Assembly (NCBI GenBank): GCA_029880285.1
Contig: JAOUOS010000016.1
Location: 1 to 64,000 of the forward strand
Reading direction: 5' to 3'
DNA: 64,000 nucleotides
Origin: Spirochaetia bacterium
Lineage (GTDB): Bacteria; Spirochaetota; Leptospiria; Turneriellales; JAOUOS01
The notes below the pieces were generated by a model that did not search any database, was not told the origin of the DNA, and saw nothing but the letters and a program-made list of their open reading frames with translations. Below, in pieces: positions 1 to 64,000 of this stretch. How positions within the stretch are numbered: position 1 is the first letter of the stretch; every line of letters begins with the position of its first letter. The position numbers and the translations under genes are program-made.

Positions 1-69
1 TATTATTCAAGATAGAGAACCAACAATATCAAGAAATATATTAAATTTTTTGCCTTTTCGTATAGACCA

Positions 70-468
70 TTATTTTGAAAATATTCCAATCGCTTCAGGG
101 GGGTACCATCCTATTAACTCTCCCTTTAGTTTTTCAATTAAAGTATTCATCCTCTCATAATGAGAACCCTTCCAGTATATTTTATCGCAAGTTTTGCAGA
201 TATAAAATTCACTATAATATTTTCTTGTGTTATCTTCAAGACGATGTCTTATTTTATTTTTATCAACTGATTCTAATAGGTTATTGCATAATAGACATCT
301 GGTAAAAGGTTTAATTTTTTTCTCAAGATGAAATCTTGACGGACTGCCCGCAAACTTATACTCAAAAGAAACCTTTCGGTATTTTTCTGGCAAAAGATCT
401 GACAGCTCTTCATAAAACCTTAAAGTTATTTTTTTTTCCGTGTCATTTATACCGCCAACCCAACGCAA
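70..468 (-). pseudogene. Internally deleted Mut7-C family protein (probable relic)
   Basis: The first ~40 residues resemble the start of the ubiquitin-like domain of Mut7-C proteins (TLRFYEELSDLLPEKYRK). The last ~75 resemble the C-terminal zinc ribbon (FTRCLLCNNLL, then YICKTCDKIYWKGSHYERM, with two Cys pairs). Full-length family members are about 230-250 residues and carry a PIN-type RNase domain between these parts. Here the parts are joined directly after FAGSPS, so the nuclease domain is absent in an otherwise open frame. The only in-frame start is TTG at 468. Either a decaying gene or a minimal zinc-ribbon protein; the relic reading is preferred. Confidence 0.6.
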
Positions 469-633
469 GTTTATTAATAATAATTTAGATATGTCTTTCT
501 TATAAAATACTAAAATTTATATTTTAATAAAAAAATTATCTTAAAAAAATTAGATAGCGAATAGATAAAATCCTGTAAATCCTGTCTAATTCTTTTTTTC
601 CTATAAAACAATTATTTTTTGTATATTATATCT

Positions 634-1377
634 ATGTGCGGCAGATATTCGCTGGCGGCTCCCACAAGTCAAATAACCGAGGCTTTTGAAATTCAAGGCG
701 AGCTTGATTTTGAAACAAAAGAGATGTTATCTCATAAAAGATATAACATTGCTCCTTCTCAGTTTGTACCCATTATAATTGAAAATGATGATAATACAAA
801 AATTATAAAAAAAGCACGCTTCGGATTTATACCTTCGTGGTGGGCACATTCTAAAGAGACTTTTACAAAGCCGCCTTTAAGCGGAACATTTAACGCCAGA
901 GACGATAAAATCTTTCAAAGCGGATACTGGAAAAAATCTATTCAGCATCATCGATGCCTTTTACCCGCTTCGGGATTTTATGAATGGGAAAAAACCTCTA
1001 CAAACGCGAAAATACCCTACTATTTTAAAATGAAAGATGAAAATAAATTACTGGCCCTTGGGGGTATTTTCAGCATCTGGAAAAAGCCTGACGAATACAA
1101 ATTTATAAAAGAAGACATAACCGAAATTTGCACTACCGCCATTATAACAACCCCAGCCAATAAAAACACAAAAGCCATTGGCCACGAAAGACATCCATTC
1201 ATTGTTGAAAAAGAGTTTCAGAAAAAATGGTTAAACACCGGTACATCTGAAGATGAAATTAAAAGTATTATTAAACCCTGTTCATGTGAATTAATGGTTT
1301 ATTATCAGGTAAGTACCGCAGTCAATTCTACAAGAACAGACTCATCTGAGTTAATTAACGAAATATCCTGGAAGTAA
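634..1377 (+). CDS. yedK: SRAP family (HMCES/YedK) abasic-site crosslinking protein
   Basis: SOS-response-associated peptidase family protein, which shields abasic sites in single-stranded DNA through a thiazolidine link to Cys2. The start is placed at ATG 634, not the upstream in-frame TTG at 619, because the family needs MCGRY with Cys directly after the initiator Met. Other family residues are visible: NARDD (Asn near 87), SGFYEWE (Glu near 117) and GHERHPFIV (His near 184). Length (247 aa) is normal. Its 3' end overlaps the convergent lipoprotein gene by 23 bases. Confidence 0.93.
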   Translation: MCGRYSLAAPTSQITEAFEIQGELDFETKEMLSHKRYNIAPSQFVPIIIENDDNTKIIKKARFGFIPSWWAHSKETFTKPPLSGTFNARDDKIFQSGYWKKSIQHHRCLLPASGFYEWEKTSTNAKIPYYFKMKDENKLLALGGIFSIWKKPDEYKFIKEDITEICTTAIITTPANKNTKAIGHERHPFIVEKEFQKKWLNTGTSEDEIKSIIKPCSCELMVYYQVSTAVNSTRTDSSELINEISWK

Positions 1378-2029
1378 CAGCGAAACCAATTGTTGGTACC
1401 CAGCAACAAAACCGATTAGAGTCTTCAGGCATATTTTTTAACTTTGCGTTAACAATATAGCTTAAGCCTAATTCGATCGTAACTTTATCTAAATATGAAA
1501 CCCCACTAAATATACCGGTATCAATATATGAATATAAAGTACCGCCTGAATAATTACCAGTATTCTCATTATAATCACCAAAGATATTATATCTTAAATA
1601 AGACGATCGCAAACCGCCAAAGAAAATAAAATTGCTCTCAATAAAGTTCATGATAATATCAGTCTTTCCTATAACAAAATTCATTTTCCAACCTATCATA
1701 AATTCACCCGCAGTTCTTATTGAAAAAGGCAAAGGTTTTTCACTGATAAACTTTTTTAATCCTAAGCCATGTTTTATACCTGTAGTATTATATTCCAAAT
1801 CTAAACCAATTTCTGGTATAGCATAAACTATGCTCACTGCGGCATCTGTGTTATAAATAGAATTTTTTATTTTACCATCATAAGAGTAAACTTCTGTTTT
1901 ACCGGCCTGTAATTTTAATCTGCCTTCTGATTTCTTAGCTGTTCTGGCAGATGTCAGTGAACTGGAAGTGCAGTGGTTTAATAATATCGTTAATAAAATA
2001 ACGATTTGAATACCACAATAGCGTACCAT
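1355..2029 (-). CDS. Predicted lipoprotein, tandem paralogue 1
   Basis: A hydrophobic N-terminus ends in LLNHC followed by TSSS, a loose spirochaete-style lipobox with Cys near residue 20. The remainder is rich in Gly, Ser, Tyr and alternating hydrophobics, as in a small beta-rich envelope protein. It is clearly related to the next gene: both have TSSSL(T)xARTA after the Cys, then KKFISEKPxPF and KTDIIMNF. The ATG follows the upstream paralogue's TAA directly (TAAATG), so the two are co-transcribed and probably coupled. Function unknown. Confidence 0.75.
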   Translation of the reverse strand: MVRYCGIQIVILLTILLNHCTSSSLTSARTAKKSEGRLKLQAGKTEVYSYDGKIKNSIYNTDAAVSIVYAIPEIGLDLEYNTTGIKHGLGLKKFISEKPLPFSIRTAGEFMIGWKMNFVIGKTDIIMNFIESNFIFFGGLRSSYLRYNIFGDYNENTGNYSGGTLYSYIDTGIFSGVSYLDKVTIELGLSYIVNAKLKNMPEDSNRFCCWVPTIGFAVTSRIFR

Positions 2030-2695
2030 TTAAAACTTGACTGAAATCCCAAAAGTAGGGACTATACAACATGGAGGATAAATGCCATGAGCATTACTTT
2101 TTAAACCATTAAATATAATATAATTCATGCCTAATTCAATCGTAATGTGATTTAAGAAAAAAATTCCGCTAAAGATGCCTGCATCAATAACAAAATATCT
2201 GTCATCTATATATTCTTTATTATTTTCATCATAGTCACGAATTCTATACCTATTTACGGATGAACGAATACCGCCATATATAGTTTTATCGTTTTCTACA
2301 AAATTCATAATTATATCGGTTTTCATGGTAGAGTATATTTGTTTCCATAATAAAAGAATATCTCCTGCTATTCTTATAGCAAACGGATACGGTTTTTCGC
2401 TAATAAATTTTTTTAACGCAAAGCCATTCTTAAAGACTGCAGTACTAAGCTCTAAATCCATTTCTATTTTAGGAAAAGCTATAACTGCGCTTATAACAAC
2501 ATCATTAAAATATAAGCCAGGAACATCAGAAGGATAAGGATATATTATCTTGCCAACTTGCGTTTTTAACCGCACTTCTGATTTTTCAGCTGTTCTCGCG
2601 GTTGTTAATGAACTGGATGTGCAGTTGGTTAATAGAATAAATATTAAAATAAGAAAAGTTTCATAATATTTTTTATCGCGCTTATGCCAAAACAC
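2030..2695 (-). CDS. Predicted lipoprotein, tandem paralogue 2
   Basis: Upstream member of a tandem duplication. The signal region ends in LLTNC-TSSS, giving a lipobox with Asn before the Cys. It shares KKFISEKPYPF, KTDIIMNF and GGIRSS-like segments with the downstream copy, and both end in a short beta-type tail. The copies have diverged widely, so the duplication is not recent. No catalytic motif is visible. An outer-membrane-associated lipoprotein is the best guess; no pathway is assigned. Confidence 0.75.
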   Translation of the reverse strand: MFWHKRDKKYYETFLILIFILLTNCTSSSLTTARTAEKSEVRLKTQVGKIIYPYPSDVPGLYFNDVVISAVIAFPKIEMDLELSTAVFKNGFALKKFISEKPYPFAIRIAGDILLLWKQIYSTMKTDIIMNFVENDKTIYGGIRSSVNRYRIRDYDENNKEYIDDRYFVIDAGIFSGIFFLNHITIELGMNYIIFNGLKSNAHGIYPPCCIVPTFGISVKF

Positions 2696-2856
2696 ATAAA
2701 CAGATTTACATTTTATTTGTACAAAGTAAACTATTTTAAATAATTTAATGGGGTACGGCTAGAGTTGGTGGAGTAAAACAAGGTTAATTATTTCATCACA
2801 CGGCTATAGCCGTACGATATTAAAAATTATATCTCCAAATAAAAAACTTTGGAATA

Positions 2857-4167
2857 TTAATACTTAGCGCTACCGGTTAGGCCAATTTGAAACATCTGAA
2901 TTTTTACTTTTTGAATTAATGTACCAATCTCTGTTATTTTAGCCTCTCCATTGCCAAATTGATAAAAGCCTGATAAATTGATAGATGAATTTCTAGTTTG
3001 CAAGCTAATACCGGTAGAAATACCAAATAAATCTGCATGCATATCCTGTTTTATTTTTTCTTTAACAATTTCAGGCGTATTAGCGAAATTAGTAAAAAAA
3101 CCAAGACTAAAAGGTGTAGCATCTGTTAAGTAGTACTCCATTCCAATAGCGCCATTAATAGTATTTTTAACAGTTGTATTAAAATATAAAGTACCAAAAT
3201 GAGCAATTGCTTCTGCTGTAACTAAAAATTGCTTACTGGCAAAGAATGCAACGCCAAATCTAACATCTACAGGCAAACCTGCATCTTCTTCAGAGGGCTC
3301 TTCTGGTTTTTTAAAACGATTTACCAATATAACTGCGCTTGGTTCAGCCACTTGGGAAGACTTTTTATAATAAGGTATCAAACCACCACCAGCATTTAAG
3401 CCAACAGAAAAACTGGTAACAGGCATCCACTGAATACCAAACCTACCTGAAATACCATATGAAATATCTGTTTGATAATAATTTTGTATTGAATACGATT
3501 CATCTGGATATGCACCACTCGGACCTTCAATATATTTAAATATTTCATTTTGAATTTGTTCCTGACGACGCCTTATACCAAAAAAAGATATACCAGCAGT
3601 TAAATTATCTAAAATAAAAAAACCCGTACTTAAACCTGCCATTGCCGTGTTATCTGTATTATTATAATTGATATGATAATCAATATTATATTTACTACCA
3701 TCGTCCTCTACTACAACTAAGTTTTTATTTGAATCATCTTGGTCTAAAATTTCATTATTTATATTAATAAACGTAATGGCAATTTTCAAAGGACCAATGG
3801 ACTGAATAACTCCAAAAAAACTGGGATAAAGAGATTCTATATGTTGATTATAATTTTTTTGTTTAAATATCGCTTCTTCATAAATCATTTTTTTATTTTT
3901 ATATGTGTTTACTGAAAGTGATATCTGGTTATCAAAAGCAAAAGCAAGACCCGCGGGATTGTAATAAGCCCCTGAAGGATCATCAGAAATAGCCGAAAAA
4001 GCTCCGCCAAGACCGGTAGCGCGGTCGCCTATTAAATCGTTAATATAATTATAATTAGTACTGGCCAAGCCCGCGAAAATTGAACTCCCGTTTATTAAAA
4101 AAAAGGCTATTGTTATAATGCTTAGTAACTTTCGCTTTATTTTTAATATTTTTTTATTTTTTAACAT
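2857..4167 (-). CDS. FadL/OmpP1-like outer-membrane protein
   Basis: A signal peptide of about 32 residues (basic start, then a hydrophobic stretch ending GSSIFAG) precedes a family-typical N-terminal segment: DRATGLGGAFSAISDDPSG followed by AYYNPAGLA. This pattern marks the OmpP1/FadL/TodX and UPF0164 group of outer-membrane beta barrels that move hydrophobic compounds. Alternating hydrophobic strands run to the end. The last residues are GSAKY, not the classical terminal Phe. Substrate unknown. A preceding 160-base gap holds a perfect 14-base palindrome. Confidence 0.8.
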   Translation of the reverse strand: MLKNKKILKIKRKLLSIITIAFFLINGSSIFAGLASTNYNYINDLIGDRATGLGGAFSAISDDPSGAYYNPAGLAFAFDNQISLSVNTYKNKKMIYEEAIFKQKNYNQHIESLYPSFFGVIQSIGPLKIAITFININNEILDQDDSNKNLVVVEDDGSKYNIDYHINYNNTDNTAMAGLSTGFFILDNLTAGISFFGIRRRQEQIQNEIFKYIEGPSGAYPDESYSIQNYYQTDISYGISGRFGIQWMPVTSFSVGLNAGGGLIPYYKKSSQVAEPSAVILVNRFKKPEEPSEEDAGLPVDVRFGVAFFASKQFLVTAEAIAHFGTLYFNTTVKNTINGAIGMEYYLTDATPFSLGFFTNFANTPEIVKEKIKQDMHADLFGISTGISLQTRNSSINLSGFYQFGNGEAKITEIGTLIQKVKIQMFQIGLTGSAKY

Positions 4168-4201
4168 AATGTACTCCTGTATATTTACTCTTATAAATAT
4201 T

Positions 4202-5035
4202 TTATGATTTTGGTTTTTTCAAATGGCTTATATATTTTAAAAACCGGGCTCTGGCATCTGGTCTTTGCTCAGCAAAACCCTGTGTCATAATTGCTGTGTT
4301 TAAATATGAAATTCTCTCGTCTGGTGAAGGATGCGTGTTGTAAGCTTTTTTACCGTCTTGTTCACCCATAACTGAATCTATTCTTTTTATAAAATTGGGC
4401 AGGGCATGGGCAGAATATCCCGTGGCAGCCGCGTAAGAAAGGGCGTTTATATCGGCCATTCTTTCGTCTTCTTTTTTATAACCTTCTTCAAATAATACTT
4501 TTACTGCTTGTTCTGCCACCTGATTCATAGCGGCAGATACCATGGTACCCTGCGCCGATAAAACAGCTGCGATACTATCAACCACGCTTGAGGTATCTCT
4601 GGGCGGCGGCATATATTTTATTATATGTTGTAAGTTTATATGAGCAATTTCATGAGCTAAAACTACGGCAAGATGGGCCTCGTTTTCCATAAGAGCTAAA
4701 GCGCCTTTTGTTATAAACACATACCCGCCGGGGGCGGCATACGCGTTTATGCTGTCGGTATCTAAAATTCCAAAGTAATATTCAAAGTCGCTTCTACCCG
4801 CGAAAAGGGCAACACTTTTACCCACTTTATTGATATATTCCGTTGCTTTTGGGTCGTTTAATAACGGATACTGGTGTACAATTTTAAGCGCTATGGCTTT
4901 ACCCAGCTTTATTTCACGACGGATATCGGCTTCTTTTTCGAAGGCTTCTTTTCTTGATTTATCTGTAGATGAACATGAGAATAATATAAATAATAAACTT
5001 AATAAGAACGGTATTAAATAGATCCCTCTTTTCAC
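4202..5035 (-). CDS. M48 family zinc metalloprotease, lipoprotein
   Basis: A signal sequence ends in LFILFSC (Cys near 21), indicating lipid anchoring facing the periplasm. The zinc motif HEIAH (residues ~128-132) lies in VVLAHEIAHINLQHI. A second conserved region, KKEDERMADINALSYAAATG, supplies the third ligand Glu near 187. NTHPSPDERISYL at the C-terminus is also typical. Length (277 aa) matches the LoiP/YcaL-like group that degrades misfolded outer-membrane proteins. Thirty-four bases upstream of the FadL-like gene on the same strand, so possibly co-expressed. Confidence 0.92.
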   Translation of the reverse strand: MKRGIYLIPFLLSLLFILFSCSSTDKSRKEAFEKEADIRREIKLGKAIALKIVHQYPLLNDPKATEYINKVGKSVALFAGRSDFEYYFGILDTDSINAYAAPGGYVFITKGALALMENEAHLAVVLAHEIAHINLQHIIKYMPPPRDTSSVVDSIAAVLSAQGTMVSAAMNQVAEQAVKVLFEEGYKKEDERMADINALSYAAATGYSAHALPNFIKRIDSVMGEQDGKKAYNTHPSPDERISYLNTAIMTQGFAEQRPDARARFLKYISHLKKPKS

Positions 5036-5130
5036 GTAGCCCCCGTTTTCACTTTTCGTAAAAACAATATTTTTGACAGAATTATTTTTACAACAACCCT
5101 GTCAAAAAATATTTTTTATTTTTAATTATT

Positions 5131-5622
5131 TTATTGAATATTTTCTTCTGCTAAAAATGTAAACAAGTCATTTTCGCTAAAAACCATTAACTCAAGACTA
5201 TCTAAAGCCGCCGGATCTATTTTACCAGAGTCTTTCGCTCGAAGTCTGGCTTCCATTTCTTTATCTTCACGAAGACCACGAGCAGAAGCGGCAGTTACAT
5301 CAGCAGAAGCTCTTTTTCTAACATGAACGTTTACATTTGTTTTGGCCATGCTTAAAATAGATACTTTTTCACCAGCAGGTTTATCAGACGTAAACATTTC
5401 TTTTATCCAGCCTGTTTTGTCATTTGCTTTAACATTTAACCAGCTGCCCTGTTTGCTAATAACAGTCATTTTATCGCCTCTTTTTAACTTCATAATTTTA
5501 GAAGCGCTTAAAGACGCGTCAGAATGAATATTGGCCGCGAAAGATGATACATAAACAGTTTCACCCCATGCTTGCGTGCCAAAAAATACGAATACTAATA
5601 GCAATACAATATACTTTTTCAT
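5131..5622 (-). CDS. Secreted SH3b-domain protein
   Basis: A signal peptide with cleavage after TQAWG is followed by one bacterial SH3 domain (~residues 24-78): VYVSSFAANIHSDASL, then KIMKLKRGDKMTVISKQGSW and NVKANDKTGWI. Such domains bind peptidoglycan or proteins in the envelope. The C-terminal ~80 residues are charged and of unknown role (MEARLRAKDSGKIDPAALDS). Preceded by a ~180-base divergent promoter region shared with the PAS protein gene. Confidence 0.8.
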   Translation of the reverse strand: MKKYIVLLLVFVFFGTQAWGETVYVSSFAANIHSDASLSASKIMKLKRGDKMTVISKQGSWLNVKANDKTGWIKEMFTSDKPAGEKVSILSMAKTNVNVHVRKRASADVTAASARGLREDKEMEARLRAKDSGKIDPAALDSLELMVFSENDLFTFLAEENIQ

Positions 5623-5803
5623 ATGCTTTACCTCTTATATTAACAATATATTAATATTAACGACATTTTGTCCAGTTTAAAAACATTTTTTTGCAAAAAA
5701 GGTTTTTTTGTATAAAGCGAAATTGTAAAAGGCTCGACAAGACATGTCTAGTTAAAAATATAACAATTAATATCTAATTTACAAATAAATTTAATAACCT
5801 ATT

Positions 5804-6928
5804 ATGAAAAATAAAGTAAAAGCTCCATCAATAAGCGCCGATATGCTAAGCCAGTTTAAGGCTTTTTTAAAAGCCTTTTTTACTGATTTATACACATACA
5901 ACATATTTAAAAACTCGTATATTATATTCGGATTTTTTGCGGGCCTGCAGGTTCCCATTGCTGCGGTTATGGGTCATATTTACGGCAAAACAGGAAACTA
6001 TGATGAAAGTATTTTTAATCATATAACCGGTTTTTTTAGCCATTGGATAGAACTACACTTAAGCTACCCGTTGTTTATGGGTACTTTTGATATAGCGACC
6101 ATAGCTTTAGCTCTCATTTTTGGTGGTCTGGGAACCATGCAAAAGGATCGCGATAAAAAACAGTTAGCTGATATTTTAGATCACGTTCATATTGGCATTC
6201 TAATGATTGACAGAAATTTTGAAATTCAATCGGAATACTCAGCGGTATGTTCAGAAATATTCGGTAAAAAAAATTTGGCAGGTATAGAACTTACAGAACT
6301 GCTTTTTCCCGGTAAAGAAGGCAGTCAAAATTTCTTAACAAATTTTTTAGAAGAAGCCTTTGATCATGAAAAATATGTAGATGAAGAAATAAATGATCAC
6401 AATCCATTAAATATTCTTGAATATGATAGAAAAGATGGTTCATCAATTAGATCTCTTCAAATTGAATTTTACAGAGTTTGGAACGATGTAAACATAAAAA
6501 AAATTATGGTTCATATTGAAGATATAACAGAAACAGTAACGCTTAGAAAAAAAATGGAAAAAGAAGGCGGAGCGGCCCGTATTGAGCTTGATAAAACCGC
6601 TCAAATATTAGACGCGGGACCTGAACGTTTTCAGGAATTTGCCATAGAAAACAATAATACATTAAAAGAAATAAAAGCATCGCTAAGAACTCTATTTGCA
6701 GAAAAAAATATAGCCAAGCTTGATAACGCATTACTTCTTCTTTCTAACTTTAGGGCGAAAGCTTCAGAATTAAAGTTGAGTTATCTTAAAAAAAATACAG
6801 ATGCATTAGAAACCACCTTACATGAAATAAAAAATAACTTCCCTAATTTAAAACCAGAAGACGCGCAAAAAGTTGTTAATTCTTTAGAAGAACTAAAAAA
6901 AGATTTAAAAGAAGACTTTTCTCTTTAA
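5804..6928 (+). CDS. Membrane protein with PAS-like sensor domain
   Basis: Two or three hydrophobic segments lie in the first ~115 residues (SYIIFGFFAGLQVPIAAVMG near 40; FDIATIALALIFGGLG near 100). A PAS-like region follows (~125-245: LADILDHVHIGILMIDRNFE, then EDITETVTLRKKME). The last ~120 residues are a charged helical region that could be a degenerate HPt or coiled-coil output. There is no histidine-kinase ATPase, GGDEF or response-regulator domain, so it must act through a partner or as a membrane sensor scaffold. Function unassigned. Confidence 0.7.
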   Translation: MKNKVKAPSISADMLSQFKAFLKAFFTDLYTYNIFKNSYIIFGFFAGLQVPIAAVMGHIYGKTGNYDESIFNHITGFFSHWIELHLSYPLFMGTFDIATIALALIFGGLGTMQKDRDKKQLADILDHVHIGILMIDRNFEIQSEYSAVCSEIFGKKNLAGIELTELLFPGKEGSQNFLTNFLEEAFDHEKYVDEEINDHNPLNILEYDRKDGSSIRSLQIEFYRVWNDVNIKKIMVHIEDITETVTLRKKMEKEGGAARIELDKTAQILDAGPERFQEFAIENNNTLKEIKASLRTLFAEKNIAKLDNALLLLSNFRAKASELKLSYLKKNTDALETTLHEIKNNFPNLKPEDAQKVVNSLEELKKDLKEDFSL

Positions 6929-6941
6929 TGGTTATCAATGG

Positions 6942-7922
6942 TTATTTTGTATAGCCTACCAGATCGTGCATACGGATAATACCTATAGGTATTTTCTTTT
7001 TATTTACAACAGGTAAAATATAAGTATTTTTAGCGTGCATAACGGCCAACGCCTCTTCAACTAAAGATTCAGGATAAGTAAATGCGGGATTTTCTGTCAT
7101 AATTTCATCCGCGTTTTTTTGCATAAGTTCATCTATATTATTTTCAAACTTATCAAGTAGTCTTTTTAAGTCTCCGTCTGTGATTATACCTCTTAAGTGC
7201 CCCTTAGAGCCCGCCACCAGCAAGGCCCCAAGATTGCTTGATACCATAATAGAAAGCACTTCTTTAAATTTTGTTTTTTTAGATACTGCGAAATTTTCAT
7301 TTTTCTTTATTACATCTGCAACTTTTGTTAAAAGCTTTTTGCCCAAAGCTCCCGAAGGATGAAAACGCCCAAAATCTTTAGTTTCAAATTTCTTTATGGA
7401 TATCAAAACCGAAGCTAAAGCATCTGCAATACATAAAGAAACAGTGGTAGACGCCATAGGCGCTAAATTTAAAGGACATCCTTCTTTTGTTATTTTAAAA
7501 ATAATAGGAGCGTCTGAAAATTTCGAAAGAGTGCTTTCTTTTTTTTGCGTTACCGCAATTAATTTGGCCCCTAATAATTTTATATGCGGCAAAAGCTCAA
7601 TAATTTCTTTTGTTTCGCCCGAATTGCTAAACGCAATTACGACTTCTTTTTCAAGAATATTACCCATATCGCCATGAAGAGCGTCCGCGGGATGCAAAAA
7701 TACAGAAGGGGTGCCGGTAGATGTCAATGTAGCCGCTGCTTTTCTTGCGATTAAACCCGACTTACCCATGCCGGTTGTAATTACCCTATTTGAACTTTTA
7801 ACCGTTATAAGGGCAGCTTTTTCTATTTGGGATATTAATACATTATTTTCTATATTTATTTTTAAAGAGCTAAACTGTTCTTTTAGCGTGTTTAATATTA
7901 CTTGAGAATATTGTTCTGCCAT
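6942..7922 (-). CDS. kdsD: Arabinose-5-phosphate isomerase (KdsD/KpsF)
   Basis: Interconverts ribulose-5-phosphate and arabinose-5-phosphate, the first step toward Kdo for LPS. The SIS domain (~residues 30-185) shows TTGMGKSGLIARK, HPADALHGDMG and SNSGETKE. FGRFHPSGALGKKLL leads into two CBS domains (~205-326). Length (326 aa) is normal. The ATG overlaps the stop of xseB by one base (TAATG on the minus strand), indicating translational coupling. Its presence argues for an LPS-bearing organism. Confidence 0.95.
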   Translation of the reverse strand: MAEQYSQVILNTLKEQFSSLKINIENNVLISQIEKAALITVKSSNRVITTGMGKSGLIARKAAATLTSTGTPSVFLHPADALHGDMGNILEKEVVIAFSNSGETKEIIELLPHIKLLGAKLIAVTQKKESTLSKFSDAPIIFKITKEGCPLNLAPMASTTVSLCIADALASVLISIKKFETKDFGRFHPSGALGKKLLTKVADVIKKNENFAVSKKTKFKEVLSIMVSSNLGALLVAGSKGHLRGIITDGDLKRLLDKFENNIDELMQKNADEIMTENPAFTYPESLVEEALAVMHAKNTYILPVVNKKKIPIGIIRMHDLVGYTK

Positions 7923-8218
7923 TAAAACATTTCTTCCTGAAGGCCCTTTATTTCGTTAGGATCGGGAATTTTTGTGTTGTCAATTTCTTGAATTTCTGTA
8001 TCGCCGTTTTTTTTCTTTCTTAAAATCATCCATTTTCCCTCGGCTTCTTTTAGTTTTTTTCCGCAGAAATCTTTCAACAAAACTCCTCTTTCGTAAAGCT
8101 CCATAGACTTTTCAAGAGTTTCTTTGCCTTCTTCAAGAAGATGCGCTATATCTTCAAGTTCTTTTAACGCTTCTTCAAAAGTTAAATTTTCATTTTCTTT
8201 AGGCTTTGCCATACGCAT
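7922..8218 (-). CDS. xseB: Exodeoxyribonuclease VII small subunit
   Basis: Small subunit of the ssDNA exonuclease XseAB. The family core is plain: LTFEEALKELEDIAHLLEEG, then KSMELYERGVLL and CGKKLKEAE, with an acidic tail. The start may be ATG 8218 or ATG 8212 (MAKPKE), and no strong ribosome site separates them. First gene of a two-gene unit with kdsD. The large subunit xseA is not in the window. Confidence 0.92.
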   Translation of the reverse strand: MRMAKPKENENLTFEEALKELEDIAHLLEEGKETLEKSMELYERGVLLKDFCGKKLKEAEGKWMILRKKKNGDTEIQEIDNTKIPDPNEIKGLQEEMF

Positions 8219-8309
8219 CGATGGTAATTTAAGACAATTTGTAAATAAATATAAATTAACGATGTTTCATACTGCTTGACATTTTGACAATTAAAGACAC
8301 AAAGCCTTT

Positions 8310-8915
8310 ATGCGAATTAATTTTTTTCAAAAGACATTTTTTATATTTTTTTTGCTATTTTTATTTTTCAATAAATCAATTAACGCGAATGAACAGAATA
8401 AATTATTAGGTACGATAAATTTTCTTAATAATTCTTTTAGTCTTTCGCATGAAGAAATAAAAAAAATAGCCGAAATCGCGCGGGAACTTGAAATTGATAA
8501 TGATTTTTTTATAAATCAAAATAAAGTAATTGAGATTACGGGTTACGCTGACAGTTCCAGCTTGAATGATTATAACTTTAAATTAGCTATTCAAAGAGCG
8601 CAAAAGATAAAAGAAACATTTAATAAACTTAGTGTTCCCGAAAATAAAATTATAATAAATACTTTCAAAGAAAACTTACTTGAGACAGATAAACGATATT
8701 TTACGAAAACTATAATTAAATTAATAATAGATACTACAAATATAAAAAAAAGAGATTATGCTCTTGAAAAAATAGCTGTAAAAGAAGAATCAGCAAAATT
8801 AAAATCAAAAAATAATTCAATATCTGGCTATAAATCGATTATTTGGTTCTCATTTTTTTTAATTATTACATCTGCGTTTAGTTTATATATTTATACTCTT
8901 TATTCAAAAACTTAA
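8310..8915 (+). CDS. OmpA-like domain protein with C-terminal membrane helix
   Basis: A signal peptide (first ~26 residues) precedes a compact OmpA/MotB-type peptidoglycan-binding domain (~35-145). The domain shows VIEITGYADSSS with the binding Asp and KLAIQRAQKIKETF with the binding Arg. A Lys-rich linker and a single hydrophobic helix close the protein (IIWFSFFLIITSAFSLYIY, ~175-195). Most family members place the anchor before the OmpA domain; here the anchor is last, so the domain would sit in the periplasm between a cleaved signal and an inner-membrane helix. Single gene between xseB and rnpB. Confidence 0.75.
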   Translation: MRINFFQKTFFIFFLLFLFFNKSINANEQNKLLGTINFLNNSFSLSHEEIKKIAEIARELEIDNDFFINQNKVIEITGYADSSSLNDYNFKLAIQRAQKIKETFNKLSVPENKIIINTFKENLLETDKRYFTKTIIKLIIDTTNIKKRDYALEKIAVKEESAKLKSKNNSISGYKSIIWFSFFLIITSAFSLYIYTLYSKT

Positions 8916-8928
8916 ATATAAAAATTAT

Positions 8929-8957
8929 TAGACAACTTTTATAAAACAATATATAAT
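8929..8957 (+). promoter_or_regulatory. Sigma-70-type promoter of rnpB
   Basis: TAGACA at 8929-8934 and a perfect TATAAT at 8952-8957 are separated by exactly 17 bases. The predicted first transcribed base is near 8964, where the RNase P P1 helix begins. Confidence 0.85.
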
Positions 8958-8963
8958 AAAGAC

Positions 8964-9346
8964 GGGAACATCGGGTAGCCGCGCGGCGTCTTTGAAAAGA
9001 CGAGTGAGGAAGGTCCGAACTCTACGGGATAATAAGGCCAGAGAAATCTGGAAGCCGAAAGGCTATGGATAGCGCAACAGAAAATATACCGCCTTTTACG
9101 GGTTTAGGCCCGCCAAAAGGTAAGGGTGAAATGGCGAGGTAAAAGCTCACCGCGTTTTTTGAGAAAAAAACGGCACGGCAAGCCCCCTTAAGAGAAATTT
9201 CAAGCAGTTCTGTAAAATCCCTGCCCTTTTTAATAAGGAACAGAACGGGTAGAAAGCAAAGAGATTTACGGTATAACGTAAATACAAGATAAATGGCTGC
9301 CTTCTGCTTCGGCAGAAACAAAATTCGGCCTATAGATGTTCCTTAT
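8964..9346 (+). ncRNA. rnpB: RNase P RNA (M1 RNA), bacterial type A
   Basis: Catalytic RNA that removes the 5' leader from pre-tRNA. Recognised by GAGTGAGGAAGGTCCGAAC near 9002, CAGAAAATATACCGCC near 9078, GGTAAGGGTGAAATGGCGAG near 9118 and the closing GGCCTATAGATGTTCC. The P1 helix pairs GGAACATC (8965-8972) with GATGTTCC (9335-9342), bracketing about 380 nt. A hairpin in CTGCCTTCTGCTTCGGCAG lies near the 3' end. P1 followed by a T-run at 9346-9355 serves as terminator. Any open frame inside this span is fortuitous. Confidence 0.97.
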
Positions 9347-9353
9347 TTTTTTT

Positions 9354-10676
9354 TTAATTACGAGGTTTTAAAAGTTCAATAATTTGAGTATTATTTGTAC
9401 TTTCAGCGTAATTTAAAGCGGTTTTACCAGAATTATCTTGAATATTAATATCAATTTCTTTTTCTAATAATGACATGACAACTTCTACTTGACCATTCTT
9501 AACCGCCAACATTAATGCCGTAAGACCTTCATTATCTTTCGCATTTATATCTGCGTCTTTTTTAAGCAATAATTTTAAAACATCTGTATGACCCATACTT
9601 GAAGCATTCATAAGAGCCGTAGTGCCAGAACTGCTCTTTAAGTTTACATCAGCTTCGTTTTTCAATAAATAATTAACAATATCTCTATGTCCGTTTTTTG
9701 AGGCAATCCAAACGGGCGTAATACCATTTTTATTAGCAGAATTCACATCAGCCCCGCCTGATAATAAGGTTTTTACTACGCTATAATAATTTTGACTGGC
9801 GGCAAACAATAATGATGACGTACCTATGCTGTTTTGTGCCTTTACATCAGCACCCTTGTCTACTAAATATTGAACTATTAAAGAATAACCGTTTTTTGCC
9901 CCGTATAAAAGCGCTGTCATATCTGTGTTATCTTTCGCGTTTACATCTGCGCCAGATTTTATCAGCTGTTTTACAAGATTGGTATTCTCATTTTTGTATA
10001 CAGCAGCCATTAAGGGCGTAAATTGGTTTGCATCTTTCGCGTTTATATCAGCCGCATTATCCAATAAATATTTTACAATATCCATATCGCCGCCTTCGGC
10101 AGCCTTATGTAAAGGCGTTGTTCCGCTTTTTGTTTTATCAGCCAAAACAGCTCCATTTTCTACCAATATTTTTATAAGCTTAAGAGGCCCTTTCATAGAC
10201 GCGGCGATTAAAGGTGTTGACTCGTTTACATCTTTAATATTTACAGTTGCTCCGTTTTCAATTAAAAATTTAAGGATATCAGTATGTCCGCTTTCAGCCG
10301 CTATGTATAATGAATTTTGTCCAAGACTCTCTACTGCGTTTATGTTTGCCCCTTTTTCTACCAATACCTTAACTACCTCTAAATGCCCCTGCCATACAGC
10401 GGCCATTAGAGGCGTAAAACCGGTATCATCTGTTGTGTTAACATTAGCGCCTTTTTCAATTAAATAAGACACAATTGCCGCATGTCCGTTTTCTGATGCT
10501 TTATCTATGGCTGTTATACCTTTATTATTTTTTATGTTTATATCTATACCGCTTTCGACATACTTTTGAACGTCTTCTATTTGCCCTTTTTCGGCAGAAT
10601 CAACCAGAGCTACATTGGCGCTGGCACAATACATTTGAACTAAGAAAGGCAGTAAAATTATTGAAATCTTTTTCAT
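9354..10676 (-). CDS. Exported ankyrin-repeat protein
   Basis: A signal-like N-terminus (MKKISIILLPFLVQMYCASA) is followed by about 13 ankyrin repeats of ~33 residues filling the rest of the 440-aa protein. The units read like GxTPLxxAxxxGHxxIVxxLLxxGADVNxxD; the first and last are partial. Cys17 could allow lipidation, but the preceding residues fit a lipobox poorly. Ankyrin arrays bind proteins and the target is unknown. The stop lies within the T-rich region after rnpB, so the two units converge. Confidence 0.88.
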   Translation of the reverse strand: MKKISIILLPFLVQMYCASANVALVDSAEKGQIEDVQKYVESGIDINIKNNKGITAIDKASENGHAAIVSYLIEKGANVNTTDDTGFTPLMAAVWQGHLEVVKVLVEKGANINAVESLGQNSLYIAAESGHTDILKFLIENGATVNIKDVNESTPLIAASMKGPLKLIKILVENGAVLADKTKSGTTPLHKAAEGGDMDIVKYLLDNAADINAKDANQFTPLMAAVYKNENTNLVKQLIKSGADVNAKDNTDMTALLYGAKNGYSLIVQYLVDKGADVKAQNSIGTSSLLFAASQNYYSVVKTLLSGGADVNSANKNGITPVWIASKNGHRDIVNYLLKNEADVNLKSSSGTTALMNASSMGHTDVLKLLLKKDADINAKDNEGLTALMLAVKNGQVEVVMSLLEKEIDINIQDNSGKTALNYAESTNNTQIIELLKPRN

Positions 10677-10892
10677 AATATATCCTTTTGATTAATTTTT
10701 ACTCATATTTAAATAATATGTGACATTTAGTAATAATAACAAATTATTTTTAAATGTCTATTATTTTTCTCTTAAAGTAATTATCGGGCACTCGCTTCAA
10801 TAAGTGTAATTATTCGATAACATTTATTCCCTGTCGTTTTGCGTAGTGTTTGTATTCTGCTACATTCGACTGCATTATTTTTTTTCTCAATA

Positions 10893-11087
10893 TTATATCA
10901 CTTTCTGCCATGTAACAAGCTCTGCTGTCGACTGACAAATTCCTTTTTCTTTTTCAAGCCTGTTTACCTGACAAGCATGCAGACATAAAACGCATTTTTC
11001 ATATATTCGCCAAAGTTCGGCCGCTCTTTTTTTTAGCTCTCCCGATTCATATAATTTAATGTATGAAGGGTATGATATTTGAGCCAT
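10893..11087 (-). pseudogene. N-terminal relic of a radical-SAM (PflX-like) protein
   Basis: The 64-residue frame matches the start of PflX/YgkA-type radical-SAM activases: YIKLYESGELKKRAAELWRI, then CVLCLHACQVNRLEKEKGIC, which keeps the characteristic early cysteines. Family proteins are about 300 residues and carry the CxxxCxxC cluster after this point. Here the frame stops after ICQSTAELVTWQKVI, and only ~200 bases remain before the ankyrin gene. A 33-codon frame (10810-10911, minus) overlaps the end but does not restore the family sequence. No function is expected. Confidence 0.7.
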
Positions 11088-11191
11088 GATAAATTCAATA
11101 TATAAGAAATTCTTTAATTTGAGGGATATTTTTGATTTTGGGGGGTATTACATTTAATAGACAAACTATCTAAACTTAAAACTATATCTTA

Positions 11192-11872
11192 ATGCCCGTA
11201 TATCAATTAGGCAAAGAAATAATTTTCCCGCCTGTTTCTGAAGCCGAGCCCGATGGACTTTTAGCTGTAGGGGGCGACCTCTCACCCGAAAGACTTCTTA
11301 CCGCTTACAGCATGGGAATTTTCCCATGGTATGATGAAAGGCCCATACTTTGGTTTTACACACATCCCAGATTTGTGCTTTTTCCTGAAGAAATGCATAT
11401 AAGCCGAAGTCTTAAAAGAACAATTCAAAAGAATATTTTTGATATAAAAGCAGATACCGCTTTTCATGAAGTTATATCTCAATGCGCCAATAAAAGAGAA
11501 GGTACGTGGATAAATAAAGACATGATAAAAGCTTACTGCAGGTTACATGAATTGGGATATGCTCATTCTTTTGAATGTTGGCATAATGGCAGTCTTGCCG
11601 GCGGTGTTTATGGGATATCTCTGGGAAAAATATTTTTTGCCGAATCAATGTTTTATGAAATACCCAATGCTTCAAAGATAGCATTATATTATTTAATTGA
11701 ATATTTGAAAAAAGCCAAATTTTATCTTATAGACTGCCAGGTTTATACCAAGAACATAGAACGGTTCGGCGCGAAAATGATACCAGCCGATGATTTTAAT
11801 ACCGTCTTAGAAAAAGCATTAAATTTTCCTGATTATGTGGGCAGTTGGGATTTAACTAAAATGTCACTGTAA
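11192..11872 (+). CDS. aat: Leucyl/phenylalanyl-tRNA-protein transferase
   Basis: Adds Leu or Phe to N-terminal Arg/Lys of proteins, marking them for ClpS/ClpAP in the N-degron pathway. Family blocks are intact: FPPVSEAEPDGLLAVGGDL, LLTAYSMGIFPWY, ILWFYTHPRFVLFP, GTWINKDMIKAYCRLHELG, HSFECWHNGSLAGGVYG and FFAESMFYEIPNASKIAL. Length (226 aa) is typical. Its 3' end overlaps a histidine-kinase relic on the other strand by 17 bases. Confidence 0.96.
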   Translation: MPVYQLGKEIIFPPVSEAEPDGLLAVGGDLSPERLLTAYSMGIFPWYDERPILWFYTHPRFVLFPEEMHISRSLKRTIQKNIFDIKADTAFHEVISQCANKREGTWINKDMIKAYCRLHELGYAHSFECWHNGSLAGGVYGISLGKIFFAESMFYEIPNASKIALYYLIEYLKKAKFYLIDCQVYTKNIERFGAKMIPADDFNTVLEKALNFPDYVGSWDLTKMSL

Positions 11873-12128
11873 CAAAAGTTCCCTTCTCAATAACACCGCC
11901 TAAGGTTTTAGCAATAAGCATGGCGCTATAATTACCTAAACCTGTACCATTTTTTTTACCATGAGTTGATAGCTTACTAAAAAATCTGTTTCTTATTTCT
12001 TTGGGAACAACAGAAAAATTATGAAATGAAATGGACATACTTTTTGAATTCTTAACTTTAATATGAATACTTATTTGACTGTCATGAGGCGATGCCTCAA
12101 TACAATTTTTAAATAAATTACTAAACAT
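11856..12128 (-). pseudogene. C-terminal relic of a sensor histidine kinase
   Basis: The 90 residues cover only the ATP-binding half of a histidine kinase: the N box region (NLFKNCIEASPHDSQISIHI) and the G box region (KLSTHGKKNGTGLGNYSAML), followed by a shortened GGVIEKGTFVTVTF end. The His-phosphorylation domain and all sensory parts are missing, and a few residues are lost before the last strand. It lies just downstream of the strong terminator of the glnB operon with no evident promoter of its own. Confidence 0.72.
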
Positions 12129-12133
12129 AGAAT

Positions 12134-12163
12134 AAAAAAGAAGCGGTTTAAAAAAACCGCTTC
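12134..12163 (-). terminator. Rho-independent terminator of the amtB-glnB operon
   Basis: Perfect 10-bp stem GAAGCGGTTT/AAACCGCTTC (12140-12149 and 12154-12163) with a 4-base loop, followed on the minus strand by six T (12139-12134). It lies about 40 bases after the glnB stop. Confidence 0.93.
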
Positions 12164-12200
12164 AAAAAGTTTTGTGTGAAATCCTTAAAAAGGCTTTTTA

Positions 12201-12542
12201 TTATCCTACGGCGACTTCTCCCTTTTCATGTGTTCTTATTCTTATAACATCTTCAAGGTTCGAAATAAATATTTTTCCATCGCCAATACGGCCGGTTTTC
12301 GCGCCTTCAATAATAGCTATTATAGTTTTCTCAACATATTCTTCATTTACCGCTATTTCAATCGCGATTTTTTTTAATAAATGAACTTCATGCACTACAC
12401 CACGGTATACCTCATCGTATCCCTGCTGTTGACCGCACCCTAAAGCGTTTGTAACAGTCATTTTTGTTACACCTACTCTGCTTAACGCTTCTTTTACATC
12501 TGTAAGCTTATATGGCTGAATTATTGCTTTAATTAGTTTCAT
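12201..12542 (-). CDS. glnB: PII nitrogen-regulatory protein (GlnB/GlnK) lacking Tyr51
   Basis: Trimeric sensor of 2-oxoglutarate, ATP/ADP and glutamine status that gates AmtB. The family blocks are clear: [31 protein letters not shown] and [11 protein letters not shown]; 113 aa is normal. The T-loop reads [16 protein letters not shown]. Aligned without gaps to the canonical loop, position 46 is Tyr but position 51, the uridylylated Tyr of proteobacterial PII, is His (codon CAT on the minus strand). Last gene of the operon, 13 bases after amtB, so it is probably a GlnK-type partner of the transporter. Confidence 0.95.
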
Positions 12543-12555
12543 TGTTTTCTCCTTT

Positions 12556-13884
12556 TTATTCTAAAGTAAATACTTGAAATCCGCTGTAGGCTTCTTCACC
12601 GTGTTCGGTTATATCAAGACCTTTTAACTCTTCTTCTCTGGTTACTCTTAAGCCTATTATTTTATCAATGATATAAAAAACCGCAAACATACTTATAAAG
12701 GCCCATACCGGTATGGCAATGGAACCTATAATTTGAGCAGTTAAATCTTTACCGCCAAAAATACCAGCTGCAATACCACCCCATACGCCCGATAGACCGT
12801 GAACGGGAAAAGCGCCTACCGGATCGTCAATTTTAAGTTTATCAAGAAACTTAATACCAAACACCACAATAAATCCGGCTATTAGACCAATAAGAATGGC
12901 CGATACATTTGAAACCGCGTCACAATTGGCCGTAATACCAACAAGCCCTGCTAATGCGCCGTTTAGGGCCATAGAAAGTTCAGGCTTTTTGTACATTACC
13001 CAGGTTAAAGACATGGCTCCGGCGGCGCCCGCGGCTGCTGCTAAAGTGGTATTAACAGCAATAATTAATACCGCGCTAACATTATCAGAACCGGCAAACG
13101 CTAATTGACTACCGGGATTAAATCCGTACCAGCCAATCCATAAAATAAAGACCCCCAAAGAGGCTAATGTTAAACTATGCGCCGGCATAATTTGCGGCTT
13201 ACCCGCGGGATTAAACTTTCCTATTCTTGGCCCAAGAATAATGGCCCCCGCAAGGCCCGCGAAACCGCCTACCGCGTGAACTACCAGTGAACCGGCAAAA
13301 TCGTGAAATCCCAATGCGTTAAGCCATCCGCCGCCCCACTTCCACATTCCGCTTATGGGATAGATAAAAGCGGTTAGTATAATGCTGTATATTAAATAAG
13401 CATGAAACTTCATTCTACCCGCCACGGCACCCGAAACAATGGTAGCCGCTGTAGCCGCAAAAGCCGCCTGGAATAAAAAGTCGCCCTGCGGATGTAAAGC
13501 TCCGGCCGCGATATTCGGCGCTTCTGTACCGGCGCCAAAACCGCCAAAGCCAAACCACATACCTTCAAAGTCACTACCCGGATACATTAATCCGAAACCT
13601 AAAAGCCAGAAAAACAAAACGCCAAAGCTTACATCCATTAAATTTTTAAATAAGATGTTCACGGCATTTTTCGAAGAGTTTAATCCGGCTTCTACCATGG
13701 CAAATCCGGCCTGCATAAATAAGACCAGAATAGCAGATATAAATAATATTATATTGTCAAAGCTGTATGCCATAACATCTTCTGCCGAAACCGCGGCTTT
13801 TATATCCTGCGCGAAAACGACTCCCGATGGAAAAGTAGTGGATAGTATAATAACCGCTAAAGTAAATAAACTTGATTTTTTCAT
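12556..13884 (-). CDS. amtB: Ammonium transporter (Amt family)
   Basis: Trimeric ammonium channel with a cleavable N-terminal signal (ending near VFAQD) and about 11 helices. The twin pore histidines are in [19 protein letters not shown] and [14 protein letters not shown]. Other family segments are [29 protein letters not shown] and TTLAAAAGA. The tail ends in [15 protein letters not shown], the usual C-terminal regulatory region. It sits between a TorF-like porin and glnB in one operon, the standard arrangement for PII-gated uptake. Confidence 0.97.
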
Positions 13885-13902
13885 TTTTATAATCTCCTTT
13901 TA

Positions 13903-14775
13903 TTAAAAACTATAAGCCGCGCTTAAAGTAATAGCCGCTTTTATTTTCTGCTTATCAATTTCTGAGCTGTCTATAATGCTTATAGTTTTATCTTCATCTT
14001 TAGCAAACATCTTATAAATAAAAGATGCGCTTAAACCAACTGAAAATTTATCAGATACGGCATAGCTGACCGGTAAAGAAAAGTCAATATAACTTAAAAG
14101 CCCGTCAATAGCCGAACGCGCCTGTTCATCGTTGAAATACCAGTAGTTATAAGACAAACCCGGTTCTATACTAATGGCCCCGCTTTCAATAGAATGACTT
14201 ATGCCAAAACTATAGAATAAAGTACTGCCGCCTATGCCGTCTGCGGCTGCCACAGAAATTGAAGGACCAAATATTACCGGCGCGCTGTAACCAAATACAA
14301 TTTCGCTGTATGAAGCTAAACTTCCCATAGGGTACGCGTATAAAATAAAAGCAGATGAAAAAGAACCCGCTTTATTTTCAAATTCATACGAAGCGGTAAA
14401 ATCAACTTCATCTGCATATTTTAATCCGCCGTCTTCAGCTTCTCTTGCCAAAGGTGCCCAAGCCATCCAAATATTAAAAGAAACACCTTCAACAGGAGCG
14501 TAAAAAGTTATCGACGGCATAAGAGAAGTCGCCATGTTAAAAGCGCCTTCATCTTTTTCATCGACCGCAAATTTTCCCGCGTAAAAATCAATTCCGCGCC
14601 ATATGTAATCTGTAGCTGCGTCAACAGCCAAATCAACAGAAGGTACTGAACTTTCAGGCTCACTTTCTGCTACCGGTTTTATCGTGTCGGCAGATTCGCT
14701 CTCTTGTCCCGTTATTTGAAAACTAACAGCGATTGTTAAAAAAACCACCGAAATCATTTTAATTTTTTTTGTCAT
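13903..14775 (-). CDS. TorF/Gcw_chp-like putative porin of the ammonium operon
   Basis: Predicted outer-membrane beta barrel. The start at ATG 14775 is chosen because GGAG (from ATAGGAGAAAAA) precedes it and the protein then begins with a signal peptide (MTKKIKMISVVFLTIAVSF). The mature N-terminus has VDLAVDAATDYIWRGIDFYA, like the D-Y-x-W-RG-I motif of the TorF/Gcw_chp porin family, often found beside amtB. It ends in AAYSF with a terminal Phe as barrels do. An in-frame ATG at 14883 would add 36 residues encoded by leader hairpins and hide the signal peptide. Promoter-proximal gene of porin-amtB-glnB. Confidence 0.75.
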   Translation of the reverse strand: MTKKIKMISVVFLTIAVSFQITGQESESADTIKPVAESEPESSVPSVDLAVDAATDYIWRGIDFYAGKFAVDEKDEGAFNMATSLMPSITFYAPVEGVSFNIWMAWAPLAREAEDGGLKYADEVDFTASYEFENKAGSFSSAFILYAYPMGSLASYSEIVFGYSAPVIFGPSISVAAADGIGGSTLFYSFGISHSIESGAISIEPGLSYNYWYFNDEQARSAIDGLLSYIDFSLPVSYAVSDKFSVGLSASFIYKMFAKDEDKTISIIDSSEIDKQKIKAAITLSAAYSF

Positions 14776-14796
14776 ATTTTTTCTCCTATAAAAGTT

Positions 14797-14889
14797 GAGC
14801 GTATTTTTTGAGTCATTTATAGGACATCGAATTTTGAACAGAAATTCGATGCAACTCGGAATTTGTATCACAAATTCACTCATACGCTC
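14797..14889 (-). promoter_or_regulatory. Multi-hairpin structured leader upstream of the porin-amtB-glnB operon
   Basis: Three nested inverted repeats form a three-way-junction shape. The outer stem pairs ACTCA-TACGCTC (14878-14889) with GAGCGTA (14797-14803) and TGAGT (14809-14813). One inner hairpin is CATCGAATTT/AAATTCGATG (14825-14834, 14842-14851). The other is GAATTTGT/ACAAATTC (14859-14866, 14870-14877). It would lie wholly within the 5' leader made from the sigma-54 promoter. It also contains AAGGAG and an in-frame ATG (14883) continuing into the porin. Could be a regulatory RNA or a MITE-like insertion. Confidence 0.6.
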
Positions 14890-14917
14890 TCCTTAATTTT
14901 TGTTCTACTATTATATT

Positions 14918-14934
14918 TGCAATTTTCATGCCAA
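14918..14934 (-). promoter_or_regulatory. Sigma-54 (RpoN) promoter of the porin-amtB-glnB operon
   Basis: On the minus strand the sequence reads TTGGCATG-AAAA-TTGCA, matching the -24/-12 consensus TTGGCACG-N4-TTGCA at all but one base, with exact GG-N10-GC spacing. Predicted transcription start is near 14907, about 130 bases before the porin ATG. Confidence 0.8.
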
Positions 14935-14950
14935 TAGAAAGAAAACAGTT

Positions 14951-14967
14951 TGCGCCCTACTGGTGCG
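14951..14967 (-). promoter_or_regulatory. NtrC-like enhancer site
   Basis: TGCGCC-CTACT-GGTGCG resembles the NtrC dyad TGCACC-N5-GGTGCA, with correct half-site spacing. It lies 17 bases upstream of the sigma-54 element, closer than usual enhancers. The assignment rests on likeness to the enterobacterial consensus and on the nitrogen genes downstream. Confidence 0.5.
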
Positions 14968-15056
14968 CATATTGATTATATATTATACAGATTTTTATTT
15001 TTAATAGAAATAGAAAGAATTTCAAAAACTGAATTATGTTTATAGATTGCTTATTA

Positions 15057-15186
15057 TTTTTACAATTCACTTCTCGCCACATGAGGGCATGGATGCCCGA
15101 GTCTATCCCCGCAATATCCGCCACGATGGCGGCTGATTGCGGGCGCTTTCTTTTGGCTACTTTTCTTTCGCGTGAAAGAAAAGCAG
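15057..15186. repeat. Dispersed intergenic repeat, copy A
   Basis: Starts TTTTACAATTCAC, has a core GGATGCCCG...TATCCGCCACGATGGCGGC, and ends in a hairpin CTTTTCTTTC/GAAAGAAAAG (15160-15183). GC-rich relative to its surroundings. The reverse complement of copy B and the forward strand of copy C share the core and terminal hairpin. It lies between the amt operon promoter and a small HTH gene; no protein is likely here, and the rest of 14968-15256 shows only AT-rich sequence. Confidence 0.75.
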
Positions 15187-15256
15187 CATATATTCTCAAA
15201 CAATTTAACTTGACCCTCAGTTTACATTTTTTCTTATAAAAACAAAGGAGAAACAC

Positions 15257-15433
15257 ATGCCAAAAGAAGAAAAATTATATTCAACCGGTAAACTAGCCGA
15301 AGAACTCGGTATATCAGCGGGAAAAATTAAAAAAGCAATTGAAAGCCTTAATCTAAAACCCCATTCAACAAAAGGTAAATGCGCTTATTTTACAGAAGCA
15401 GATTTAAAAAAAATAAAAAAAGAAACCGCTTAA
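15257..15433 (+). CDS. Small MerR-like winged-helix DNA-binding protein
   Basis: A 58-residue frame with a good ribosome site (AAAGGAG, 7 bases before ATG). The sequence LYSTGKLAEELGISAGKIKK looks like the helix-turn-helix start of MerR/excisionase-type domains, and CAYFTEADLKKIKK supplies the wing and final helix. There is no effector domain. Could be a small regulator or nucleoid-type protein. Convergent with the ABC-F gene six bases later. Confidence 0.7.
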   Translation: MPKEEKLYSTGKLAEELGISAGKIKKAIESLNLKPHSTKGKCAYFTEADLKKIKKETA

Positions 15434-15439
15434 TACTTT

Positions 15440-17035
15440 TTAAGAATTATTAAAAACCTGATCTAAATATTCGTCATAGGTCATATCAAATAACTGCAAT
15501 CCGTTTTCGTCAAGAGAGATAATCTTATTGGCAACAGTCTGAAGAAATTCATGATCATGTGACGAAAAAAGCAAAGTTCCCTTAAAATTTATAAGTCCGT
15601 CGTTTACAGATGAAATAGATTCTAAATCTAAATGATGCGTTGGATTGTTTACTATTAAAAAATTAGCGCCTGAGAGCATCAATTTAGACAACATCATTCT
15701 TACTCTTTCGCCTCCCGATAAAACGTTTACTTTTTTTAACGCGTCTTCACCGGCAAATAGCATTCTTCCCAAAAAACCTCTTATGAATTTTTCGTCCTGA
15801 TCTTTTGAATACTGCCTTAGCCAGTCAACAAGGTCTAAGTTAACCGATTCAAAAAACTTTGTGTTATCGGCAGGCAAGTAAGATTTAGTTATGGTAACGC
15901 CCCATTTAATTTTACCAGAATCGGCTTTTTCATTTTCGCTTAAAATTTCATATAAAGCTGTTACGCGTCTTTCGTCGTCGGCAAGTACCGCTATTTTGTC
16001 GCCTTTATTTACCTGAAAAGAAACATTATTTAAAAGTAATTCACCATTAACAGTTTTTGAAAGTTTTTCTACTTCTAAAACATCATTACCGGCTTCTCTA
16101 TCAGATTTTATATCAACATAGGGATACTTTCTTGATGATGGTTTTATATCTTCAAATGTAAGTTTCTCAAGTTCTCTTTTACGTGAAGTGGCCTGCTTTG
16201 ACTTAGAAGCATTGGCGCTAAAACGAGCAATAAAATCTTTTAACTCTTGCGCTTTTTCTTCATTTCTTTTGTTTTTATCTTTAATTAGTTTTAACGCTAA
16301 CTGGCTTGAATGAAACCAAAAATCGTAGTTACCCACAAAAAGCTGTATTTTGCCGAAATCTATATCTGCTATATGGGTGCATACCTTATTTAAAAAATGC
16401 CTGTCATGCGATACAACAATTACCGTATTTTTAAAATTAAGCAAAAAGTTTTCAAGCCACATAATTGCTTTTATATCAAGACCGTTTGTAGGCTCGTCTA
16501 ACAAAAGTACATCAGGATTGCCAAATAAAGACTGCGCCAATAAAACTTTAACTTTTTCGGCCTCTTGCAGATCTTTCATTTTCTTAGAGTGTTTTTCAGA
16601 TTCAACACCCAGCCCATCTAATAAAACGGCGGCTTCAGATTCGGCTTCGTATCCGCCTAGTTCTTCAAACATCGATTCCAGTTCACCGGCTCTTATACCG
16701 TCTTCGTCATTGAAATCTGGTTTTTCATAAATAGCGTCTTTTTCATGTTTTATATCTAAAAGTTTTTTATTGCCCGCGATTACGGTTTCTAAAACTTCAT
16801 ATTCATCATAAGCGTAGTGATCTTGTTTTAATACGGCCAGTCTCGCACCAGATGAAACAGATATATCCCCGGTATATTCATTATTTTCACCTGATAAAAT
16901 TTTAATAAAAGTAGATTTGCCCGTTCCATTGGCGCCTATTAATCCGTAACAGTTGCCGGGATTAAATTTTAAAGAAACATTTTCAAATAATTTTTTAGAA
17001 CCATACTGAAGCGTAACATTTTGAGTTTGAATCAT
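15440..17035 (-). CDS. ABC-F ATPase, YbiT-like, with degenerate second site
   Basis: ABC-F proteins act on the ribosome. The 531-aa chain has two ATPase domains and the linker signature RFSANASKSKQATSRKRELE. The first domain keeps Walker A (GANGTGKST) and Walker B (LLLDEPTNGLD), but its signature motif reads DLQEAEK in place of LSGGE. The second domain keeps the signature (VLSGGERVRMML), but Walker A has become VLADDERRVTAL with no Lys, and Walker B reads LIVNNPTHHLD, with Asn in place of both Asp and catalytic Glu. Only one composite site could plausibly hydrolyse ATP. Single gene, divergent from aspS. Confidence 0.9.
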   Translation of the reverse strand: MIQTQNVTLQYGSKKLFENVSLKFNPGNCYGLIGANGTGKSTFIKILSGENNEYTGDISVSSGARLAVLKQDHYAYDEYEVLETVIAGNKKLLDIKHEKDAIYEKPDFNDEDGIRAGELESMFEELGGYEAESEAAVLLDGLGVESEKHSKKMKDLQEAEKVKVLLAQSLFGNPDVLLLDEPTNGLDIKAIMWLENFLLNFKNTVIVVSHDRHFLNKVCTHIADIDFGKIQLFVGNYDFWFHSSQLALKLIKDKNKRNEEKAQELKDFIARFSANASKSKQATSRKRELEKLTFEDIKPSSRKYPYVDIKSDREAGNDVLEVEKLSKTVNGELLLNNVSFQVNKGDKIAVLADDERRVTALYEILSENEKADSGKIKWGVTITKSYLPADNTKFFESVNLDLVDWLRQYSKDQDEKFIRGFLGRMLFAGEDALKKVNVLSGGERVRMMLSKLMLSGANFLIVNNPTHHLDLESISSVNDGLINFKGTLLFSSHDHEFLQTVANKIISLDENGLQLFDMTYDEYLDQVFNNS

Positions 17036-17054
17036 GCAGATATAAAAAAAAATT

Positions 17055-17083
17055 TAGACAGTCTGTAAATCACTAATTATAAA
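17055..17083 (+). promoter_or_regulatory. Sigma-70-type promoter upstream of aspS
   Basis: TAGACA (17055-17060), a 17-base spacer and TATAAA (17078-17083), about 50 bases before the aspS ATG. The -35 hexamer is the same as that of rnpB. Confidence 0.6.
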
Positions 17084-17135
17084 AACCCCATGAGTTAAAA
17101 TTGACGCGTTGTCTTTATAAAAAAAATAAACCTAT

Positions 17136-18971
17136 ATGTCAATTGAAAGCTTGTATGAAAAAAGAGTGCCATGCGGAGCTCTAAGTAAAAAAGATATATC
17201 TGGGCAGGCAATAGTCGCGGCCGGATGGGTTTTTCGTTACCGCGATCAGGGCGGGGTTATTTTTGTAGATTTAAGAGAAAGATCGGGAGTTCTTCAGGTT
17301 GTGTTTGACAAGGCCGAAAGCGAAAAACTACTTGAGCAGGCCGATGCCCTAAGAGGCGAAGATGTTATTTTAGTAGAAGGAATTCTGCGCGAAAGATCAA
17401 AAGAAACCGTAAACAAAAAACTGGCAACCGGCGAGGTTGAACTTCTTGCCAAAAGCCTATACACTCTTAACAAAGCAAAACCATCCCCCATATCTTTAGA
17501 TGAACACGAAGATGAAACTTCTGAAGAAGTGCGCCTTAAATACAGATACTTAGATTTAAGACGCCCGCCCATGCAAGAGGCCCTTTACAAAAGACATCAT
17601 TTTATAAGCAATATTAGAAATTTTCTTGATAAAGAAGGTTTTTGGGAAGTAGAAACACCCATGCTAAATAAATCTACACCTGAGGGCGCGCGTGACTTTT
17701 TGGTACCCAGCCGAATAAACGTGGGCGATTTTTACGCTTTGCCGCAGTCGCCGCAAATTTTTAAGCAAATATTAATGATAGGTCAGGTTGAAAAATATTA
17801 CCAAATTGCCAGATGTTTTAGAGACGAAGATTTAAGAAAAGACCGTCAGCCCGAATTTACGCAAATAGATATTGAAATGAGCTATATTTCAAGCTCCATG
17901 ATAATGAAACTGATGGAAGATATGATAAAACTGGCGTTAAAAAATGTCTTTAACATAAACCTTCCCGATGAAATTAAGCGGTTAAGCTATCACGATTCAA
18001 TGGAATTATACGGTAACGACAGACCCGACACGAGGTTTGAAATGCCGCTTACCGAACTGGGCGAATGGGCCAAAACAACCGAGTTTCAGGTATTTTTAAA
18101 AGCAGCAGAATCGGGCGGCCGTGTTAAAGCGCTTCGAGTACCCGGGGGAACATCTCTTTCAAGAAAAGATATTGACGATCTTACCAAATGGGTGGCCCAA
18201 GACTTTAAGGCCAAAGGTTTAGCGTGGGTTAAATATGGCGAACAAGGGCTTGAATCTGTTGTTGCTAAATTTATTCCCGAACAAAGCCAAAAAGAACTTA
18301 TAAAACTTACCAAAGCCGAAAAAGGCGATATTATCTTTTTCGCGGCCGATACGGCAGATGTAGTTTTTGCCACCCTTGGCGCGCTAAGGCTAAAAATGGG
18401 CGAGCATTTTAACTTAATTAAAAAAAATGACTGGAAGGCTTTATGGATTGTTGATTTTCCCCTATTTGAAATTGACAAAGAAACAAAAAATTTAAACGCG
18501 CTTCATCATCCTTTTACCTCTTCTGTAGAGGCCGATAAAGACCTGCTATTAGAATTAGGGCAAAAAAAAGAATTAACCGCAGAAGATAAAAAGAAAGCCG
18601 CTCAAATAAAATCTAATGCCTATGATATGGTCATTAACGGCGTAGAAGTAGGCGGCGGAAGTATTCGTATTCATGATGAAAAAACTCAGGCAGCCGTATT
18701 TAGATTATTAAATATAAATGACGAAGATGCCCGCATGAAATTTGGCTTTCTTTTAGACGCTCTTCAATATGGCGCGCCCCCTCACGGCGGTATTGCCTTT
18801 GGCGTAGACAGGCTTTTAATGCTGGCTTTAAATTTTAGTTCTATTCGCGATGTTATTGCGTTTCCTAAAACTCAGCGCGGCCAGTGTTTAATGAGCGAAG
18901 CGCCCTCGCCCGTTGATATTAAACAATTGCAGGAACTTCAGCTTAGATCGCTCGCTAAAAAGAAAGAGTAA
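17136..18971 (+). CDS. aspS: Aspartyl-tRNA synthetase (bacterial type)
   Basis: Class II synthetase charging tRNA-Asp. The N-terminal OB fold (~1-110) has VAAGWVFRYRDQGGVIFVDLR. Motif 2 is ARCFRDEDLRKDRQPEFTQI, the bacterial GAD insertion spans ~300-430, and motif 3 is GAPPHGGIAFGVDRLLMLAL. Length (611 aa) is normal for the bacterial type. It is monocistronic, with its own promoter and a convergent neighbour 14 bases downstream. Whether it also charges tRNA-Asn cannot be judged here. Confidence 0.97.
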   Translation: MSIESLYEKRVPCGALSKKDISGQAIVAAGWVFRYRDQGGVIFVDLRERSGVLQVVFDKAESEKLLEQADALRGEDVILVEGILRERSKETVNKKLATGEVELLAKSLYTLNKAKPSPISLDEHEDETSEEVRLKYRYLDLRRPPMQEALYKRHHFISNIRNFLDKEGFWEVETPMLNKSTPEGARDFLVPSRINVGDFYALPQSPQIFKQILMIGQVEKYYQIARCFRDEDLRKDRQPEFTQIDIEMSYISSSMIMKLMEDMIKLALKNVFNINLPDEIKRLSYHDSMELYGNDRPDTRFEMPLTELGEWAKTTEFQVFLKAAESGGRVKALRVPGGTSLSRKDIDDLTKWVAQDFKAKGLAWVKYGEQGLESVVAKFIPEQSQKELIKLTKAEKGDIIFFAADTADVVFATLGALRLKMGEHFNLIKKNDWKALWIVDFPLFEIDKETKNLNALHHPFTSSVEADKDLLLELGQKKELTAEDKKKAAQIKSNAYDMVINGVEVGGGSIRIHDEKTQAAVFRLLNINDEDARMKFGFLLDALQYGAPPHGGIAFGVDRLLMLALNFSSIRDVIAFPKTQRGQCLMSEAPSPVDIKQLQELQLRSLAKKKE

Positions 18972-18985
18972 GTTTTATTTCTTAT

Positions 18986-19378
18986 TTACTTTTTTTTCTT
19001 AGATTTAGATTTATCTTTTTTAGGTTTATCTTTTAATTTACCAGAGGGCACTTCTTCAGGTTCTTCTTTTTCAACAGTTTTAGGGTCAATTATATCAAGA
19101 GCCTTAGCAGGCTTCGGTTTTTCAGTTTCATCTACTTTTACTCCCGTTTCATCTTCATACTTTTTTTTCCATGTGGCTTTTTTAAAAGAGTTTACAACGA
19201 AACGGCTAAAAACCAGAAGTATGAAAAAGAAGGCCCAAATAAAACCATATTTTTGCCAGCTTATTTCATAAACCGCCTTATTTTCTGCCGGTAAAAACTG
19301 TATAAACGGCTTATACAAAACAGCCAAAAATATTAAAAAGAAAATAAGCATAAATATATTTCGAAATAAAAACTTCAT
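18986..19378 (-). CDS. Small membrane protein with Lys-rich tail
   Basis: Two hydrophobic helices (IFMLIFFLIFLAVLYKPFI near 8-27; YGFIWAFFFILLVFSRFVV near 43-62) are followed by a ~65-residue hydrophilic tail ending in alternating Lys/Ser/Asp (KPKKDKSKSKKKK). No family recognised. Eleven bases downstream of the macrodomain gene on the same strand, so probably co-transcribed. Confidence 0.65.
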   Translation of the reverse strand: MKFLFRNIFMLIFFLIFLAVLYKPFIQFLPAENKAVYEISWQKYGFIWAFFFILLVFSRFVVNSFKKATWKKKYEDETGVKVDETEKPKPAKALDIIDPKTVEKEEPEEVPSGKLKDKPKKDKSKSKKKK

Positions 19379-19389
19379 AATCTTTTTTT

Positions 19390-19890
19390 TTAATTTTTTT
19401 CTGCTTCTAAAAATATTTGATAATCATGGTTTGAAAACAAGACCAATCTAAATTCTTCGGGTATATTTGATTCTGCAATTTCTTCTTTAATAACTTTCAT
19501 TATAGCTTTCGCGCCATCTTCTATGCTTACCCCTGCTATACCGCACCCGATAGCGGGCAGAGATACACTTTTAATATTATTTTCGCGGCATGCATTAAAA
19601 ACATTTTTTACGGCCCTTTCAATTATTGAAACCGATGACTTACCGCCGGGATGCATCGTAGCCGCGTGCAGTATATATTTATTAGACATTTCGCCCGCAG
19701 AAGTCAAAGCAACATCGCCTAACTTAACAGGAGAAAGTGTATCACATTCTTTTTGTATTTTATGCCCTCCTTTTTTTCTAATGGCCCCCGCCACTCCCGC
19801 GCCTAGAACAAGATGAGTGTTCGCCGCGTTTACTATAGCTTCTGTGTTTTGTTCGGTAACATCACCTTTTATTATTTTATATTCACCCAT
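19390..19890 (-). CDS. Macrodomain protein (ADP-ribose / O-acetyl-ADP-ribose binding)
   Basis: A single macrodomain fills the 166 residues. IIKGDVTEQNTEAIVNAAN holds the Asp and Asn contacts to adenosine and distal ribose. LVLGAGVAGAIRKKGG is the first glycine loop and SLPAIGCGIAGVSIEDGA the second. The YmdB/MacroD-like group removes ADP-ribose from acidic residues or hydrolyses O-acetyl-ADP-ribose. No ADP-ribosyltransferase partner lies nearby. Confidence 0.92.
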   Translation of the reverse strand: MGEYKIIKGDVTEQNTEAIVNAANTHLVLGAGVAGAIRKKGGHKIQKECDTLSPVKLGDVALTSAGEMSNKYILHAATMHPGGKSSVSIIERAVKNVFNACRENNIKSVSLPAIGCGIAGVSIEDGAKAIMKVIKEEIAESNIPEEFRLVLFSNHDYQIFLEAEKN

Positions 19891-19983
19891 ATTTTATGAT
19901 AGTAAAATTTTTTGAAGTAAGTTGTCAAAGCAAATATAGGAACTTGTTCTTGTTAGCCACGCACTCCCCTCGATACGGCTACT

Positions 19984-20184
19984 TTAATCAGATATTTTTT
20001 CTTTCACACGGCCCACTTCGCCGGTTTCTAAGCGCACTTTAATACCATGCGGATGGGAAGGTGAATTTGTCAAAATTTTCTGAACGACGCCTTCGGTGAG
20101 TTTACCGCTTCTTTGGTCTGCTTTCATAACGATGCGAACCCGTAAGCCTAATTTAATATTTTTGCGAAGTTGAATGTCTGTCAT
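19984..20184 (-). CDS. ywbE: YwbE family protein (DUF2196)
   Basis: Short conserved protein of unknown role. The family pattern is complete: IKLGLRVRIVMKADQRSGKL, then GVVQKILTNSPSHPHGIKVR and GEVGRVKEKI. Length (66 aa) is typical. The fold is probably a small beta barrel of nucleic-acid-binding type. It stands alone between the macrodomain gene and a repeat-containing 400-base gap. Confidence 0.88.
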   Translation of the reverse strand: MTDIQLRKNIKLGLRVRIVMKADQRSGKLTEGVVQKILTNSPSHPHGIKVRLETGEVGRVKEKISD

Positions 20185-20365
20185 GAAAGTTTTCTAAATC
20201 TTCATTATCATCTTCTACAATATAACTCATAAACTCATAAAATTCAATATAATTATTTATTTATCATATAAAAATATTCAGTTTGTTTTTCAACAATATG
20301 TTTTTGCTCGGCCAGCGAAAGGTTATATTAAAACTTTTAGATAAAAGTTTTTCAAAAACATAATC

Positions 20366-20490
20366 TTACTTTTCTTTGACGTCAAAGAAAAGTAACCAAA
20401 AGAAAACGCCGCCGGTCGGCCGCCATCGTGGCGGATACCGGCGGGGGTATGTTCCTGCATCCGTGCGATTGCAGCTGCGAAAAATAGTCT
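20366..20490. repeat. Dispersed intergenic repeat, copy B (inverted relative to A and C)
   Basis: Begins with a perfect 30-base palindrome with half-site TTACTTTTCTTTGAC (20366-20395). It continues through ACCAAAAGAAAACGCCGCCGG, CGCCATCGTGGCGGATACCG and CTGCATCCGTG. Read in reverse complement it aligns with copy A across the core and terminal hairpin. It sits in the 400-base gap between ywbE and the GIY-YIG gene; the rest of that gap (20185-20365, 20491-20586) shows no supported gene. Confidence 0.8.
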
Positions 20491-20586
20491 TTTAAATCAA
20501 ATTTTAATCTTGTTCCTGAAGAAAACCAATTCTTTTCTAAGGGCGAGTTTTGGCGCGAACTTTCCTGTACGCGCTTTGCTGGCAGT

Positions 20587-21165
20587 CTACTTCGCTACAA
20601 CAATCTTCTTATTGAAAGTCTGGCCCTTTTTACCAAATAACGGATGCATTTCATCCCAGATTAGATCTTCAAGAATTTGCAAGAGCTCATATGTGACTTC
20701 TGATGAAAAATTATAGATTTTGATATTTAATTCAACATTTGCCGGCCACCAGTCTCTTAAATAGAGAGAGTAGACGCTTCGGGCCTCGCCGCTTATTCCC
20801 AGATGCTGTGAGAGGCGCTCTTTTAACTTTTTCTCTTTGCTGCCGACATATAGAATATTTTTTCCGTCATTTTTTTCCCAAAAGATTTTATCATTTACTT
20901 TGCTGCAGTGATATGTTTTATGATTATTCTTTAGTTCAGAAAATTTAGTTTTTACATCATCGTGAGTAAAGGGTATTTTCAACGATGATATAATATAAAT
21001 TGTATTATCGTCTTGTAAATTTTCAAATTCTTTTTTCAATATTTCAGAGTCATAATTTTTTATATTCAAAATTTTTATATTTTTAGGCTGCAGGAATTTA
21101 ATCTTCTTTACGGTTTCATATTTTGAAATCATTTCATCGGCTTGTTTTTTGATTATGTTTTCCAT
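20587..21165 (-). CDS. GIY-YIG-like domain protein linked to the hsd genes
   Basis: The central part, NILYVGSKEKKLKERLSQHL followed by SVYSLYLRDWW, resembles a divergent GIY-YIG nuclease fold: the YVGS strand, then Arg in KERL and the His-containing helix. A late Glu is in LLQILEDLIWDEMHPLFG. The first ~85 residues are helical and unassigned. Such proteins are often neighbours of type I restriction genes. It follows hsdM on the same strand but is separated by a long inverted repeat, so it may be transcribed separately. Confidence 0.65.
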   Translation of the reverse strand: MENIIKKQADEMISKYETVKKIKFLQPKNIKILNIKNYDSEILKKEFENLQDDNTIYIISSLKIPFTHDDVKTKFSELKNNHKTYHCSKVNDKIFWEKNDGKNILYVGSKEKKLKERLSQHLGISGEARSVYSLYLRDWWPANVELNIKIYNFSSEVTYELLQILEDLIWDEMHPLFGKKGQTFNKKIVVAK

Positions 21166-21181
21166 ATTTTTAGTTTTCTTT

Positions 21182-21244
21182 TATTCTGTTAGGGGTGGGT
21201 TTCACCGGCTTCGCCGGCACGAGCAACCGACCCCTAACAGAATA
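21182..21244. repeat. 63-base inverted repeat between hsdM and the GIY-YIG gene
   Basis: A 15-bp perfect outer stem TATTCTGTTAGGGGT/ACCCCTAACAGAATA encloses a smaller hairpin ACCGGCTTCGCCGGCA. It starts 10 bases after the hsdM stop. There is no long T-run on the minus side, so it is probably a mobile palindromic element acting as a partial terminator. The inner TTTCACCGGC...GCCGG segment recurs in copy C near 28472. Confidence 0.75.
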
Positions 21245-21253
21245 CACAATCAA

Positions 21254-22858
21254 TCATATTGTAGGCAAACCAAGCTCTTTTAAAAACTTATTATGCTTCT
21301 TTGTTGATTCTACAATTTTCTTTTCAATCTCAACCAGATTGGTATTGACCTCTTTTAGATCGATTTCTTTTTCGGGTTCGGCTGTGCTGATATAGCGCGA
21401 GATATTTAAGTTATATTCATTTTTTTCGATTTCTGTCATAGAAACCCGCCGAGAGTAGCGAGACTCTTCTTTGCGGTATTTGTATGTATTGATAATTTTG
21501 TCAATGTGTTCGCTTGTCAGCTGGTTTTGGCGTTTGCCTTTTTCATAATGTTCGGCGGCGTTAATAAAAAGTACGTCATCGGGTTTTTTACAGTTTTTCA
21601 AAACAAGTATGCTAACAGGTATACCCGTCGAAAAAAACAGGTTAGCAGGCAAACCAATTACCGTATCAATATTGCCGTCTTTTAAAAGCTTCTCGCGAAT
21701 GCGCGCTTCGACGCCGCCGCGAAACAAAACCCCGTGGGGCAGAATAATGGCCATCGTGCCTTCTTTAGATAAAAAATGAAAACCGTGTAAAAGAAAGGCG
21801 AAATCGGCGGCAGATTTAGGCGCCAGCCCGTAATTATTAAATCGAAAATCTTCGCCTAAAGAATCGGTCGGCTCCCAGCGGTAACTGAAAGGCGGGTTAG
21901 CGACCACCGCGTCAAAAAGAATTTTTTTCGCGGGGTTCATCTCGTTTAAAATGGGCCAGTCGTTTGTAAGAGTATCGCCGTGAAAAATTTCAAATTCAGA
22001 ATCTTTAACGCCATGCAAAAGCATGTTCATGCGCGCGAGGTTAAAGGTCGTGATATTTTTTTCTTGCCCGAAAATTTTACCGATACCGTCGGGGCCCATG
22101 ATGCGGCGAACATTTAAAAGTAACGAACCCGAACCGCAGGCAAAATCGAGAACCTTGTTTAGTTTAGGTCTTTTACCCAAAGAGGGGTCTTGACCGTCAA
22201 GGGTTACAATCTCAGAAAGAATGGTTGATATTTGCTGGGGCGTATAAAACTCGCCTGCTTTTTTACCCGAGCCCGCGGCAAACTGGCCAATCAGATACTC
22301 ATAGGCGTCGCCTAAGGTATCGGCATCGGTAGAAAACTCTGAGATTTTTTCGGCAATGGTTTGTATAATATTGCATAGTTTTTTATTTCGCTCGGTATAG
22401 TTTTTACCCAGCTTTTCAGAAGCCAGATTGATTTCAGAAAACAATCCCTGAAAGCTACTTTCAAAAGAGTGGTTTTCAATATATTTAAAACCGGCTTCAA
22501 GGGTATGCAATAACTCTTCATGCTGGGTGCGGGCCATCTCGGCAATACTGGCCCACAGGTATTGCGGTTCTATTACATAATGAACCTTGCGCCGCATCTG
22601 CTTTTCAAACTCGGCGGTATCTTTTTTATTTTTTTCGTACCAGAGCCAAAGAGGCGAACGTTTGTCGTCTTTCTCTGTTTTTGGATAATCGCTGCCCAGC
22701 TCTTTTTTTGACGAGGTTTCGTAGTTGTCAGAAAGATATTTTAAAAATAAAAAAGAGAGCATATAATCGCGAAAGTCGTCGGCGTTCATTGCGCCTCGAA
22801 GCTGGTCGGCAATGCCCCAGAGTGTTTTGCCTAATTGATTTCGTTCTAGTTGTGTCAT
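21254..22858 (-). CDS. hsdM: Type I restriction-modification DNA methyltransferase subunit M
   Basis: N6-adenine methyltransferase subunit of a type I system. The N-terminal HsdM helical domain reads LGKTLWGIADQLRGAMNADD. SAM motif I is VLDFACGSGSLLL, catalytic motif IV is VVANPPFSYRW, and AGEFYTPQQIS leads into the Rossmann domain. Length (534 aa) is normal. Last of the four hsd-linked genes on the minus strand, six bases after the DUF1016 gene. Confidence 0.96.
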   Translation of the reverse strand: MTQLERNQLGKTLWGIADQLRGAMNADDFRDYMLSFLFLKYLSDNYETSSKKELGSDYPKTEKDDKRSPLWLWYEKNKKDTAEFEKQMRRKVHYVIEPQYLWASIAEMARTQHEELLHTLEAGFKYIENHSFESSFQGLFSEINLASEKLGKNYTERNKKLCNIIQTIAEKISEFSTDADTLGDAYEYLIGQFAAGSGKKAGEFYTPQQISTILSEIVTLDGQDPSLGKRPKLNKVLDFACGSGSLLLNVRRIMGPDGIGKIFGQEKNITTFNLARMNMLLHGVKDSEFEIFHGDTLTNDWPILNEMNPAKKILFDAVVANPPFSYRWEPTDSLGEDFRFNNYGLAPKSAADFAFLLHGFHFLSKEGTMAIILPHGVLFRGGVEARIREKLLKDGNIDTVIGLPANLFFSTGIPVSILVLKNCKKPDDVLFINAAEHYEKGKRQNQLTSEHIDKIINTYKYRKEESRYSRRVSMTEIEKNEYNLNISRYISTAEPEKEIDLKEVNTNLVEIEKKIVESTKKHNKFLKELGLPTI

Positions 22859-22864
22859 GATGCT

Positions 22865-23896
22865 CTACTTCTCATTTGTTTCCTCATTCAATTTATGTTG
22901 TTGTGAAATAATTCTTTTTTCCCGCTCGATTTCTTCCATTAACTCTTTCTCTGTAGGCAATATCTTTTGATACTTGGAGGCAAAAAGCTGTTGATTCTCT
23001 TTGAGAACGGAATATTTCACAATCGTTTCATCTTTGCTGTCGCACAAAATAATACCAATGGTTGGATTATCGCCCTCGCCGCGCTTTAAATCATCGAACA
23101 TACGTACATACATATCCATCTGTCCAATGTCCTGATGGGTAAGCTTGCCGGTTTTCAGATCAATGATCACAAAGCACTTCAACAAGTAGTTATAAAACAC
23201 CAGATCAATATAAAAATGGTTGGTTTCGGTACTGATGCGCATTTGTCTGGCGACAAAAGAAAATCCTTTGCCCATCTCCAAAAGAAATTTTTGCAGCTCG
23301 TCAACAATAGCCTGCTCTAGTATACTCTCTTTTAAGGGCTCATTATCAGAAAGCTGTAAAAATTCAAGCACATAGGGATCTTTCAAAAATTCGAGATGAT
23401 CGCTGCCCTCTGGTTTGCTTTGTTCGGTTTGTGATTCTTGCTGCGAAGATAACAAGCGCTGGTAAGCGAGGCTTTTTATATTTCGCTCTAACAATCTCAC
23501 GCTCCAATGCTGGGCAGCGCATTCGCGCAGGTAGTACTCTCGCGCGCTGATGTCTTCGACGCGCATGATTAAACGGTTATGGCTCCAGCTTAATTTGCTA
23601 CACAGTGTGTAGCAAATCTTTTGTTCAGGGTATGTCAGATAAAACTGGCGAAAGTTGCGCAAATTGGCATAAGAAAAGCCCCTGCCAAAAAAAGTTGAAA
23701 GCTCTTTTGAGAGATTTTCAAGCAGGCGCTCGCCATATTTTGCCCGGTTCTCGCCCTGTTGTTCTTCTTTGACAATACGCCTGCCAACGAGCCAATAGGC
23801 CTCGACCATCGCAGAGTGAATCGCCAGGCGCGCTTTACCCCGGGCTTGTTCGAGTATCTCTTTAATGTCATCATATATGGCCGAAGTTTCGCTCAT
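22865..23896 (-). CDS. DUF1016 (YhcG-type) PD-(D/E)XK nuclease inside the hsd operon
   Basis: The N-terminal helical DUF1016 domain shows AYWLVGRRIVKEEQQG, FSYANLRNFRQFY and LSWSHNRLIMRVED. The C-terminal PD-(D/E)XK nuclease domain has FYIDLVFYNYLLKCFVIIDL followed by KTGKLTHQDIGQMDMYVRMF, with the Asp and the D-x-K pair. Length (343 aa) is typical. Its ATG overlaps the hsdS stop by four bases (ATGA), so it is translated as part of the restriction operon. Its role may be an accessory nuclease or an independent defence gene. Confidence 0.93.
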   Translation of the reverse strand: MSETSAIYDDIKEILEQARGKARLAIHSAMVEAYWLVGRRIVKEEQQGENRAKYGERLLENLSKELSTFFGRGFSYANLRNFRQFYLTYPEQKICYTLCSKLSWSHNRLIMRVEDISAREYYLRECAAQHWSVRLLERNIKSLAYQRLLSSQQESQTEQSKPEGSDHLEFLKDPYVLEFLQLSDNEPLKESILEQAIVDELQKFLLEMGKGFSFVARQMRISTETNHFYIDLVFYNYLLKCFVIIDLKTGKLTHQDIGQMDMYVRMFDDLKRGEGDNPTIGIILCDSKDETIVKYSVLKENQQLFASKYQKILPTEKELMEEIEREKRIISQQHKLNEETNEK

Positions 23897-25239
23897 ACAC
23901 CCACCCCCACACTCGCAGGAAACAGCCCCTGCATCAGCCCTTTTTTTTGCAGTTTAAGAGCTTCAATCTTCTGGCTTTGCGCCATGATCAGTTCGTCGAG
24001 AGAGCCGAGGCAATCGGCGATTTTTTGTTGTTCTAATTTGTCCTGTGGCAAGATTATAGTATAGTCATTTATCTGTTTTGCACTTATATGCGGTATCCCA
24101 GAACTGGTGTTAATCCGATCAACATATTTGTGAAACATGACTGAATTTATTATTTGAAAAATAAATTTTATTGTTGAATTACAGTCTGCTCTTAAGCGAG
24201 CTACTCGCTGAACCAAAAAAGAGCTATCATCTTTTTTTGTAATTAATGCAGAGTTTTTACCAACCTTAGACCCATCCATACCAATAACCAAATCATCGAT
24301 TTTAATCTTATATTTTTCTAAACCCTCTATATTGCCATGGTAGTATCTATCAATAGTAATATTATGACGAATTTTTCCCTCAGTAATATTTATACCCCTT
24401 AGCAATCTATTTTTTGCTGGTTTTTCAGAAATTTCAATACCTTTAAATGGAAAACCTGATAAAATATCTACTTTTTCCCCCAACTGTTTCTCCTCCCACG
24501 CCCCTTCAAACCCCCTAAACCTGAGTCGCGGCACCCGTTCCCCTCCTTTGGAGGGGTGCCTCGCAGAGGCGGGGTGGTCTGGGTGGCCCGCAGGGTCGGG
24601 GTGGTCTATATCCGCCGGAAACAGCTGCTGCATCAGACCTTTTTTATGTGTCTTAAGCGCGTCGAGCTTTTGAATTTGGGCGGCAATAACATCGTCGAGA
24701 GATGTGAGGCAGTCGGCGATTTTGGTTTGTTCTTCTGGCTTTGGTGGTATTGTAATAAAAAGTGTTTCAAGTTGAGACTTGTAGAGGTGAACAACGCTAT
24801 CACCTTGAGCCAATTTTGCTATCGCATATTTTTTCACACTATTTAACTGGTAACTAAGAAAAATCCCATTTAAATGTGACCGAATTACGTTTAAATCGCC
24901 GCCCAATGCTATATTATCTTCAGTAACACAGGCAGCCGTTGCAATGTCGATCTTTGTTTCACCGGAGGCCGGTATAATTACATCATTTTTTTTACTAAGA
25001 AACAATTCAGATTTTGGTAATGATGTTTTCGATTTCACATTCCTAATGACTTGGCCATATAATGTATAAAGCTCACCATAGCGAATACATGGCTGATTAC
25101 CATCTTCAGAAATATCAGATTTTGAAATCCCTTTACCTTTATAGAGTTCAGCTATTTGTTTGGTTTCGCTTTCCTCCCACTCCCCATCAAACTCCGGAAA
25201 CCGGTACCGAGGTATAAGCCCTTTTGTTTTACTGCTCAT
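23893..25239 (-). CDS. hsdS: Type I restriction specificity subunit S with repeat insertion in the linker
   Basis: Two target-recognition domains are each followed by a conserved helix: KIADCLTSLDDVIAAQIQKL and KIADCLGSLDELIMAQSQKI, each ending KKGLMQxLFPA. The second half opens with VPRLRFRGFEGAWEEKQLGE. Between LFPA and VPRLRF is an extra ~24-residue stretch rich in His, Pro and Asp (~residues 210-235) encoded by a GC-rich palindromic repeat. The frame is intact. Start ATG 25239 lies inside the end of hsdR (11-base overlap). Confidence 0.94.
   Translation of the reverse strand: MSSKTKGLIPRYRFPEFDGEWEESETKQIAELYKGKGISKSDISEDGNQPCIRYGELYTLYGQVIRNVKSKTSLPKSELFLSKKNDVIIPASGETKIDIATAACVTEDNIALGGDLNVIRSHLNGIFLSYQLNSVKKYAIAKLAQGDSVVHLYKSQLETLFITIPPKPEEQTKIADCLTSLDDVIAAQIQKLDALKTHKKGLMQQLFPADIDHPDPAGHPDHPASARHPSKGGERVPRLRFRGFEGAWEEKQLGEKVDILSGFPFKGIEISEKPAKNRLLRGINITEGKIRHNITIDRYYHGNIEGLEKYKIKIDDLVIGMDGSKVGKNSALITKKDDSSFLVQRVARLRADCNSTIKFIFQIINSVMFHKYVDRINTSSGIPHISAKQINDYTIILPQDKLEQQKIADCLGSLDELIMAQSQKIEALKLQKKGLMQGLFPASVGVGV
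24537..24607. repeat. GC-rich palindromic repeat inserted in frame in hsdS
   Basis: Contains CCCCTCC-TTT-GGAGGGG (24540-24556), CCTC-GCA-GAGG and two copies of CGGGGTGGTCT, in sharp base-composition contrast to the AT-rich flanks. About 71 bases, matching the extra residues of the HsdS linker and leaving both flanking family motifs in frame. Confidence 0.75.
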
Positions 25240-28192
25240 AGGCCTTCAATCCTGAAATTTCTTTGCCCTGCGCGATTTTATGAAGTATCGGAATTAGTTC
25301 TTTCATTAAAGCCAGTTCTTTATGGCTGCGGTCTTTCCATCCCAGTTTCAGCGGCGCAAGCAGGTCGCCCAGTTTTTCGCCGTCAAAGATCATACGGTCA
25401 ATGATTATATGCACAAAGCCATGAAGAGCGCCAATCGCAATTTCGTGTTTTTTCGCGATATTGGCCAGCTCGTCGGCAAATTTATTTTTCTTAAAGGTTT
25501 CATAACCCTCGCGAATTTCTTTTTCGTTAAGTGTTACCCCCGTTTTCAGGGTATCAATATAGGCGGTAATCTCTTCGCGCTCGCCAATAAACTTCGCGTC
25601 AGACTCAATAAGGGCAATAAGCTGCGCGCGGGTCATTTTCTGCTTTTCGGGCTTTTCAGAGGTATAGCTTGCAATAAGCTTCATGATGTAGTCATAATCA
25701 ATAATCGCAGAGGCAAAAAGTACAAACTCAAAATCAATCTGCGCCGCCATGCCCGGTTTATCTGCCCCGCCTTGTTCATCTTTCATTCTTTGGGCAGTGT
25801 CAAGGTAAACGCCTCGAAAAGACCTCATGGTATCTTCGGGAATGATTTTATCAATCTCTTCTTTATTTTCTGGGGTTAAATCGGTATACTGGTCAAGCTG
25901 GGTTTTAAGCTGTTGTACTTCTTTAAAAATTTTCACGAACTGCCCGCGGGCGTCGTCGCCTTTTAAATTGGCCACCTCTTCGGGGGCCGTTTTTAGCCCG
26001 TGGGCCTGCATGAATTTATCGAGGGATAAAAGCGCTTTTGAGAGTTTATCAATTACCACAGGCGCCGCATCGACCAGCCATACTGTTTTTGCCTTTTCAC
26101 CCTTTTCGCCAGAAAAAAGCGAGATGGCCGCATCAACCTCTTTTTGCTGGTTGCGAAAATCAAGAATGTTGCCATAGGGTTTGGTGCGGTTTAAAATACG
26201 GTTGGTACGCGAAAAGGCCTGAATTAAACCATGGTGTTTAAGGTTTTTATCGACATAAAGAGTATTTAGATATTTTGAATCAAAGCCGGTCAAGAGCATA
26301 TCGACTACAATCACCAGATCAATTTTTTCTTCATGGGGCAGATCGCGGTTGGGGTATTGCTGATCTTTGATGCGTTTTTGAATATCCTGATAATAAAGAT
26401 CAAAGTTGTTGATATCGTGGTTGGTTTTGTAGCGCTCATTATAGTTTTTAATAATCGCCTTAAGGGCCGCCTTTTTTTTATCGGGTTCTTCGGCGTTGTC
26501 TTCTTTTTCTTGCGGCAGGTCTTCTTGAAGCTGACGTACATCCTGATTGCCATCGGCAGGCGGCGAGAACACACAGGCTATGTTTATAGGGGCGAAATCT
26601 GCGTTTTCTTTCTGGCGGATGGATTGAATTTCGTAAAACAAGCGGTGATATTCTATGGCATTGTTAATTGAGGCTGTCGCTAAAATGGCGTTGAATTTTC
26701 GAAAACCGGTCGCGTTTTCGTGTTTTTCGAGAATTGCCTCTACGACCGCTTTTTGCGAGAGCGTATCACCGGGGTTCACTTTGGCTTCGCCGTCGCCTTT
26801 AAAATAATCGACATGAAAACGCAGAACATTTTCATCTTCAATAGCGTGGGTTATTGTGTAAGCGTGCAGCTGTTTTTGAAAAATATCTTCGGTTGTTTTA
26901 TAGGTACGGCTTTCGCCTTCGGTTTGCGTGTATGCCGCGTTTTGTTCAAAAATGGGCGTGCCTGTAAAACCAAACAACTGGGCCTTAGGAAAAAATTCTT
27001 TAATGGCTTTATGGTTTTCGCCGAATTGAGAACGATGGCACTCATCAAAAATAAAAACGAACCGTTTACCGCTTAAAATACTTAAGCGGTCTTTGTAATT
27101 TCTCTGGCTTGTGCCATCGAGCGCAAGACCAAGTTTCTGAATAGTGGTTACAATCACTTTATCGGCCTTATCTTCTGAGAGCATTCTTCTGACCAGAGCT
27201 TCGGTATTGGTGTTTTGTTCGACACAGCCTTCTTGAAACCTGTTGAACTCTTCTCTGGTCTGGCGGTCGAGGTCTTTGCGGTCAACCACAAACAGACATT
27301 TTTGAATATCTTCGTTATCTTTTAAAAGCGTAGAAGCCTTAAATGAAGTCAGGGTTTTACCGCTGCCGGTAGTGTGCCATATGTAACCGTTGCCCCGGTT
27401 TTGATGTATGCAATCTACAATGGCCTTTACGGCATATATCTGGTATGGTCTCATAATCATGAGCTTTTGCTCGCTGGCGACAAGAACCATGTAGCGGCTT
27501 ATCATCTCGCCTAAAGTACATTTTGCCAGAAAGTTTTCAGAAAAGTCGTCAAGGTGAACAATCTTTGAGTTATCTTCGGCCGCGTATTGATAAACGGGCA
27601 AAAAACGCTCGTCGGCTTCAAAACTGAAATGACGTTTGTGGTTGTTGGCGAAATAGTATGTATTTGAACGATTGCTTACAATAAAAATCTGCATAAAGCA
27701 AAGAAGCGTATTGGTATAACCGTTGCCGGGGTCGTTTTTATACTCGACAATTTGCTGCATGGCTTTATGTGAACTTATCTCAAGTGATTTAAGCTCTATC
27801 TGCACAACGGGAACGCCGTTTATAAGTAAAATAACATCATACCGATGAAAGCTTGATTCGGTATTTATGCGAAGCTGGTTTATGACTTCAAAAGAATTCT
27901 TACACCAGTCTTTTGTGTTGACCAGAGTATAATGAAGAGGTGTGCCGTCTTCACGGTCAAAGGTATTCCACTCGCGAAGCCTTTTGGCGGCGTCAAAAAC
28001 ATCGGCGCTTACAATTTGATCTCTTAGCCGGGCAAACTCAGAATCAGAAAGATTTACTTTATTGAGTTCTTCAAATTTTTCACGAAAGTTTTTTTCAAGA
28101 GCCGCCCTGTCGCGAATATCGTCGCGATAAGTATATTTCAGATCAGTTAACTTATCTATAAGGCTTTTTTCTATCTTGCTTTCGGTTGTCAT
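25229..28192 (-). CDS. hsdR: Type I restriction subunit R (endonuclease and translocase)
   Basis: The start is set at ATG 28192 (MTTESKIEKSLIDKL), the usual HsdR beginning, rather than the in-frame ATG 28243. The N-terminal PD-(D/E)XK nuclease has HRYDVILLINGVPVVQIELK. SF2 motor motifs follow: Walker A IWHTTGSGKTLTS, DECHRSQ, FGFTGTP, and motif VI AFSRTNRILNRTKPYG. The C-terminal HsdM-interacting helical part is present, giving 987 aa. First gene of the operon. No frameshift is visible, so the system looks complete. Confidence 0.96.
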   Translation of the reverse strand: MTTESKIEKSLIDKLTDLKYTYRDDIRDRAALEKNFREKFEELNKVNLSDSEFARLRDQIVSADVFDAAKRLREWNTFDREDGTPLHYTLVNTKDWCKNSFEVINQLRINTESSFHRYDVILLINGVPVVQIELKSLEISSHKAMQQIVEYKNDPGNGYTNTLLCFMQIFIVSNRSNTYYFANNHKRHFSFEADERFLPVYQYAAEDNSKIVHLDDFSENFLAKCTLGEMISRYMVLVASEQKLMIMRPYQIYAVKAIVDCIHQNRGNGYIWHTTGSGKTLTSFKASTLLKDNEDIQKCLFVVDRKDLDRQTREEFNRFQEGCVEQNTNTEALVRRMLSEDKADKVIVTTIQKLGLALDGTSQRNYKDRLSILSGKRFVFIFDECHRSQFGENHKAIKEFFPKAQLFGFTGTPIFEQNAAYTQTEGESRTYKTTEDIFQKQLHAYTITHAIEDENVLRFHVDYFKGDGEAKVNPGDTLSQKAVVEAILEKHENATGFRKFNAILATASINNAIEYHRLFYEIQSIRQKENADFAPINIACVFSPPADGNQDVRQLQEDLPQEKEDNAEEPDKKKAALKAIIKNYNERYKTNHDINNFDLYYQDIQKRIKDQQYPNRDLPHEEKIDLVIVVDMLLTGFDSKYLNTLYVDKNLKHHGLIQAFSRTNRILNRTKPYGNILDFRNQQKEVDAAISLFSGEKGEKAKTVWLVDAAPVVIDKLSKALLSLDKFMQAHGLKTAPEEVANLKGDDARGQFVKIFKEVQQLKTQLDQYTDLTPENKEEIDKIIPEDTMRSFRGVYLDTAQRMKDEQGGADKPGMAAQIDFEFVLFASAIIDYDYIMKLIASYTSEKPEKQKMTRAQLIALIESDAKFIGEREEITAYIDTLKTGVTLNEKEIREGYETFKKNKFADELANIAKKHEIAIGALHGFVHIIIDRMIFDGEKLGDLLAPLKLGWKDRSHKELALMKELIPILHKIAQGKEISGLKAYEQ

Positions 28193-28327
28193 ATCGTTTA
28201 TCAAGAGACAATTTACTATTTTAGCATAATTGGTAAAGAACATTCAAGACCAGTTGAGCTTGTTCGCGCATTTTACCTCCCGCGAAAACGGTTTCATGGT
28301 TTTATTATACTAAAATGGGAATAATTT

Positions 28328-28349
28328 AAACGACATTTCTATGTCGTTT
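28328..28349 (+). terminator. Hairpin with T-rich tail (AAACGACAT/ATGTCGTTT)
   Basis: Perfect 9-bp stem AAACGACAT-TTCT-ATGTCGTTT followed by TTTAATTTTTT on the plus strand. No plus-strand gene ends just before it. A related hairpin lies at 31433, with weaker look-alikes at ~30165 and ~36330. Confidence 0.55.
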
Positions 28350-28356
28350 TTAATTT

Positions 28357-28601
28357 TTTACAATTCACATCTAGCCAAGCGCGTACAAGGATGTACGCGC
28401 TAAACCCCGCCGGTATCCATGCAGGAAGCATGGCCGCAAGCGCAGCTAGCCGAAGGCACCGGCCGGCAGTTTCACCGGCAAGGCCGGTACAAGCTTTTGG
28501 TTATAAGCACACGATGTGCTGTATGCAGGCGTAGGCATGGATGCCGTAAGCCTGCCTTTTTCTTTGGCGTGGTCTGCCCCGAAGGGTGCAAGAAAAGTAA
28601 C
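28357..28601. repeat. Dispersed intergenic repeat, copy C (long form)
   Basis: Opens with TTTACAATTCACATCTAGCC, nearly as copy A. It contains CCCCGCCGGTATCCATGC and CCGGCAAGGCCGGTACAAGC, and ends CTTTGGCGTGG...GCAAGAAAAGTAAC, recalling the terminal hairpin of A and B. GC-rich in an AT-rich gap. With the nearby hairpin it fills most of 28244-28658; I see no gene there. Same orientation as A, opposite to B. Confidence 0.7.
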
Positions 28602-28658
28602 ATTAAAAATTACAGAATAAATTTGACAGCCCGTTAAAATTACCAGTAAACGTTAAAT

Positions 28659-28997
28659 ATGGGTAAAAGTAAAATTGAATATTTTAGTGAAAATCAAAAT
28701 AAACTTGCTCAGTTTTCTAAAGTAATTTCTCATCCCGCCAGAGTCGCCATTCTTGAGTTTTTGATAAAAAGAAAACAATGCATATGCAGCGATCTTGTAA
28801 TGGAATTTCCGCTGGCGCAATCAACAATTTCGCAGCACTTGAAAGAATTGAAAAAGGCCGGTATTATAAAAGGCAAAATTAGCGGCAATGAAAAATGCTA
28901 TTGCATAAACGCAGAGGTCTGGCAAACCATAAAGAAAGAATTAAATTTATTTTTCAATCAATTTGAAAAAAACAAAGAAGAATGCTGTTCCGATTAA
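28659..28997 (+). CDS. arsR: ArsR family arsenite-responsive repressor
   Basis: Winged-helix repressor (112 aa). The DNA-recognition segment is PLAQSTISQHLKELKKAGII. Cysteines in KRKQCICSDLVMEF correspond to the metal-binding CxC of ArsR helix alpha-3, and a second Cys pair closes the protein (EECCSD). Next to an ACR3 arsenite pump, so it probably senses As(III) or Sb(III). Confidence 0.92.
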   Translation: MGKSKIEYFSENQNKLAQFSKVISHPARVAILEFLIKRKQCICSDLVMEFPLAQSTISQHLKELKKAGIIKGKISGNEKCYCINAEVWQTIKKELNLFFNQFEKNKEECCSD

Positions 28998-28998
28998 A

Positions 28999-29027
28999 TT
29001 GACGTTACATCGTAATATTGCGATATG
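28999..29027 (+). promoter_or_regulatory. Candidate promoter with ArsR operator before acr3
   Basis: A near-perfect palindrome ATCGTAATATTGCGAT (29009-29024) lies between a possible -35 TTGACG (28999-29004) and a weak -10 GATATG (29022-29027) with 17-base spacing. Position and symmetry fit a repressor site controlling the pump; identity as an ArsR site is inferred from context. Confidence 0.4.
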
Positions 29028-29077
29028 GTGTCATAGCAATCTTGTACTTAAGTACAGAGAATTATTGCCGTTATCAA

Positions 29078-30136
29078 ATGACCGAAAAAGCCGTAAAAAA
29101 ATTATCATTTTTAGATCGATATTTAACCGTATGGATTTTTTTAGCGATGATGCTTGGTATTTTTCTGGGGTATATATTTGAAGATATTTCAAAATTCTGG
29201 GAAAAATACAAAATAGGTAAAACAAATATTCCTATCGCGATTGGCCTTATTTTAATGATGTATCCGCCTTTGGCTAAGGTAAAATATGAAGAATTAAAAG
29301 ACGTCTTTAAAAACCGGAAAGTATTAACATTGTCACTGGTTCAAAACTGGATCATAGGCCCCGTTTTAATGTTTTTTCTTGCTTTAATTTTTCTGGGTAA
29401 TTATCCCGAATATATGAATGGTTTAATATTGATTGGTTTGGCCCGGTGTATCGCGATGGTGATTGTATGGAACGAACTGGCAAAAGGCGATACAGAATAC
29501 GCGGCGGGCCTGGTGGCATTTAACAGTATTTTTCAGATATTTTTCTTCAGTCTTTACGCCTATATCTTTATTAGTATTTTGCCTCCCCTATTCGGCTTTT
29601 CAGGAAGCGAGAAAGTCAAAGCGATTAAAATAGGCCAGATAGCCGAGAGTGTTTTAATATATCTTGGCATTCCCTTTTTCGCCGGATTTTTAACCCGGCT
29701 TACTTTGATAAAGAAGAAAAATAAAGAATGGTATCAGAAGAAATTTATTCCTAAAATAAGCCCTGTTACGTTAATCGCGTTGTTGTTTACGATTATTGTA
29801 ATGTTTAGCTATAAAGGAAAATATATACTGAAAATTCCTTTAGATGTTATTCGAATTGCGATTCCTTTGCTTGTTTATTTTTTAGTGATGTTTTTTATTA
29901 GTTTTTTTCTTAGTAAAAAAATGGGAACAGATTATCCAAAAACAGCAAGCCTTTCTTTTACCGCCGCAAGCAATAATTTTGAGCTTGCTATCGCGGTTGC
30001 TATTGTTATTTTCGGAATAAATTCAGGCGAAGCCTTTGCCGCCGTAATTGGCCCTCTTGTAGAGGTACCTGTCTTGATTGGTCTTGTTAATGTCTCTTTG
30101 TATTTCAAAAAGAAATATTTTTCAAATTTATTTTGA
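29078..30136 (+). CDS. acr3: ACR3 family arsenite efflux transporter
   Basis: Ten-helix arsenite/H+ antiporter. The family landmark [20 protein letters not shown] holds the essential Cys. Also typical are [20 protein letters not shown] at the start, [15 protein letters not shown], and [17 protein letters not shown] with [12 protein letters not shown] near the end. The start is ATG 29078 ([15 protein letters not shown]); an in-frame TTG at 29018 lies inside the candidate operator. Product 352 aa. Eighty bases after arsR. No arsC or arsM is seen. Confidence 0.95.
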
Positions 30137-30182
30137 TTGTATACAAAATTTAGAAAGCCATCGCGATAATTTTATGTCGTTT

Positions 30183-30512
30183 TTATAATATTAGAATACT
30201 AGAATCTGTATCTTCAATAAAATTTTTTATTGTTTCGATTTTTTTATTAATTAATATTATCATCTCATTTGTACTGCAATTGCCGGTTGTAATCCAGATA
30301 ATTTTAGGCGGAAAACCATACAATAAACTTTTATGATGAAAATCTGAATCTTTACTTATAATAGCATATTGATGTTGTTTTGCATAATCCCATATTATCT
30401 TATCATCAACATTTTGAAGATTTATATCTCTTACATGAGTTATTTCTTTGAATATTTTAGAAAGAGGCTCTTTGATTCTTATTGATATATTTTCATCAAT
30501 GAGTATTTTCAT
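30183..30512 (-). CDS. DUF5615 PIN-like toxin
   Basis: PIN-like RNase family protein starting at ATG 30512 (MKILIDENISIRIKEPLSK), where ILIDEN holds the first acidic residue. IIWDYAKQHQYAIISKDSDF gives the second acidic cluster, and PPKIIWITTGNCSTNEM is the usual later block. 109 aa. Its ATG overlaps the DUF433 stop by four bases, as in toxin-antitoxin pairs. An in-frame upstream start at 30560 would lie within the antitoxin gene and is rejected. Confidence 0.88.
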   Translation of the reverse strand: MKILIDENISIRIKEPLSKIFKEITHVRDINLQNVDDKIIWDYAKQHQYAIISKDSDFHHKSLLYGFPPKIIWITTGNCSTNEMIILINKKIETIKNFIEDTDSSILIL

Positions 30513-30730
30513 ATATTCGCGTATATCTTTCTTTCTCTGTCTGCCGCGAAAGATAAGCACGCTCTGATATCGTTTTCATTTAAATCAGGAAAGTCATCTA
30601 AAATTTCTTCTATACTCATGCCAGAAGCCATATAATCTAAAATATTAGATACAGTAATTCTTAAACCTCTTATACAGGGTTTACCGCCCATTTTTCCCGG
30701 TTCAATGGTTATTATGTCATGATAATCCAT
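30509..30730 (-). CDS. DUF433 antitoxin
   Basis: 73-residue DUF433 protein: ITIEPGKMGGKPCIRGLRIT, then VSNILDYMASGMSIEEILDD and FPDLNENDIRACLSFAADRE. The family is a small winged-helix antitoxin paired with DUF5615 PIN-like toxins. First gene of the pair, with coupled translation through ATGA. Confidence 0.92.
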   Translation of the reverse strand: MDYHDIITIEPGKMGGKPCIRGLRITVSNILDYMASGMSIEEILDDFPDLNENDIRACLSFAADRERKIYANI

Positions 30731-30807
30731 AGTATATTATTAAAAGTACCAAATATTAGACATACAATCAAGTTTTTTTTTAAATGTAAAGAGATGCGGC
30801 TTTAAAT

Positions 30808-31077
30808 TTGCTCAAAAATAATTTGAAAGAAATAATGATTTTTGGCGTTAAAAATATTGGTATATTTGGCAGTGCATCTAGAAACGAGGCTGAGGAAAAT
30901 AGTGATCTTGATATTCTGGTAGAATATGAAACAGGCCGATTGAATTTAGATACATACATGGATTTAAAATACTATCTAGAAAACTTATTTAAGTGCAGGG
31001 TTGATCTTGTAACAAAATCAAGCATAAAGAAACATTCAAAAGAAAATATCTTAAAAGAAGTTATTTATGCCGCGTAA
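30808..31077 (+). CDS. MNT-type nucleotidyltransferase antitoxin (MntA)
   Basis: Minimal nucleotidyltransferase with GIFGSASRNEAEENSDLDIL, the GSx(10)DxD catalytic motif. Paired HEPN toxins are silenced by adding AMP to a Tyr. The start is TTG 30808; the internal ATG at 30838 would leave too little before the motif. The 3' end overlaps the HEPN gene by 11 bases. The catalytic residues look intact although the partner toxin is broken. Confidence 0.88.
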   Translation: MLKNNLKEIMIFGVKNIGIFGSASRNEAEENSDLDILVEYETGRLNLDTYMDLKYYLENLFKCRVDLVTKSSIKKHSKENILKEVIYAA

Positions 31078-31408
31078 TGTTGCTCTTTATTTAGAAGACA
31101 TATTAATATCTATTGAAGAGATACAAACTTTCGCCTTAAATTTGAATAATCAAAATGAATTTTCATCGAATATAGAAAAAAAACGTGCGGTTGAAAGAAA
31201 TTTAGAGATTATAGGCGAGGCAATTAAAAAAATTCCTAAAAATTTATTAGACTTAAGAAGCGAAATAGAATGGCGAAAAATTACCGGCTAAAGGGATATT
31301 CTCGCGCATGGCTATTTTACTATTGATGATGAAGTCTTATGGGATGTTGTTCAAAATCGCTTAGAGCCTTTAAGAAAAGCAATCTTATTCATTAAATCAA
31401 AACTATAA
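31067..31408 (+). pseudogene. HEPN (DUF86) toxin interrupted by a nonsense codon
   Basis: The reading frame matches HEPN/DUF86 toxins from LYLEDILISIEEIQTFAL through ERNLEIIGEAIKKIP and EWRKITG. It then meets TAA at 31289-31291 and continues in the same frame as RDILAHGYFTIDDEVLWDVV to a natural stop at 31406-31408. Restoring one codon gives 113 residues, a normal length. The RNase motif RxxxxH (RDILAH) and the AMP-acceptor Tyr lie after the stop, so the short product would be inactive. Confidence 0.88.
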
Positions 31409-31432
31409 ACATAAAAAATATTCTTTAGGATG

Positions 31433-31466
31433 CAAAACGACATATTCGTGTCGCTTTGTTTTTTTC
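31433..31466 (+). terminator. Terminator after the MNT/HEPN pair
   Basis: Stem CAAAACGACA (31433-31442) with TGTCGCTTTG (31449-31458), one mismatch, loop TATTCG, followed by a T-run. It lies 24 bases after the HEPN stop. Confidence 0.75.
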
Positions 31467-31603
31467 TTCGTTTGTATATTCGTTAATGTCAATTTAGAGC
31501 CCAATAGGTATAGATTTTCTTTAGGTATACTGTATTGCCGAAAGAAAATAATTGGTCTCGAATTTGTATTGACTTTATAAAATGTTATAAAAAAGGGGGT
31601 AAT

Positions 31604-34360
31604 ATGAAAATAGATGGAAAAAAGCTTATCTTTGGCAGAGTAGGCTGGGCGAAATATTATGGTCTAAAAGGTATAGAAAGACCTATAGGCGGGGGCCGCT
31701 TTAACAAAGAAAACATAGGCTCAGAACATCAAAATTTTGCTCGTCATGAAAATGGTAATTGCTATGGCTACATAAGAACACAAAGTTATTCCCGCGGATT
31801 TGATATGAAATTGTTTGATGATAAGCCAAAAAAACAAATGGATGGCTTTACTGTAATTTTATTTTCAAATAATCCGTATAGAGGCAAACTATACGTAATA
31901 GGCTGGTACAAAAATGCTTCTATTTTGAAAAAACAACAAAAGCGTCCAGCTCCCTTAGATGATTATTATAATTTTTATGCTAATGAAGAGTCCTGTATAC
32001 TAATTCCTCAAGATAATCGAATTTATCAAATTACTAATGAACTACATGGTATATCAGTCAGTTCTAATATGGCGTACTCTGTGAATAAAGGTGAATTAAA
32101 GCCAAATAAAGGCATACCTGAAGTTATAAAATATGTAGAAAACTATACTGGTCAAAACTGGATTGAAGATTCTACGGAGAAAAAGCATTTCTATTTCTCA
32201 GGCCGAAAATTTCAGGCCGAAGATGACAAAATTATTTATAGACAAGCCGAAATACCTTTTTCTCCCAAGCCTGCTAAAGCTATAAGCTATCTTACTGATC
32301 AGAATACAAAGGTCTATTTTGATAATAATAGTCATATAACTCTGGTAGATGGTTTTAAGAAACTTCTTTCTGATGCAAAACTTAAAAGAGTAAGTCTTCT
32401 CGTTTTTAATATCAATCAGCATTTTTTTAAGATGACAGAATTTCATACATTGTTTGAATCAGAAAACAGAGTAGACTGCAGAATTCTAATAGCACCGCCT
32501 GCAGGTACAACAAGAAAATTTGCCGAAACACTTTTCAATTGGCATAACGATAAAAAATTAGAGGCCAGACAATTCAAAAGAAATATGTATGAACCATATT
32601 TAATGCATACAAAACTAGCTATTTTTGAAATGGAAGACCAAAATTACTTTGCCTCTGTCGGTTCTTCTAATTTCACTCTGGGAGGCACTGTAAATAATAT
32701 CGAATACAATGTGTTTTTCAATGTCAAAGAACATGCAATTGGTAAAAATAGTCCTTTGGAATATTTTAATACTTTTTGGCAGCAGGCTGATGAATTGAAT
32801 CCAACGGATTTTGATGATGCGCCATCAACAACAATTCCCACTGAAGAATTTGCTTCTGAACCAGCAGTAACCGTAGCTGAACCAGAGATTCTAAGCAAAA
32901 AATTGTTTAATTATCAAATAACAGCTATTGAAAATTTAAGTGAAAAAATCAATCCTTTACTGAGAACAAAAGCGCAAAAAGGCGGTCCCGAAAACAGCGG
33001 GTGTTTTCTAATTATGCCTACCGGTTCGGGTAAAACCTATACAATGGTTAAATGGTTGTTTGATAACGTTTTCAATAATGATGGTAAAAATAAAAAAGTT
33101 CTCTGGCTGGCGCACAGAAAAGAACTTCTTAATCAGGCGTATGATACTGCTTATATTCAAAAACTTTTAACAGATAATGAAATAACGATAAATAATGTGC
33201 ATCAAATGGTAAGTTCGGGTATCTATTTCGAAAAATATTTTGAAGATAATTTGATCTTCCTGACATCACAAACAGCATATAGAAAATATTGCGCAAATCT
33301 TCATAAAAAATCCAGAAAGAAACTAAAAGTCGCAGAAAAAAAAGAAATAGAAAGAATAAGAGATGAAATGTTGCAAATAAGAGAGTCAACAAAATTTGAC
33401 TTGATCATTATTGATGAAGCACACCGGGCAAGTTCAGAGACACTTCAATATGGCAATATTCTTAAAAATCTTTATTATAAAGCTGTTTGCGGAATAACCG
33501 CAACTCCCTATCGGGGAGATCAACAAGATGAAACTCTTCAGAGCAAATTTAAGAATTCGGTACAGACAAATATTGAAGATATTAAAAAAGATCAAATGGA
33601 TTTGTTCTCAGAATTACAAATTTTCAATATTTCGACGGGCTTTACTTTGAAAATTGACGGAGAAAATAATCTAAGATTTAACAATAGTCTAATATCCGCA
33701 AAAAATAATAAGAAACGCAACCAGATAATTGTAGATGAGTATTTTTTGCACTCATCTAAATTTAATCAGGCAATAATATTCTGTATAGACTGCGAACATG
33801 CGAATGAAATCGCAAGAATGATTAACGAAAGATTGAATGAAGCTCAGACCTTTCATAATGGTATTATTGACGAACAGAGCTGGGCTAAGAGAGTAAAGAA
33901 TGATTTATTTATAGATGAGAATCAAAAATCTATTGAGCCTGTTAGAAACGAAGTAATTGATATGTTTCGTTCAGGAAAAATAAAAACCCTAACATCTGTC
34001 TTCCTTCTAACTGAAGGTTTTGATGTACCCAATGTAGACGCAATATTTATTACAAGACCCACATTAAGTACTCTGCTTTATACTCAAATGCTTGGCAGAG
34101 GCATGCGAGGTCCTGCTGTTGGCGGTACAAAATCTTGTTTGGTATTTGACTTTGAAGATCAGTTGGAATATCATACAAAGACTCATAAAAGATTGATTAA
34201 TATGTCTTCACTAAAGCCAAAACAAAAATCTGTTCATGGCGCAGATATTTTAGCGATAGAAACTGAAAGTCTATTAAATATAAAAGAAATCAATGATCTT
34301 GATATGGAAAGAGACAGTCTGTTGAATATAGACACGAAACCAAAGCAGGAAGAAGAATAA
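31604..34360 (+). CDS. PLD nuclease-SF2 helicase fusion with possible DNA-reader head
   Basis: Start ATG 31604 follows AAAAGGGGGT; an in-frame TTG at 31535 is rejected. Three parts are visible. (1) ~1-200: an unassigned head with IFGRVGWAKYYG, GGGRFNKENIGSEHQNF and KLYVIGWYKNASI; the GWYKNA-type motif recalls N-terminal domains of HNH and other modification-dependent endonucleases. (2) ~250-420: a phospholipase-D-type nuclease with one HxK motif (MHTKLAIF, His ~335) and VGSSNFT (~352). (3) ~440-900: an SF2 helicase with PTGSGKT (~472), IIDEAHRAS (~603), CGITATPYRG and QMLGRGMRG. It is 918 aa and lies 3 bases from the DUF2779 gene. Confidence 0.85.
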   Translation: MKIDGKKLIFGRVGWAKYYGLKGIERPIGGGRFNKENIGSEHQNFARHENGNCYGYIRTQSYSRGFDMKLFDDKPKKQMDGFTVILFSNNPYRGKLYVIGWYKNASILKKQQKRPAPLDDYYNFYANEESCILIPQDNRIYQITNELHGISVSSNMAYSVNKGELKPNKGIPEVIKYVENYTGQNWIEDSTEKKHFYFSGRKFQAEDDKIIYRQAEIPFSPKPAKAISYLTDQNTKVYFDNNSHITLVDGFKKLLSDAKLKRVSLLVFNINQHFFKMTEFHTLFESENRVDCRILIAPPAGTTRKFAETLFNWHNDKKLEARQFKRNMYEPYLMHTKLAIFEMEDQNYFASVGSSNFTLGGTVNNIEYNVFFNVKEHAIGKNSPLEYFNTFWQQADELNPTDFDDAPSTTIPTEEFASEPAVTVAEPEILSKKLFNYQITAIENLSEKINPLLRTKAQKGGPENSGCFLIMPTGSGKTYTMVKWLFDNVFNNDGKNKKVLWLAHRKELLNQAYDTAYIQKLLTDNEITINNVHQMVSSGIYFEKYFEDNLIFLTSQTAYRKYCANLHKKSRKKLKVAEKKEIERIRDEMLQIRESTKFDLIIIDEAHRASSETLQYGNILKNLYYKAVCGITATPYRGDQQDETLQSKFKNSVQTNIEDIKKDQMDLFSELQIFNISTGFTLKIDGENNLRFNNSLISAKNNKKRNQIIVDEYFLHSSKFNQAIIFCIDCEHANEIARMINERLNEAQTFHNGIIDEQSWAKRVKNDLFIDENQKSIEPVRNEVIDMFRSGKIKTLTSVFLLTEGFDVPNVDAIFITRPTLSTLLYTQMLGRGMRGPAVGGTKSCLVFDFEDQLEYHTKTHKRLINMSSLKPKQKSVHGADILAIETESLLNIKEINDLDMERDSLLNIDTKPKQEEE

Positions 34361-34363
34361 TAC

Positions 34364-36259
34364 ATGTACACACTTTCAGACACAGATAAAGAAAACATCC
34401 GCAAGAAATATTATATCTCTAAATCAGATTACAAGCTTGCACGCGGCTGCCCTGTAAAGCTTTACTACAAGAAAAAAGATTATCCTTCGGCAGCGGGCGA
34501 CGATGATTACATGAAGCTTCTTGCCGATTGCGGATATATTGTAGGCAAGATGGCCCAGCTTTATTACGATGAAGGCAGCGAAATAAACACGGGCGGCGAT
34601 CTTGTCGCAGGTGCCGAAGAAACCATCCGTCTGCTTGAAAAAGAAAAGGTAACTTTGTTTGAGCCGGTTTTGTACTGGAGCAATACGTTAATCAGAGCCG
34701 ATGTTTTTGTTAAAAATAAAGATAGCATAGATATTATTGAAGTTAAGTCAAAAGGCTTTAAAAGCGAAATCGCAGAAAATGGAAACTTTATCATTGATAA
34801 ATCAATGTTCCGCAAAGCAAGGGGTGGGTTTGATTTGGGCTGGCTGGAATATCTCTTAGATATCGCTTACCAAACTTATGTGGTAAAACAAATCTTTCCC
34901 GATTTTCGTGTGCGTTCATTTTTAATGATGCCCGATAAGGCAAAAACAACTTTGCTAGATTCTCTGGTTTCTCTTTTTCCTATGACAAAAACCCCCTCGC
35001 CTTCGGGCAAACATACACAAATTGAAGTTGAATTTAAGGGCAATCAGAAAGATATTCAAAAAGACAATCTTTTAACGCTCGTAAATGTTACCGATGAGGC
35101 GGCTGAGCTTGAAAATACGGTTAATGATGAGCTTTTCAAGTTTCAAGAAATTGTGCGAAACGGTTTTAAAAAACTACCAGTAGAAAAAGGAAAAATCTGT
35201 AAAAAATGCGAGTATGCTGTAACAGATTCTTCAGCATTAAACGGATATAAAGAATGCTGGGGTATCAAGCCTGTTTCAGATAAAGGCATAGCGAAAGAAC
35301 ATATTTTTGATCTTTATCAGGCGGGCAGAATAAAAACAGAAAACGGATTTTTAATTGAAGAATTACTAAGGCAGGGCAAAGAAACCATTTATGATGTGCC
35401 TGAAAAATATTTTAAAGGTAAATACGGCGAAAGACAAAAAGTACAGATAGAATATACCCGAAAAAATCAGGAATGGTTTTCTAATGAACTTAGGGGTATA
35501 ATTGACTCATGGGATTATCCGTTACAGTTTATTGATTTTGAGACCTCGCGCATTGCCGTGCCATACCATAAAGGTATGAACCCGTATGAGAACATTGCTT
35601 TTCAATACAGCCTGCATAGCATTGAAAAACCGGGTGCCTCTCTTGTGCACAAAGAGTGGATAAACATTGAAGATAGTTATCCTAATTTTAAGTTCGCTGA
35701 ATCGTTAAAAAATAATTTGAATGAAAAGGGTACCATTTTCATGTGGGCGACCCATGAAAACACGGTACTTCGTGATGTTTACAATCAAATGGAAAAGTAC
35801 AATACCAAAAATAAAGATTTAAACCAATGGCTTTACCAAATTGTAAAATTCGATTCTGAAGATACCGGCAAACTGGTTGACATGAACAAGCTTTGTCGTG
35901 AGCATTATTTTCATCCGGCTATGGGCGGACGTACATCACTAAAAGTTGTTCTGCCTGCCATATGGAACAACAGTTCTAAACTTCATAAATTAGACTGGTT
36001 TAGGTCTTACTATAAAAGTGAAAATGGCAGGGTTATGAACCCCTATGATACGCTTGAAAAAATTCAAATTTATGAAGAATACGAAGTTGTCAACGAAGGC
36101 GGCGGAGCCATGATGGCCTATCAAGAAATGATGTACGGCCAAAGCTCTAACGATAAAAAACAAAAAGACGCCTGGAAAGAGCTGCTATTACAATACTGTA
36201 AATTAGATACTATCGCTATGATAATTGTTTATAAACACTGGCTCGATAACGCGCCTTAA
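34364..36259 (+). CDS. Cas4-like nuclease fused to DUF2779 exonuclease
   Basis: The N-terminal half resembles a Cas4/RecB-type nuclease: an early Cys in YKLARGCPVKLYY (~29), catalytic Asp and IIEVKSKG (Glu126, Lys128), and late cysteines in GKICKKCEYA and KECWG, together a plausible 4Fe-4S set. The C-terminal half is DUF2779: LQFIDFETSRIAVPYHKG and FQYSLH, with DFET as the first acidic motif of an RNase-H-fold 3'-5' exonuclease, then FMWATHENTVLRDV. 631 aa. Only three bases after the helicase stop, so the two are translated together. Confidence 0.85.
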   Translation: MYTLSDTDKENIRKKYYISKSDYKLARGCPVKLYYKKKDYPSAAGDDDYMKLLADCGYIVGKMAQLYYDEGSEINTGGDLVAGAEETIRLLEKEKVTLFEPVLYWSNTLIRADVFVKNKDSIDIIEVKSKGFKSEIAENGNFIIDKSMFRKARGGFDLGWLEYLLDIAYQTYVVKQIFPDFRVRSFLMMPDKAKTTLLDSLVSLFPMTKTPSPSGKHTQIEVEFKGNQKDIQKDNLLTLVNVTDEAAELENTVNDELFKFQEIVRNGFKKLPVEKGKICKKCEYAVTDSSALNGYKECWGIKPVSDKGIAKEHIFDLYQAGRIKTENGFLIEELLRQGKETIYDVPEKYFKGKYGERQKVQIEYTRKNQEWFSNELRGIIDSWDYPLQFIDFETSRIAVPYHKGMNPYENIAFQYSLHSIEKPGASLVHKEWINIEDSYPNFKFAESLKNNLNEKGTIFMWATHENTVLRDVYNQMEKYNTKNKDLNQWLYQIVKFDSEDTGKLVDMNKLCREHYFHPAMGGRTSLKVVLPAIWNNSSKLHKLDWFRSYYKSENGRVMNPYDTLEKIQIYEEYEVVNEGGGAMMAYQEMMYGQSSNDKKQKDAWKELLLQYCKLDTIAMIIVYKHWLDNAP

Positions 36260-36358
36260 TTTCATATTAGATCTGCTTAATCGGCCATATGTCAATAAGA
36301 ATAAAGATAGATTAATTAAAATATAAAAGCCGACATATCTTTATCGTTTTTTCACAAC

Positions 36359-37177
36359 TCACTTATCCTTTAATATTGTAACATGATAACACCGTTGCGT
36401 TTTTTCAAGTATCGCGTAAAGAATGCCCTCGCGTTGAAGTTCAATTAAGGTTTCCATTAGAGTTGTTTTTAACTGGCGCCTTAAAGCGTCGCCGGTAATG
36501 AATCCGAATCTTGTTCTTATTTTTTCAAATATTTTATTTATATTTATATCATCTGTTTTTTTCTCGGGAAGAACCACATAAAAATCATCGTAAAAAATAT
36601 CAAAGCTGGCGGCAAAACTATGGCTTGAAATAAAAGACGCGTTTGAATTTAAATCTCTTAAGCTGTTCTGATAATTTACGGGACGCAGGGCAGAAGAAAC
36701 AGCTATTTTTACCGGCGGTAATTCTGCCTTTTTTTTTAAATTTTCTTGAAATCTTTCTGTGACTATTTCAAGACCTTCTGCCGCTTTATCGCTTAAGTAT
36801 CTGTAATTTAAGGGTACATTGTAAAAATAATATAAAGCTTCGGGATCGTTTCTTAACGCTGTTAATTTATTTTCTTTTGCCATTTGTTCAATTTGTTTTT
36901 CATCTTGAACAGGCTTTTCATTGTGCTTTTTAGAGGCTTTTATGTGATCTTGTAAAAGATACTTACGAAGGTCTTTTTCTTTTTGCGTATTGGCGAAATC
37001 TTCATAAATGGGAATATTCTCTATAAACTTTCTTTCTAAAGAATAAATTTCATCAATGTATGCGTTTATCTCGCTTGATAAATTTAGCAGATTTTTATTA
37101 ACAAGTTTTTTATGATACCAAAACCCCCCTGCGAGTATACCGCAAATTATAAATAAAATTAAAACTTTAAATTTCAT
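36359..37177 (-). CDS. DUF5715-like M15-type peptidase-fold protein, membrane anchored
   Basis: One N-terminal hydrophobic helix (LILFIICGILAGGFWY) is followed by a charged helical region. A C-terminal domain has VSSALRPVNYQNSLRDLN and SSHSFAASFDIFYDDF, like the S-x-H-x-x-G-x-A-x-D zinc motif of M15 D,D-carboxypeptidases, and a late His (RCYHVTIL). ATG 37177 is preferred over 37189 because it overlaps the mpl stop as ATGA. Coupling to mpl supports a cell-wall role. The Gly of the usual motif is Ala, so activity is uncertain. Confidence 0.7.
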   Translation of the reverse strand: MKFKVLILFIICGILAGGFWYHKKLVNKNLLNLSSEINAYIDEIYSLERKFIENIPIYEDFANTQKEKDLRKYLLQDHIKASKKHNEKPVQDEKQIEQMAKENKLTALRNDPEALYYFYNVPLNYRYLSDKAAEGLEIVTERFQENLKKKAELPPVKIAVSSALRPVNYQNSLRDLNSNASFISSHSFAASFDIFYDDFYVVLPEKKTDDININKIFEKIRTRFGFITGDALRRQLKTTLMETLIELQREGILYAILEKTQRCYHVTILKDK

Positions 37178-38643
37178 ATTAAGCCGCAAATTTTTTCTTT
37201 TAATCCGTCAAAACTTCCGTTGCTCATTAAGAGTACAACATTTTTATTACTATTGCTCTTTTTTTGAATCGGATGGATTGATGTGTGAAGCATAGATTTA
37301 TTTTTTTTCACATTGTTTAGTTCTAAAAAATTAATAATTTTTTTGGCAATCTCTTCTGTTTTTTCAATATGAAAAGCCTGTGTATTTTCTTTTTTTAAGT
37401 TTTGAATTATATATTTTATATCAAGCCTTTCTTTTACGGGAATTTTTTCTTTGCGGTGAATTTTACCTAAAATAACAACATCCGCTTTTTTTAAGGCGCT
37501 TGTAATTTCTTTTTTAAAAATATTTTTTACCATAGTGTTGCTTCTTAAATCTAAAACCGCGATAATTGCGTATTTTTTATGTCTTTCTTTTACTGAACTT
37601 AAAACCGCTTCAATTGCCGTGGGATGATGCGCGAAATCGTCATAAAAATAAGTTTCCTCTTTTTTAGCGAAAAGTTCAAGCCTTCTTTTTAAGCCCTTAA
37701 AAGTTGAAAAAGCTTTAATTACTGTTTCAGCAGAAATTTGCATGTCAATTGCCGCCGCAAAAACCGAGAGCGCGTTTAAGGCGTTATGCCTGCCTGCTAA
37801 AGGTAAATAAATATTTTCCCATATTTTGCCGTTATTTTCAATATTAAAATAAATTCCGTTTTCTGCGTGTTTAATTTTCAATAACTTCCATCCGCAATTT
37901 TTTGAAAAACCAAAACTAACTATTTCGCACAAAGCATTTTGAGTTACTTTTTGAATATTTTTATCATCGCCGTTTACAAAAATTTTACCGTTTTGAGGAA
38001 CTATATTTACCAGTCTCTTAAAGCTTAAAAGAATTTCGTCTAACGAGTTAAATATATCACCATGATCAAATTCTAAATTATTTATAAATAAGTACTGTGG
38101 CATATAGTGTAAAAATTTTGAGCGCTTGTCAAAAAAAGCGGTATCGTATTCATCACCTTCAATTACAAAAAATCCGTTTTTTTGAGGCATATTCGCGTTA
38201 TCTTTAAAATTAAGTGATTTAGCGGCAAAAAGATACCCGGGTTTTTTATCCGCGGTTTCTAACACCCACGCCAATAAAGCCGTTGTTGTGCTTTTACCAT
38301 GAGTTCCCGAAATAACAATGGGCAAAGAATCTTTTAATATATAGTTTTTTATTAACTCGGGCAGTGAACAAAAAGGCATTCTCTTATTTAATATTTCTTC
38401 AACTTCAATATTTTTTCGTGAAAGAGCGTTACCAATAACAATTAAATTTGGTTTATCATTTAAATTTTGCGCGCCATAACCTTTAAATAATTCAATATTA
38501 TTATCTTTTAAGTAATCACCCATGGGCGGATAAAAGTTTTCATCAGAACCGGTTATTTTAAAACCCGCTTTTTTAAGTAAAACAGCCGCCGAGGCCATAG
38601 CCGTACCGCAAATACCTGAAAAATGTATATGTGTTTTTTTCAT
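37174..38643 (-). CDS. mpl: UDP-MurNAc:L-Ala-gamma-D-Glu-mDAP ligase
   Basis: Recycling ligase that rejoins released tripeptide to UDP-MurNAc. The N-terminal motif THIHFSGICGTAMASAAVLL and TGSDENFYPPMGDYL distinguish Mpl from MurC. The ATP site is VISGTHGKSTTTALLAW, with EGDEYDTAFFDKRSKFLHY and FYDDFAHHPTAIEAVL as family blocks. 489 aa, slightly long owing to a Lys/Asn-rich stretch near 450. First gene of the pair with the DUF5715-like gene; divergent from suf. Confidence 0.95.
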   Translation of the reverse strand: MKKTHIHFSGICGTAMASAAVLLKKAGFKITGSDENFYPPMGDYLKDNNIELFKGYGAQNLNDKPNLIVIGNALSRKNIEVEEILNKRMPFCSLPELIKNYILKDSLPIVISGTHGKSTTTALLAWVLETADKKPGYLFAAKSLNFKDNANMPQKNGFFVIEGDEYDTAFFDKRSKFLHYMPQYLFINNLEFDHGDIFNSLDEILLSFKRLVNIVPQNGKIFVNGDDKNIQKVTQNALCEIVSFGFSKNCGWKLLKIKHAENGIYFNIENNGKIWENIYLPLAGRHNALNALSVFAAAIDMQISAETVIKAFSTFKGLKRRLELFAKKEETYFYDDFAHHPTAIEAVLSSVKERHKKYAIIAVLDLRSNTMVKNIFKKEITSALKKADVVILGKIHRKEKIPVKERLDIKYIIQNLKKENTQAFHIEKTEEIAKKIINFLELNNVKKNKSMLHTSIHPIQKKSNSNKNVVLLMSNGSFDGLKEKICGLI

Positions 38644-38684
38644 TATTTTTCAGTATTACCATTTTTACTTGCTGTCAAGAATAA

Positions 38685-38735
38685 TTTATTTGCTGGTATC
38701 CGGCTACTTTCAGCAGCCGGATACCAGCAAATAAA
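38685..38735. repeat. Perfect 21-bp inverted repeat in the mpl/suf divergent region
   Basis: Arms 38685-38705 and 38715-38735 are exact reverse complements around a 9-base loop (ACTTTCAGC); the arm core reads TGCTGGTATCCGGCT. It lies 42 bases upstream of mpl and ~230 upstream of sufC, so it ends no gene. GGTATCCG recurs in the dispersed repeats at 15 kb, 20 kb and 28 kb. The rest of 38644-38967 holds a possible TTGACA (38767) with TATACT (38788), weak because of its 15-base spacer, and no convincing gene. Confidence 0.85.
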
Positions 38736-38967
38736 GATTTGTTTTTACATAAAATTCAAGTATTTTTTGACAAATTCAATTATTTTTTATACTCTTTTAT
38801 ATTCAACCATTAAAAAGGGTGAATTTAAAGTAAATAAAGCATTTATTTGTTTATTACTTTTATATCCTGTAAAACCTGTTTGGGCCTATCTTTATCTTCA
38901 TCAGACTTTTTCGATAGGTAAACAATTTACAGAATGGTATGAATAATGAAATAAAAACGAGAAGAAA

Positions 38968-39771
38968 ATGAGTGATAAAGAAAATAAAAAAACAATATTA
39001 GAAATATCAAATCTGCACGCCGAATATATAAATCCGCAGAATACAACCGAAAAAATACCTATACTGCATGGTATTAACATAAGCATAAAAGAAGGCGAAA
39101 TTCACGCCATAATGGGGCCAAACGGCTCTGGTAAAAGTACGCTTTCTTCTGTTATCATGGGCCATCCTCACTATAAAGTAACCAAAGGTGAAATTAATTT
39201 TTTTAATAAAAATACAAATAAACTTGAAAACATTGTTGATATGCCCGCCTTTGAAAGGGCGCGTATTGGTTTATTTTTAAGTTTTCAGTATCCGGCGGCA
39301 GTACCCGGTCTTCCTGTTAGCCAGTTTTTAAGAAACGCATTAAAAACTCTAAGAAATGAAGAAATATCTGTAAAAGAATTTAGAAAAGAAATGAATGACA
39401 GCATGGATTTTTTAAAAATGGACAATGAATTTGCCAAGCGGTACCTAAACGAAGGTTTTTCGGGCGGCGAGAAAAAAAGAATGGAAATTCTTCAAATGAC
39501 TCTTATAAAACCAGCTCTGGCTGTTTTAGATGAAATTGACTCTGGCCTTGATATTGACGCCTTAAAAATTGTTTCTGACGGTATTAACAGTCTTATTGAC
39601 GGTAAGCGTTCTTTTCTTTTAATTACCCACTATAAAAGACTACTTGATTATGTAAAAGCCGAAAACATACACGTATTAGCCGGTGGTAAAATTATTAAAC
39701 AAGGCGGTTTTGAACTTGTTGATATTCTTGAAAGTAAAGGATATGATGAAATTGTAAAAGAAGCTCAATAG
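38968..39771 (+). CDS. sufC: SufC, Fe-S assembly ABC ATPase
   Basis: ATPase of the SufBCD Fe-S scaffold. Walker A is [15 protein letters not shown], the SufC-type Q-loop is [20 protein letters not shown], the signature is [15 protein letters not shown], and Walker B is [18 protein letters not shown]. The H-loop is [11 protein letters not shown]. 267 aa. First gene of sufC-sufB-sufD-Rieske with 5-12-base gaps. Confidence 0.97.
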
Positions 39772-39781
39772 GTATAAAACA

Positions 39782-41203
39782 ATGTCAAAAGATACAAAAG
39801 ATAAAGCGCGCGCCATAAAAGAAGACTATAAATACGGGTTCCACAGCCCTGAAGAATTTGTATATAAAGCCGAAAAAGGTCTAAACGAAGAAATTGTAAG
39901 AAGTATTTCTCGAATTAAAAATGAACCCGAATGGATGAGAGATTATCGATTAAAATCTTACCAGACTTTTCTTGAAAAACCAATGCCTAAATGGGGCGAT
40001 CAAAAAATGCTCTCACAGATTAAATTTGAAAATATTTTCTACTACCTGCGGCCCACCGACAAACAAAAAAAAGACTGGAGCGATGTTCCTGAATACATAA
40101 AAGATACTTTTGATAAACTGGGTATTCCCGAGGCCGAGCAAAAATTCTTAGGTGGCGTTACGGCGCAGTATGAATCTGAAGTTGTTTATCATTCAATGAG
40201 AGACGATTTAACTAAAAAAGGTATTCTGTTTACCGATATGGATTCAGGCTTAAGAGAATATCCTGAAGTTGTTAAAAAATATTTTGGCACGATAATTCCT
40301 TATACCGATAACAAATTCGCGGCTTTAAACAGCGCGGTATGGTCGGGCGGATCTTTTATTTACGTGCCGCCCGATACACAGGTTATTATCCCTTTACAGG
40401 CTTATTTTAGAATAAACGCTAAGAATATGGGACAGTTTGAAAGAACATTGATTATTGCCGACAAAGGCTCTTCTGTTCACTATATAGAAGGATGTACGGC
40501 TCCGGTTTATTCATCTGACTCACTTCATTCTGCCGTTGTTGAACTCATAGCGCTTGAAAACGCGAAAATTAGATACACTACCATACAAAACTGGTCAAAT
40601 AATGTTTTTAATCTTGTTACTAAAAGAGCGGCCGCGTATAAAAACGCGAAAGTAGAATGGGTTGACGGTAATATTGGCAGTAAACTTACGATGAAATATC
40701 CAGCTATTTATTTAATGGACGAACATGCTCACGGCGAAGTTTTATCTATCGCCTATGCCGGTAAAGGGCAGCACCAAGACGCGGGAGCTAAAATGGTTCA
40801 CGCCGCGCCAAACACTACTAGTAAAATAACATCAAAATCAATATCAAAAGACGGCGGTCAAAATACATACCGCGGCCTGGTTAAAATAACAAAAAACTCT
40901 AAAAACTGTAAATCAAACGTAAGGTGTGACGCCTTAATGCTTGATATGAATTCAAGGTCAGACACCTACCCTCATATGGAAGTAGAAGAATCAGAAGGCG
41001 TTAAAGTAAACCATGAGGCAACAGTTTCAAAAGTAGACGAAGAAATGCTTTTTTACTTAAATTCACGCGGTATTTCAGAAGATGACGCTGTATCTATGAT
41101 TATAAACGGATTTATAGAGCCCTTTACAAAACAGCTTCCCATGGAATACGCGGTTGAGTTAAACAGACTCATTCAGCTTGAAATGGAAGGAGCCATAGGA
41201 TAA
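39782..41203 (+). CDS. sufB: SufB, Fe-S scaffold subunit
   Basis: Scaffold subunit. Family blocks run [89 protein letters not shown] and [20 protein letters not shown]. The conserved Cys in [11 protein letters not shown] is present. 473 aa, normal. Ten bases after sufC. Confidence 0.97.
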
Positions 41204-41208
41204 AATAA

Positions 41209-42513
41209 ATGCCAAATATAAAATCAGTTGTTAAAAAAAAGAAAAATTCTGAATACTTAGAAGACCTGTCAAAAATAATCCCTTTAAATGGCTTAAGCGA
41301 TAAATTCCCTGAAAAATCATGGGAAACATGGCGGCGCTTCGATCCTTCTCTTCTTTTGCCTATTATGCTTGAATCGGCACGCGAAGGGGTATATAAATTA
41401 CCATTATTATGGAAAGAAATAAACGAAGACGTTACCTCTTGCACAAAGCATAAAAATTTTTGCGAAAACGTAAAAGTATTAAAAGAATGGGAAAAAACAG
41501 ATTTTAAATTCGCTCAAAAAGTAAAAGACTCATTAAAAAAACTTAATTATAATAATGAAGCAGCGTTTTTTTCTCAGATGGCCAACAATATTACCCCCTG
41601 GGATGAAACACCGGTTTTTAGAATTTCTAAAAACAGTTCTATGGAAAATCCGCTTCACTTTTTATATGCCCCTAAAAAAGATATTAAATATTTTTATTCT
41701 AACTCTCTTATTATTTATGCCGAAGAAAATTCGTCTGCCAGTATATGTTTAGAAAGCTTTTCTGAAGGTTTTAATTTATATGATACCCGCGTTTATCTTG
41801 AAGATAACGCATCATTGAATTTACATTGTCTTATAAGAGAAGGTATAGGCTCTAACACAACAAAGCATTCGGCATGGGTATGGAATAAAAATGTTTACTG
41901 CCGCAGCTCTTCAAATTTCACGCAAAGTTTTTTCAGCGCGGGCGGTAAGCTGGGCAAAATGATAAGCGAAGTATTTTTAAATGATAACAGCTCTGCCCAA
42001 ATATACGGTATTCATGTGGGCAATCATTCTCATGTTGATCATGATTTTAATGTAAAGCATTTTGGTTCGCGTTCAACATCAAATCTTGAATTTAATATGG
42101 CCCTATTAGATAACGCCTACGGCGTATTTAGGGGAAAATTAAACATACCAAAAGATTACAGAGTATGTAAAGCTGAACAGACAAATAAAAACCTGCTTTT
42201 AGGCGAAAAATCACGTGCCGATTCAATTCCCATGCTTGAGGTTTTAAGTGAAGAAGTAGAATGTTCACATGGCAGCGCCACGGGCGAACTATCTGATGAA
42301 GAAATGTTTTATCTGCAAAGCCGCGGCTTAAACGAAACACAGGCCAAACAGCTTTTACTTTTAGGATTCTTTGAAAATATATTACAAAAAGCACTAAAGC
42401 ACACACAAGATAAAGCTGCTTATAACGATCCTTTTTTACATGACATCTGGTGCGCCATACAAGACAGGTCTCATATAAATTTTGAAAGAACGTATACCAT
42501 GGCAGAAACATAA
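41209..42513 (+). CDS. sufD: SufD, Fe-S scaffold subunit
   Basis: Partner of SufB. The N-terminus carries SWETWRRFDPS. The beta-helix core has SSNFTQSFFSAGGKLGK, SAQIYGIHVGNHSHVDHDFN and FRGKLNIPKDYRVCKAEQTN. It ends with ECSHGSATGELSDEEMFYLQ, including the His used at the SufB-SufD cluster site. 434 aa. Confidence 0.95.
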   Translation: MPNIKSVVKKKKNSEYLEDLSKIIPLNGLSDKFPEKSWETWRRFDPSLLLPIMLESAREGVYKLPLLWKEINEDVTSCTKHKNFCENVKVLKEWEKTDFKFAQKVKDSLKKLNYNNEAAFFSQMANNITPWDETPVFRISKNSSMENPLHFLYAPKKDIKYFYSNSLIIYAEENSSASICLESFSEGFNLYDTRVYLEDNASLNLHCLIREGIGSNTTKHSAWVWNKNVYCRSSSNFTQSFFSAGGKLGKMISEVFLNDNSSAQIYGIHVGNHSHVDHDFNVKHFGSRSTSNLEFNMALLDNAYGVFRGKLNIPKDYRVCKAEQTNKNLLLGEKSRADSIPMLEVLSEEVECSHGSATGELSDEEMFYLQSRGLNETQAKQLLLLGFFENILQKALKHTQDKAAYNDPFLHDIWCAIQDRSHINFERTYTMAET

Positions 42514-42525
42514 AAAGGAAGCACT

Positions 42526-42894
42526 ATGACAGAAAACTATTACTGGGCAAAAATTATAAACCTTGAAGAAGTAGAAGATTTAAACGAGAAAGATACTCTT
42601 GAACTTGAAATTGAATTAGATGACGGCAGACCTTTAAGCATTATATTAGCAAAAGATAACACGCAAGAAAGCGGATGGCTCGCCTTTGAAAATATATGCA
42701 CGCATGATTCTGAATCTCTTGGCGACGGTGAAATTGACTTTAAAAGCCATACGGTTAAATGTCCCCGGCATGGAGCAATTTTCGATATTTTAAAAGGAGA
42801 CGCTATGACATTACCAGCCGTAGCACCTATTCGGGTTTTTTCGGTAAAAGCCGATGAAGGGGCCCTGTATTTTCATATTCCTTCGAAAATATAG
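42526..42894 (+). CDS. Rieske-type [2Fe-2S] ferredoxin of the suf operon
   Basis: Small soluble Rieske protein (122 aa) with ligands in ENICTHDSESLG (CxH) and VKCPRHGAIFD (CxxH), the pattern of the non-haem-dioxygenase ferredoxin group. It is the last suf gene, 12 bases after sufD, and probably serves as electron donor or acceptor during cluster assembly. sufS, sufE and sufU are not in the window. A hairpin TTCGAAAA/TTTTCGAA spans the stop (42882-42903). Confidence 0.93.
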   Translation: MTENYYWAKIINLEEVEDLNEKDTLELEIELDDGRPLSIILAKDNTQESGWLAFENICTHDSESLGDGEIDFKSHTVKCPRHGAIFDILKGDAMTLPAVAPIRVFSVKADEGALYFHIPSKI

Positions 42895-43054
42895 TTTTTC
42901 GAAATGGAATATTTTTTGAAATAGCTTCTTGTTTACCAATCGTTTCAGAAATTTCAGCTACGGCCGCTATAGTTATCCCCTGTTTATTCATATGCATCAT
43001 TCGCTTTAAGAAGCATACGCCTATACGGCCAAGTCTTATAATTGCTATATTCAT
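42827..43054 (-). pseudogene. N-terminal relic of a Rossmann-fold dehydrogenase
   Basis: The first ~55 residues (MNIAIIRLGRIGVCFLKRMM, then GITIAAVAEISETIGKQEAI) look like the start of an NAD(P)-binding oxidoreductase, with GxGxxG changed to RxGxxG and the Asp/Glu end of the second strand kept. Nothing of the catalytic domain follows. The frame runs into the 3' end of the Rieske gene on the opposite strand. A truncated leftover, not a working gene. Confidence 0.6.
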
Positions 43055-43123
43055 ATAAACTTCTCTGACTATTATATTAAATAACGAATAATTTGTTATT
43101 TTTTCAACAAATACTAACGAATA

Positions 43124-44950
43124 TTATATTATTTTTTGTTTTTTACACTGGTCCAAATAAATAGCGGCCTGACTGTCATTGGGGCATTCATTTATTATTT
43201 CTATAAATAATTTGTGCGCGCGTTCAAAATTTTTATTTCTAAACGCATAAGCTGCTTCTTCAAATCTTTCTAAAGATTTATCCTTTGCTTCTATAATTTC
43301 ATCATCATCGGCTTCATAAATTTCGTACGCGGGAATCTGTTCTAGTTTCCCTTTTACGTTAAAATTACCTAAAAAGCGATGGCGAAATTGATTCTTATTC
43401 TTAAGCTTATTTAACAAAGGCTCACTAATTAATATTCTAGCGTCAAAAAATTTCGTTAAACCTTCTATACGAGAAGCTAAATTCACCGTATCAGAAATAA
43501 CTGTTGTCTGCATATGTTGGCGATAACCTATTGTTCCCAGCATAAGCGTACCATGATGAATACCTATCCCGGCTCTTATGGGTTCTGATCCTACCAATTC
43601 TCTTAATTCATTAAAGTTTTTTATCCCTTTTTGAATATCAATAGCCGCTTGAACAGCATCTTCAGGAGATTGGGGGAATAATGCCATTATAGCATCCCCT
43701 ATATATTTATCAATAAATCCATTATTATGATTTATAACAGGCCCTATATCATTTAAATATCTATTTAAGAAGTTAAAATTTTCTTCGGGAGTCATTGCTT
43801 CAGAAAGTTTAGTAAATTCGCGTATATCTGAAAATAATATAGACATTTCTTTTTCTATTTGATCTCCGAGACCAATTTTTGTAATATCTTCGTGACCCAG
43901 AAAACTTAAAAATTCATTTGGCACGAACTTATGAAATGTTGTGTTCATTAATTTTAAATTATTTACATTATCTTCTATTCTTTTTTTTGATTCTTCAAGA
44001 GATTGAATATGGCTGTCGATATCAGCGGCCATAAACTGCATGGTATCTGCCAATAGACCCAGTTCATCTTTTGACTTTATGCTGACTTCTGCCTTATAAT
44101 TTCTTTGTGAGAGCTTATCTGCATATATAGTTAATTCTTGCAAAGGTTTCGATATAATTTTTCGAAACCAAATAAAGTTAATTATGGTTACTGAAAATAA
44201 AAGCATAGAAGCCAAAAAGACATCTGAAAAAAACGTCTGCAGCAGTTCTATTATATTCATTTGAGGGATATTTACCGTTACAATACCCCTTATATCACCT
44301 AATTTATATCCAAATGCTTTCTTATCACCATATTTTGCTATTAATTCTTTTGGAGCATCTTTTTTATCACCATGACACGCTAAGCAACTAGCGACAATAT
44401 ATATTGGGCTCGCGTATCTATAGATATTATCTTTAGTCTCTTCATAATACAAACCGCTTTCTTTACCTGAATTTTGTTTTTTAAAATATTCTATTGCTTT
44501 CAATTCAAATTCATCAGGTTTATTTTTTAAATCAAGATATCTCTCACTGGTAACCCTAAATTTTGCTCCTTTTGATATTGCAGAATATAATTTTGAAAAC
44601 TCTTTAGATGTATCTAACATATCTTTACCGAAAAATTTATATTTCTTACCATCTTTATCAAATTCTTTAACTAAAAGACTTTCATTAAAATCTGTATGAG
44701 ATTTATTTTCAGAAGCATCAATATAAATATATTTTGACTGTGATATCCACTGAATAAACGCTATTACCTGATTAGACACGCCCGAAGCTTCTCTTTTATA
44801 TTGCAGGCTGTTAAATTTTAATCCAATTAGTAAATAGGCACCTGTAACACAAACAGCCGTAACAACGAAAATGGCAAGAAATTTCGTGTAAATAGATAAA
44901 CCTATTAAGGTAATTTTATTTTTTTGTATTGATTTATTTTTTTTGTTCAT
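43124..44950 (-). CDS. Adenylate cyclase with haem-type DUF3365 sensor and HAMP
   Basis: Start ATG 44950 (MNKKNKSIQKNK); an in-frame TTG at 44968 is weaker. One helix near 20-40 leads into a periplasmic DUF3365/Tll0287-like domain with SCLACHGD, a CxxCH c-type haem site. Then come a second helix (~245-265), HAMP (~270-330) and a class III cyclase domain (~345-520): SILFSDIREF and DKYIGDAIMALF give the two metal Asp, and DTVNLASRIEG is the substrate segment. Lys in DKY and Asp-Thr in SDTVN suggest ATP rather than GTP. A tetratricopeptide-like tail closes the protein. A redox or gas sensor making cAMP is likely. Confidence 0.9.
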   Translation of the reverse strand: MNKKNKSIQKNKITLIGLSIYTKFLAIFVVTAVCVTGAYLLIGLKFNSLQYKREASGVSNQVIAFIQWISQSKYIYIDASENKSHTDFNESLLVKEFDKDGKKYKFFGKDMLDTSKEFSKLYSAISKGAKFRVTSERYLDLKNKPDEFELKAIEYFKKQNSGKESGLYYEETKDNIYRYASPIYIVASCLACHGDKKDAPKELIAKYGDKKAFGYKLGDIRGIVTVNIPQMNIIELLQTFFSDVFLASMLLFSVTIINFIWFRKIISKPLQELTIYADKLSQRNYKAEVSIKSKDELGLLADTMQFMAADIDSHIQSLEESKKRIEDNVNNLKLMNTTFHKFVPNEFLSFLGHEDITKIGLGDQIEKEMSILFSDIREFTKLSEAMTPEENFNFLNRYLNDIGPVINHNNGFIDKYIGDAIMALFPQSPEDAVQAAIDIQKGIKNFNELRELVGSEPIRAGIGIHHGTLMLGTIGYRQHMQTTVISDTVNLASRIEGLTKFFDARILISEPLLNKLKNKNQFRHRFLGNFNVKGKLEQIPAYEIYEADDDEIIEAKDKSLERFEEAAYAFRNKNFERAHKLFIEIINECPNDSQAAIYLDQCKKQKII

Positions 44951-45109
44951 GTAAAGTTTTCCCGTCAAAACTTTGATATTATATTATCGTTAATAATCTA
45001 ATCTACAATAATAATTTTTCGTATATTTTACAATAGAAAGACAATTTACAATCTAATAATCAATATATGTATGGTATAAAATCAATTTTATTACATTAAT
45101 CAAGGTTAA

Positions 45110-47485
45110 ATGAAATATAATTTTTTCTATTTTTTACTTTTCTTATCTTGCGCCTATCCATTGTTTGAAGATCCCGGACAATCAAACGAAGAGTTTGAAA
45201 TTATTTTTAATAAGGCCGCTCAGGACCCAGAACATAAGTTATACCAATCTCTAATAGGTCTTATTGAAAATACTTCTTCAAGCTTAAGCTGCGCTTTTTC
45301 AGAATATCCGGACGATTTAATTTTTGAAAAAATAAATGAAAATAAATCAATTAATACCCGGCTTGTTTTTGATTATGAACCTAATATATATGAAGAAAGA
45401 AAAGATATTTCATTTTTAAATGAAAACAATAATAATATAAAAAATATTTACGGCAATTCGGGCGAAGGAATACAAAAAAATAATTGGTGCATATCTGATA
45501 AAGAAAAAATCTGGTATTCAACCCTGCCGCCTGTATTTAATATTATAAACAAAAAATATGGTATCGGTTTTTTAATTTATTCTAAAAATAACGAAATCAT
45601 AAACGAATTTATAAAAGAAATAAATTTATTTGAAGAAGATATTTTTGGTACTAATAAATCAAAAACTGATTTGAAAAATAGTTTTAGTATACTCAATCAA
45701 AAAATAAAACTAATATGGGGACCTCATGAAAATCCTCTTGAAGTTTTAGGTGATATTATAAATTCAGCGCAAAATGACATTCATATTTTTTCTACGGGAA
45801 TTTATAGCACAAACACAGATACTGAAAACGATATTATAGAAATATTAAATAAAAAAACAGAAAGTAATTTAACAATAAACGCGGTTTTAGACAGCATTGT
45901 TATTTATGACAGCTTCAATGTTATACAAAATTTAAATTCACAAGTAAATCTTTTTTATCTAGAAACAGACCGCGGCGTTCCCTCTACACAATTATTTTTA
46001 ATTGATAAAGAAAAAGAAAACTCTAAATTAATTTTATACTCAGGTGTTTTAAGAAAAAAAACAGATACCGATGACGACAGTCTTCTGGTAATTCTTGAGG
46101 GTTCATATGTTTCAAAACTAGCGTTTGAATATTTTAGTAATTTAAAAGAATTAAGCATGCCTTTAAATTATACTCCTTATTACGCGGCCGAGCCGAACAA
46201 ACATGAAATAGCCATAAATGAAATTAGCTGGATGGGCAGCGTTAATAACGACGGCGCCCTTTTTAATGACGATGAGTTCATCGAGCTTTATAATACCACG
46301 TCTGATTCTATTAACATAGGCGGATGGATTTTTGCCTGTAGAAAAGATGATTTAAATATAACCGGCGGACCGGTAAAAATACCTTACGGTGTTGAACTTA
46401 AACCAAATGACTTTTTTTTAATAGCAGCAGATTATAAAAATGTATTAAATAACGCGAAATTTATAAACACTTTGGGTTCTTATGGAATTTCTGCCGAGGC
46501 TGTTGAATGTATTTTAACTGACGGTAACCCAGAGGTTACAGTTTCAACGAATGCCTACAGCGATAATGGCGTTACAGGCACTATTGTTGATACCGCAGGC
46601 GATGGAGCAACTACTTTTGACTTTGCCTTAGATAAGGCTTACTCTCCGTTTGGTATTAACGCTTATTTTTCAAATTCTGAATTGAAGATAAGACGCACAA
46701 TGGAACGCGTAGAAAGCGATAAATCGGGAACAAACATATACAACTGGAAAACTAACTCTTTTACCATAGAAGAGAATATTTTCGTCAATGAGAACTTTAA
46801 AAACCAGACTTTTGCGTCTCCCGGTTTTCAAAACAGCCCTCGACAGCAGGTCAATGAAGCAGATGTAATTATAAATGAAATTCTTTATATGGGCAGTTAT
46901 CTTAATGACGGCACAAGTATATCTACCGATGAATTTATTGAACTTTATAATAATACAAACAAAGATATTCATCTTGGCGGATGGATGTTTGCCTGCACTA
47001 ATGATATTACCGATATCGAGGTTTTAGGCAGTACAAACGCAAATTCTTTTTTTGCCATACCATTTGGCACAGTAATTCATCCAAATCAATATTTTGTCAT
47101 TGCCGATCATACAGGCGACGCTTTAACTTCTGCCCATTTAATTACAACATCACTGGGAATTACAAATACTTCTTCACAGTGTATTTTAACTGATGGTACA
47201 GGAGGCATAAATACAAATATCCCTTACCCTAAACAACCTTTATTACGGGGCTTTATAATAGATAAAGCATCTGACGGCTCGTCTTCTTTCTCAAGTTTGG
47301 CATTTGGCCAGAATACAACAATTAGAAAAAGTATGGAAAGACAAATTCTTACGGGAACAGGTGATAATCAATTCATCTGGTCTTCAAATATATTCGATAC
47401 GTCTCAAAATATATATATTCATACTAATTTTAATGAAAAAACTTTCGCTTCTCCCGGAGTTCAAAACTCTGTTTTTATACCGTAA
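45110..47485 (+). CDS. Lipoprotein with degenerate PLD-like half and two lamin-tail domains
   Basis: The signal ends in LLFLSC (Cys14), a clear lipobox. Residues ~30-355 look like two phospholipase-D-fold lobes without catalytic HxK: NNWCISDKEKIWYS and TQLFLIDKEKENSKLILYSG stand where HxKxxxxD and the GS motif would be. Two lamin-tail (LTD) domains follow (~365-580 and ~580-790), each starting INEIxxMGS...DEFIELYN and ending FASPGxQNS. It is probably a surface adhesion or binding lipoprotein derived from a nuclease-type ancestor. The MFS gene follows two bases after the stop. Confidence 0.78.
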   Translation: MKYNFFYFLLFLSCAYPLFEDPGQSNEEFEIIFNKAAQDPEHKLYQSLIGLIENTSSSLSCAFSEYPDDLIFEKINENKSINTRLVFDYEPNIYEERKDISFLNENNNNIKNIYGNSGEGIQKNNWCISDKEKIWYSTLPPVFNIINKKYGIGFLIYSKNNEIINEFIKEINLFEEDIFGTNKSKTDLKNSFSILNQKIKLIWGPHENPLEVLGDIINSAQNDIHIFSTGIYSTNTDTENDIIEILNKKTESNLTINAVLDSIVIYDSFNVIQNLNSQVNLFYLETDRGVPSTQLFLIDKEKENSKLILYSGVLRKKTDTDDDSLLVILEGSYVSKLAFEYFSNLKELSMPLNYTPYYAAEPNKHEIAINEISWMGSVNNDGALFNDDEFIELYNTTSDSINIGGWIFACRKDDLNITGGPVKIPYGVELKPNDFFLIAADYKNVLNNAKFINTLGSYGISAEAVECILTDGNPEVTVSTNAYSDNGVTGTIVDTAGDGATTFDFALDKAYSPFGINAYFSNSELKIRRTMERVESDKSGTNIYNWKTNSFTIEENIFVNENFKNQTFASPGFQNSPRQQVNEADVIINEILYMGSYLNDGTSISTDEFIELYNNTNKDIHLGGWMFACTNDITDIEVLGSTNANSFFAIPFGTVIHPNQYFVIADHTGDALTSAHLITTSLGITNTSSQCILTDGTGGINTNIPYPKQPLLRGFIIDKASDGSSSFSSLAFGQNTTIRKSMERQILTGTGDNQFIWSSNIFDTSQNIYIHTNFNEKTFASPGVQNSVFIP

Positions 47486-47487
47486 CC

Positions 47488-48720
47488 ATGTTTAGCTATA
47501 ATAAAAATTATTTTTTTCAAACCACAAGAGCTTTTAAATATAAAAATTTTAAACTCTTCTTTTTAGGAAACGGAATTTCTCTAATAGGAACATGGATGAC
47601 CAGAATTGCCATAAGCTGGCTGGTCTATAAAATCACAAGTTCTCCTGTTCTTTTGGGTACAATTATGTTTGCCGCGCAAATTCCTACTTTTATATTTAAT
47701 GCTTTAGCCGGCGTATGGGTCGACAGAATAAACCGACAAAAAATGCTTTTTCTAACACAGTCTTTTTCAATGATTCACGCTCTAATTTTAGCCTTTCTTA
47801 CACTATTTAATTTAATAACTTTATGGCAGCTTTTTGCTTTGGCAATATTTCAGGGAATTGTAAACGCCTTTGATATTCCCGCGAGACAGGCTTTTGTAAC
47901 AGAAATTGTAACCGAAAAAAAAGACATAGGTAACGCCATAGCTCTTAATTCTTCTATTTTTAATGCCGCCCGTTTTATTGGACCTTCTCTAGCGGGAATT
48001 ATCATAGGATTTTGGGGCGAAGGCGTCTGCTTTCTTGTAGACGGTTTAAGTTATATCGCGGTTTTAATTTCTCTTATTGCCATAAAAATACCAAAAGAGA
48101 ATAAGCCAAAAAAATCAGGAAAAATATGGGAAGAATTCAAAAGTGGACTAAGTTATGCGGTAAAAATGCATCCTATAAGAAATATTCTTATTTTATTAGC
48201 TTTAACCAGTCTGGTAGGAATACCTTACGCTGTTTTAATGCCGGTTTATGTAAAAGACGTATTAAATAAAAATGCCGACTCACTTGGGTTTCTTATGGGA
48301 GCCAGCGGTCTTGGTTCTGTTGCAGCTTCATTATTACTGGCCGCGAAAAAAGAATACTCTACCGGCCTTACCAGATTAATTTTTTTCTCTGCTTTATTAT
48401 TTGGAATTTCTCTTTCTGCAATATCTTTTTTTAACTCATTTTTATATGCTCTTTTAATTATGCCCATAGCAGGCGGGGCCTTAATTTTTCAGTTAGCCGC
48501 TAGTAATACAAATCTTCAAATTATTGTATCTGAATCGCATAGAGGCAGAGTAATGAGCTTTTATTCTATGGCTTTTATGGGTATGGCGCCTTTGGGAAGT
48601 TTAATTGCGGGAATTATGGCAGAAAAAATTGGCGTGCCTAATACATTTTTAATAGGCGGGATATTAACATGTTTAGGTGCTTTCTGGTTCTTTTTTCTTT
48701 CAGATTCAATGGAAACTTGA
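47488..48720 (+). CDS. MFS exporter, MFS_3/EntS-like
   Basis: Twelve predicted helices in 410 aa. The N-terminus FKLFFLGNGISLIGTWMTRI is typical of the enterobactin-exporter-like MFS_3 group, as are VWVDRINRQKMLFLTQ (the MFS loop 2-3 motif), NAFDIPARQAFVTEIV and the SHRGRVMSFYSMAFMGMAPL segment. Substrate unknown: siderophore, drug or lipid-like molecules are possible. Its start, two bases after the lamin-tail gene, suggests joint expression. Confidence 0.88.
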   Translation: MFSYNKNYFFQTTRAFKYKNFKLFFLGNGISLIGTWMTRIAISWLVYKITSSPVLLGTIMFAAQIPTFIFNALAGVWVDRINRQKMLFLTQSFSMIHALILAFLTLFNLITLWQLFALAIFQGIVNAFDIPARQAFVTEIVTEKKDIGNAIALNSSIFNAARFIGPSLAGIIIGFWGEGVCFLVDGLSYIAVLISLIAIKIPKENKPKKSGKIWEEFKSGLSYAVKMHPIRNILILLALTSLVGIPYAVLMPVYVKDVLNKNADSLGFLMGASGLGSVAASLLLAAKKEYSTGLTRLIFFSALLFGISLSAISFFNSFLYALLIMPIAGGALIFQLAASNTNLQIIVSESHRGRVMSFYSMAFMGMAPLGSLIAGIMAEKIGVPNTFLIGGILTCLGAFWFFFLSDSMET

Positions 48721-48778
48721 CTTACATCATCATGAAAATAATTGACATCTCAAAAGCACCCTTCTTCATGACGTTAAA

Positions 48779-49801
48779 ATGAATGAAAGTGAAGAAAACA
48801 AACTAACATCAGAAAATGCCGAAGAAAATGCTAGCGAAAATCAAGCAGAAACTAAAACTTCTCTTACCGCAATAAAAGGTAAATTTAAATCACCAAAAGA
48901 ACAATTCTATGGCATTTTTCTTTTGGTGACCAATACCGAAACAATTCACATTGATATGGCAACTGTTATCGTATCAATTTATTCAGAGCTTCACAATATT
49001 ACTTTATCAGAAAAGTATAAAGAAATAGAAGAAAAAATAAAAAAAATTAAATACGAAGGACAATTTTCTAAAAATATTACAGATAAACTTCAAAAAACTA
49101 TAAAGTTTATAATGATGGAAGATGACTTTTTAGAAGATATCTGTGAAAAGACAGAAAACAAAAACACAGCAGAATTAGTCAGGTTCTTTCGTGAAAAATT
49201 TATGGCCGATATAAATGACCCGGCAATGGAACTTGAAATAGAGCTTGAACCCATAATTGAAAATGAAAAAAAGAATGAGATAAGCCCTGAAGAACTTATG
49301 GCAAAATATAAAGAAGCCGAAGGAGTTTTCTTAAAAGTAAATCTTGTTCTGGCACCGGTGGGCGGCAAACTTGTTACAGAGATAAAAAAAGGTGACAAAA
49401 TAATGGTTCGTATAGACCATTCTCATGAAAAAGAAAGTTATTTTATAAGTCATCTGGGAGTTCGATCTGATAAAGGTGTAGAACCTATGCCAGCAACAGT
49501 TCTAAAGTTAGAACCCATGGGAAAAGCACTTGGGCTTTTACTTAAATTAAGCGATGGTATATTCGGTACCGTTACTGAAGAAGAAAAAGTTTTAGTTCGT
49601 ATGTATGAAGAACCAAAAGAACCGGAACCAATAAAATTAGAAGATTCTGCAATATTACAAACAGAAAAAGTATTAAATAATGCTGAAAAAGAAAAAGAAA
49701 TTATAAAACCAAAAGTAAAATCGCCTATGTCTATGGTTTTTGTAAGTTTGTTATTAATTTTTATTTTAATTTTAACCGTAGCTTATCTTCTAATGAGTTA
49801 G
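48779..49801 (+). CDS. Tail-anchored protein of unknown function
   Basis: The acidic, Glu/Asn-rich N-terminus (~1-40) and two mixed domains (~40-155 helical; ~160-285 beta-rich) have no motif I recognise. The C-terminus is a single hydrophobic helix (VFVSLLLIFILILTVAYLLM, ~318-337), so the protein would face the cytoplasm as a tail-anchored membrane protein. The next gene, also membranous, starts three bases after its stop, and the permease gene follows with a four-base overlap: a three-gene unit. Confidence 0.65.
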   Translation: MNESEENKLTSENAEENASENQAETKTSLTAIKGKFKSPKEQFYGIFLLVTNTETIHIDMATVIVSIYSELHNITLSEKYKEIEEKIKKIKYEGQFSKNITDKLQKTIKFIMMEDDFLEDICEKTENKNTAELVRFFREKFMADINDPAMELEIELEPIIENEKKNEISPEELMAKYKEAEGVFLKVNLVLAPVGGKLVTEIKKGDKIMVRIDHSHEKESYFISHLGVRSDKGVEPMPATVLKLEPMGKALGLLLKLSDGIFGTVTEEEKVLVRMYEEPKEPEPIKLEDSAILQTEKVLNNAEKEKEIIKPKVKSPMSMVFVSLLLIFILILTVAYLLMS

Positions 49802-49804
49802 TTT

Positions 49805-50206
49805 ATGAAAAAAATATATCTAAATTCAAAGTTATTTATATTATTTTTTGTTTTTCTGCTTTTTTCTGGCATATTTATTTCAAATTTTATTATATCGCCA
49901 ATAGCGGTTTATCAAATAAAAAATCCGAATATATTTGCGTATATTTTCTTATTTTTTATCTTTACTTTTTTTTTATTGCATGTTTACAGTTATTTTCAAA
50001 AATTTAGAAAAGAAACCAAACAAGATGTTTCTGAACCCTTTAGCGTCTCAATAAACTTTACGCGTTATGTATTAAAAGATACCCCGCGTTTATTAAAATA
50101 CAGGCTTGAAAAAATAATGAAAATTCTTTTTTTTATTTTTTCAATTATAACAATTATTCTTATTTCAGTTACTGTTTATTATATAAATAAAAATCTGTTT
50201 TTTTGA
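49805..50206 (+). CDS. Small membrane protein, three helices
   Basis: Hydrophobic segments lie near residues 8-28, 42-60 and 105-128, with a basic cytoplasmic stretch between the second and third (FQKFRKETKQDVSEPFSVSI). No family recognised. Its TGA overlaps the TTG start of the permease gene (TTGA), so it may be a subunit or insertion partner of that transporter. Confidence 0.65.
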   Translation: MKKIYLNSKLFILFFVFLLFSGIFISNFIISPIAVYQIKNPNIFAYIFLFFIFTFFLLHVYSYFQKFRKETKQDVSEPFSVSINFTRYVLKDTPRLLKYRLEKIMKILFFIFSIITIILISVTVYYINKNLFF

Positions 50207-51873
50207 TTGCCATCCCGGCTTTACGTCATATCCCGACATTTATGACAAAATGGAAAGGTTCTCAATATCCTTTTTTTGTTAAAGGAGATTTAAACGCTTT
50301 CTTCGCGCTATTCTTAGATAATCTCGTTAATTTGGTTATTTTATCGGGCATATTAATAGGAGTTTTTAATTTTCCTGAAAATATTATATTTTCAAAAATG
50401 ATTCCCGGTACCGCCCTTGGGGTTTTAATAGGTAACTTATTTTATTCTTTCATGGCAGTAATTCTCGCGAACAAAACAAAACGAAATGATATAACCGCGA
50501 TGCCTTTGGGCCTAGATACACCCTCTACCATTGGTATTGCTGTCGCTATTTTAGGCCCATCTTTTACGGTTTTTAACCAAACGATGCCCGCGCAAGAAGC
50601 AGGAATTTTAAGCTGGCATGTAGGCATGGCCGTAATGATATTAATGGGAATTCTAAAAATCATTGTTTCATTTTTAGGAGAAAAAATTCAAAAAGCAGTG
50701 CCAGAAGCCGCTCTTTTAGGTTCTTTGGCCGGTATTGGTATTGTTTTTTTGTCGGCCAATCATATTTATCAGGTAATGGAAATTCCACTAGTGGGAATGA
50801 TATCGCTTATCATTATTATTCTAACACTATTCGCGAAGCATAGGCTTCCCAAAGGTATTCCCGGAGCCGCTGCCGCCGTTTTAACAGGTTCTTTTATTTA
50901 CTATATTTTGGCCGCGTTTAATTTATTCAATCTAAAACTGCCCATATTAAGTATTACTCAGGCTTCTTTGCCGCGACCTTATATAGACGGATTTTCAGCT
51001 CTTTTTTCATACGCGGGAGCGTATTGGCCCTTAGCTATTCCTTTTGGTCTTTTAACCATAGTAGGTGGAATAAATGTAACTGAAAGCGCCAAAGTAGCAG
51101 GAGATAATTATAACGTTAGAAATATTCTGCTTACAGAAGCCTTTGCCACGTTAATTGCCGGAATTTTCGGCGGAGTTAGCCAAACAACACCTTATATAGG
51201 TCATTCTGCGTATAAAAAAATGGGCGCAAAAGCCGGATATACTTTCTTTACGGGACTTTTAATAGGTCTGGGCGGGTTTTTAGGCTTAATAGGTTTAATG
51301 GTAAAACTTATACCAGAATCGGCCGTAGCCCCTATTTTAATATATATAGGTCTTGAAATTACGGCTCTTGCCTATCAAATGTCACCGGCAAGACACAATA
51401 TGGCAGTAAGCGCTGCTATTATACCTTCCATTTTATATTTTGGTTATATTAAATTAAAATCACTTTATGAGCCTTTGCAATTTACAATAAATAATTTATT
51501 ATCCAAACCGGCAGAAATAACACCCGCTGTAAAAGATGCCTTAGCGCAAATTATTCCTTTTACTGTAGCGCGAGAATATCCATATCTACAGGCTTTATCT
51601 CAGGGATTTATTATTACCGCGATGATATGGGGTTCATTAACTTCTTTTTTAATAGATAACAAAATTAAAAGTGCTGTAATAGTTCTTCTTATTGCCGCTG
51701 CCTTTTCTTTTTTTGGTTTTATCCACTCGGCAACTTCTTCAGGAGAATTATATTTACCATGGCATCTTACCGCTAAAGAAAATATACCCTATAAATTTTC
51801 TATCTCATACTTAGGGGGCGCCTTATTTTTACTTTTTATTTCAAAATATATTTATCAGGAAAAAAAAAAGTAA
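50203..51873 (+). CDS. NCS2-type nucleobase permease
   Basis: About 12-14 helices in 556 aa. Family-type segments include FFALFLDNLVNLVILSGILI, ITAMPLGLDTPSTIGIAVAI and GGVSQTTPYIGHSAYKKMG, the last similar to AzgA/xanthine-uracil permeases. It lacks the classical QNxG signature of uracil carriers, so a purine or an unknown organic anion is equally possible. Starts at TTG 50203, coupled to the upstream gene. Confidence 0.8.
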   Translation: MIAIPALRHIPTFMTKWKGSQYPFFVKGDLNAFFALFLDNLVNLVILSGILIGVFNFPENIIFSKMIPGTALGVLIGNLFYSFMAVILANKTKRNDITAMPLGLDTPSTIGIAVAILGPSFTVFNQTMPAQEAGILSWHVGMAVMILMGILKIIVSFLGEKIQKAVPEAALLGSLAGIGIVFLSANHIYQVMEIPLVGMISLIIIILTLFAKHRLPKGIPGAAAAVLTGSFIYYILAAFNLFNLKLPILSITQASLPRPYIDGFSALFSYAGAYWPLAIPFGLLTIVGGINVTESAKVAGDNYNVRNILLTEAFATLIAGIFGGVSQTTPYIGHSAYKKMGAKAGYTFFTGLLIGLGGFLGLIGLMVKLIPESAVAPILIYIGLEITALAYQMSPARHNMAVSAAIIPSILYFGYIKLKSLYEPLQFTINNLLSKPAEITPAVKDALAQIIPFTVAREYPYLQALSQGFIITAMIWGSLTSFLIDNKIKSAVIVLLIAAAFSFFGFIHSATSSGELYLPWHLTAKENIPYKFSISYLGGALFLLFISKYIYQEKKK

Positions 51874-51884
51874 AATAATTTATT

Positions 51885-52841
51885 ATGCAAATTATATCTG
51901 ATCTTCAGGGTTTTTTACCCGACTGGCAAAGTTGCGCTTTAACAATGGGTGATTTTGACGGTCTTCATGCGGGGCATAGAAATCTTATTGAAAAAACAAT
52001 AGAAGAATCAGAAAAAATCAATATTCCATCTGTTATACTTACCTATGATCCTTCACCTAAAAAAATATTGCAAAAACTCAGGTTTGACACGCAAATTTAT
52101 ACACGTGAAGAAAAAACAATACTATTGCAAGATTTTTTTTTAAGAGCGGCTGTTTTTTTACCTTTTAACCAAGAGATAGCGTTAATGCCAGCTGATAAAT
52201 TTTTAAATGAAATTATTTTAACGTCTTTAAAAACAAAATATTTAATTATTGGCTACGACCATCATTTTGGCAAAAACCGAGAAGGAAATTTTCAATTTCT
52301 TACAAAAGCCGCTAAAGAAAATTTTTTTAGTGTAAAAAAAGTTGAACCGGTTTATATTGGTGATACTTTAGTATCTTCAAGTGAAATTAGAAGACTTTTA
52401 AACGAAGGAAATATAGAAAAAGCGAATATACTTCTTACAGCGCCTTATCTTATTATCGCGTCTGTAATACGAGGCAGACAAAGAGGTCAAAAATTCGGCA
52501 TACCCACTGCTAATTTACATATTGTGCCTGAAAAACTTTTACCAAAAGAAGGGGTCTATTTCGGCGCGGCTGTTTATGGTAAAAATTTTTATAAAACGGT
52601 TATTAATATAGGTTTTAAGCCCACCTTTGAAAATGTAGATTTAACGGTAGAGGCACACCTTTTAAATTTTAACGAAAAAATTTATGGTAAAATATTACGT
52701 GTTTATTTTCTAAAAAGAATACGAGATGAAATTAAATTCGCTAATATTGACGCGTTAAAACATCAAATTGAAAAAGATATTCAAACAGCCCAAAAAATAG
52801 ATATACCAAAATATATGCTAAAAAAAATAATTTTTGAATAA
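51885..52841 (+). CDS. ribF: Bifunctional riboflavin kinase / FAD synthetase
   Basis: Makes FMN and FAD. The N-terminal nucleotidyltransferase has MGDFDGLHAGHRNLI, YDHHFGKNREGNFQFL and VSSSEIRRLL. The C-terminal kinase has RGRQRGQKFGIPTANLHI, then EGVYFGAAVYG and VEAHLLNFNEKIYGK. 318 aa, normal. It follows the permease gene by 11 bases. Confidence 0.96.
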   Translation: MQIISDLQGFLPDWQSCALTMGDFDGLHAGHRNLIEKTIEESEKINIPSVILTYDPSPKKILQKLRFDTQIYTREEKTILLQDFFLRAAVFLPFNQEIALMPADKFLNEIILTSLKTKYLIIGYDHHFGKNREGNFQFLTKAAKENFFSVKKVEPVYIGDTLVSSSEIRRLLNEGNIEKANILLTAPYLIIASVIRGRQRGQKFGIPTANLHIVPEKLLPKEGVYFGAAVYGKNFYKTVINIGFKPTFENVDLTVEAHLLNFNEKIYGKILRVYFLKRIRDEIKFANIDALKHQIEKDIQTAQKIDIPKYMLKKIIFE

Positions 52842-52917
52842 TATTCTCTGCGAAATTATTATGAAATTTTCATTTCAAATTTTGTTAAAAATTTTTCAAA
52901 CACTCCGATAATATAGT

Positions 52918-53127
52918 ATGAAAATAACTGAGAGCAATACGAAAGAAAAGACAAATATCAATGATAAATCTTTCTTAAATAAAATAAATCAACATGCAGA
53001 TTTTTCTATACTCCCGTGTGAGGGCATTTACAAACTTTCTTCAACAAACGATGGAGTTACGTACAGTTACTGCGATTCTGATTACTGGCACTGCCCTAAT
53101 AAAAAATGCATAATGCAGCTTGTATAA
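52918..53127 (+). CDS. Small cysteine-containing hypothetical protein
   Basis: 69 residues with an acidic/Lys N-terminus and a C-terminal cluster YCDSDYWHCPNKKCIMQL with three Cys and one His, possibly metal binding; one more Cys is at ILPCEG. There is no clear ribosome site and no family. It ends three bases before a convergent gene. Moderately likely to be real. Confidence 0.45.
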   Translation: MKITESNTKEKTNINDKSFLNKINQHADFSILPCEGIYKLSSTNDGVTYSYCDSDYWHCPNKKCIMQLV

Positions 53128-53130
53128 TAT

Positions 53131-54654
53131 TTACTTCTCAGATAAAACTGCTATTAAACCCGGCAGATGTCTCTTTTTAAGCTCTTCATTGGCATTGTCA
53201 TAAATATTTTTAAGTATTTCTTTTAGAATATTTTTCGCGCCGTTTGTGTTTAATTGATTTAAAATAACTTTCTCAAATTTTTCGCTGTTCATATTTATGT
53301 TTTCAAGAACTTCATTACTTACTAGTATCAATCTGCCTTTTTCGGACAGGTCAATTGTTTCAAGCTTTGTGTTTTCGGACGAAAAATTATCAATGCCTGT
53401 ATTTATTGATCTTATGGTATTTTCAGAAGAATATTCATAAATATAAAACAGCCCGGCTTTATAAATATTTAATTTATTAGTTTGTATATCAAGTCTTCCT
53501 AAAACCGTTGAAGGATTAAAATTTTTATTATAATTTAATTCTTCTAAAATGGCATGCACAATTTTTTCTTTTTCAATAAATTCTTTTGACATAGCAAAAA
53601 ATAATTCCTGTATTCTGTGCTTCCAAATATTTGATTCTATAGATTTATCTTCAAATCTACCCAGCATAAAATCGCAATACCCATTACCAGAGTATGCCGT
53701 AAAAAAATCAGCAGCCGATAAATCTGGATTTTTCGGATACAACGCGGCTTCTAAGTTGTTCATTTTTATAAAGGGTTTTTCAAATAATTTTTTTTGAAGA
53801 TAATCGATAACTTTTTCATTGTTTTGAGAAGACATTTGCCCATCTTTCAAATTATTTTCAGCCAAAGCATCTTTATTGCTGTCAAAGCCATCAGGCGCAT
53901 TCATAATAAGCTGGTTAATATTTTCAGCTAAAAAATCTATTTCGTTTCCTTCTTTTATTTTTATTATTTTCTTTTTTCCATTATTTAAATACTCGTCACT
54001 GGCAGTTACCAGCCGCATTATTGACTGTTTTATTGATCCGTTTGAAATTAATGAAACCAAAAAAACGAGAAGTGAAACGATAATAGCTACAAGATAAAAA
54101 CTAATTATAGTTTTCTGATTTTTCATTGACTTAGGCAGAATATTTTGCATATACATGTAATACTTTTTCTGATGGTAAGAAAAGGGAAAATACATTTCGA
54201 CTATATCATTTTTAACATATATACTTTCTTTATCTATTACATTTTTATGCTCAATAAAAAATGATGATAAATCTGCGATATCTTTAAATTGAGCATCATT
54301 GCTTTTTTGTGTTTTTTTAATTAAATTTTGTATTTCAACATCGCTGTGATAAATCGGATTTCCATTTTCATCCCAAGCTATGAATTTATTATATATCAAT
54401 TCTTTTTGTGTTATTGAATTAAATAAGTTGAATACCTCTTCTATTTGAGACCTTTTTTTTGTCACATCTTCTATTTTTTCTATAAACAGCCTTAAAAATG
54501 AAACCTGTTTCTCATAATAAGGTATTGAATATGACTCCTGCGCCTTTGACAAATAAAAATGAAGTACAACGGCAAAAGACATTGTAAAAAACATAGTTAT
54601 AAAAAATATCGCAATGGAATATTTATAACCTAAGGCTGATTTTTTTTCTTTCAT
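53131..54654 (-). CDS. Membrane protein with degenerate PP2C/SpoIIE-like domain
   Basis: The first helix is at ~12-32. A periplasmic segment (~33-180) is followed by a second helix (~183-205) and a HAMP-like linker (RLVTASDEYLNNGKKKIIKI). The C-terminal ~200 residues follow the strand order of a SpoIIE-type phosphatase (DFFTAYSGNGYCDFMLGRFE; KAGLFYIYEYSS; GRLILVSNEVLENI; PGLIAVLSEK). They lack the metal-binding Asp-Gly pairs, so a pseudophosphatase sensor is likely. Four bases after tatC on the same strand. Confidence 0.65.
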   Translation of the reverse strand: MKEKKSALGYKYSIAIFFITMFFTMSFAVVLHFYLSKAQESYSIPYYEKQVSFLRLFIEKIEDVTKKRSQIEEVFNLFNSITQKELIYNKFIAWDENGNPIYHSDVEIQNLIKKTQKSNDAQFKDIADLSSFFIEHKNVIDKESIYVKNDIVEMYFPFSYHQKKYYMYMQNILPKSMKNQKTIISFYLVAIIVSLLVFLVSLISNGSIKQSIMRLVTASDEYLNNGKKKIIKIKEGNEIDFLAENINQLIMNAPDGFDSNKDALAENNLKDGQMSSQNNEKVIDYLQKKLFEKPFIKMNNLEAALYPKNPDLSAADFFTAYSGNGYCDFMLGRFEDKSIESNIWKHRIQELFFAMSKEFIEKEKIVHAILEELNYNKNFNPSTVLGRLDIQTNKLNIYKAGLFYIYEYSSENTIRSINTGIDNFSSENTKLETIDLSEKGRLILVSNEVLENINMNSEKFEKVILNQLNTNGAKNILKEILKNIYDNANEELKKRHLPGLIAVLSEK

Positions 54655-54658
54655 AATA

Positions 54659-55693
54659 CTATAACTTTTTTAAATTTTGTTTACGCTTTTTTTTCTCAAA
54701 AAGCCATACAAGTAACCCAGATATAAAATATAAGAACAACAAAGGCAGCATCATAGCCAGCATTGATATAATATCAGGAGGTGTTAATACCGCAGATAAT
54801 ACCGCTATAGCCACTATGGCGCCTCTCCATGATTTTAAGAATATATGATAATGTATTAAATCCATTAAAGCTAACATTATTGATATTATCGGCAGCTGAA
54901 AAGCTAATCCAAAGGCGACATGAAACATAAAGAAAAAGCTTAAATAATCAGATACCGTAAGATGTATTTCTGGTTTTAGAATAGTATGACCAGCACCAAG
55001 AACAGGCAGCATCCATTCGAAAATTAAATAATAAGATACAATGGGCCATACAATATAGCGAGCCGTGAACATACCGGCCCAAAATAAAATAACAGAAAAA
55101 AACAATAGAAAATAACCCCAAATTTTTGAAGTTTTTTCAATAGCCGGTAGAATATAACGCCATATTTCAAACAAAACAAAAGGTAAAGCAAACAAAAATC
55201 CCGCGAAAAGATATGTTTTCATTTGTATCATAAAATTTTCGGGAAGCTTTATAATAATCAGCTTGAATATAATATTTCGTTTCTTGGCCTCTTCAGAGAT
55301 ATCTGTCATCGGCCCCATGATAAAATCCCAAATATACTGATAAAAGAAAAAACTGCCTACGGCAAACAGCACTATAAAAATAATAGATCTTATAATTCTA
55401 ACGCGAAGCTCTTCAAGGTGATCGCCTACGGGCATATAGCCCTGCTCTTGCCGAAGTCTTTTTAAATATTCATCAGCAGATTCTTTTTTTCTTTGAACTT
55501 CATGTTTTACTTCTTCTGAAAAATCATCAATTTCTTCATGATAAACTGAATTTGTTTTTTGGGCTTTGTTCCACCGTTTTGCCCTAACAGGAGCTTTATT
55601 TATCTCTTTTTTTTTAGTGGATGGTTTTTTTTTTGATGAATTTTTTCGTTTAACTTCCTGTTTTGCTGGTTCCTGTTTTTTTTTAGAAGCCAT
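54659..55693 (-). CDS. tatC: Twin-arginine translocase subunit TatC with basic N-terminal extension
   Basis: The six-helix TatC core begins at DHLEELRVRIIRSIIF (~94) and includes FEIWRYILPAIEK, GMFTARYIVWPIVSYYLI, FFFMFHVAFGLAFQLPI and the PPDIISML end region. About 90 residues of Lys/Gln/Ser-rich sequence precede it, unlike most TatC proteins, giving 344 aa in place of ~250. Thirty-six bases downstream of tatA. Confidence 0.95.
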   Translation of the reverse strand: MASKKKQEPAKQEVKRKNSSKKKPSTKKKEINKAPVRAKRWNKAQKTNSVYHEEIDDFSEEVKHEVQRKKESADEYLKRLRQEQGYMPVGDHLEELRVRIIRSIIFIVLFAVGSFFFYQYIWDFIMGPMTDISEEAKKRNIIFKLIIIKLPENFMIQMKTYLFAGFLFALPFVLFEIWRYILPAIEKTSKIWGYFLLFFSVILFWAGMFTARYIVWPIVSYYLIFEWMLPVLGAGHTILKPEIHLTVSDYLSFFFMFHVAFGLAFQLPIISIMLALMDLIHYHIFLKSWRGAIVAIAVLSAVLTPPDIISMLAMMLPLLFLYFISGLLVWLFEKKKRKQNLKKL

Positions 55694-55729
55694 TTATCTT
55701 TTTCTAACAAAAAAAACAAGTATCTTAGT

Positions 55730-55975
55730 CTAACCCGTTTTTTTCTTTGATTTTTTAGCTTGAGATTTACTTTCGTTTTTTTGTGACTCTTCTTCTCTTG
55801 TTTCACTATTTGGCTCAATTTCAGAAGAATCGCTTAAAGAAATACCCTTTTTAAATTCTTGTATCGCCGAACCGATGCTTCGCGCCAGAGAGGGAAGTTT
55901 TTTACCTCCGAATAGTAGTAAAACTATCAGAAATATTACGGTTAACTCCCAAATACCGGGTGTACCTATAAACAT
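55730..55975 (-). CDS. tatA: Twin-arginine translocase subunit TatA
   Basis: Single N-terminal helix (IWELTVIFLIVLLLFGGKKL) with the FG hinge, then the amphipathic helix LARSIGSAIQEFKKG and a charged Lys/Ser tail. 81 aa, normal for TatA. No separate tatB is seen, so a TatAC-type system is likely. First gene of tatA-tatC-sensor. Confidence 0.95.
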   Translation of the reverse strand: MFIGTPGIWELTVIFLIVLLLFGGKKLPSLARSIGSAIQEFKKGISLSDSSEIEPNSETREEESQKNESKSQAKKSKKKTG

Positions 55976-56102
55976 ATATTAACTAACTTTTAGCAAAAGA
56001 CAAGCCGTCAAGAATTATTTTATTTACAATATAATTATCTCTTATCTTTTTATTGCAATAATAGCTTATTCATTTATTTTTATTTACATTTAAGGCATAA
56101 AT

Positions 56103-57344
56103 ATGCAAATTCTATATTCAAAAGATTTTAAAGCCGACTGGAACGACGGACCAGGAATTATTAAAGCATGGATTGATAATGTACCAGTTGAAAATGACGC
56201 TTTAAAGCAAACAGCCCGAGTCGCCGCCCTGCCCTTCGTTTATAAATGGGTTTCTTTAATGCCCGATGTTCATTTGGGTTTAGGCGCTACCATTGGCAGT
56301 GTTATTCCCACTAAAAAAGCGGTTGTACCGGCTGCCGTGGGTGTTGACATAGGCTGCGGCATGATTGCCGTAAAAACGAAACTATCATTTAATGAAATAC
56401 CTAAAAATTTGCATGATATAAGACTGGGTATTGAACGTGAAATTCCTATTGGGGTTGGGGCTAAATATAAAAATCTGCCTGAAAAAAGCCGTCATCTTTT
56501 CTTAGAAACCGGTCTTTCAAATGAATTTATGGAAATTTTAGATAAAAATCCCGGGCTTAAAAGCGAAAGCAAGGGAAAATTAAACTATGAATTAGCGTAT
56601 AGTGAATTTGGAACACTAGGCGCGGGAAATCACTTTATTGAGATATGCGTTGATACAGAAAAAAATATATGGTTCATGTTGCACTCGGGTTCACGCGGCC
56701 CCGGCAATCATCTGGCCTCTTATTTTATTAAAGAAGCAAAACACGAAATAGAAAAAAAGAATATTAAAATTCCCGATAAAGACTTAGCTTACATAGAAGA
56801 AGAAACTGAACTTTTTCAACGATACTGGAAAGCCGTTAAATGGTCCCAAAAGTATGCCGCATATAACAGACAAATTATGCTTGATAGAACACTTGAATCG
56901 CTAAGACGGCAGATTAAAAAAGATTTTAATCTCGAATCTGAATTTATTAACTGTCATCATAATTACGTAGAAATTGAAAATCATTTTGGCGAAGACATAT
57001 ACGTAACAAGAAAAGGAGCTATCAGCGCGAAAAAAGATGAGTGGGGAATTATTCCCGGCAGTATGGGTACAAAATCTTATATTGTAAAAGGGCTTGGGAA
57101 TCCTGAACCCTTTACCTCGAGTTCGCACGGCGCCGGTAGAATAATGTCAAGAAAAGAAGCTGTTAGAAGATTTACCGTTGAAGATCATGAAAAAGCGGTA
57201 AAAGGAATTGAATGCAGAAAAGACAAAGGCGTACTTGATGAAACACCTGCAGCTTATAAATCTATAGACTTGGTAATTTCGGCCCAAAAAGATTTACTTG
57301 AAGTCAAACACGAATTAAAACAAATTGTGTGCATAAAAGGATAA
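56103..57344 (+). CDS. rtcB: RNA-splicing ligase RtcB
   Basis: Joins 2',3'-cyclic phosphate (or 3'-phosphate) and 5'-OH RNA ends using GTP and Mn. Metal and catalytic blocks are all present: MPDVHLGLGATIGSVIPT, VGVDIGCGMIAVKT, GTLGAGNHFIEI, MLHSGSRGPGNHLA, NCHHNYVEIE, IPGSMGTKSYIVKG and SSSHGAGRIMSRK (guanylylated His). 413 aa. The next gene begins one base after its stop. No RtcA or RtcR nearby. Confidence 0.95.
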   Translation: MQILYSKDFKADWNDGPGIIKAWIDNVPVENDALKQTARVAALPFVYKWVSLMPDVHLGLGATIGSVIPTKKAVVPAAVGVDIGCGMIAVKTKLSFNEIPKNLHDIRLGIEREIPIGVGAKYKNLPEKSRHLFLETGLSNEFMEILDKNPGLKSESKGKLNYELAYSEFGTLGAGNHFIEICVDTEKNIWFMLHSGSRGPGNHLASYFIKEAKHEIEKKNIKIPDKDLAYIEEETELFQRYWKAVKWSQKYAAYNRQIMLDRTLESLRRQIKKDFNLESEFINCHHNYVEIENHFGEDIYVTRKGAISAKKDEWGIIPGSMGTKSYIVKGLGNPEPFTSSSHGAGRIMSRKEAVRRFTVEDHEKAVKGIECRKDKGVLDETPAAYKSIDLVISAQKDLLEVKHELKQIVCIKG

Positions 57345-57345
57345 A

Positions 57346-58485
57346 ATGCCTAAAGAAATAACACATATATTCAACGCTCTTTGCGTGGCAAATTCATCCC
57401 AAAATAATAAAACATCAAAACAAATTCAAAATCTTACAAATAAATATCCGCGATATTACGCTTTAGGCGCTGTTTCACCTGATATTTTATACTACGACAG
57501 CTTTTCAATAAACGCGGTTCAAAAAAAAATATGGGGCGTTCATTGGGCCAGGGCCATACATGGGGTTTCAGGAGAAAATACGATGACCCCTGTTTTGGCA
57601 ATGATCGATATTCTTAAAAACACAAAACGCTATGAAACTTTTTTAGGTTTTCATGCCACAAAAGAAATGAAAGAAAAAGCTTTTTGCTTCGCGCTTGGTT
57701 TTTGCACTCATGCCGCTATGGATATTACAATGCATCCGGTTGTTTATCATTTCGCTGGAGATTTTGAATCAAAAAATAAAAAAACATATAAGAAAGCAAT
57801 TACCATTCACCGCGCCCTTGAAACTATTTTAGATTTATATGTTCTTGAAAAAAATAATCTTTCGCTTAAAAAATTCAATACAGTGAAAAGAATTAAAATT
57901 CCAAAACAAGAACTGATATTTATTTTTTCATTTTTTACGCTTGCTCTTCGTCTTGCTTTTGGCGGTAATAATGTGCCGGTTTCAAAAACAATAAAAGAAA
58001 ACTATAAAAAAAACATTGTAAAAGATCCATTATATAAAGCATTCATTCGAAGTTTCAAAAAACAAAACAATGCTTTAAGAATGTTCCAAAGCCGCTTATG
58101 GTATAAAATATCGCAAAAAATAAACGGCAAAACCGAGAAAATTTCTTTTATAAGTTCTCTATTTTATCCTGCGTTTTCTTATCAAGAATACTTAAAAATG
58201 AATAATTCTTTTTCTCTTGATAAATTAGTTAAATATAAAGATCCATTTACCGGTAAAGAAAAAGACGCGCGAATTGAGGTTTTATTAAAAAAATCAGCGG
58301 ATTTATCAATACAATTTTGCGATATTTTTTATCAGACAGTTTACAATAAATTATCTTTAAATGATACGCGAAAAAAACTTAAGGGTGACTCTTTCGCCAC
58401 CGGCAGAAAACTTGGCGATAAAAGAAAAATGGGATTTATTAAAGAACTAAATTTATATGGTAATTTTAAGACACATATATCTTAA
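57346..58485 (+). CDS. Zinc-dependent phospholipase C-like protein
   Basis: The N-terminal half resembles the Zn_dep_PLPC family: ITHIFNALCVANSS with an early His, YYALGAVSPDILYYD with the Asp, VHWARAIHG, and FALGFCTHAAMDITMHPVVY with the paired His. The C-terminal half is basic and unassigned. There is no signal peptide, so it probably acts inside the cell; in many bacteria such proteins are of unknown function. Coupled to rtcB, an unusual pairing. Confidence 0.75.
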   Translation: MPKEITHIFNALCVANSSQNNKTSKQIQNLTNKYPRYYALGAVSPDILYYDSFSINAVQKKIWGVHWARAIHGVSGENTMTPVLAMIDILKNTKRYETFLGFHATKEMKEKAFCFALGFCTHAAMDITMHPVVYHFAGDFESKNKKTYKKAITIHRALETILDLYVLEKNNLSLKKFNTVKRIKIPKQELIFIFSFFTLALRLAFGGNNVPVSKTIKENYKKNIVKDPLYKAFIRSFKKQNNALRMFQSRLWYKISQKINGKTEKISFISSLFYPAFSYQEYLKMNNSFSLDKLVKYKDPFTGKEKDARIEVLLKKSADLSIQFCDIFYQTVYNKLSLNDTRKKLKGDSFATGRKLGDKRKMGFIKELNLYGNFKTHIS

Positions 58486-58683
58486 TGGCCACAGAAGCCA
58501 CAGAAGCCACAGAAGCCACAGAAGCCACAGAAGCCACAGAAGCCACAGAAGCCACAGAGCGCACCGAGGACACAGAGGGTAAAACATGATAACGGCTGCG
58601 CTAAAGATACATCTGGTAATTTTTCCAATGATTTATGCAACACCATTTATTTGTCTCTGTGAACTCTGCGTCCTCTGTGGCTT
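58485..58683. repeat. Nine-base tandem repeat within an inverted-repeat element
   Basis: Eight units of GCCACAGAA (58488-58559, last unit GAG) follow immediately after the phospholipase-like stop. The left arm (58550-58577) and right arm (58656-58683; CTCTGTG...GTCCTCTGTGGCT) form an imperfect inverted repeat, matching at about three quarters of positions. An ATG overlapping the preceding TAA opens a 34-codon frame (58485-58589) of M, eight Ala-Thr-Glu units and a short tail. Probably a palindromic dispersed repeat with an expanded unit. The stretch to 58769 holds no other gene. Confidence 0.8.
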
Positions 58684-58769
58684 ATCTATCTGAATCTAAA
58701 CTCTGGTTTAAAACCAAACTATAAACGATTTTTGCCTTGCTCTCTAAAGTAAAATATTTAAATAGGAAT

Positions 58770-59285
58770 ATGAACATACTTCTTGGCGTTAGCGCCTCAG
58801 TTGCCATTTATAAAGCATGTGATTTAGTAAGAAATTTATCTAAATTAGGCCATAATGTTTGTGTGGTTTTAACCAAAGAAGCGGCAAAGCTCATATCACC
58901 TGTTTTATTTTCTTCTTTATCAGGCAAAAAAACTTATGTAAATTTCGAAGACGCTGAAAACGGTATGGCACATATAGAATGCCGCAATAATATAGATTTA
59001 TTTTTAATAGCCCCCGCCACGGCCGATTTACTCTCTCGTTTAGCCTGCGGCCGTGCCGACGACGTATTAACGGCTGCGTTTTTATCATACGAAGGCAAAA
59101 AATGGATTGCGCCTTCTATGAATCCGAATATGTTTAAGAATCCTGCCACGCAAAAAAATCTTTTAACGCTAAAAGAATACGGATGCAAAATTCTATCTTC
59201 AGCTGACGGCGAATCGGTATGCGGCGAAACCGGTGAAGGTAAAATGATGAGTATAGAAGAGATTATAGCAGAAGTAGAAAAATAA
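58770..59285 (+). CDS. coaC: Phosphopantothenoylcysteine decarboxylase domain (CoaC), stand-alone
   Basis: Flavoprotein step of CoA synthesis. ILLGVSASVAIYKACDLVRN is the FMN site, HIECRNNIDLFLIAPATADL holds the active-site His, and SMNPNMFKNPAT and SVCGETGEGKMM are the PxMNxxM and cysteine-flap motifs. The start is ATG 58770; an in-frame TTG at 58737 adds 11 residues. 171 aa, so only the decarboxylase half of the usual CoaBC fusion; CoaB is not nearby. Confidence 0.88.
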   Translation: MNILLGVSASVAIYKACDLVRNLSKLGHNVCVVLTKEAAKLISPVLFSSLSGKKTYVNFEDAENGMAHIECRNNIDLFLIAPATADLLSRLACGRADDVLTAAFLSYEGKKWIAPSMNPNMFKNPATQKNLLTLKEYGCKILSSADGESVCGETGEGKMMSIEEIIAEVEK

Positions 59286-59370
59286 TAGATTTATGTGTGT
59301 ATTAAGAGACGAATATACAAATGCTGCTGAAAGCTTAATGAAAAAACATATCGTCAAAAAATTAAAAATA

Positions 59371-59404
59371 AAAAGGCCAAGATATATTTTATCTTAGCCT
59401 TTTT
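59371..59404. terminator. Bidirectional terminator between coaC and the next gene
   Basis: Stem AAAAGGCcAAGATA with TATCTTaGCCTTTT, one mismatch, short loop. T-rich on the plus side and A-rich on the other, so it can serve both convergent genes. Confidence 0.85.
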
Positions 59405-59428
59405 ACATTAATTATTCTTTTGCGTATT

Positions 59429-59893
59429 TTAGTTTGTTATGGTAATAGGTGATGCTAAAGCAATAGTAGTCTCAACTGATTTCTTATTAAAATTAGACTC
59501 ATATTGAAACATATTATTTTTTTTATTGGGCTCATAAAGATATTCTTTATCACCTGATTCACTGTAAGTATAAATTTCAACAATTTCCCACTTACCGGCT
59601 TTATTGTCTATAGATGCTTCAAATGTTTCATCCTTTGTACGCTTCGGGTTAATATAGTTCCAGCTTATCGCTGATGCACCGCTTGTTTCTTTTAACCTTA
59701 CATGCATTTCATCTACACAGCCTGTAGTTACTACCTTCAAACCAGACTCATTTAAATTGACCGATTTCACAGGGTGCTGACCGCATAACATCTCATTGCT
59801 AGTCATCTCTGTTTTACTTTTTAGCCCGTATATTACGCCTATGCTTAATAAAGCAATCGCGCCAATCATTACTAATTTTTTTGTTCCTACCAT
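59429..59893 (-). CDS. Membrane-anchored hypothetical protein
   Basis: One N-terminal helix (LVMIGAIALLSIGVIYGL, ~7-24) is followed by a ~125-residue periplasmic domain with two Cys (EMLCGQHPVKS; VTTGCVDEMHV) that may form a disulfide. The rest is beta-rich and polar, ending in ETTIALASPITITN. A ribosome site (AAGGAGAATT) precedes the ATG. No family recognised. Confidence 0.7.
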   Translation of the reverse strand: MVGTKKLVMIGAIALLSIGVIYGLKSKTEMTSNEMLCGQHPVKSVNLNESGLKVVTTGCVDEMHVRLKETSGASAISWNYINPKRTKDETFEASIDNKAGKWEIVEIYTYSESGDKEYLYEPNKKNNMFQYESNFNKKSVETTIALASPITITN

Positions 59894-60258
59894 TTTAATT
59901 CTCCTTAAACCAAGTTATTTAATTAATTTTTATTAATTAATTAATATAAAAGTATTATTGCACTTTTTTTAAAATTATCAAGCGGTTTTTCGTCAATGGC
60001 TAAACTGCTTCGTGAAACATCCGGCTGGTTCGTGAATGGCTTTTTTTTTTATAAAATTTATAATTTTAAACCAAACAATAGTTTTTGACGATAGCTCTGT
60101 ATCTCAGGAAAGTAAAATCTGCCCTAATTTTTCTAAAGCGAATCTAAATTATACTTGACGTCGCGTTAAAAAGATAATTTTAAGCCAAGTCTTTGTAATT
60201 TGTTTTTCTCGAAAAAACCGCTAAAACAAAATATACAATAAATAGGCGGCCCAAAAAT
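59894..60258. other. 365-base intergenic region before the XPB helicase gene
   Basis: Divergent control region. It contains TTAATTAA-rich tracts near 59920-59945 and a possible -35 TTGACG near 60156 without a clear -10 at the right distance. No gene, tRNA or strong hairpin was recognised. Confidence 0.5.
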
Positions 60259-62007
60259 ATGGATGATTCAAAACCTCTTATAGTTCAGTCAGATAGAACC
60301 CTTCTTTTAGAAGTGGACCATCCGCTTTTTGAAGAAGCCAGAGATTTATTAAACCGGTTTGCCGAGCTTGAAAAATCACCCGAATATCTGCATACATACC
60401 GTATAACGCCTTTATCTTTATGGAACGCGGCCGCCAGTAAAATGAAATCTGAGCAGATTATTGACGCTCTTTATAAATATTCAAAATATCCGGTGCCGCA
60501 GGTTGTAAATTCTACAATTGCCACCCAAATGGGACGCTACGGAAAGCTTAAACTTATGCGGGATGATAAACAGGCTCTGGTATTATACTCAAAAGAAGAA
60601 AATTACATTCGCGAAATATTTAGAAATAAAAAAGTTAAACCGTATATTGAGGGTGAAAAAAATAAAAATAGTTTTTACGTAAAAGAAGATTTCAGAGGAC
60701 ACATAAAGCAGGCCCTCATTCGAATTGGCTTTCCGGTTGAAGATTTAGCCGGTTACAGTCAGGGGAACGCTTATAAGTTTAATTTAAAAGATCATACCGC
60801 AGACGGCATTAAATTTCATATACGCGATTACCAGTTAAACGCCATAAAAACATTTTACGCCGATGGAACACTTGAAGGCGGTTCAGGCGTTATTGTTCTG
60901 CCATGCGGCGCCGGTAAAACAATTGTGGGTATAGGTTCTATGCACGAAGTAGGCGCTCAGACTTTAATTCTGGTAACTAACACTCTTTCTATTAGACAGT
61001 GGAAAAACGAAATACTTGATAAAACTAATATTCCCAAAGAAGACGTAGGTGAATATTCGGGCGATAAAAAAGAAATAAAACCAATTACTATAGCCACCTA
61101 TAATATTTTAACTCACCGTAAAAGAAAAGGCGGCGAATTTACTCACTTTCATCTTTTTTCAAGCAACAACTGGGGATTCATTATTTATGACGAAGTTCAC
61201 CTTCTGCCGGCTCCGGTTTTTAGAATGACCAGCGAACTTCAGGCCAAAAGACGCCTTGGTTTAACGGCTACCTTAATTAGAGAAGACGGTCTTGAAGAAG
61301 ACGTATTCTCACTGATAGGACCTAAAAAAGTAGATGTACCATGGCGAGAGCTTGAAAAAAAATCATGGATTGCCGAAGCCGAATGTGTTGAAATAAGAAC
61401 ACCCATGCGCTCTTTAATGAGGGGGCTGTACGCCGTTGCCGATGATCGTGAGAAATTCAGACTTTCTTCTGAAAATCCTGAAAAATTAAGAGTAATAGGT
61501 ACACTATTAAAAAAACATCATAATGATCAGGTTTTAATAATAGGACAATATTTAGACCAGCTTCGCAAAATATCTAAAAAGTTTAAGCTGCCTCTAATAA
61601 CCGGCAAAACCCCTCTTAGCGAAAGAGAAGTATTATATAACGATTTTAGAAATCAAAAAATAACCGCTCTGGTCGTTTCAAAAGTAGCTAACTTTTCTAT
61701 TGACCTTCCCGACGCTAAAATCGCTATTCAGGTAAGCGGCACCTTTGGCAGCCGGCAGGAAGAAGCACAAAGACTAGGGCGTATTTTAAGACCCAAAGAA
61801 GATGATAATAAAGCAACTTTTTACTCTGTTATTACCAATGAATCGGCAGAAGAGAGATTCAGCCACAACAGACAGCTTTTTCTTACTGAGCAGGGTTATG
61901 AATATTTTATTTTTTCTTACGAACAATTTCGCGAAATATTCGGAAACTATATAGAAGAGTTAAAAAGAGAAAGGCATCATAAAGATAAACTTACAGCTCA
62001 AAAATGA
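60259..62007 (+). CDS. XPB/Rad25-type DNA repair helicase
   Basis: SF2 helicase of the bacterial XPB group, known in spirochaetes, actinobacteria and some others. The N-terminal damage-recognition-like domain spans ~1-175 (HTYRITPLSLWNAAASKM; YGKLKLMRDD). The helicase core has RDYQLNAIKTFY, Walker A VLPCGAGKTIVGIGS, DEVH in FIIYDEVHLLPAPVFRM, LGLTATLIREDG with the XPB RED motif, and motif VI REEAQRLGRILRPKED-like (SRQEEAQRLGRILRPKED). 582 aa. Overlaps the next gene by four bases (ATGA). Confidence 0.95.
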   Translation: MDDSKPLIVQSDRTLLLEVDHPLFEEARDLLNRFAELEKSPEYLHTYRITPLSLWNAAASKMKSEQIIDALYKYSKYPVPQVVNSTIATQMGRYGKLKLMRDDKQALVLYSKEENYIREIFRNKKVKPYIEGEKNKNSFYVKEDFRGHIKQALIRIGFPVEDLAGYSQGNAYKFNLKDHTADGIKFHIRDYQLNAIKTFYADGTLEGGSGVIVLPCGAGKTIVGIGSMHEVGAQTLILVTNTLSIRQWKNEILDKTNIPKEDVGEYSGDKKEIKPITIATYNILTHRKRKGGEFTHFHLFSSNNWGFIIYDEVHLLPAPVFRMTSELQAKRRLGLTATLIREDGLEEDVFSLIGPKKVDVPWRELEKKSWIAEAECVEIRTPMRSLMRGLYAVADDREKFRLSSENPEKLRVIGTLLKKHHNDQVLIIGQYLDQLRKISKKFKLPLITGKTPLSEREVLYNDFRNQKITALVVSKVANFSIDLPDAKIAIQVSGTFGSRQEEAQRLGRILRPKEDDNKATFYSVITNESAEERFSHNRQLFLTEQGYEYFIFSYEQFREIFGNYIEELKRERHHKDKLTAQK

Positions 62008-63248
62008 ATTTTTTTTTAGGTATTCTAAACCCTGTTTTAGTTTCATTCTCTATTTTTTTAAGTTATATTTTAATTCATTTTCCTCTTACTTCTTATGAAC
62101 CTATAGTAAACGTAGCGCCGGTTTATTTTTATTCTTTTAATAATAACCTTCTTTCTGTACCTGATGAACAATTGTATAACGCTCCCGAAAACATAGTTTT
62201 TGATGTTGAATATAACTTAAATGGCAGACAACAATATAAAATATACAAGCTTAATAAAAACGGTTTATTAAAAGAAAGTTTTCTTATACCCTATGAAAAA
62301 CCCGTAAATTTGCCGGCAGATGTAAATTCGTGGCCTTCATCTTCGGGATACATTACCTATCCTTATAACGGGTCTTATTATATATGGTATCCAAAATTAG
62401 GGCGTTATGTTTATTATTTTGATAATGACGGTACATTTTTATTTGAAAAAGAAAATACACGCTACCTTCAAAGTTTTTCATCAGGAGCGTGGGTATTTGC
62501 TTTAGCCGGTGATCATTCCAGATTACATATATTAAAGCCGGGACTTCAAGATGTTATAGATACCGAGGGAATGCTTCTAATAGACTATGAAACCGCGTCA
62601 AATAAAGACTCAAAGTTTCAGTTTTGCGGAGCTTTTTTAGATGGAGATATTATTTTCATGAAGCCTAAAGAAAGCGAAAAATATAGAATTAAATTAAAAC
62701 ATCCGGTAAAAAGCATAAGCTGTGACTTAAACTCAGGGCTATTTTTAGTTCAAATAGAAAAGCATCTAAAATCAGAAAAAAAAGATGAAAAACTAACCGA
62801 TTTTTTACTTTTAGGTAAAATAAAAGATCCAGAAAATCTTAAAAATGATAAAAAGCCAGAAGAAGAAGTTTTAAGTGAATATACAACTTTATATGAACTG
62901 CCTCTTGATAAATCAGAGACGGTTACTTTACCTTTAGTTTTAAATAATGAAAACTTTTTTCTCACATTACTTTCAAATTCACAGGTTTTAATTTTTAATG
63001 AGCAAAAAACAAAAGAAATAAGCTTAAAAGAACATCTTGCCAATTCTGAAAATATTGAAGACTGGCGGGCTTTTTCAGCTGAAAAAACGATTGTTTTATG
63101 GAACACGAGCCATTATTATATTTTTCAAAAAAATGGATTAGCTTATTTTGACAAACTTAACAACGCTGAAAGAGCATTTTCAAGTGATAATTTTATTTTT
63201 TTTCAAGATTCAGACGGTATTAAAGCCTTAAAAGTAATAAAGAATTGA
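62004..63248 (+). CDS. Membrane-anchored, possibly beta-propeller protein of unknown function
   Basis: An N-terminal hydrophobic segment (LVSFSIFLSYILIHFPL) acts as anchor or signal. About 390 residues of short beta-type repeats follow, with aromatic Tyr/Trp pairs (SYYIWYPKLGRYVYYFDNDG; SGAWVFALAGDHSRL; DWRAFSAEKTIVLWNTSH), suggesting a propeller. A Lys/Glu insertion is at ~253-290. Its ATG overlaps the XPB stop, so the two are co-translated, but no functional link is known to me. Confidence 0.7.
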   Translation: MNFFLGILNPVLVSFSIFLSYILIHFPLTSYEPIVNVAPVYFYSFNNNLLSVPDEQLYNAPENIVFDVEYNLNGRQQYKIYKLNKNGLLKESFLIPYEKPVNLPADVNSWPSSSGYITYPYNGSYYIWYPKLGRYVYYFDNDGTFLFEKENTRYLQSFSSGAWVFALAGDHSRLHILKPGLQDVIDTEGMLLIDYETASNKDSKFQFCGAFLDGDIIFMKPKESEKYRIKLKHPVKSISCDLNSGLFLVQIEKHLKSEKKDEKLTDFLLLGKIKDPENLKNDKKPEEEVLSEYTTLYELPLDKSETVTLPLVLNNENFFLTLLSNSQVLIFNEQKTKEISLKEHLANSENIEDWRAFSAEKTIVLWNTSHYYIFQKNGLAYFDKLNNAERAFSSDNFIFFQDSDGIKALKVIKN

Positions 63249-63296
63249 CGCCTTATCCATGAAAAAAAAAGATTCCGTTACGAATGGAGGTAACGA

Positions 63297-63638
63297 TTGC
63301 CTAATATTAAATCAGCTAAAAAAAGAATGAGACAAAACACGAAAAGACGTGAAAAAAATCATTCTGAAAAATCAAGAGTTAGAACTCTTGAAAAAAAAGT
63401 AAAAAAGTTAGCTTCTGAGCAACAATGGGAAGAAACTAATAAAAGCTATAGTCTTTTTTCATCATTTTTAGACAAAGCGTCTAAAAAGAATATTTATCAT
63501 AAAAATACAGCGGCAAGAAAAAAATCACGACTTGCGCTCTTTATAAATAAGTTGAAAAATATCAAAATAGAAAAGCCTGCCCCAACTTCTGCAGAAACTG
63601 CTGAACCAGAGGTATCAGCAGAAGCCATAGAGTCATAA
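63297..63638 (+). CDS. rpsT: Ribosomal protein S20, TTG start
   Basis: Small-subunit protein binding 16S rRNA. The N-terminus PNIKSAKKRMRQNTKRREKN and HKNTAARKKSRLALFINKL are the family blocks. Translation starts at TTG 63297 with a strong GGAGG (63286-63290) six bases upstream; no ATG is available in frame. The C-terminus has an extra Glu/Ala/Pro-rich tail of ~22 residues (SAETAEPEVSAEAIES). E. coli rpsT also uses a UUG start. Confidence 0.96.
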   Translation: MPNIKSAKKRMRQNTKRREKNHSEKSRVRTLEKKVKKLASEQQWEETNKSYSLFSSFLDKASKKNIYHKNTAARKKSRLALFINKLKNIKIEKPAPTSAETAEPEVSAEAIES

Positions 63639-63643
63639 TAAAA

Positions 63644-63717
63644 GGGCGATTAGCTCAGCTGGTTAGAGCACCTGCCTTACAAGCAGGGGGTCGAAAGTTC
63701 GAATCTTTCATCGCCCA
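63644..63717 (+). tRNA. tRNA-Val, anticodon TAC
   Basis: Complete cloverleaf of 74 bases. Acceptor GGGCGAT/ATCGCCC with discriminator A; D arm in TAGCTCAGCTGGTTAGAGCA; anticodon stem CCTGC/GCAGG with loop CTTACAA (TAC at its centre, reading GUA Val); T arm with GTTCGAATC. The 3' CCA is not encoded. It begins six bases after the rpsT stop. Confidence 0.96.
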
Positions 63718-63720
63718 AAT

Positions 63721-64000
63721 ATGTACTTTATATGCAAAATTCTAAGACATTGCTTAAACAATGACGGTGTTTTTGAATATGTTTTTAAAAAAGAAATAAA
63801 AATAGCATTACTTGAATTTATTAAAAAAACTGAAAATAATAAAAACATCCAACTTGAAACAAAAAAAATAGGTACTAGAAATTACATGCGTTTTTTCCAT
63901 CCGCATTATAAAATGTACGGTTTTGAAAACGATAAAAAACTAAGAGTTGAATTTGAAGATTTTCATCCTTTTGAAACCAAAGATAAGCTTGAAGATAGTT
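63721..64000 (+). CDS. Hypothetical protein, cut by the window end
   Basis: An open frame from ATG 63721 runs to the window edge (93 codons) without a stop: MYFICKILRHCLNNDG, then NYMRFFHPHYKMYGFENDKK and FEDFHPFETKDK. No ribosome site fits the start just after the tRNA, so the true start could be the ATG at 63883. Too short to assign. Confidence 0.45.
   Translation, partial: MYFICKILRHCLNNDGVFEYVFKKEIKIALLEFIKKTENNKNIQLETKKIGTRNYMRFFHPHYKMYGFENDKKLRVEFEDFHPFETKDKLEDS

Follow-up and report, generated by a model that had tools for sequence, protein, structure and literature searches.

Two adjacent genes of a Spirochaetia bacterium, termed A and B here, raise the question of whether they constitute a new two-gene defence system. 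They are located in contig JAOUOS010000016.1 within the window (the whole stretch of DNA analysed, 64,000 nucleotides), and the first-pass annotation had proposed that their products, a PLD-helicase and a double nuclease, act together. The most fitting view of genes A and B is that of an uncommon variant of the known restriction enzymes with an accessory nuclease next to it; a new two-gene immune system is not proven.

Gene A: an HKD nuclease and SF2 motor with an N-terminal head

Gene A is composed of the following parts:
31604..34360, + strand: gene A in full, 918 aa, a predicted ATP-dependent restriction enzyme resembling SauUSI
31604..32170, + strand: head (residues ~1-189), unnamed, predicted target-reading domain
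32369..32731, + strand: HKD/PLD nuclease (residues 256-376) with H335 and K337
32897..34108, + strand: SF2 helicase/translocase (residues 432-835)

The ORF of gene A starts with the TTG at 31535 and comprises 941 aa. The ATG at 31604, which yields 918 aa, is the better start, because the purine-rich sequence AAAAAAGGGGGTAAT is located upstream of it and the relatives of the head start at the same place. The gene is terminated by a TAA that ends at 34360. PLDc_2 matches residues 256-376 with 2.3e-7, which is above the Pfam cut-off, and RE_NgoFVII matches the HKD/PLD region with 8e-5. In a motif scan, a single HKD site (H335-T-K337) and a GSSN at 353 were found. The helicase is recognised by ResIII/DEAD (432-637, 1.3e-25) and Helicase_C (712-835, 2.8e-9), and SWI2_SNF2 also matched. 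According to the motif scan, all SF2 motifs are intact: GSGKT at 474, DEAH at 604, TAT, TEGFD at 803 and QMLGRGMR at 828. Gene A ends ~60 residues past the helicase. The original description of a 918-aa protein joining a head, a single-HKD PLD nuclease and an SF2 DEAH helicase holds for the ORF, its coordinates and its domains.

Among the PADLOC models, PbeA is the best match of gene A (7.7e-22), and mREase_IV was found as well (6.5e-19); both matches are partial. The best PDB match is the SauUSI structure 7clg (1.8e-14), in the helicase only. Residues 1 to ~240 have no match in Pfam, NCBIfam or PADLOC. An N-terminal head on an HKD nuclease and an SF2 helicase is an unusual arrangement, and none like gene A was found among the other loci examined.

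Gene B: a long-form DUF2779 protein with two predicted nuclease halves

Gene B encodes two predicted nucleases in one polypeptide:
34364..36259, + strand: gene B in full, 631 aa, a long-form DUF2779 protein with two nucleases
34448..35257, + strand: Cas4-type Fe-S PD-(D/E)XK half with C29, D113, E126-V-K128, Q170, C279, C282 and C298
35528..36208, + strand: DUF2779 DEDDy-type exonuclease half with D391, E393, D506, Y611 and D615

DUF2779 has been assigned to the 3'-5' exonucleases (RNase H-like clade F.17), and proteins that combine it with a DUF83/Cas4-like part are on record (PMC3985635). In comparison with this family, gene B has both halves with intact catalytic residues. The DUF2779 model (PF11074) matches residues 389-525 with 4.9e-27 (95.1 bits vs. 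a cut-off of 23.3) and DFET is located at 391, which bears out the exonuclease named in the first-pass annotation. Its second call for gene B, a Cas4-like EVK nuclease with four candidate Fe-S cysteines, gained support from an alignment of eight long forms (gene B and seven relatives): C29, D113, E126, K128, Q170, C279, C282 and C298 are invariant. The same applies to the exonuclease residues D391, E393, D506 and D615.

In gene B itself, the Cas4-like half is not detected by any Pfam, NCBIfam or PADLOC model, and in the long-form relatives Pfam detects DUF2779 alone. Profile-profile comparison (hhalign) of the N-terminal half with spirochaete Cas4 yielded a probability of 0.9%. In seven short-form DUF2779 proteins, Cas4 models match the N-terminal ~230 residues with 4.3e-8 to 9e-5, and these short forms align with gene B. 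A fold search with gene B gave no match at E<=0.001. Weak matches were obtained with Cas4 7mi5_A (E 0.03, prob 0.99) and, over the same half, with MGME1, while the exonuclease half weakly matched 3'hExo 4l8r (E 0.011) and also ERI2. Weak as they are, these matches fall into the two nuclease classes expected for gene B. Relatives of the long form, 28-37% identical to gene B, are present in Spirochaetota (eight more) and elsewhere. The long form (~630-720 aa) shares just 21-28% identity with the usual DUF2779 form of ~500 aa. For neither form was a functional test found in the literature searched. Since the DUF2779 double nuclease is widespread and occurs among plasmid and defence genes, it merits testing with or without gene A.

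The defence island

Genes A and B lie in a defence island of restriction-modification and toxin-antitoxin genes that is bounded by aspS and mpl-like/suf genes. The features of this context outside the A-B module are:
21254..28243, - strand: type I restriction-modification operon hsdM - YhcG/PDC-S02 - hsdS - hsdR
30183-30730, - strand: DUF433/DUF5615 (PIN-like) toxin-antitoxin pair (profile matches)
30808-31411, + strand: MNT/HEPN pair (profile matches and motif scan)
31438..31453, + strand: terminator-like hairpin in the gap that separates gene A from the MNT/HEPN locus, a weak signal (5 sites in the region vs. 3.0 expected)

The G+C content of the type I operon is 42% compared to 34.5% for the window, which suggests a recent arrival. 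Its gene between hsdM and hsdS encodes a YhcG/DUF1016 nuclease (PADLOC PDC-S02, 1.1e-139). The HEPN frame is interrupted by a TAA at 31289-31291, immediately ahead of the catalytic RxxxxH motif (WRKITG*RDILAHGYF), and the locus is therefore probably broken. The HEPN toxin is probably inactive; the antitoxin-type MNT gene is intact. Of the island reported before, with type I restriction and two toxin-antitoxin loci, the genes were recovered by profiles, but one of the two toxin-antitoxin loci, MNT/HEPN, is probably no longer functional. Only short, imperfect repeats that could mark an inserted unit flank genes A and B.

Do genes A and B belong together?

Genes A and B are spaced like an operon. 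They are on the same strand, and between the TAA of gene A that ends at 34360 and the ATG of gene B at 34364 there are 3 nt, exactly as first noted. At the junction, no terminator-like site was found on the + strand. When these two genes are compared, their G+C content differs (32.9% in gene A vs. 37.7% in gene B).

Conservation does not support the proposal that the two act together as a new system. For long-form B, the surroundings of 16 loci were inspected, eight of them in other Spirochaetota genomes, six on viral contigs and two on plasmids. Outside the source genome, an A-like neighbour was present in 0 of these 16 loci. Three of them (L047, L122 and L214) offer little sequence or stop close to gene B, and two (L012 and L217) are broken copies. 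As L216 and L217 have an identical gene order, the 16 loci are not all independent. Cooperation between A and B may, in view of the 0/16, not exist. Gene A with its head is likewise missing in the eight other spirochaete genomes that have long-form B. The relatives of long-form B are mostly solo with changing neighbours, and two of them follow sbcD-sbcC-like genes. On the viral contigs L216 and L217 (3321-9992), long-form DUF2779 is located directly after genes whose N-termini suggest sbcD and sbcC.

On the side of gene A, only the C-terminal part of the closest relative is available, at the beginning of a contig of genome G041; its identity to gene A is 40-45%. Within 4.3 kb downstream of it there is no gene B, and no DUF2779 match was found anywhere in this genome, which is 78% complete. 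A scan of 84,980 genomes did not reveal a second full-length gene A; it was performed with two short peptide patterns only, so that the rarity of gene A is not proven by it. In viral contigs, relatives were found by alignment-based scans, whereas single-sequence peptide scans with A or B found none, as the peptides are probably not conserved. Thus, the homologues of long-form B mostly occur apart from gene A, and what is left of the co-occurrence on the A side is one fragment at a contig edge that lacks B.

Short-form DUF2779 genes were found near an HKD + SF2 module in three of the 26 loci viewed (L013, L064 and L131), each time with different partners. One of these settings is a plasmid of Planktothrix that carries a MutL-like relative of MzaB, another is a spirochaete in which an HKD+Snf2 protein (C3a139) occurs together with a type IIG-like methylase, and the third is a plasmid of Rhodoferax with the PDC-M27 pair. 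They might weakly hint at a loose functional link. On five plasmids (L126, L131, L125, L127 and L129), short DUF2779 recurs beside a WYL regulator and a large ATP-binding/AAA gene, the latter being IetA-like on two of them (L126 and L131). The hosts of this cluster are Diaphorobacter, Rhodoferax and Sphingobium; in Aliarcobacter and Helicobacter it is seen in part. It is possibly an unnamed defence operon.

The head, a mobile domain

Among 393 spirochaete genomes, two other relatives of the head were identified, a stand-alone 182-aa gene (L066) and one located before an HNH-like motif (L067); the profile search agrees. In plasmid records, head relatives carry the annotation HNH or DUF3883 protein. 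The head is also present on six viral contigs, and in five of them (L101-L105) NOV_C (DUF3883) comes next. In Natroniella acetigena (L071) the head and an SF2 helicase form a single fusion protein. In L134 the two are encoded by adjacent genes with overlapping ORFs. In both loci (L071, 9995-12976; L134, 7998-11191), the head and SF2 helicase are accompanied by a C-terminal zincin-like region, with a weak YgjP-like match in L071. The head-SF2 gene of L071 is part of a gene run that reads as a HerA-like ATPase and a protein kinase. The head of gene A is 22-35% identical to those of the head-HNH and head-NOV_C/DUF3883 proteins. Phage records did not contain phage-borne relatives.

Searches for a known fold or reader family did not give the head a name. 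The fold search against PDB and BFVD yielded no match at E<=0.001 (mean pLDDT of the model, 67.6). UHRF2-SRA entries appear in the list only at E 0.5-1.1 among noise and are not counted as evidence. Profiles of PUA-superfamily readers (SRA, EVE, YTH, ASCH) do not match the head. MTaX1 was considered as a name, but the literature search gave no descriptive paper. The first-pass annotation had left the head unassigned; this stands as far as library matches are concerned, but the head can now be placed by its recurrence on HNH and DUF3883 nucleases.

From its distribution in sequence records, the head is a mobile domain of HNH, DUF3883 and SF2-based proteins. Type IV enzymes are commonly built from reader domains on HNH, PD-(D/E)XK and PLD nucleases (PMC7641849). 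The habit of the head to join nucleases and SF2 helicases is typical of recognition parts in modification-dependent nucleases (PMC7641849). With a head that moves across nucleases, gene A looks like a SauUSI-type modification-dependent enzyme that carries its reader at the opposite end. The sharing of the head with HNH and DUF3883 nucleases is the best clue to the target choice of gene A, and it is plausible that the head reads modified DNA and has so far gone unrecognised in this role. Knowledge of its ligand would at the same time explain what several uncharacterised nucleases do. The head domain is a more useful lead than the claim of a two-gene system.

Proposed mechanism and alternative explanations

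Gene A is most likely an ATP-dependent, modification-dependent (type IV) enzyme of the SauUSI kind with a changed order of parts. Its N-terminal head would bind a modified base or another DNA mark, whereupon the SF2 motor would translocate and the HKD nuclease would cut. In the HKD family, two subunits contribute to each active site, and gene A is accordingly expected to dimerise. Gene B, made from the same transcript, would serve as an accessory nuclease: its DEDD half could trim 3' ends and its Cas4-like Fe-S half could cut or trim single strands, by which breaks made by gene A would be converted into degraded DNA. That gene A restricts DNA with a mark read by its head and gene B from the same transcript degrades the products is a tentative reading, held with a little less than even confidence. 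What the sequence itself shows are the domains, the intact catalytic residues, the operon-like spacing, the island around the genes and the joining of the head to nucleases and SF2 helicases; the modified base, the dimer and the help from gene B are inferred. It is rather unlikely, though by no means remote, that A and B represent a real two-gene type IV-like system in which the head, as a DNA-mark reader of a new class, guides an HKD-SF2 translocase, and a double nuclease of its own (Cas4-DEDD) processes the breaks. If true, three nuclease chemistries would be united in one operon.

The chief alternative assumes that gene A restricts alone and that gene B is an independent DUF2779 gene from the mobile pool which landed behind it by chance. 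This is doubtful but has to be taken seriously: neither the 16 long-form B loci, two of them behind sbcD-sbcC-like genes, nor G041 with its gene A relative link the two genes, and their G+C contents differ. A chance landing is harder to reconcile with the 3-nt spacing on the same strand, a junction devoid of a + strand terminator-like site and the three DUF2779 genes near other HKD + SF2 modules.

Two further explanations concern the function of gene A itself. It is improbable that gene A is not a type IV enzyme, but reads unmodified sequence and is restrained by the methylase that the neighbouring hsdM encodes, as in NgoAVII/CglI or BREX-related HKD-helicase effectors. In several systems, an HKD + SF2 effector is indeed accompanied by a methylase (PMC7913695, PMC12839542), and hsdM is ~9 kb away from gene A. 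However, this hsdM is part of a complete type I operon that runs in the opposite direction and contains an hsdR and an hsdS of its own, and among the proteins scanned around A and B there is no other methylase, Z1, DUF499, MutL or PglZ. A role of A and B in DNA repair instead of defence, as a RadD-like helicase-nuclease and an end-resecting nuclease, is very improbable. The gene A helicase does match RadD (NCBIfam NF053632), with 90.6 bits far below the cut-off of 720, and long-form B follows sbcD-sbcC-like genes in L216/L217. Against repair argue the very patchy spread (head in 3/393 and long-form B in 9/393 spirochaete genomes), the defence island and the fusion of HKD and SF2, which is typical of restriction effectors.

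Comparison with known systems

No named system was found for the A-B pair, which the first-pass annotation had not recognised as one either. Neither gene matches a named system end to end: gene B has no PADLOC match, and that of gene A is partial only. HKD nucleases fused to SF2 helicases are a known kind of restriction effector (PMC7913695, PMC10853773, PMC12839542). SauUSI combines an HKD nuclease, an SF2 motor and an SRA reader, translocates and shreds DNA (PMC7913695). Gene A resembles SauUSI (type IV, mREase_IV) in that an HKD nuclease with the conserved HxK, an SF2 ATPase of the type I/III restriction class and a separate putative target-reading part are present in one polypeptide. It differs from SauUSI by a putative reader that is N-terminal and not detectably SRA, and by the second nuclease gene that follows. 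The coupler and the C-terminal SRA of SauUSI are absent from gene A, and the PADLOC match covers the 945-aa model only as far as position 581.

With PbeA of the PbeABCD/CxC ABC-ATPase systems (PMC6459918, PMC10853773), gene A shares HKD and SF2 in the same order, but has the extra head. PbeB, PbeC (CxC ABC-ATPase) and PbeD (DndE-like) had no match among the neighbour proteins scanned, a set that covered part of the small ORFs. The head-HNH and head-NOV_C/DUF3883 proteins, which are unnamed, have the head in common with gene A, whereas gene A joins it to an HKD nuclease and an SF2 motor.
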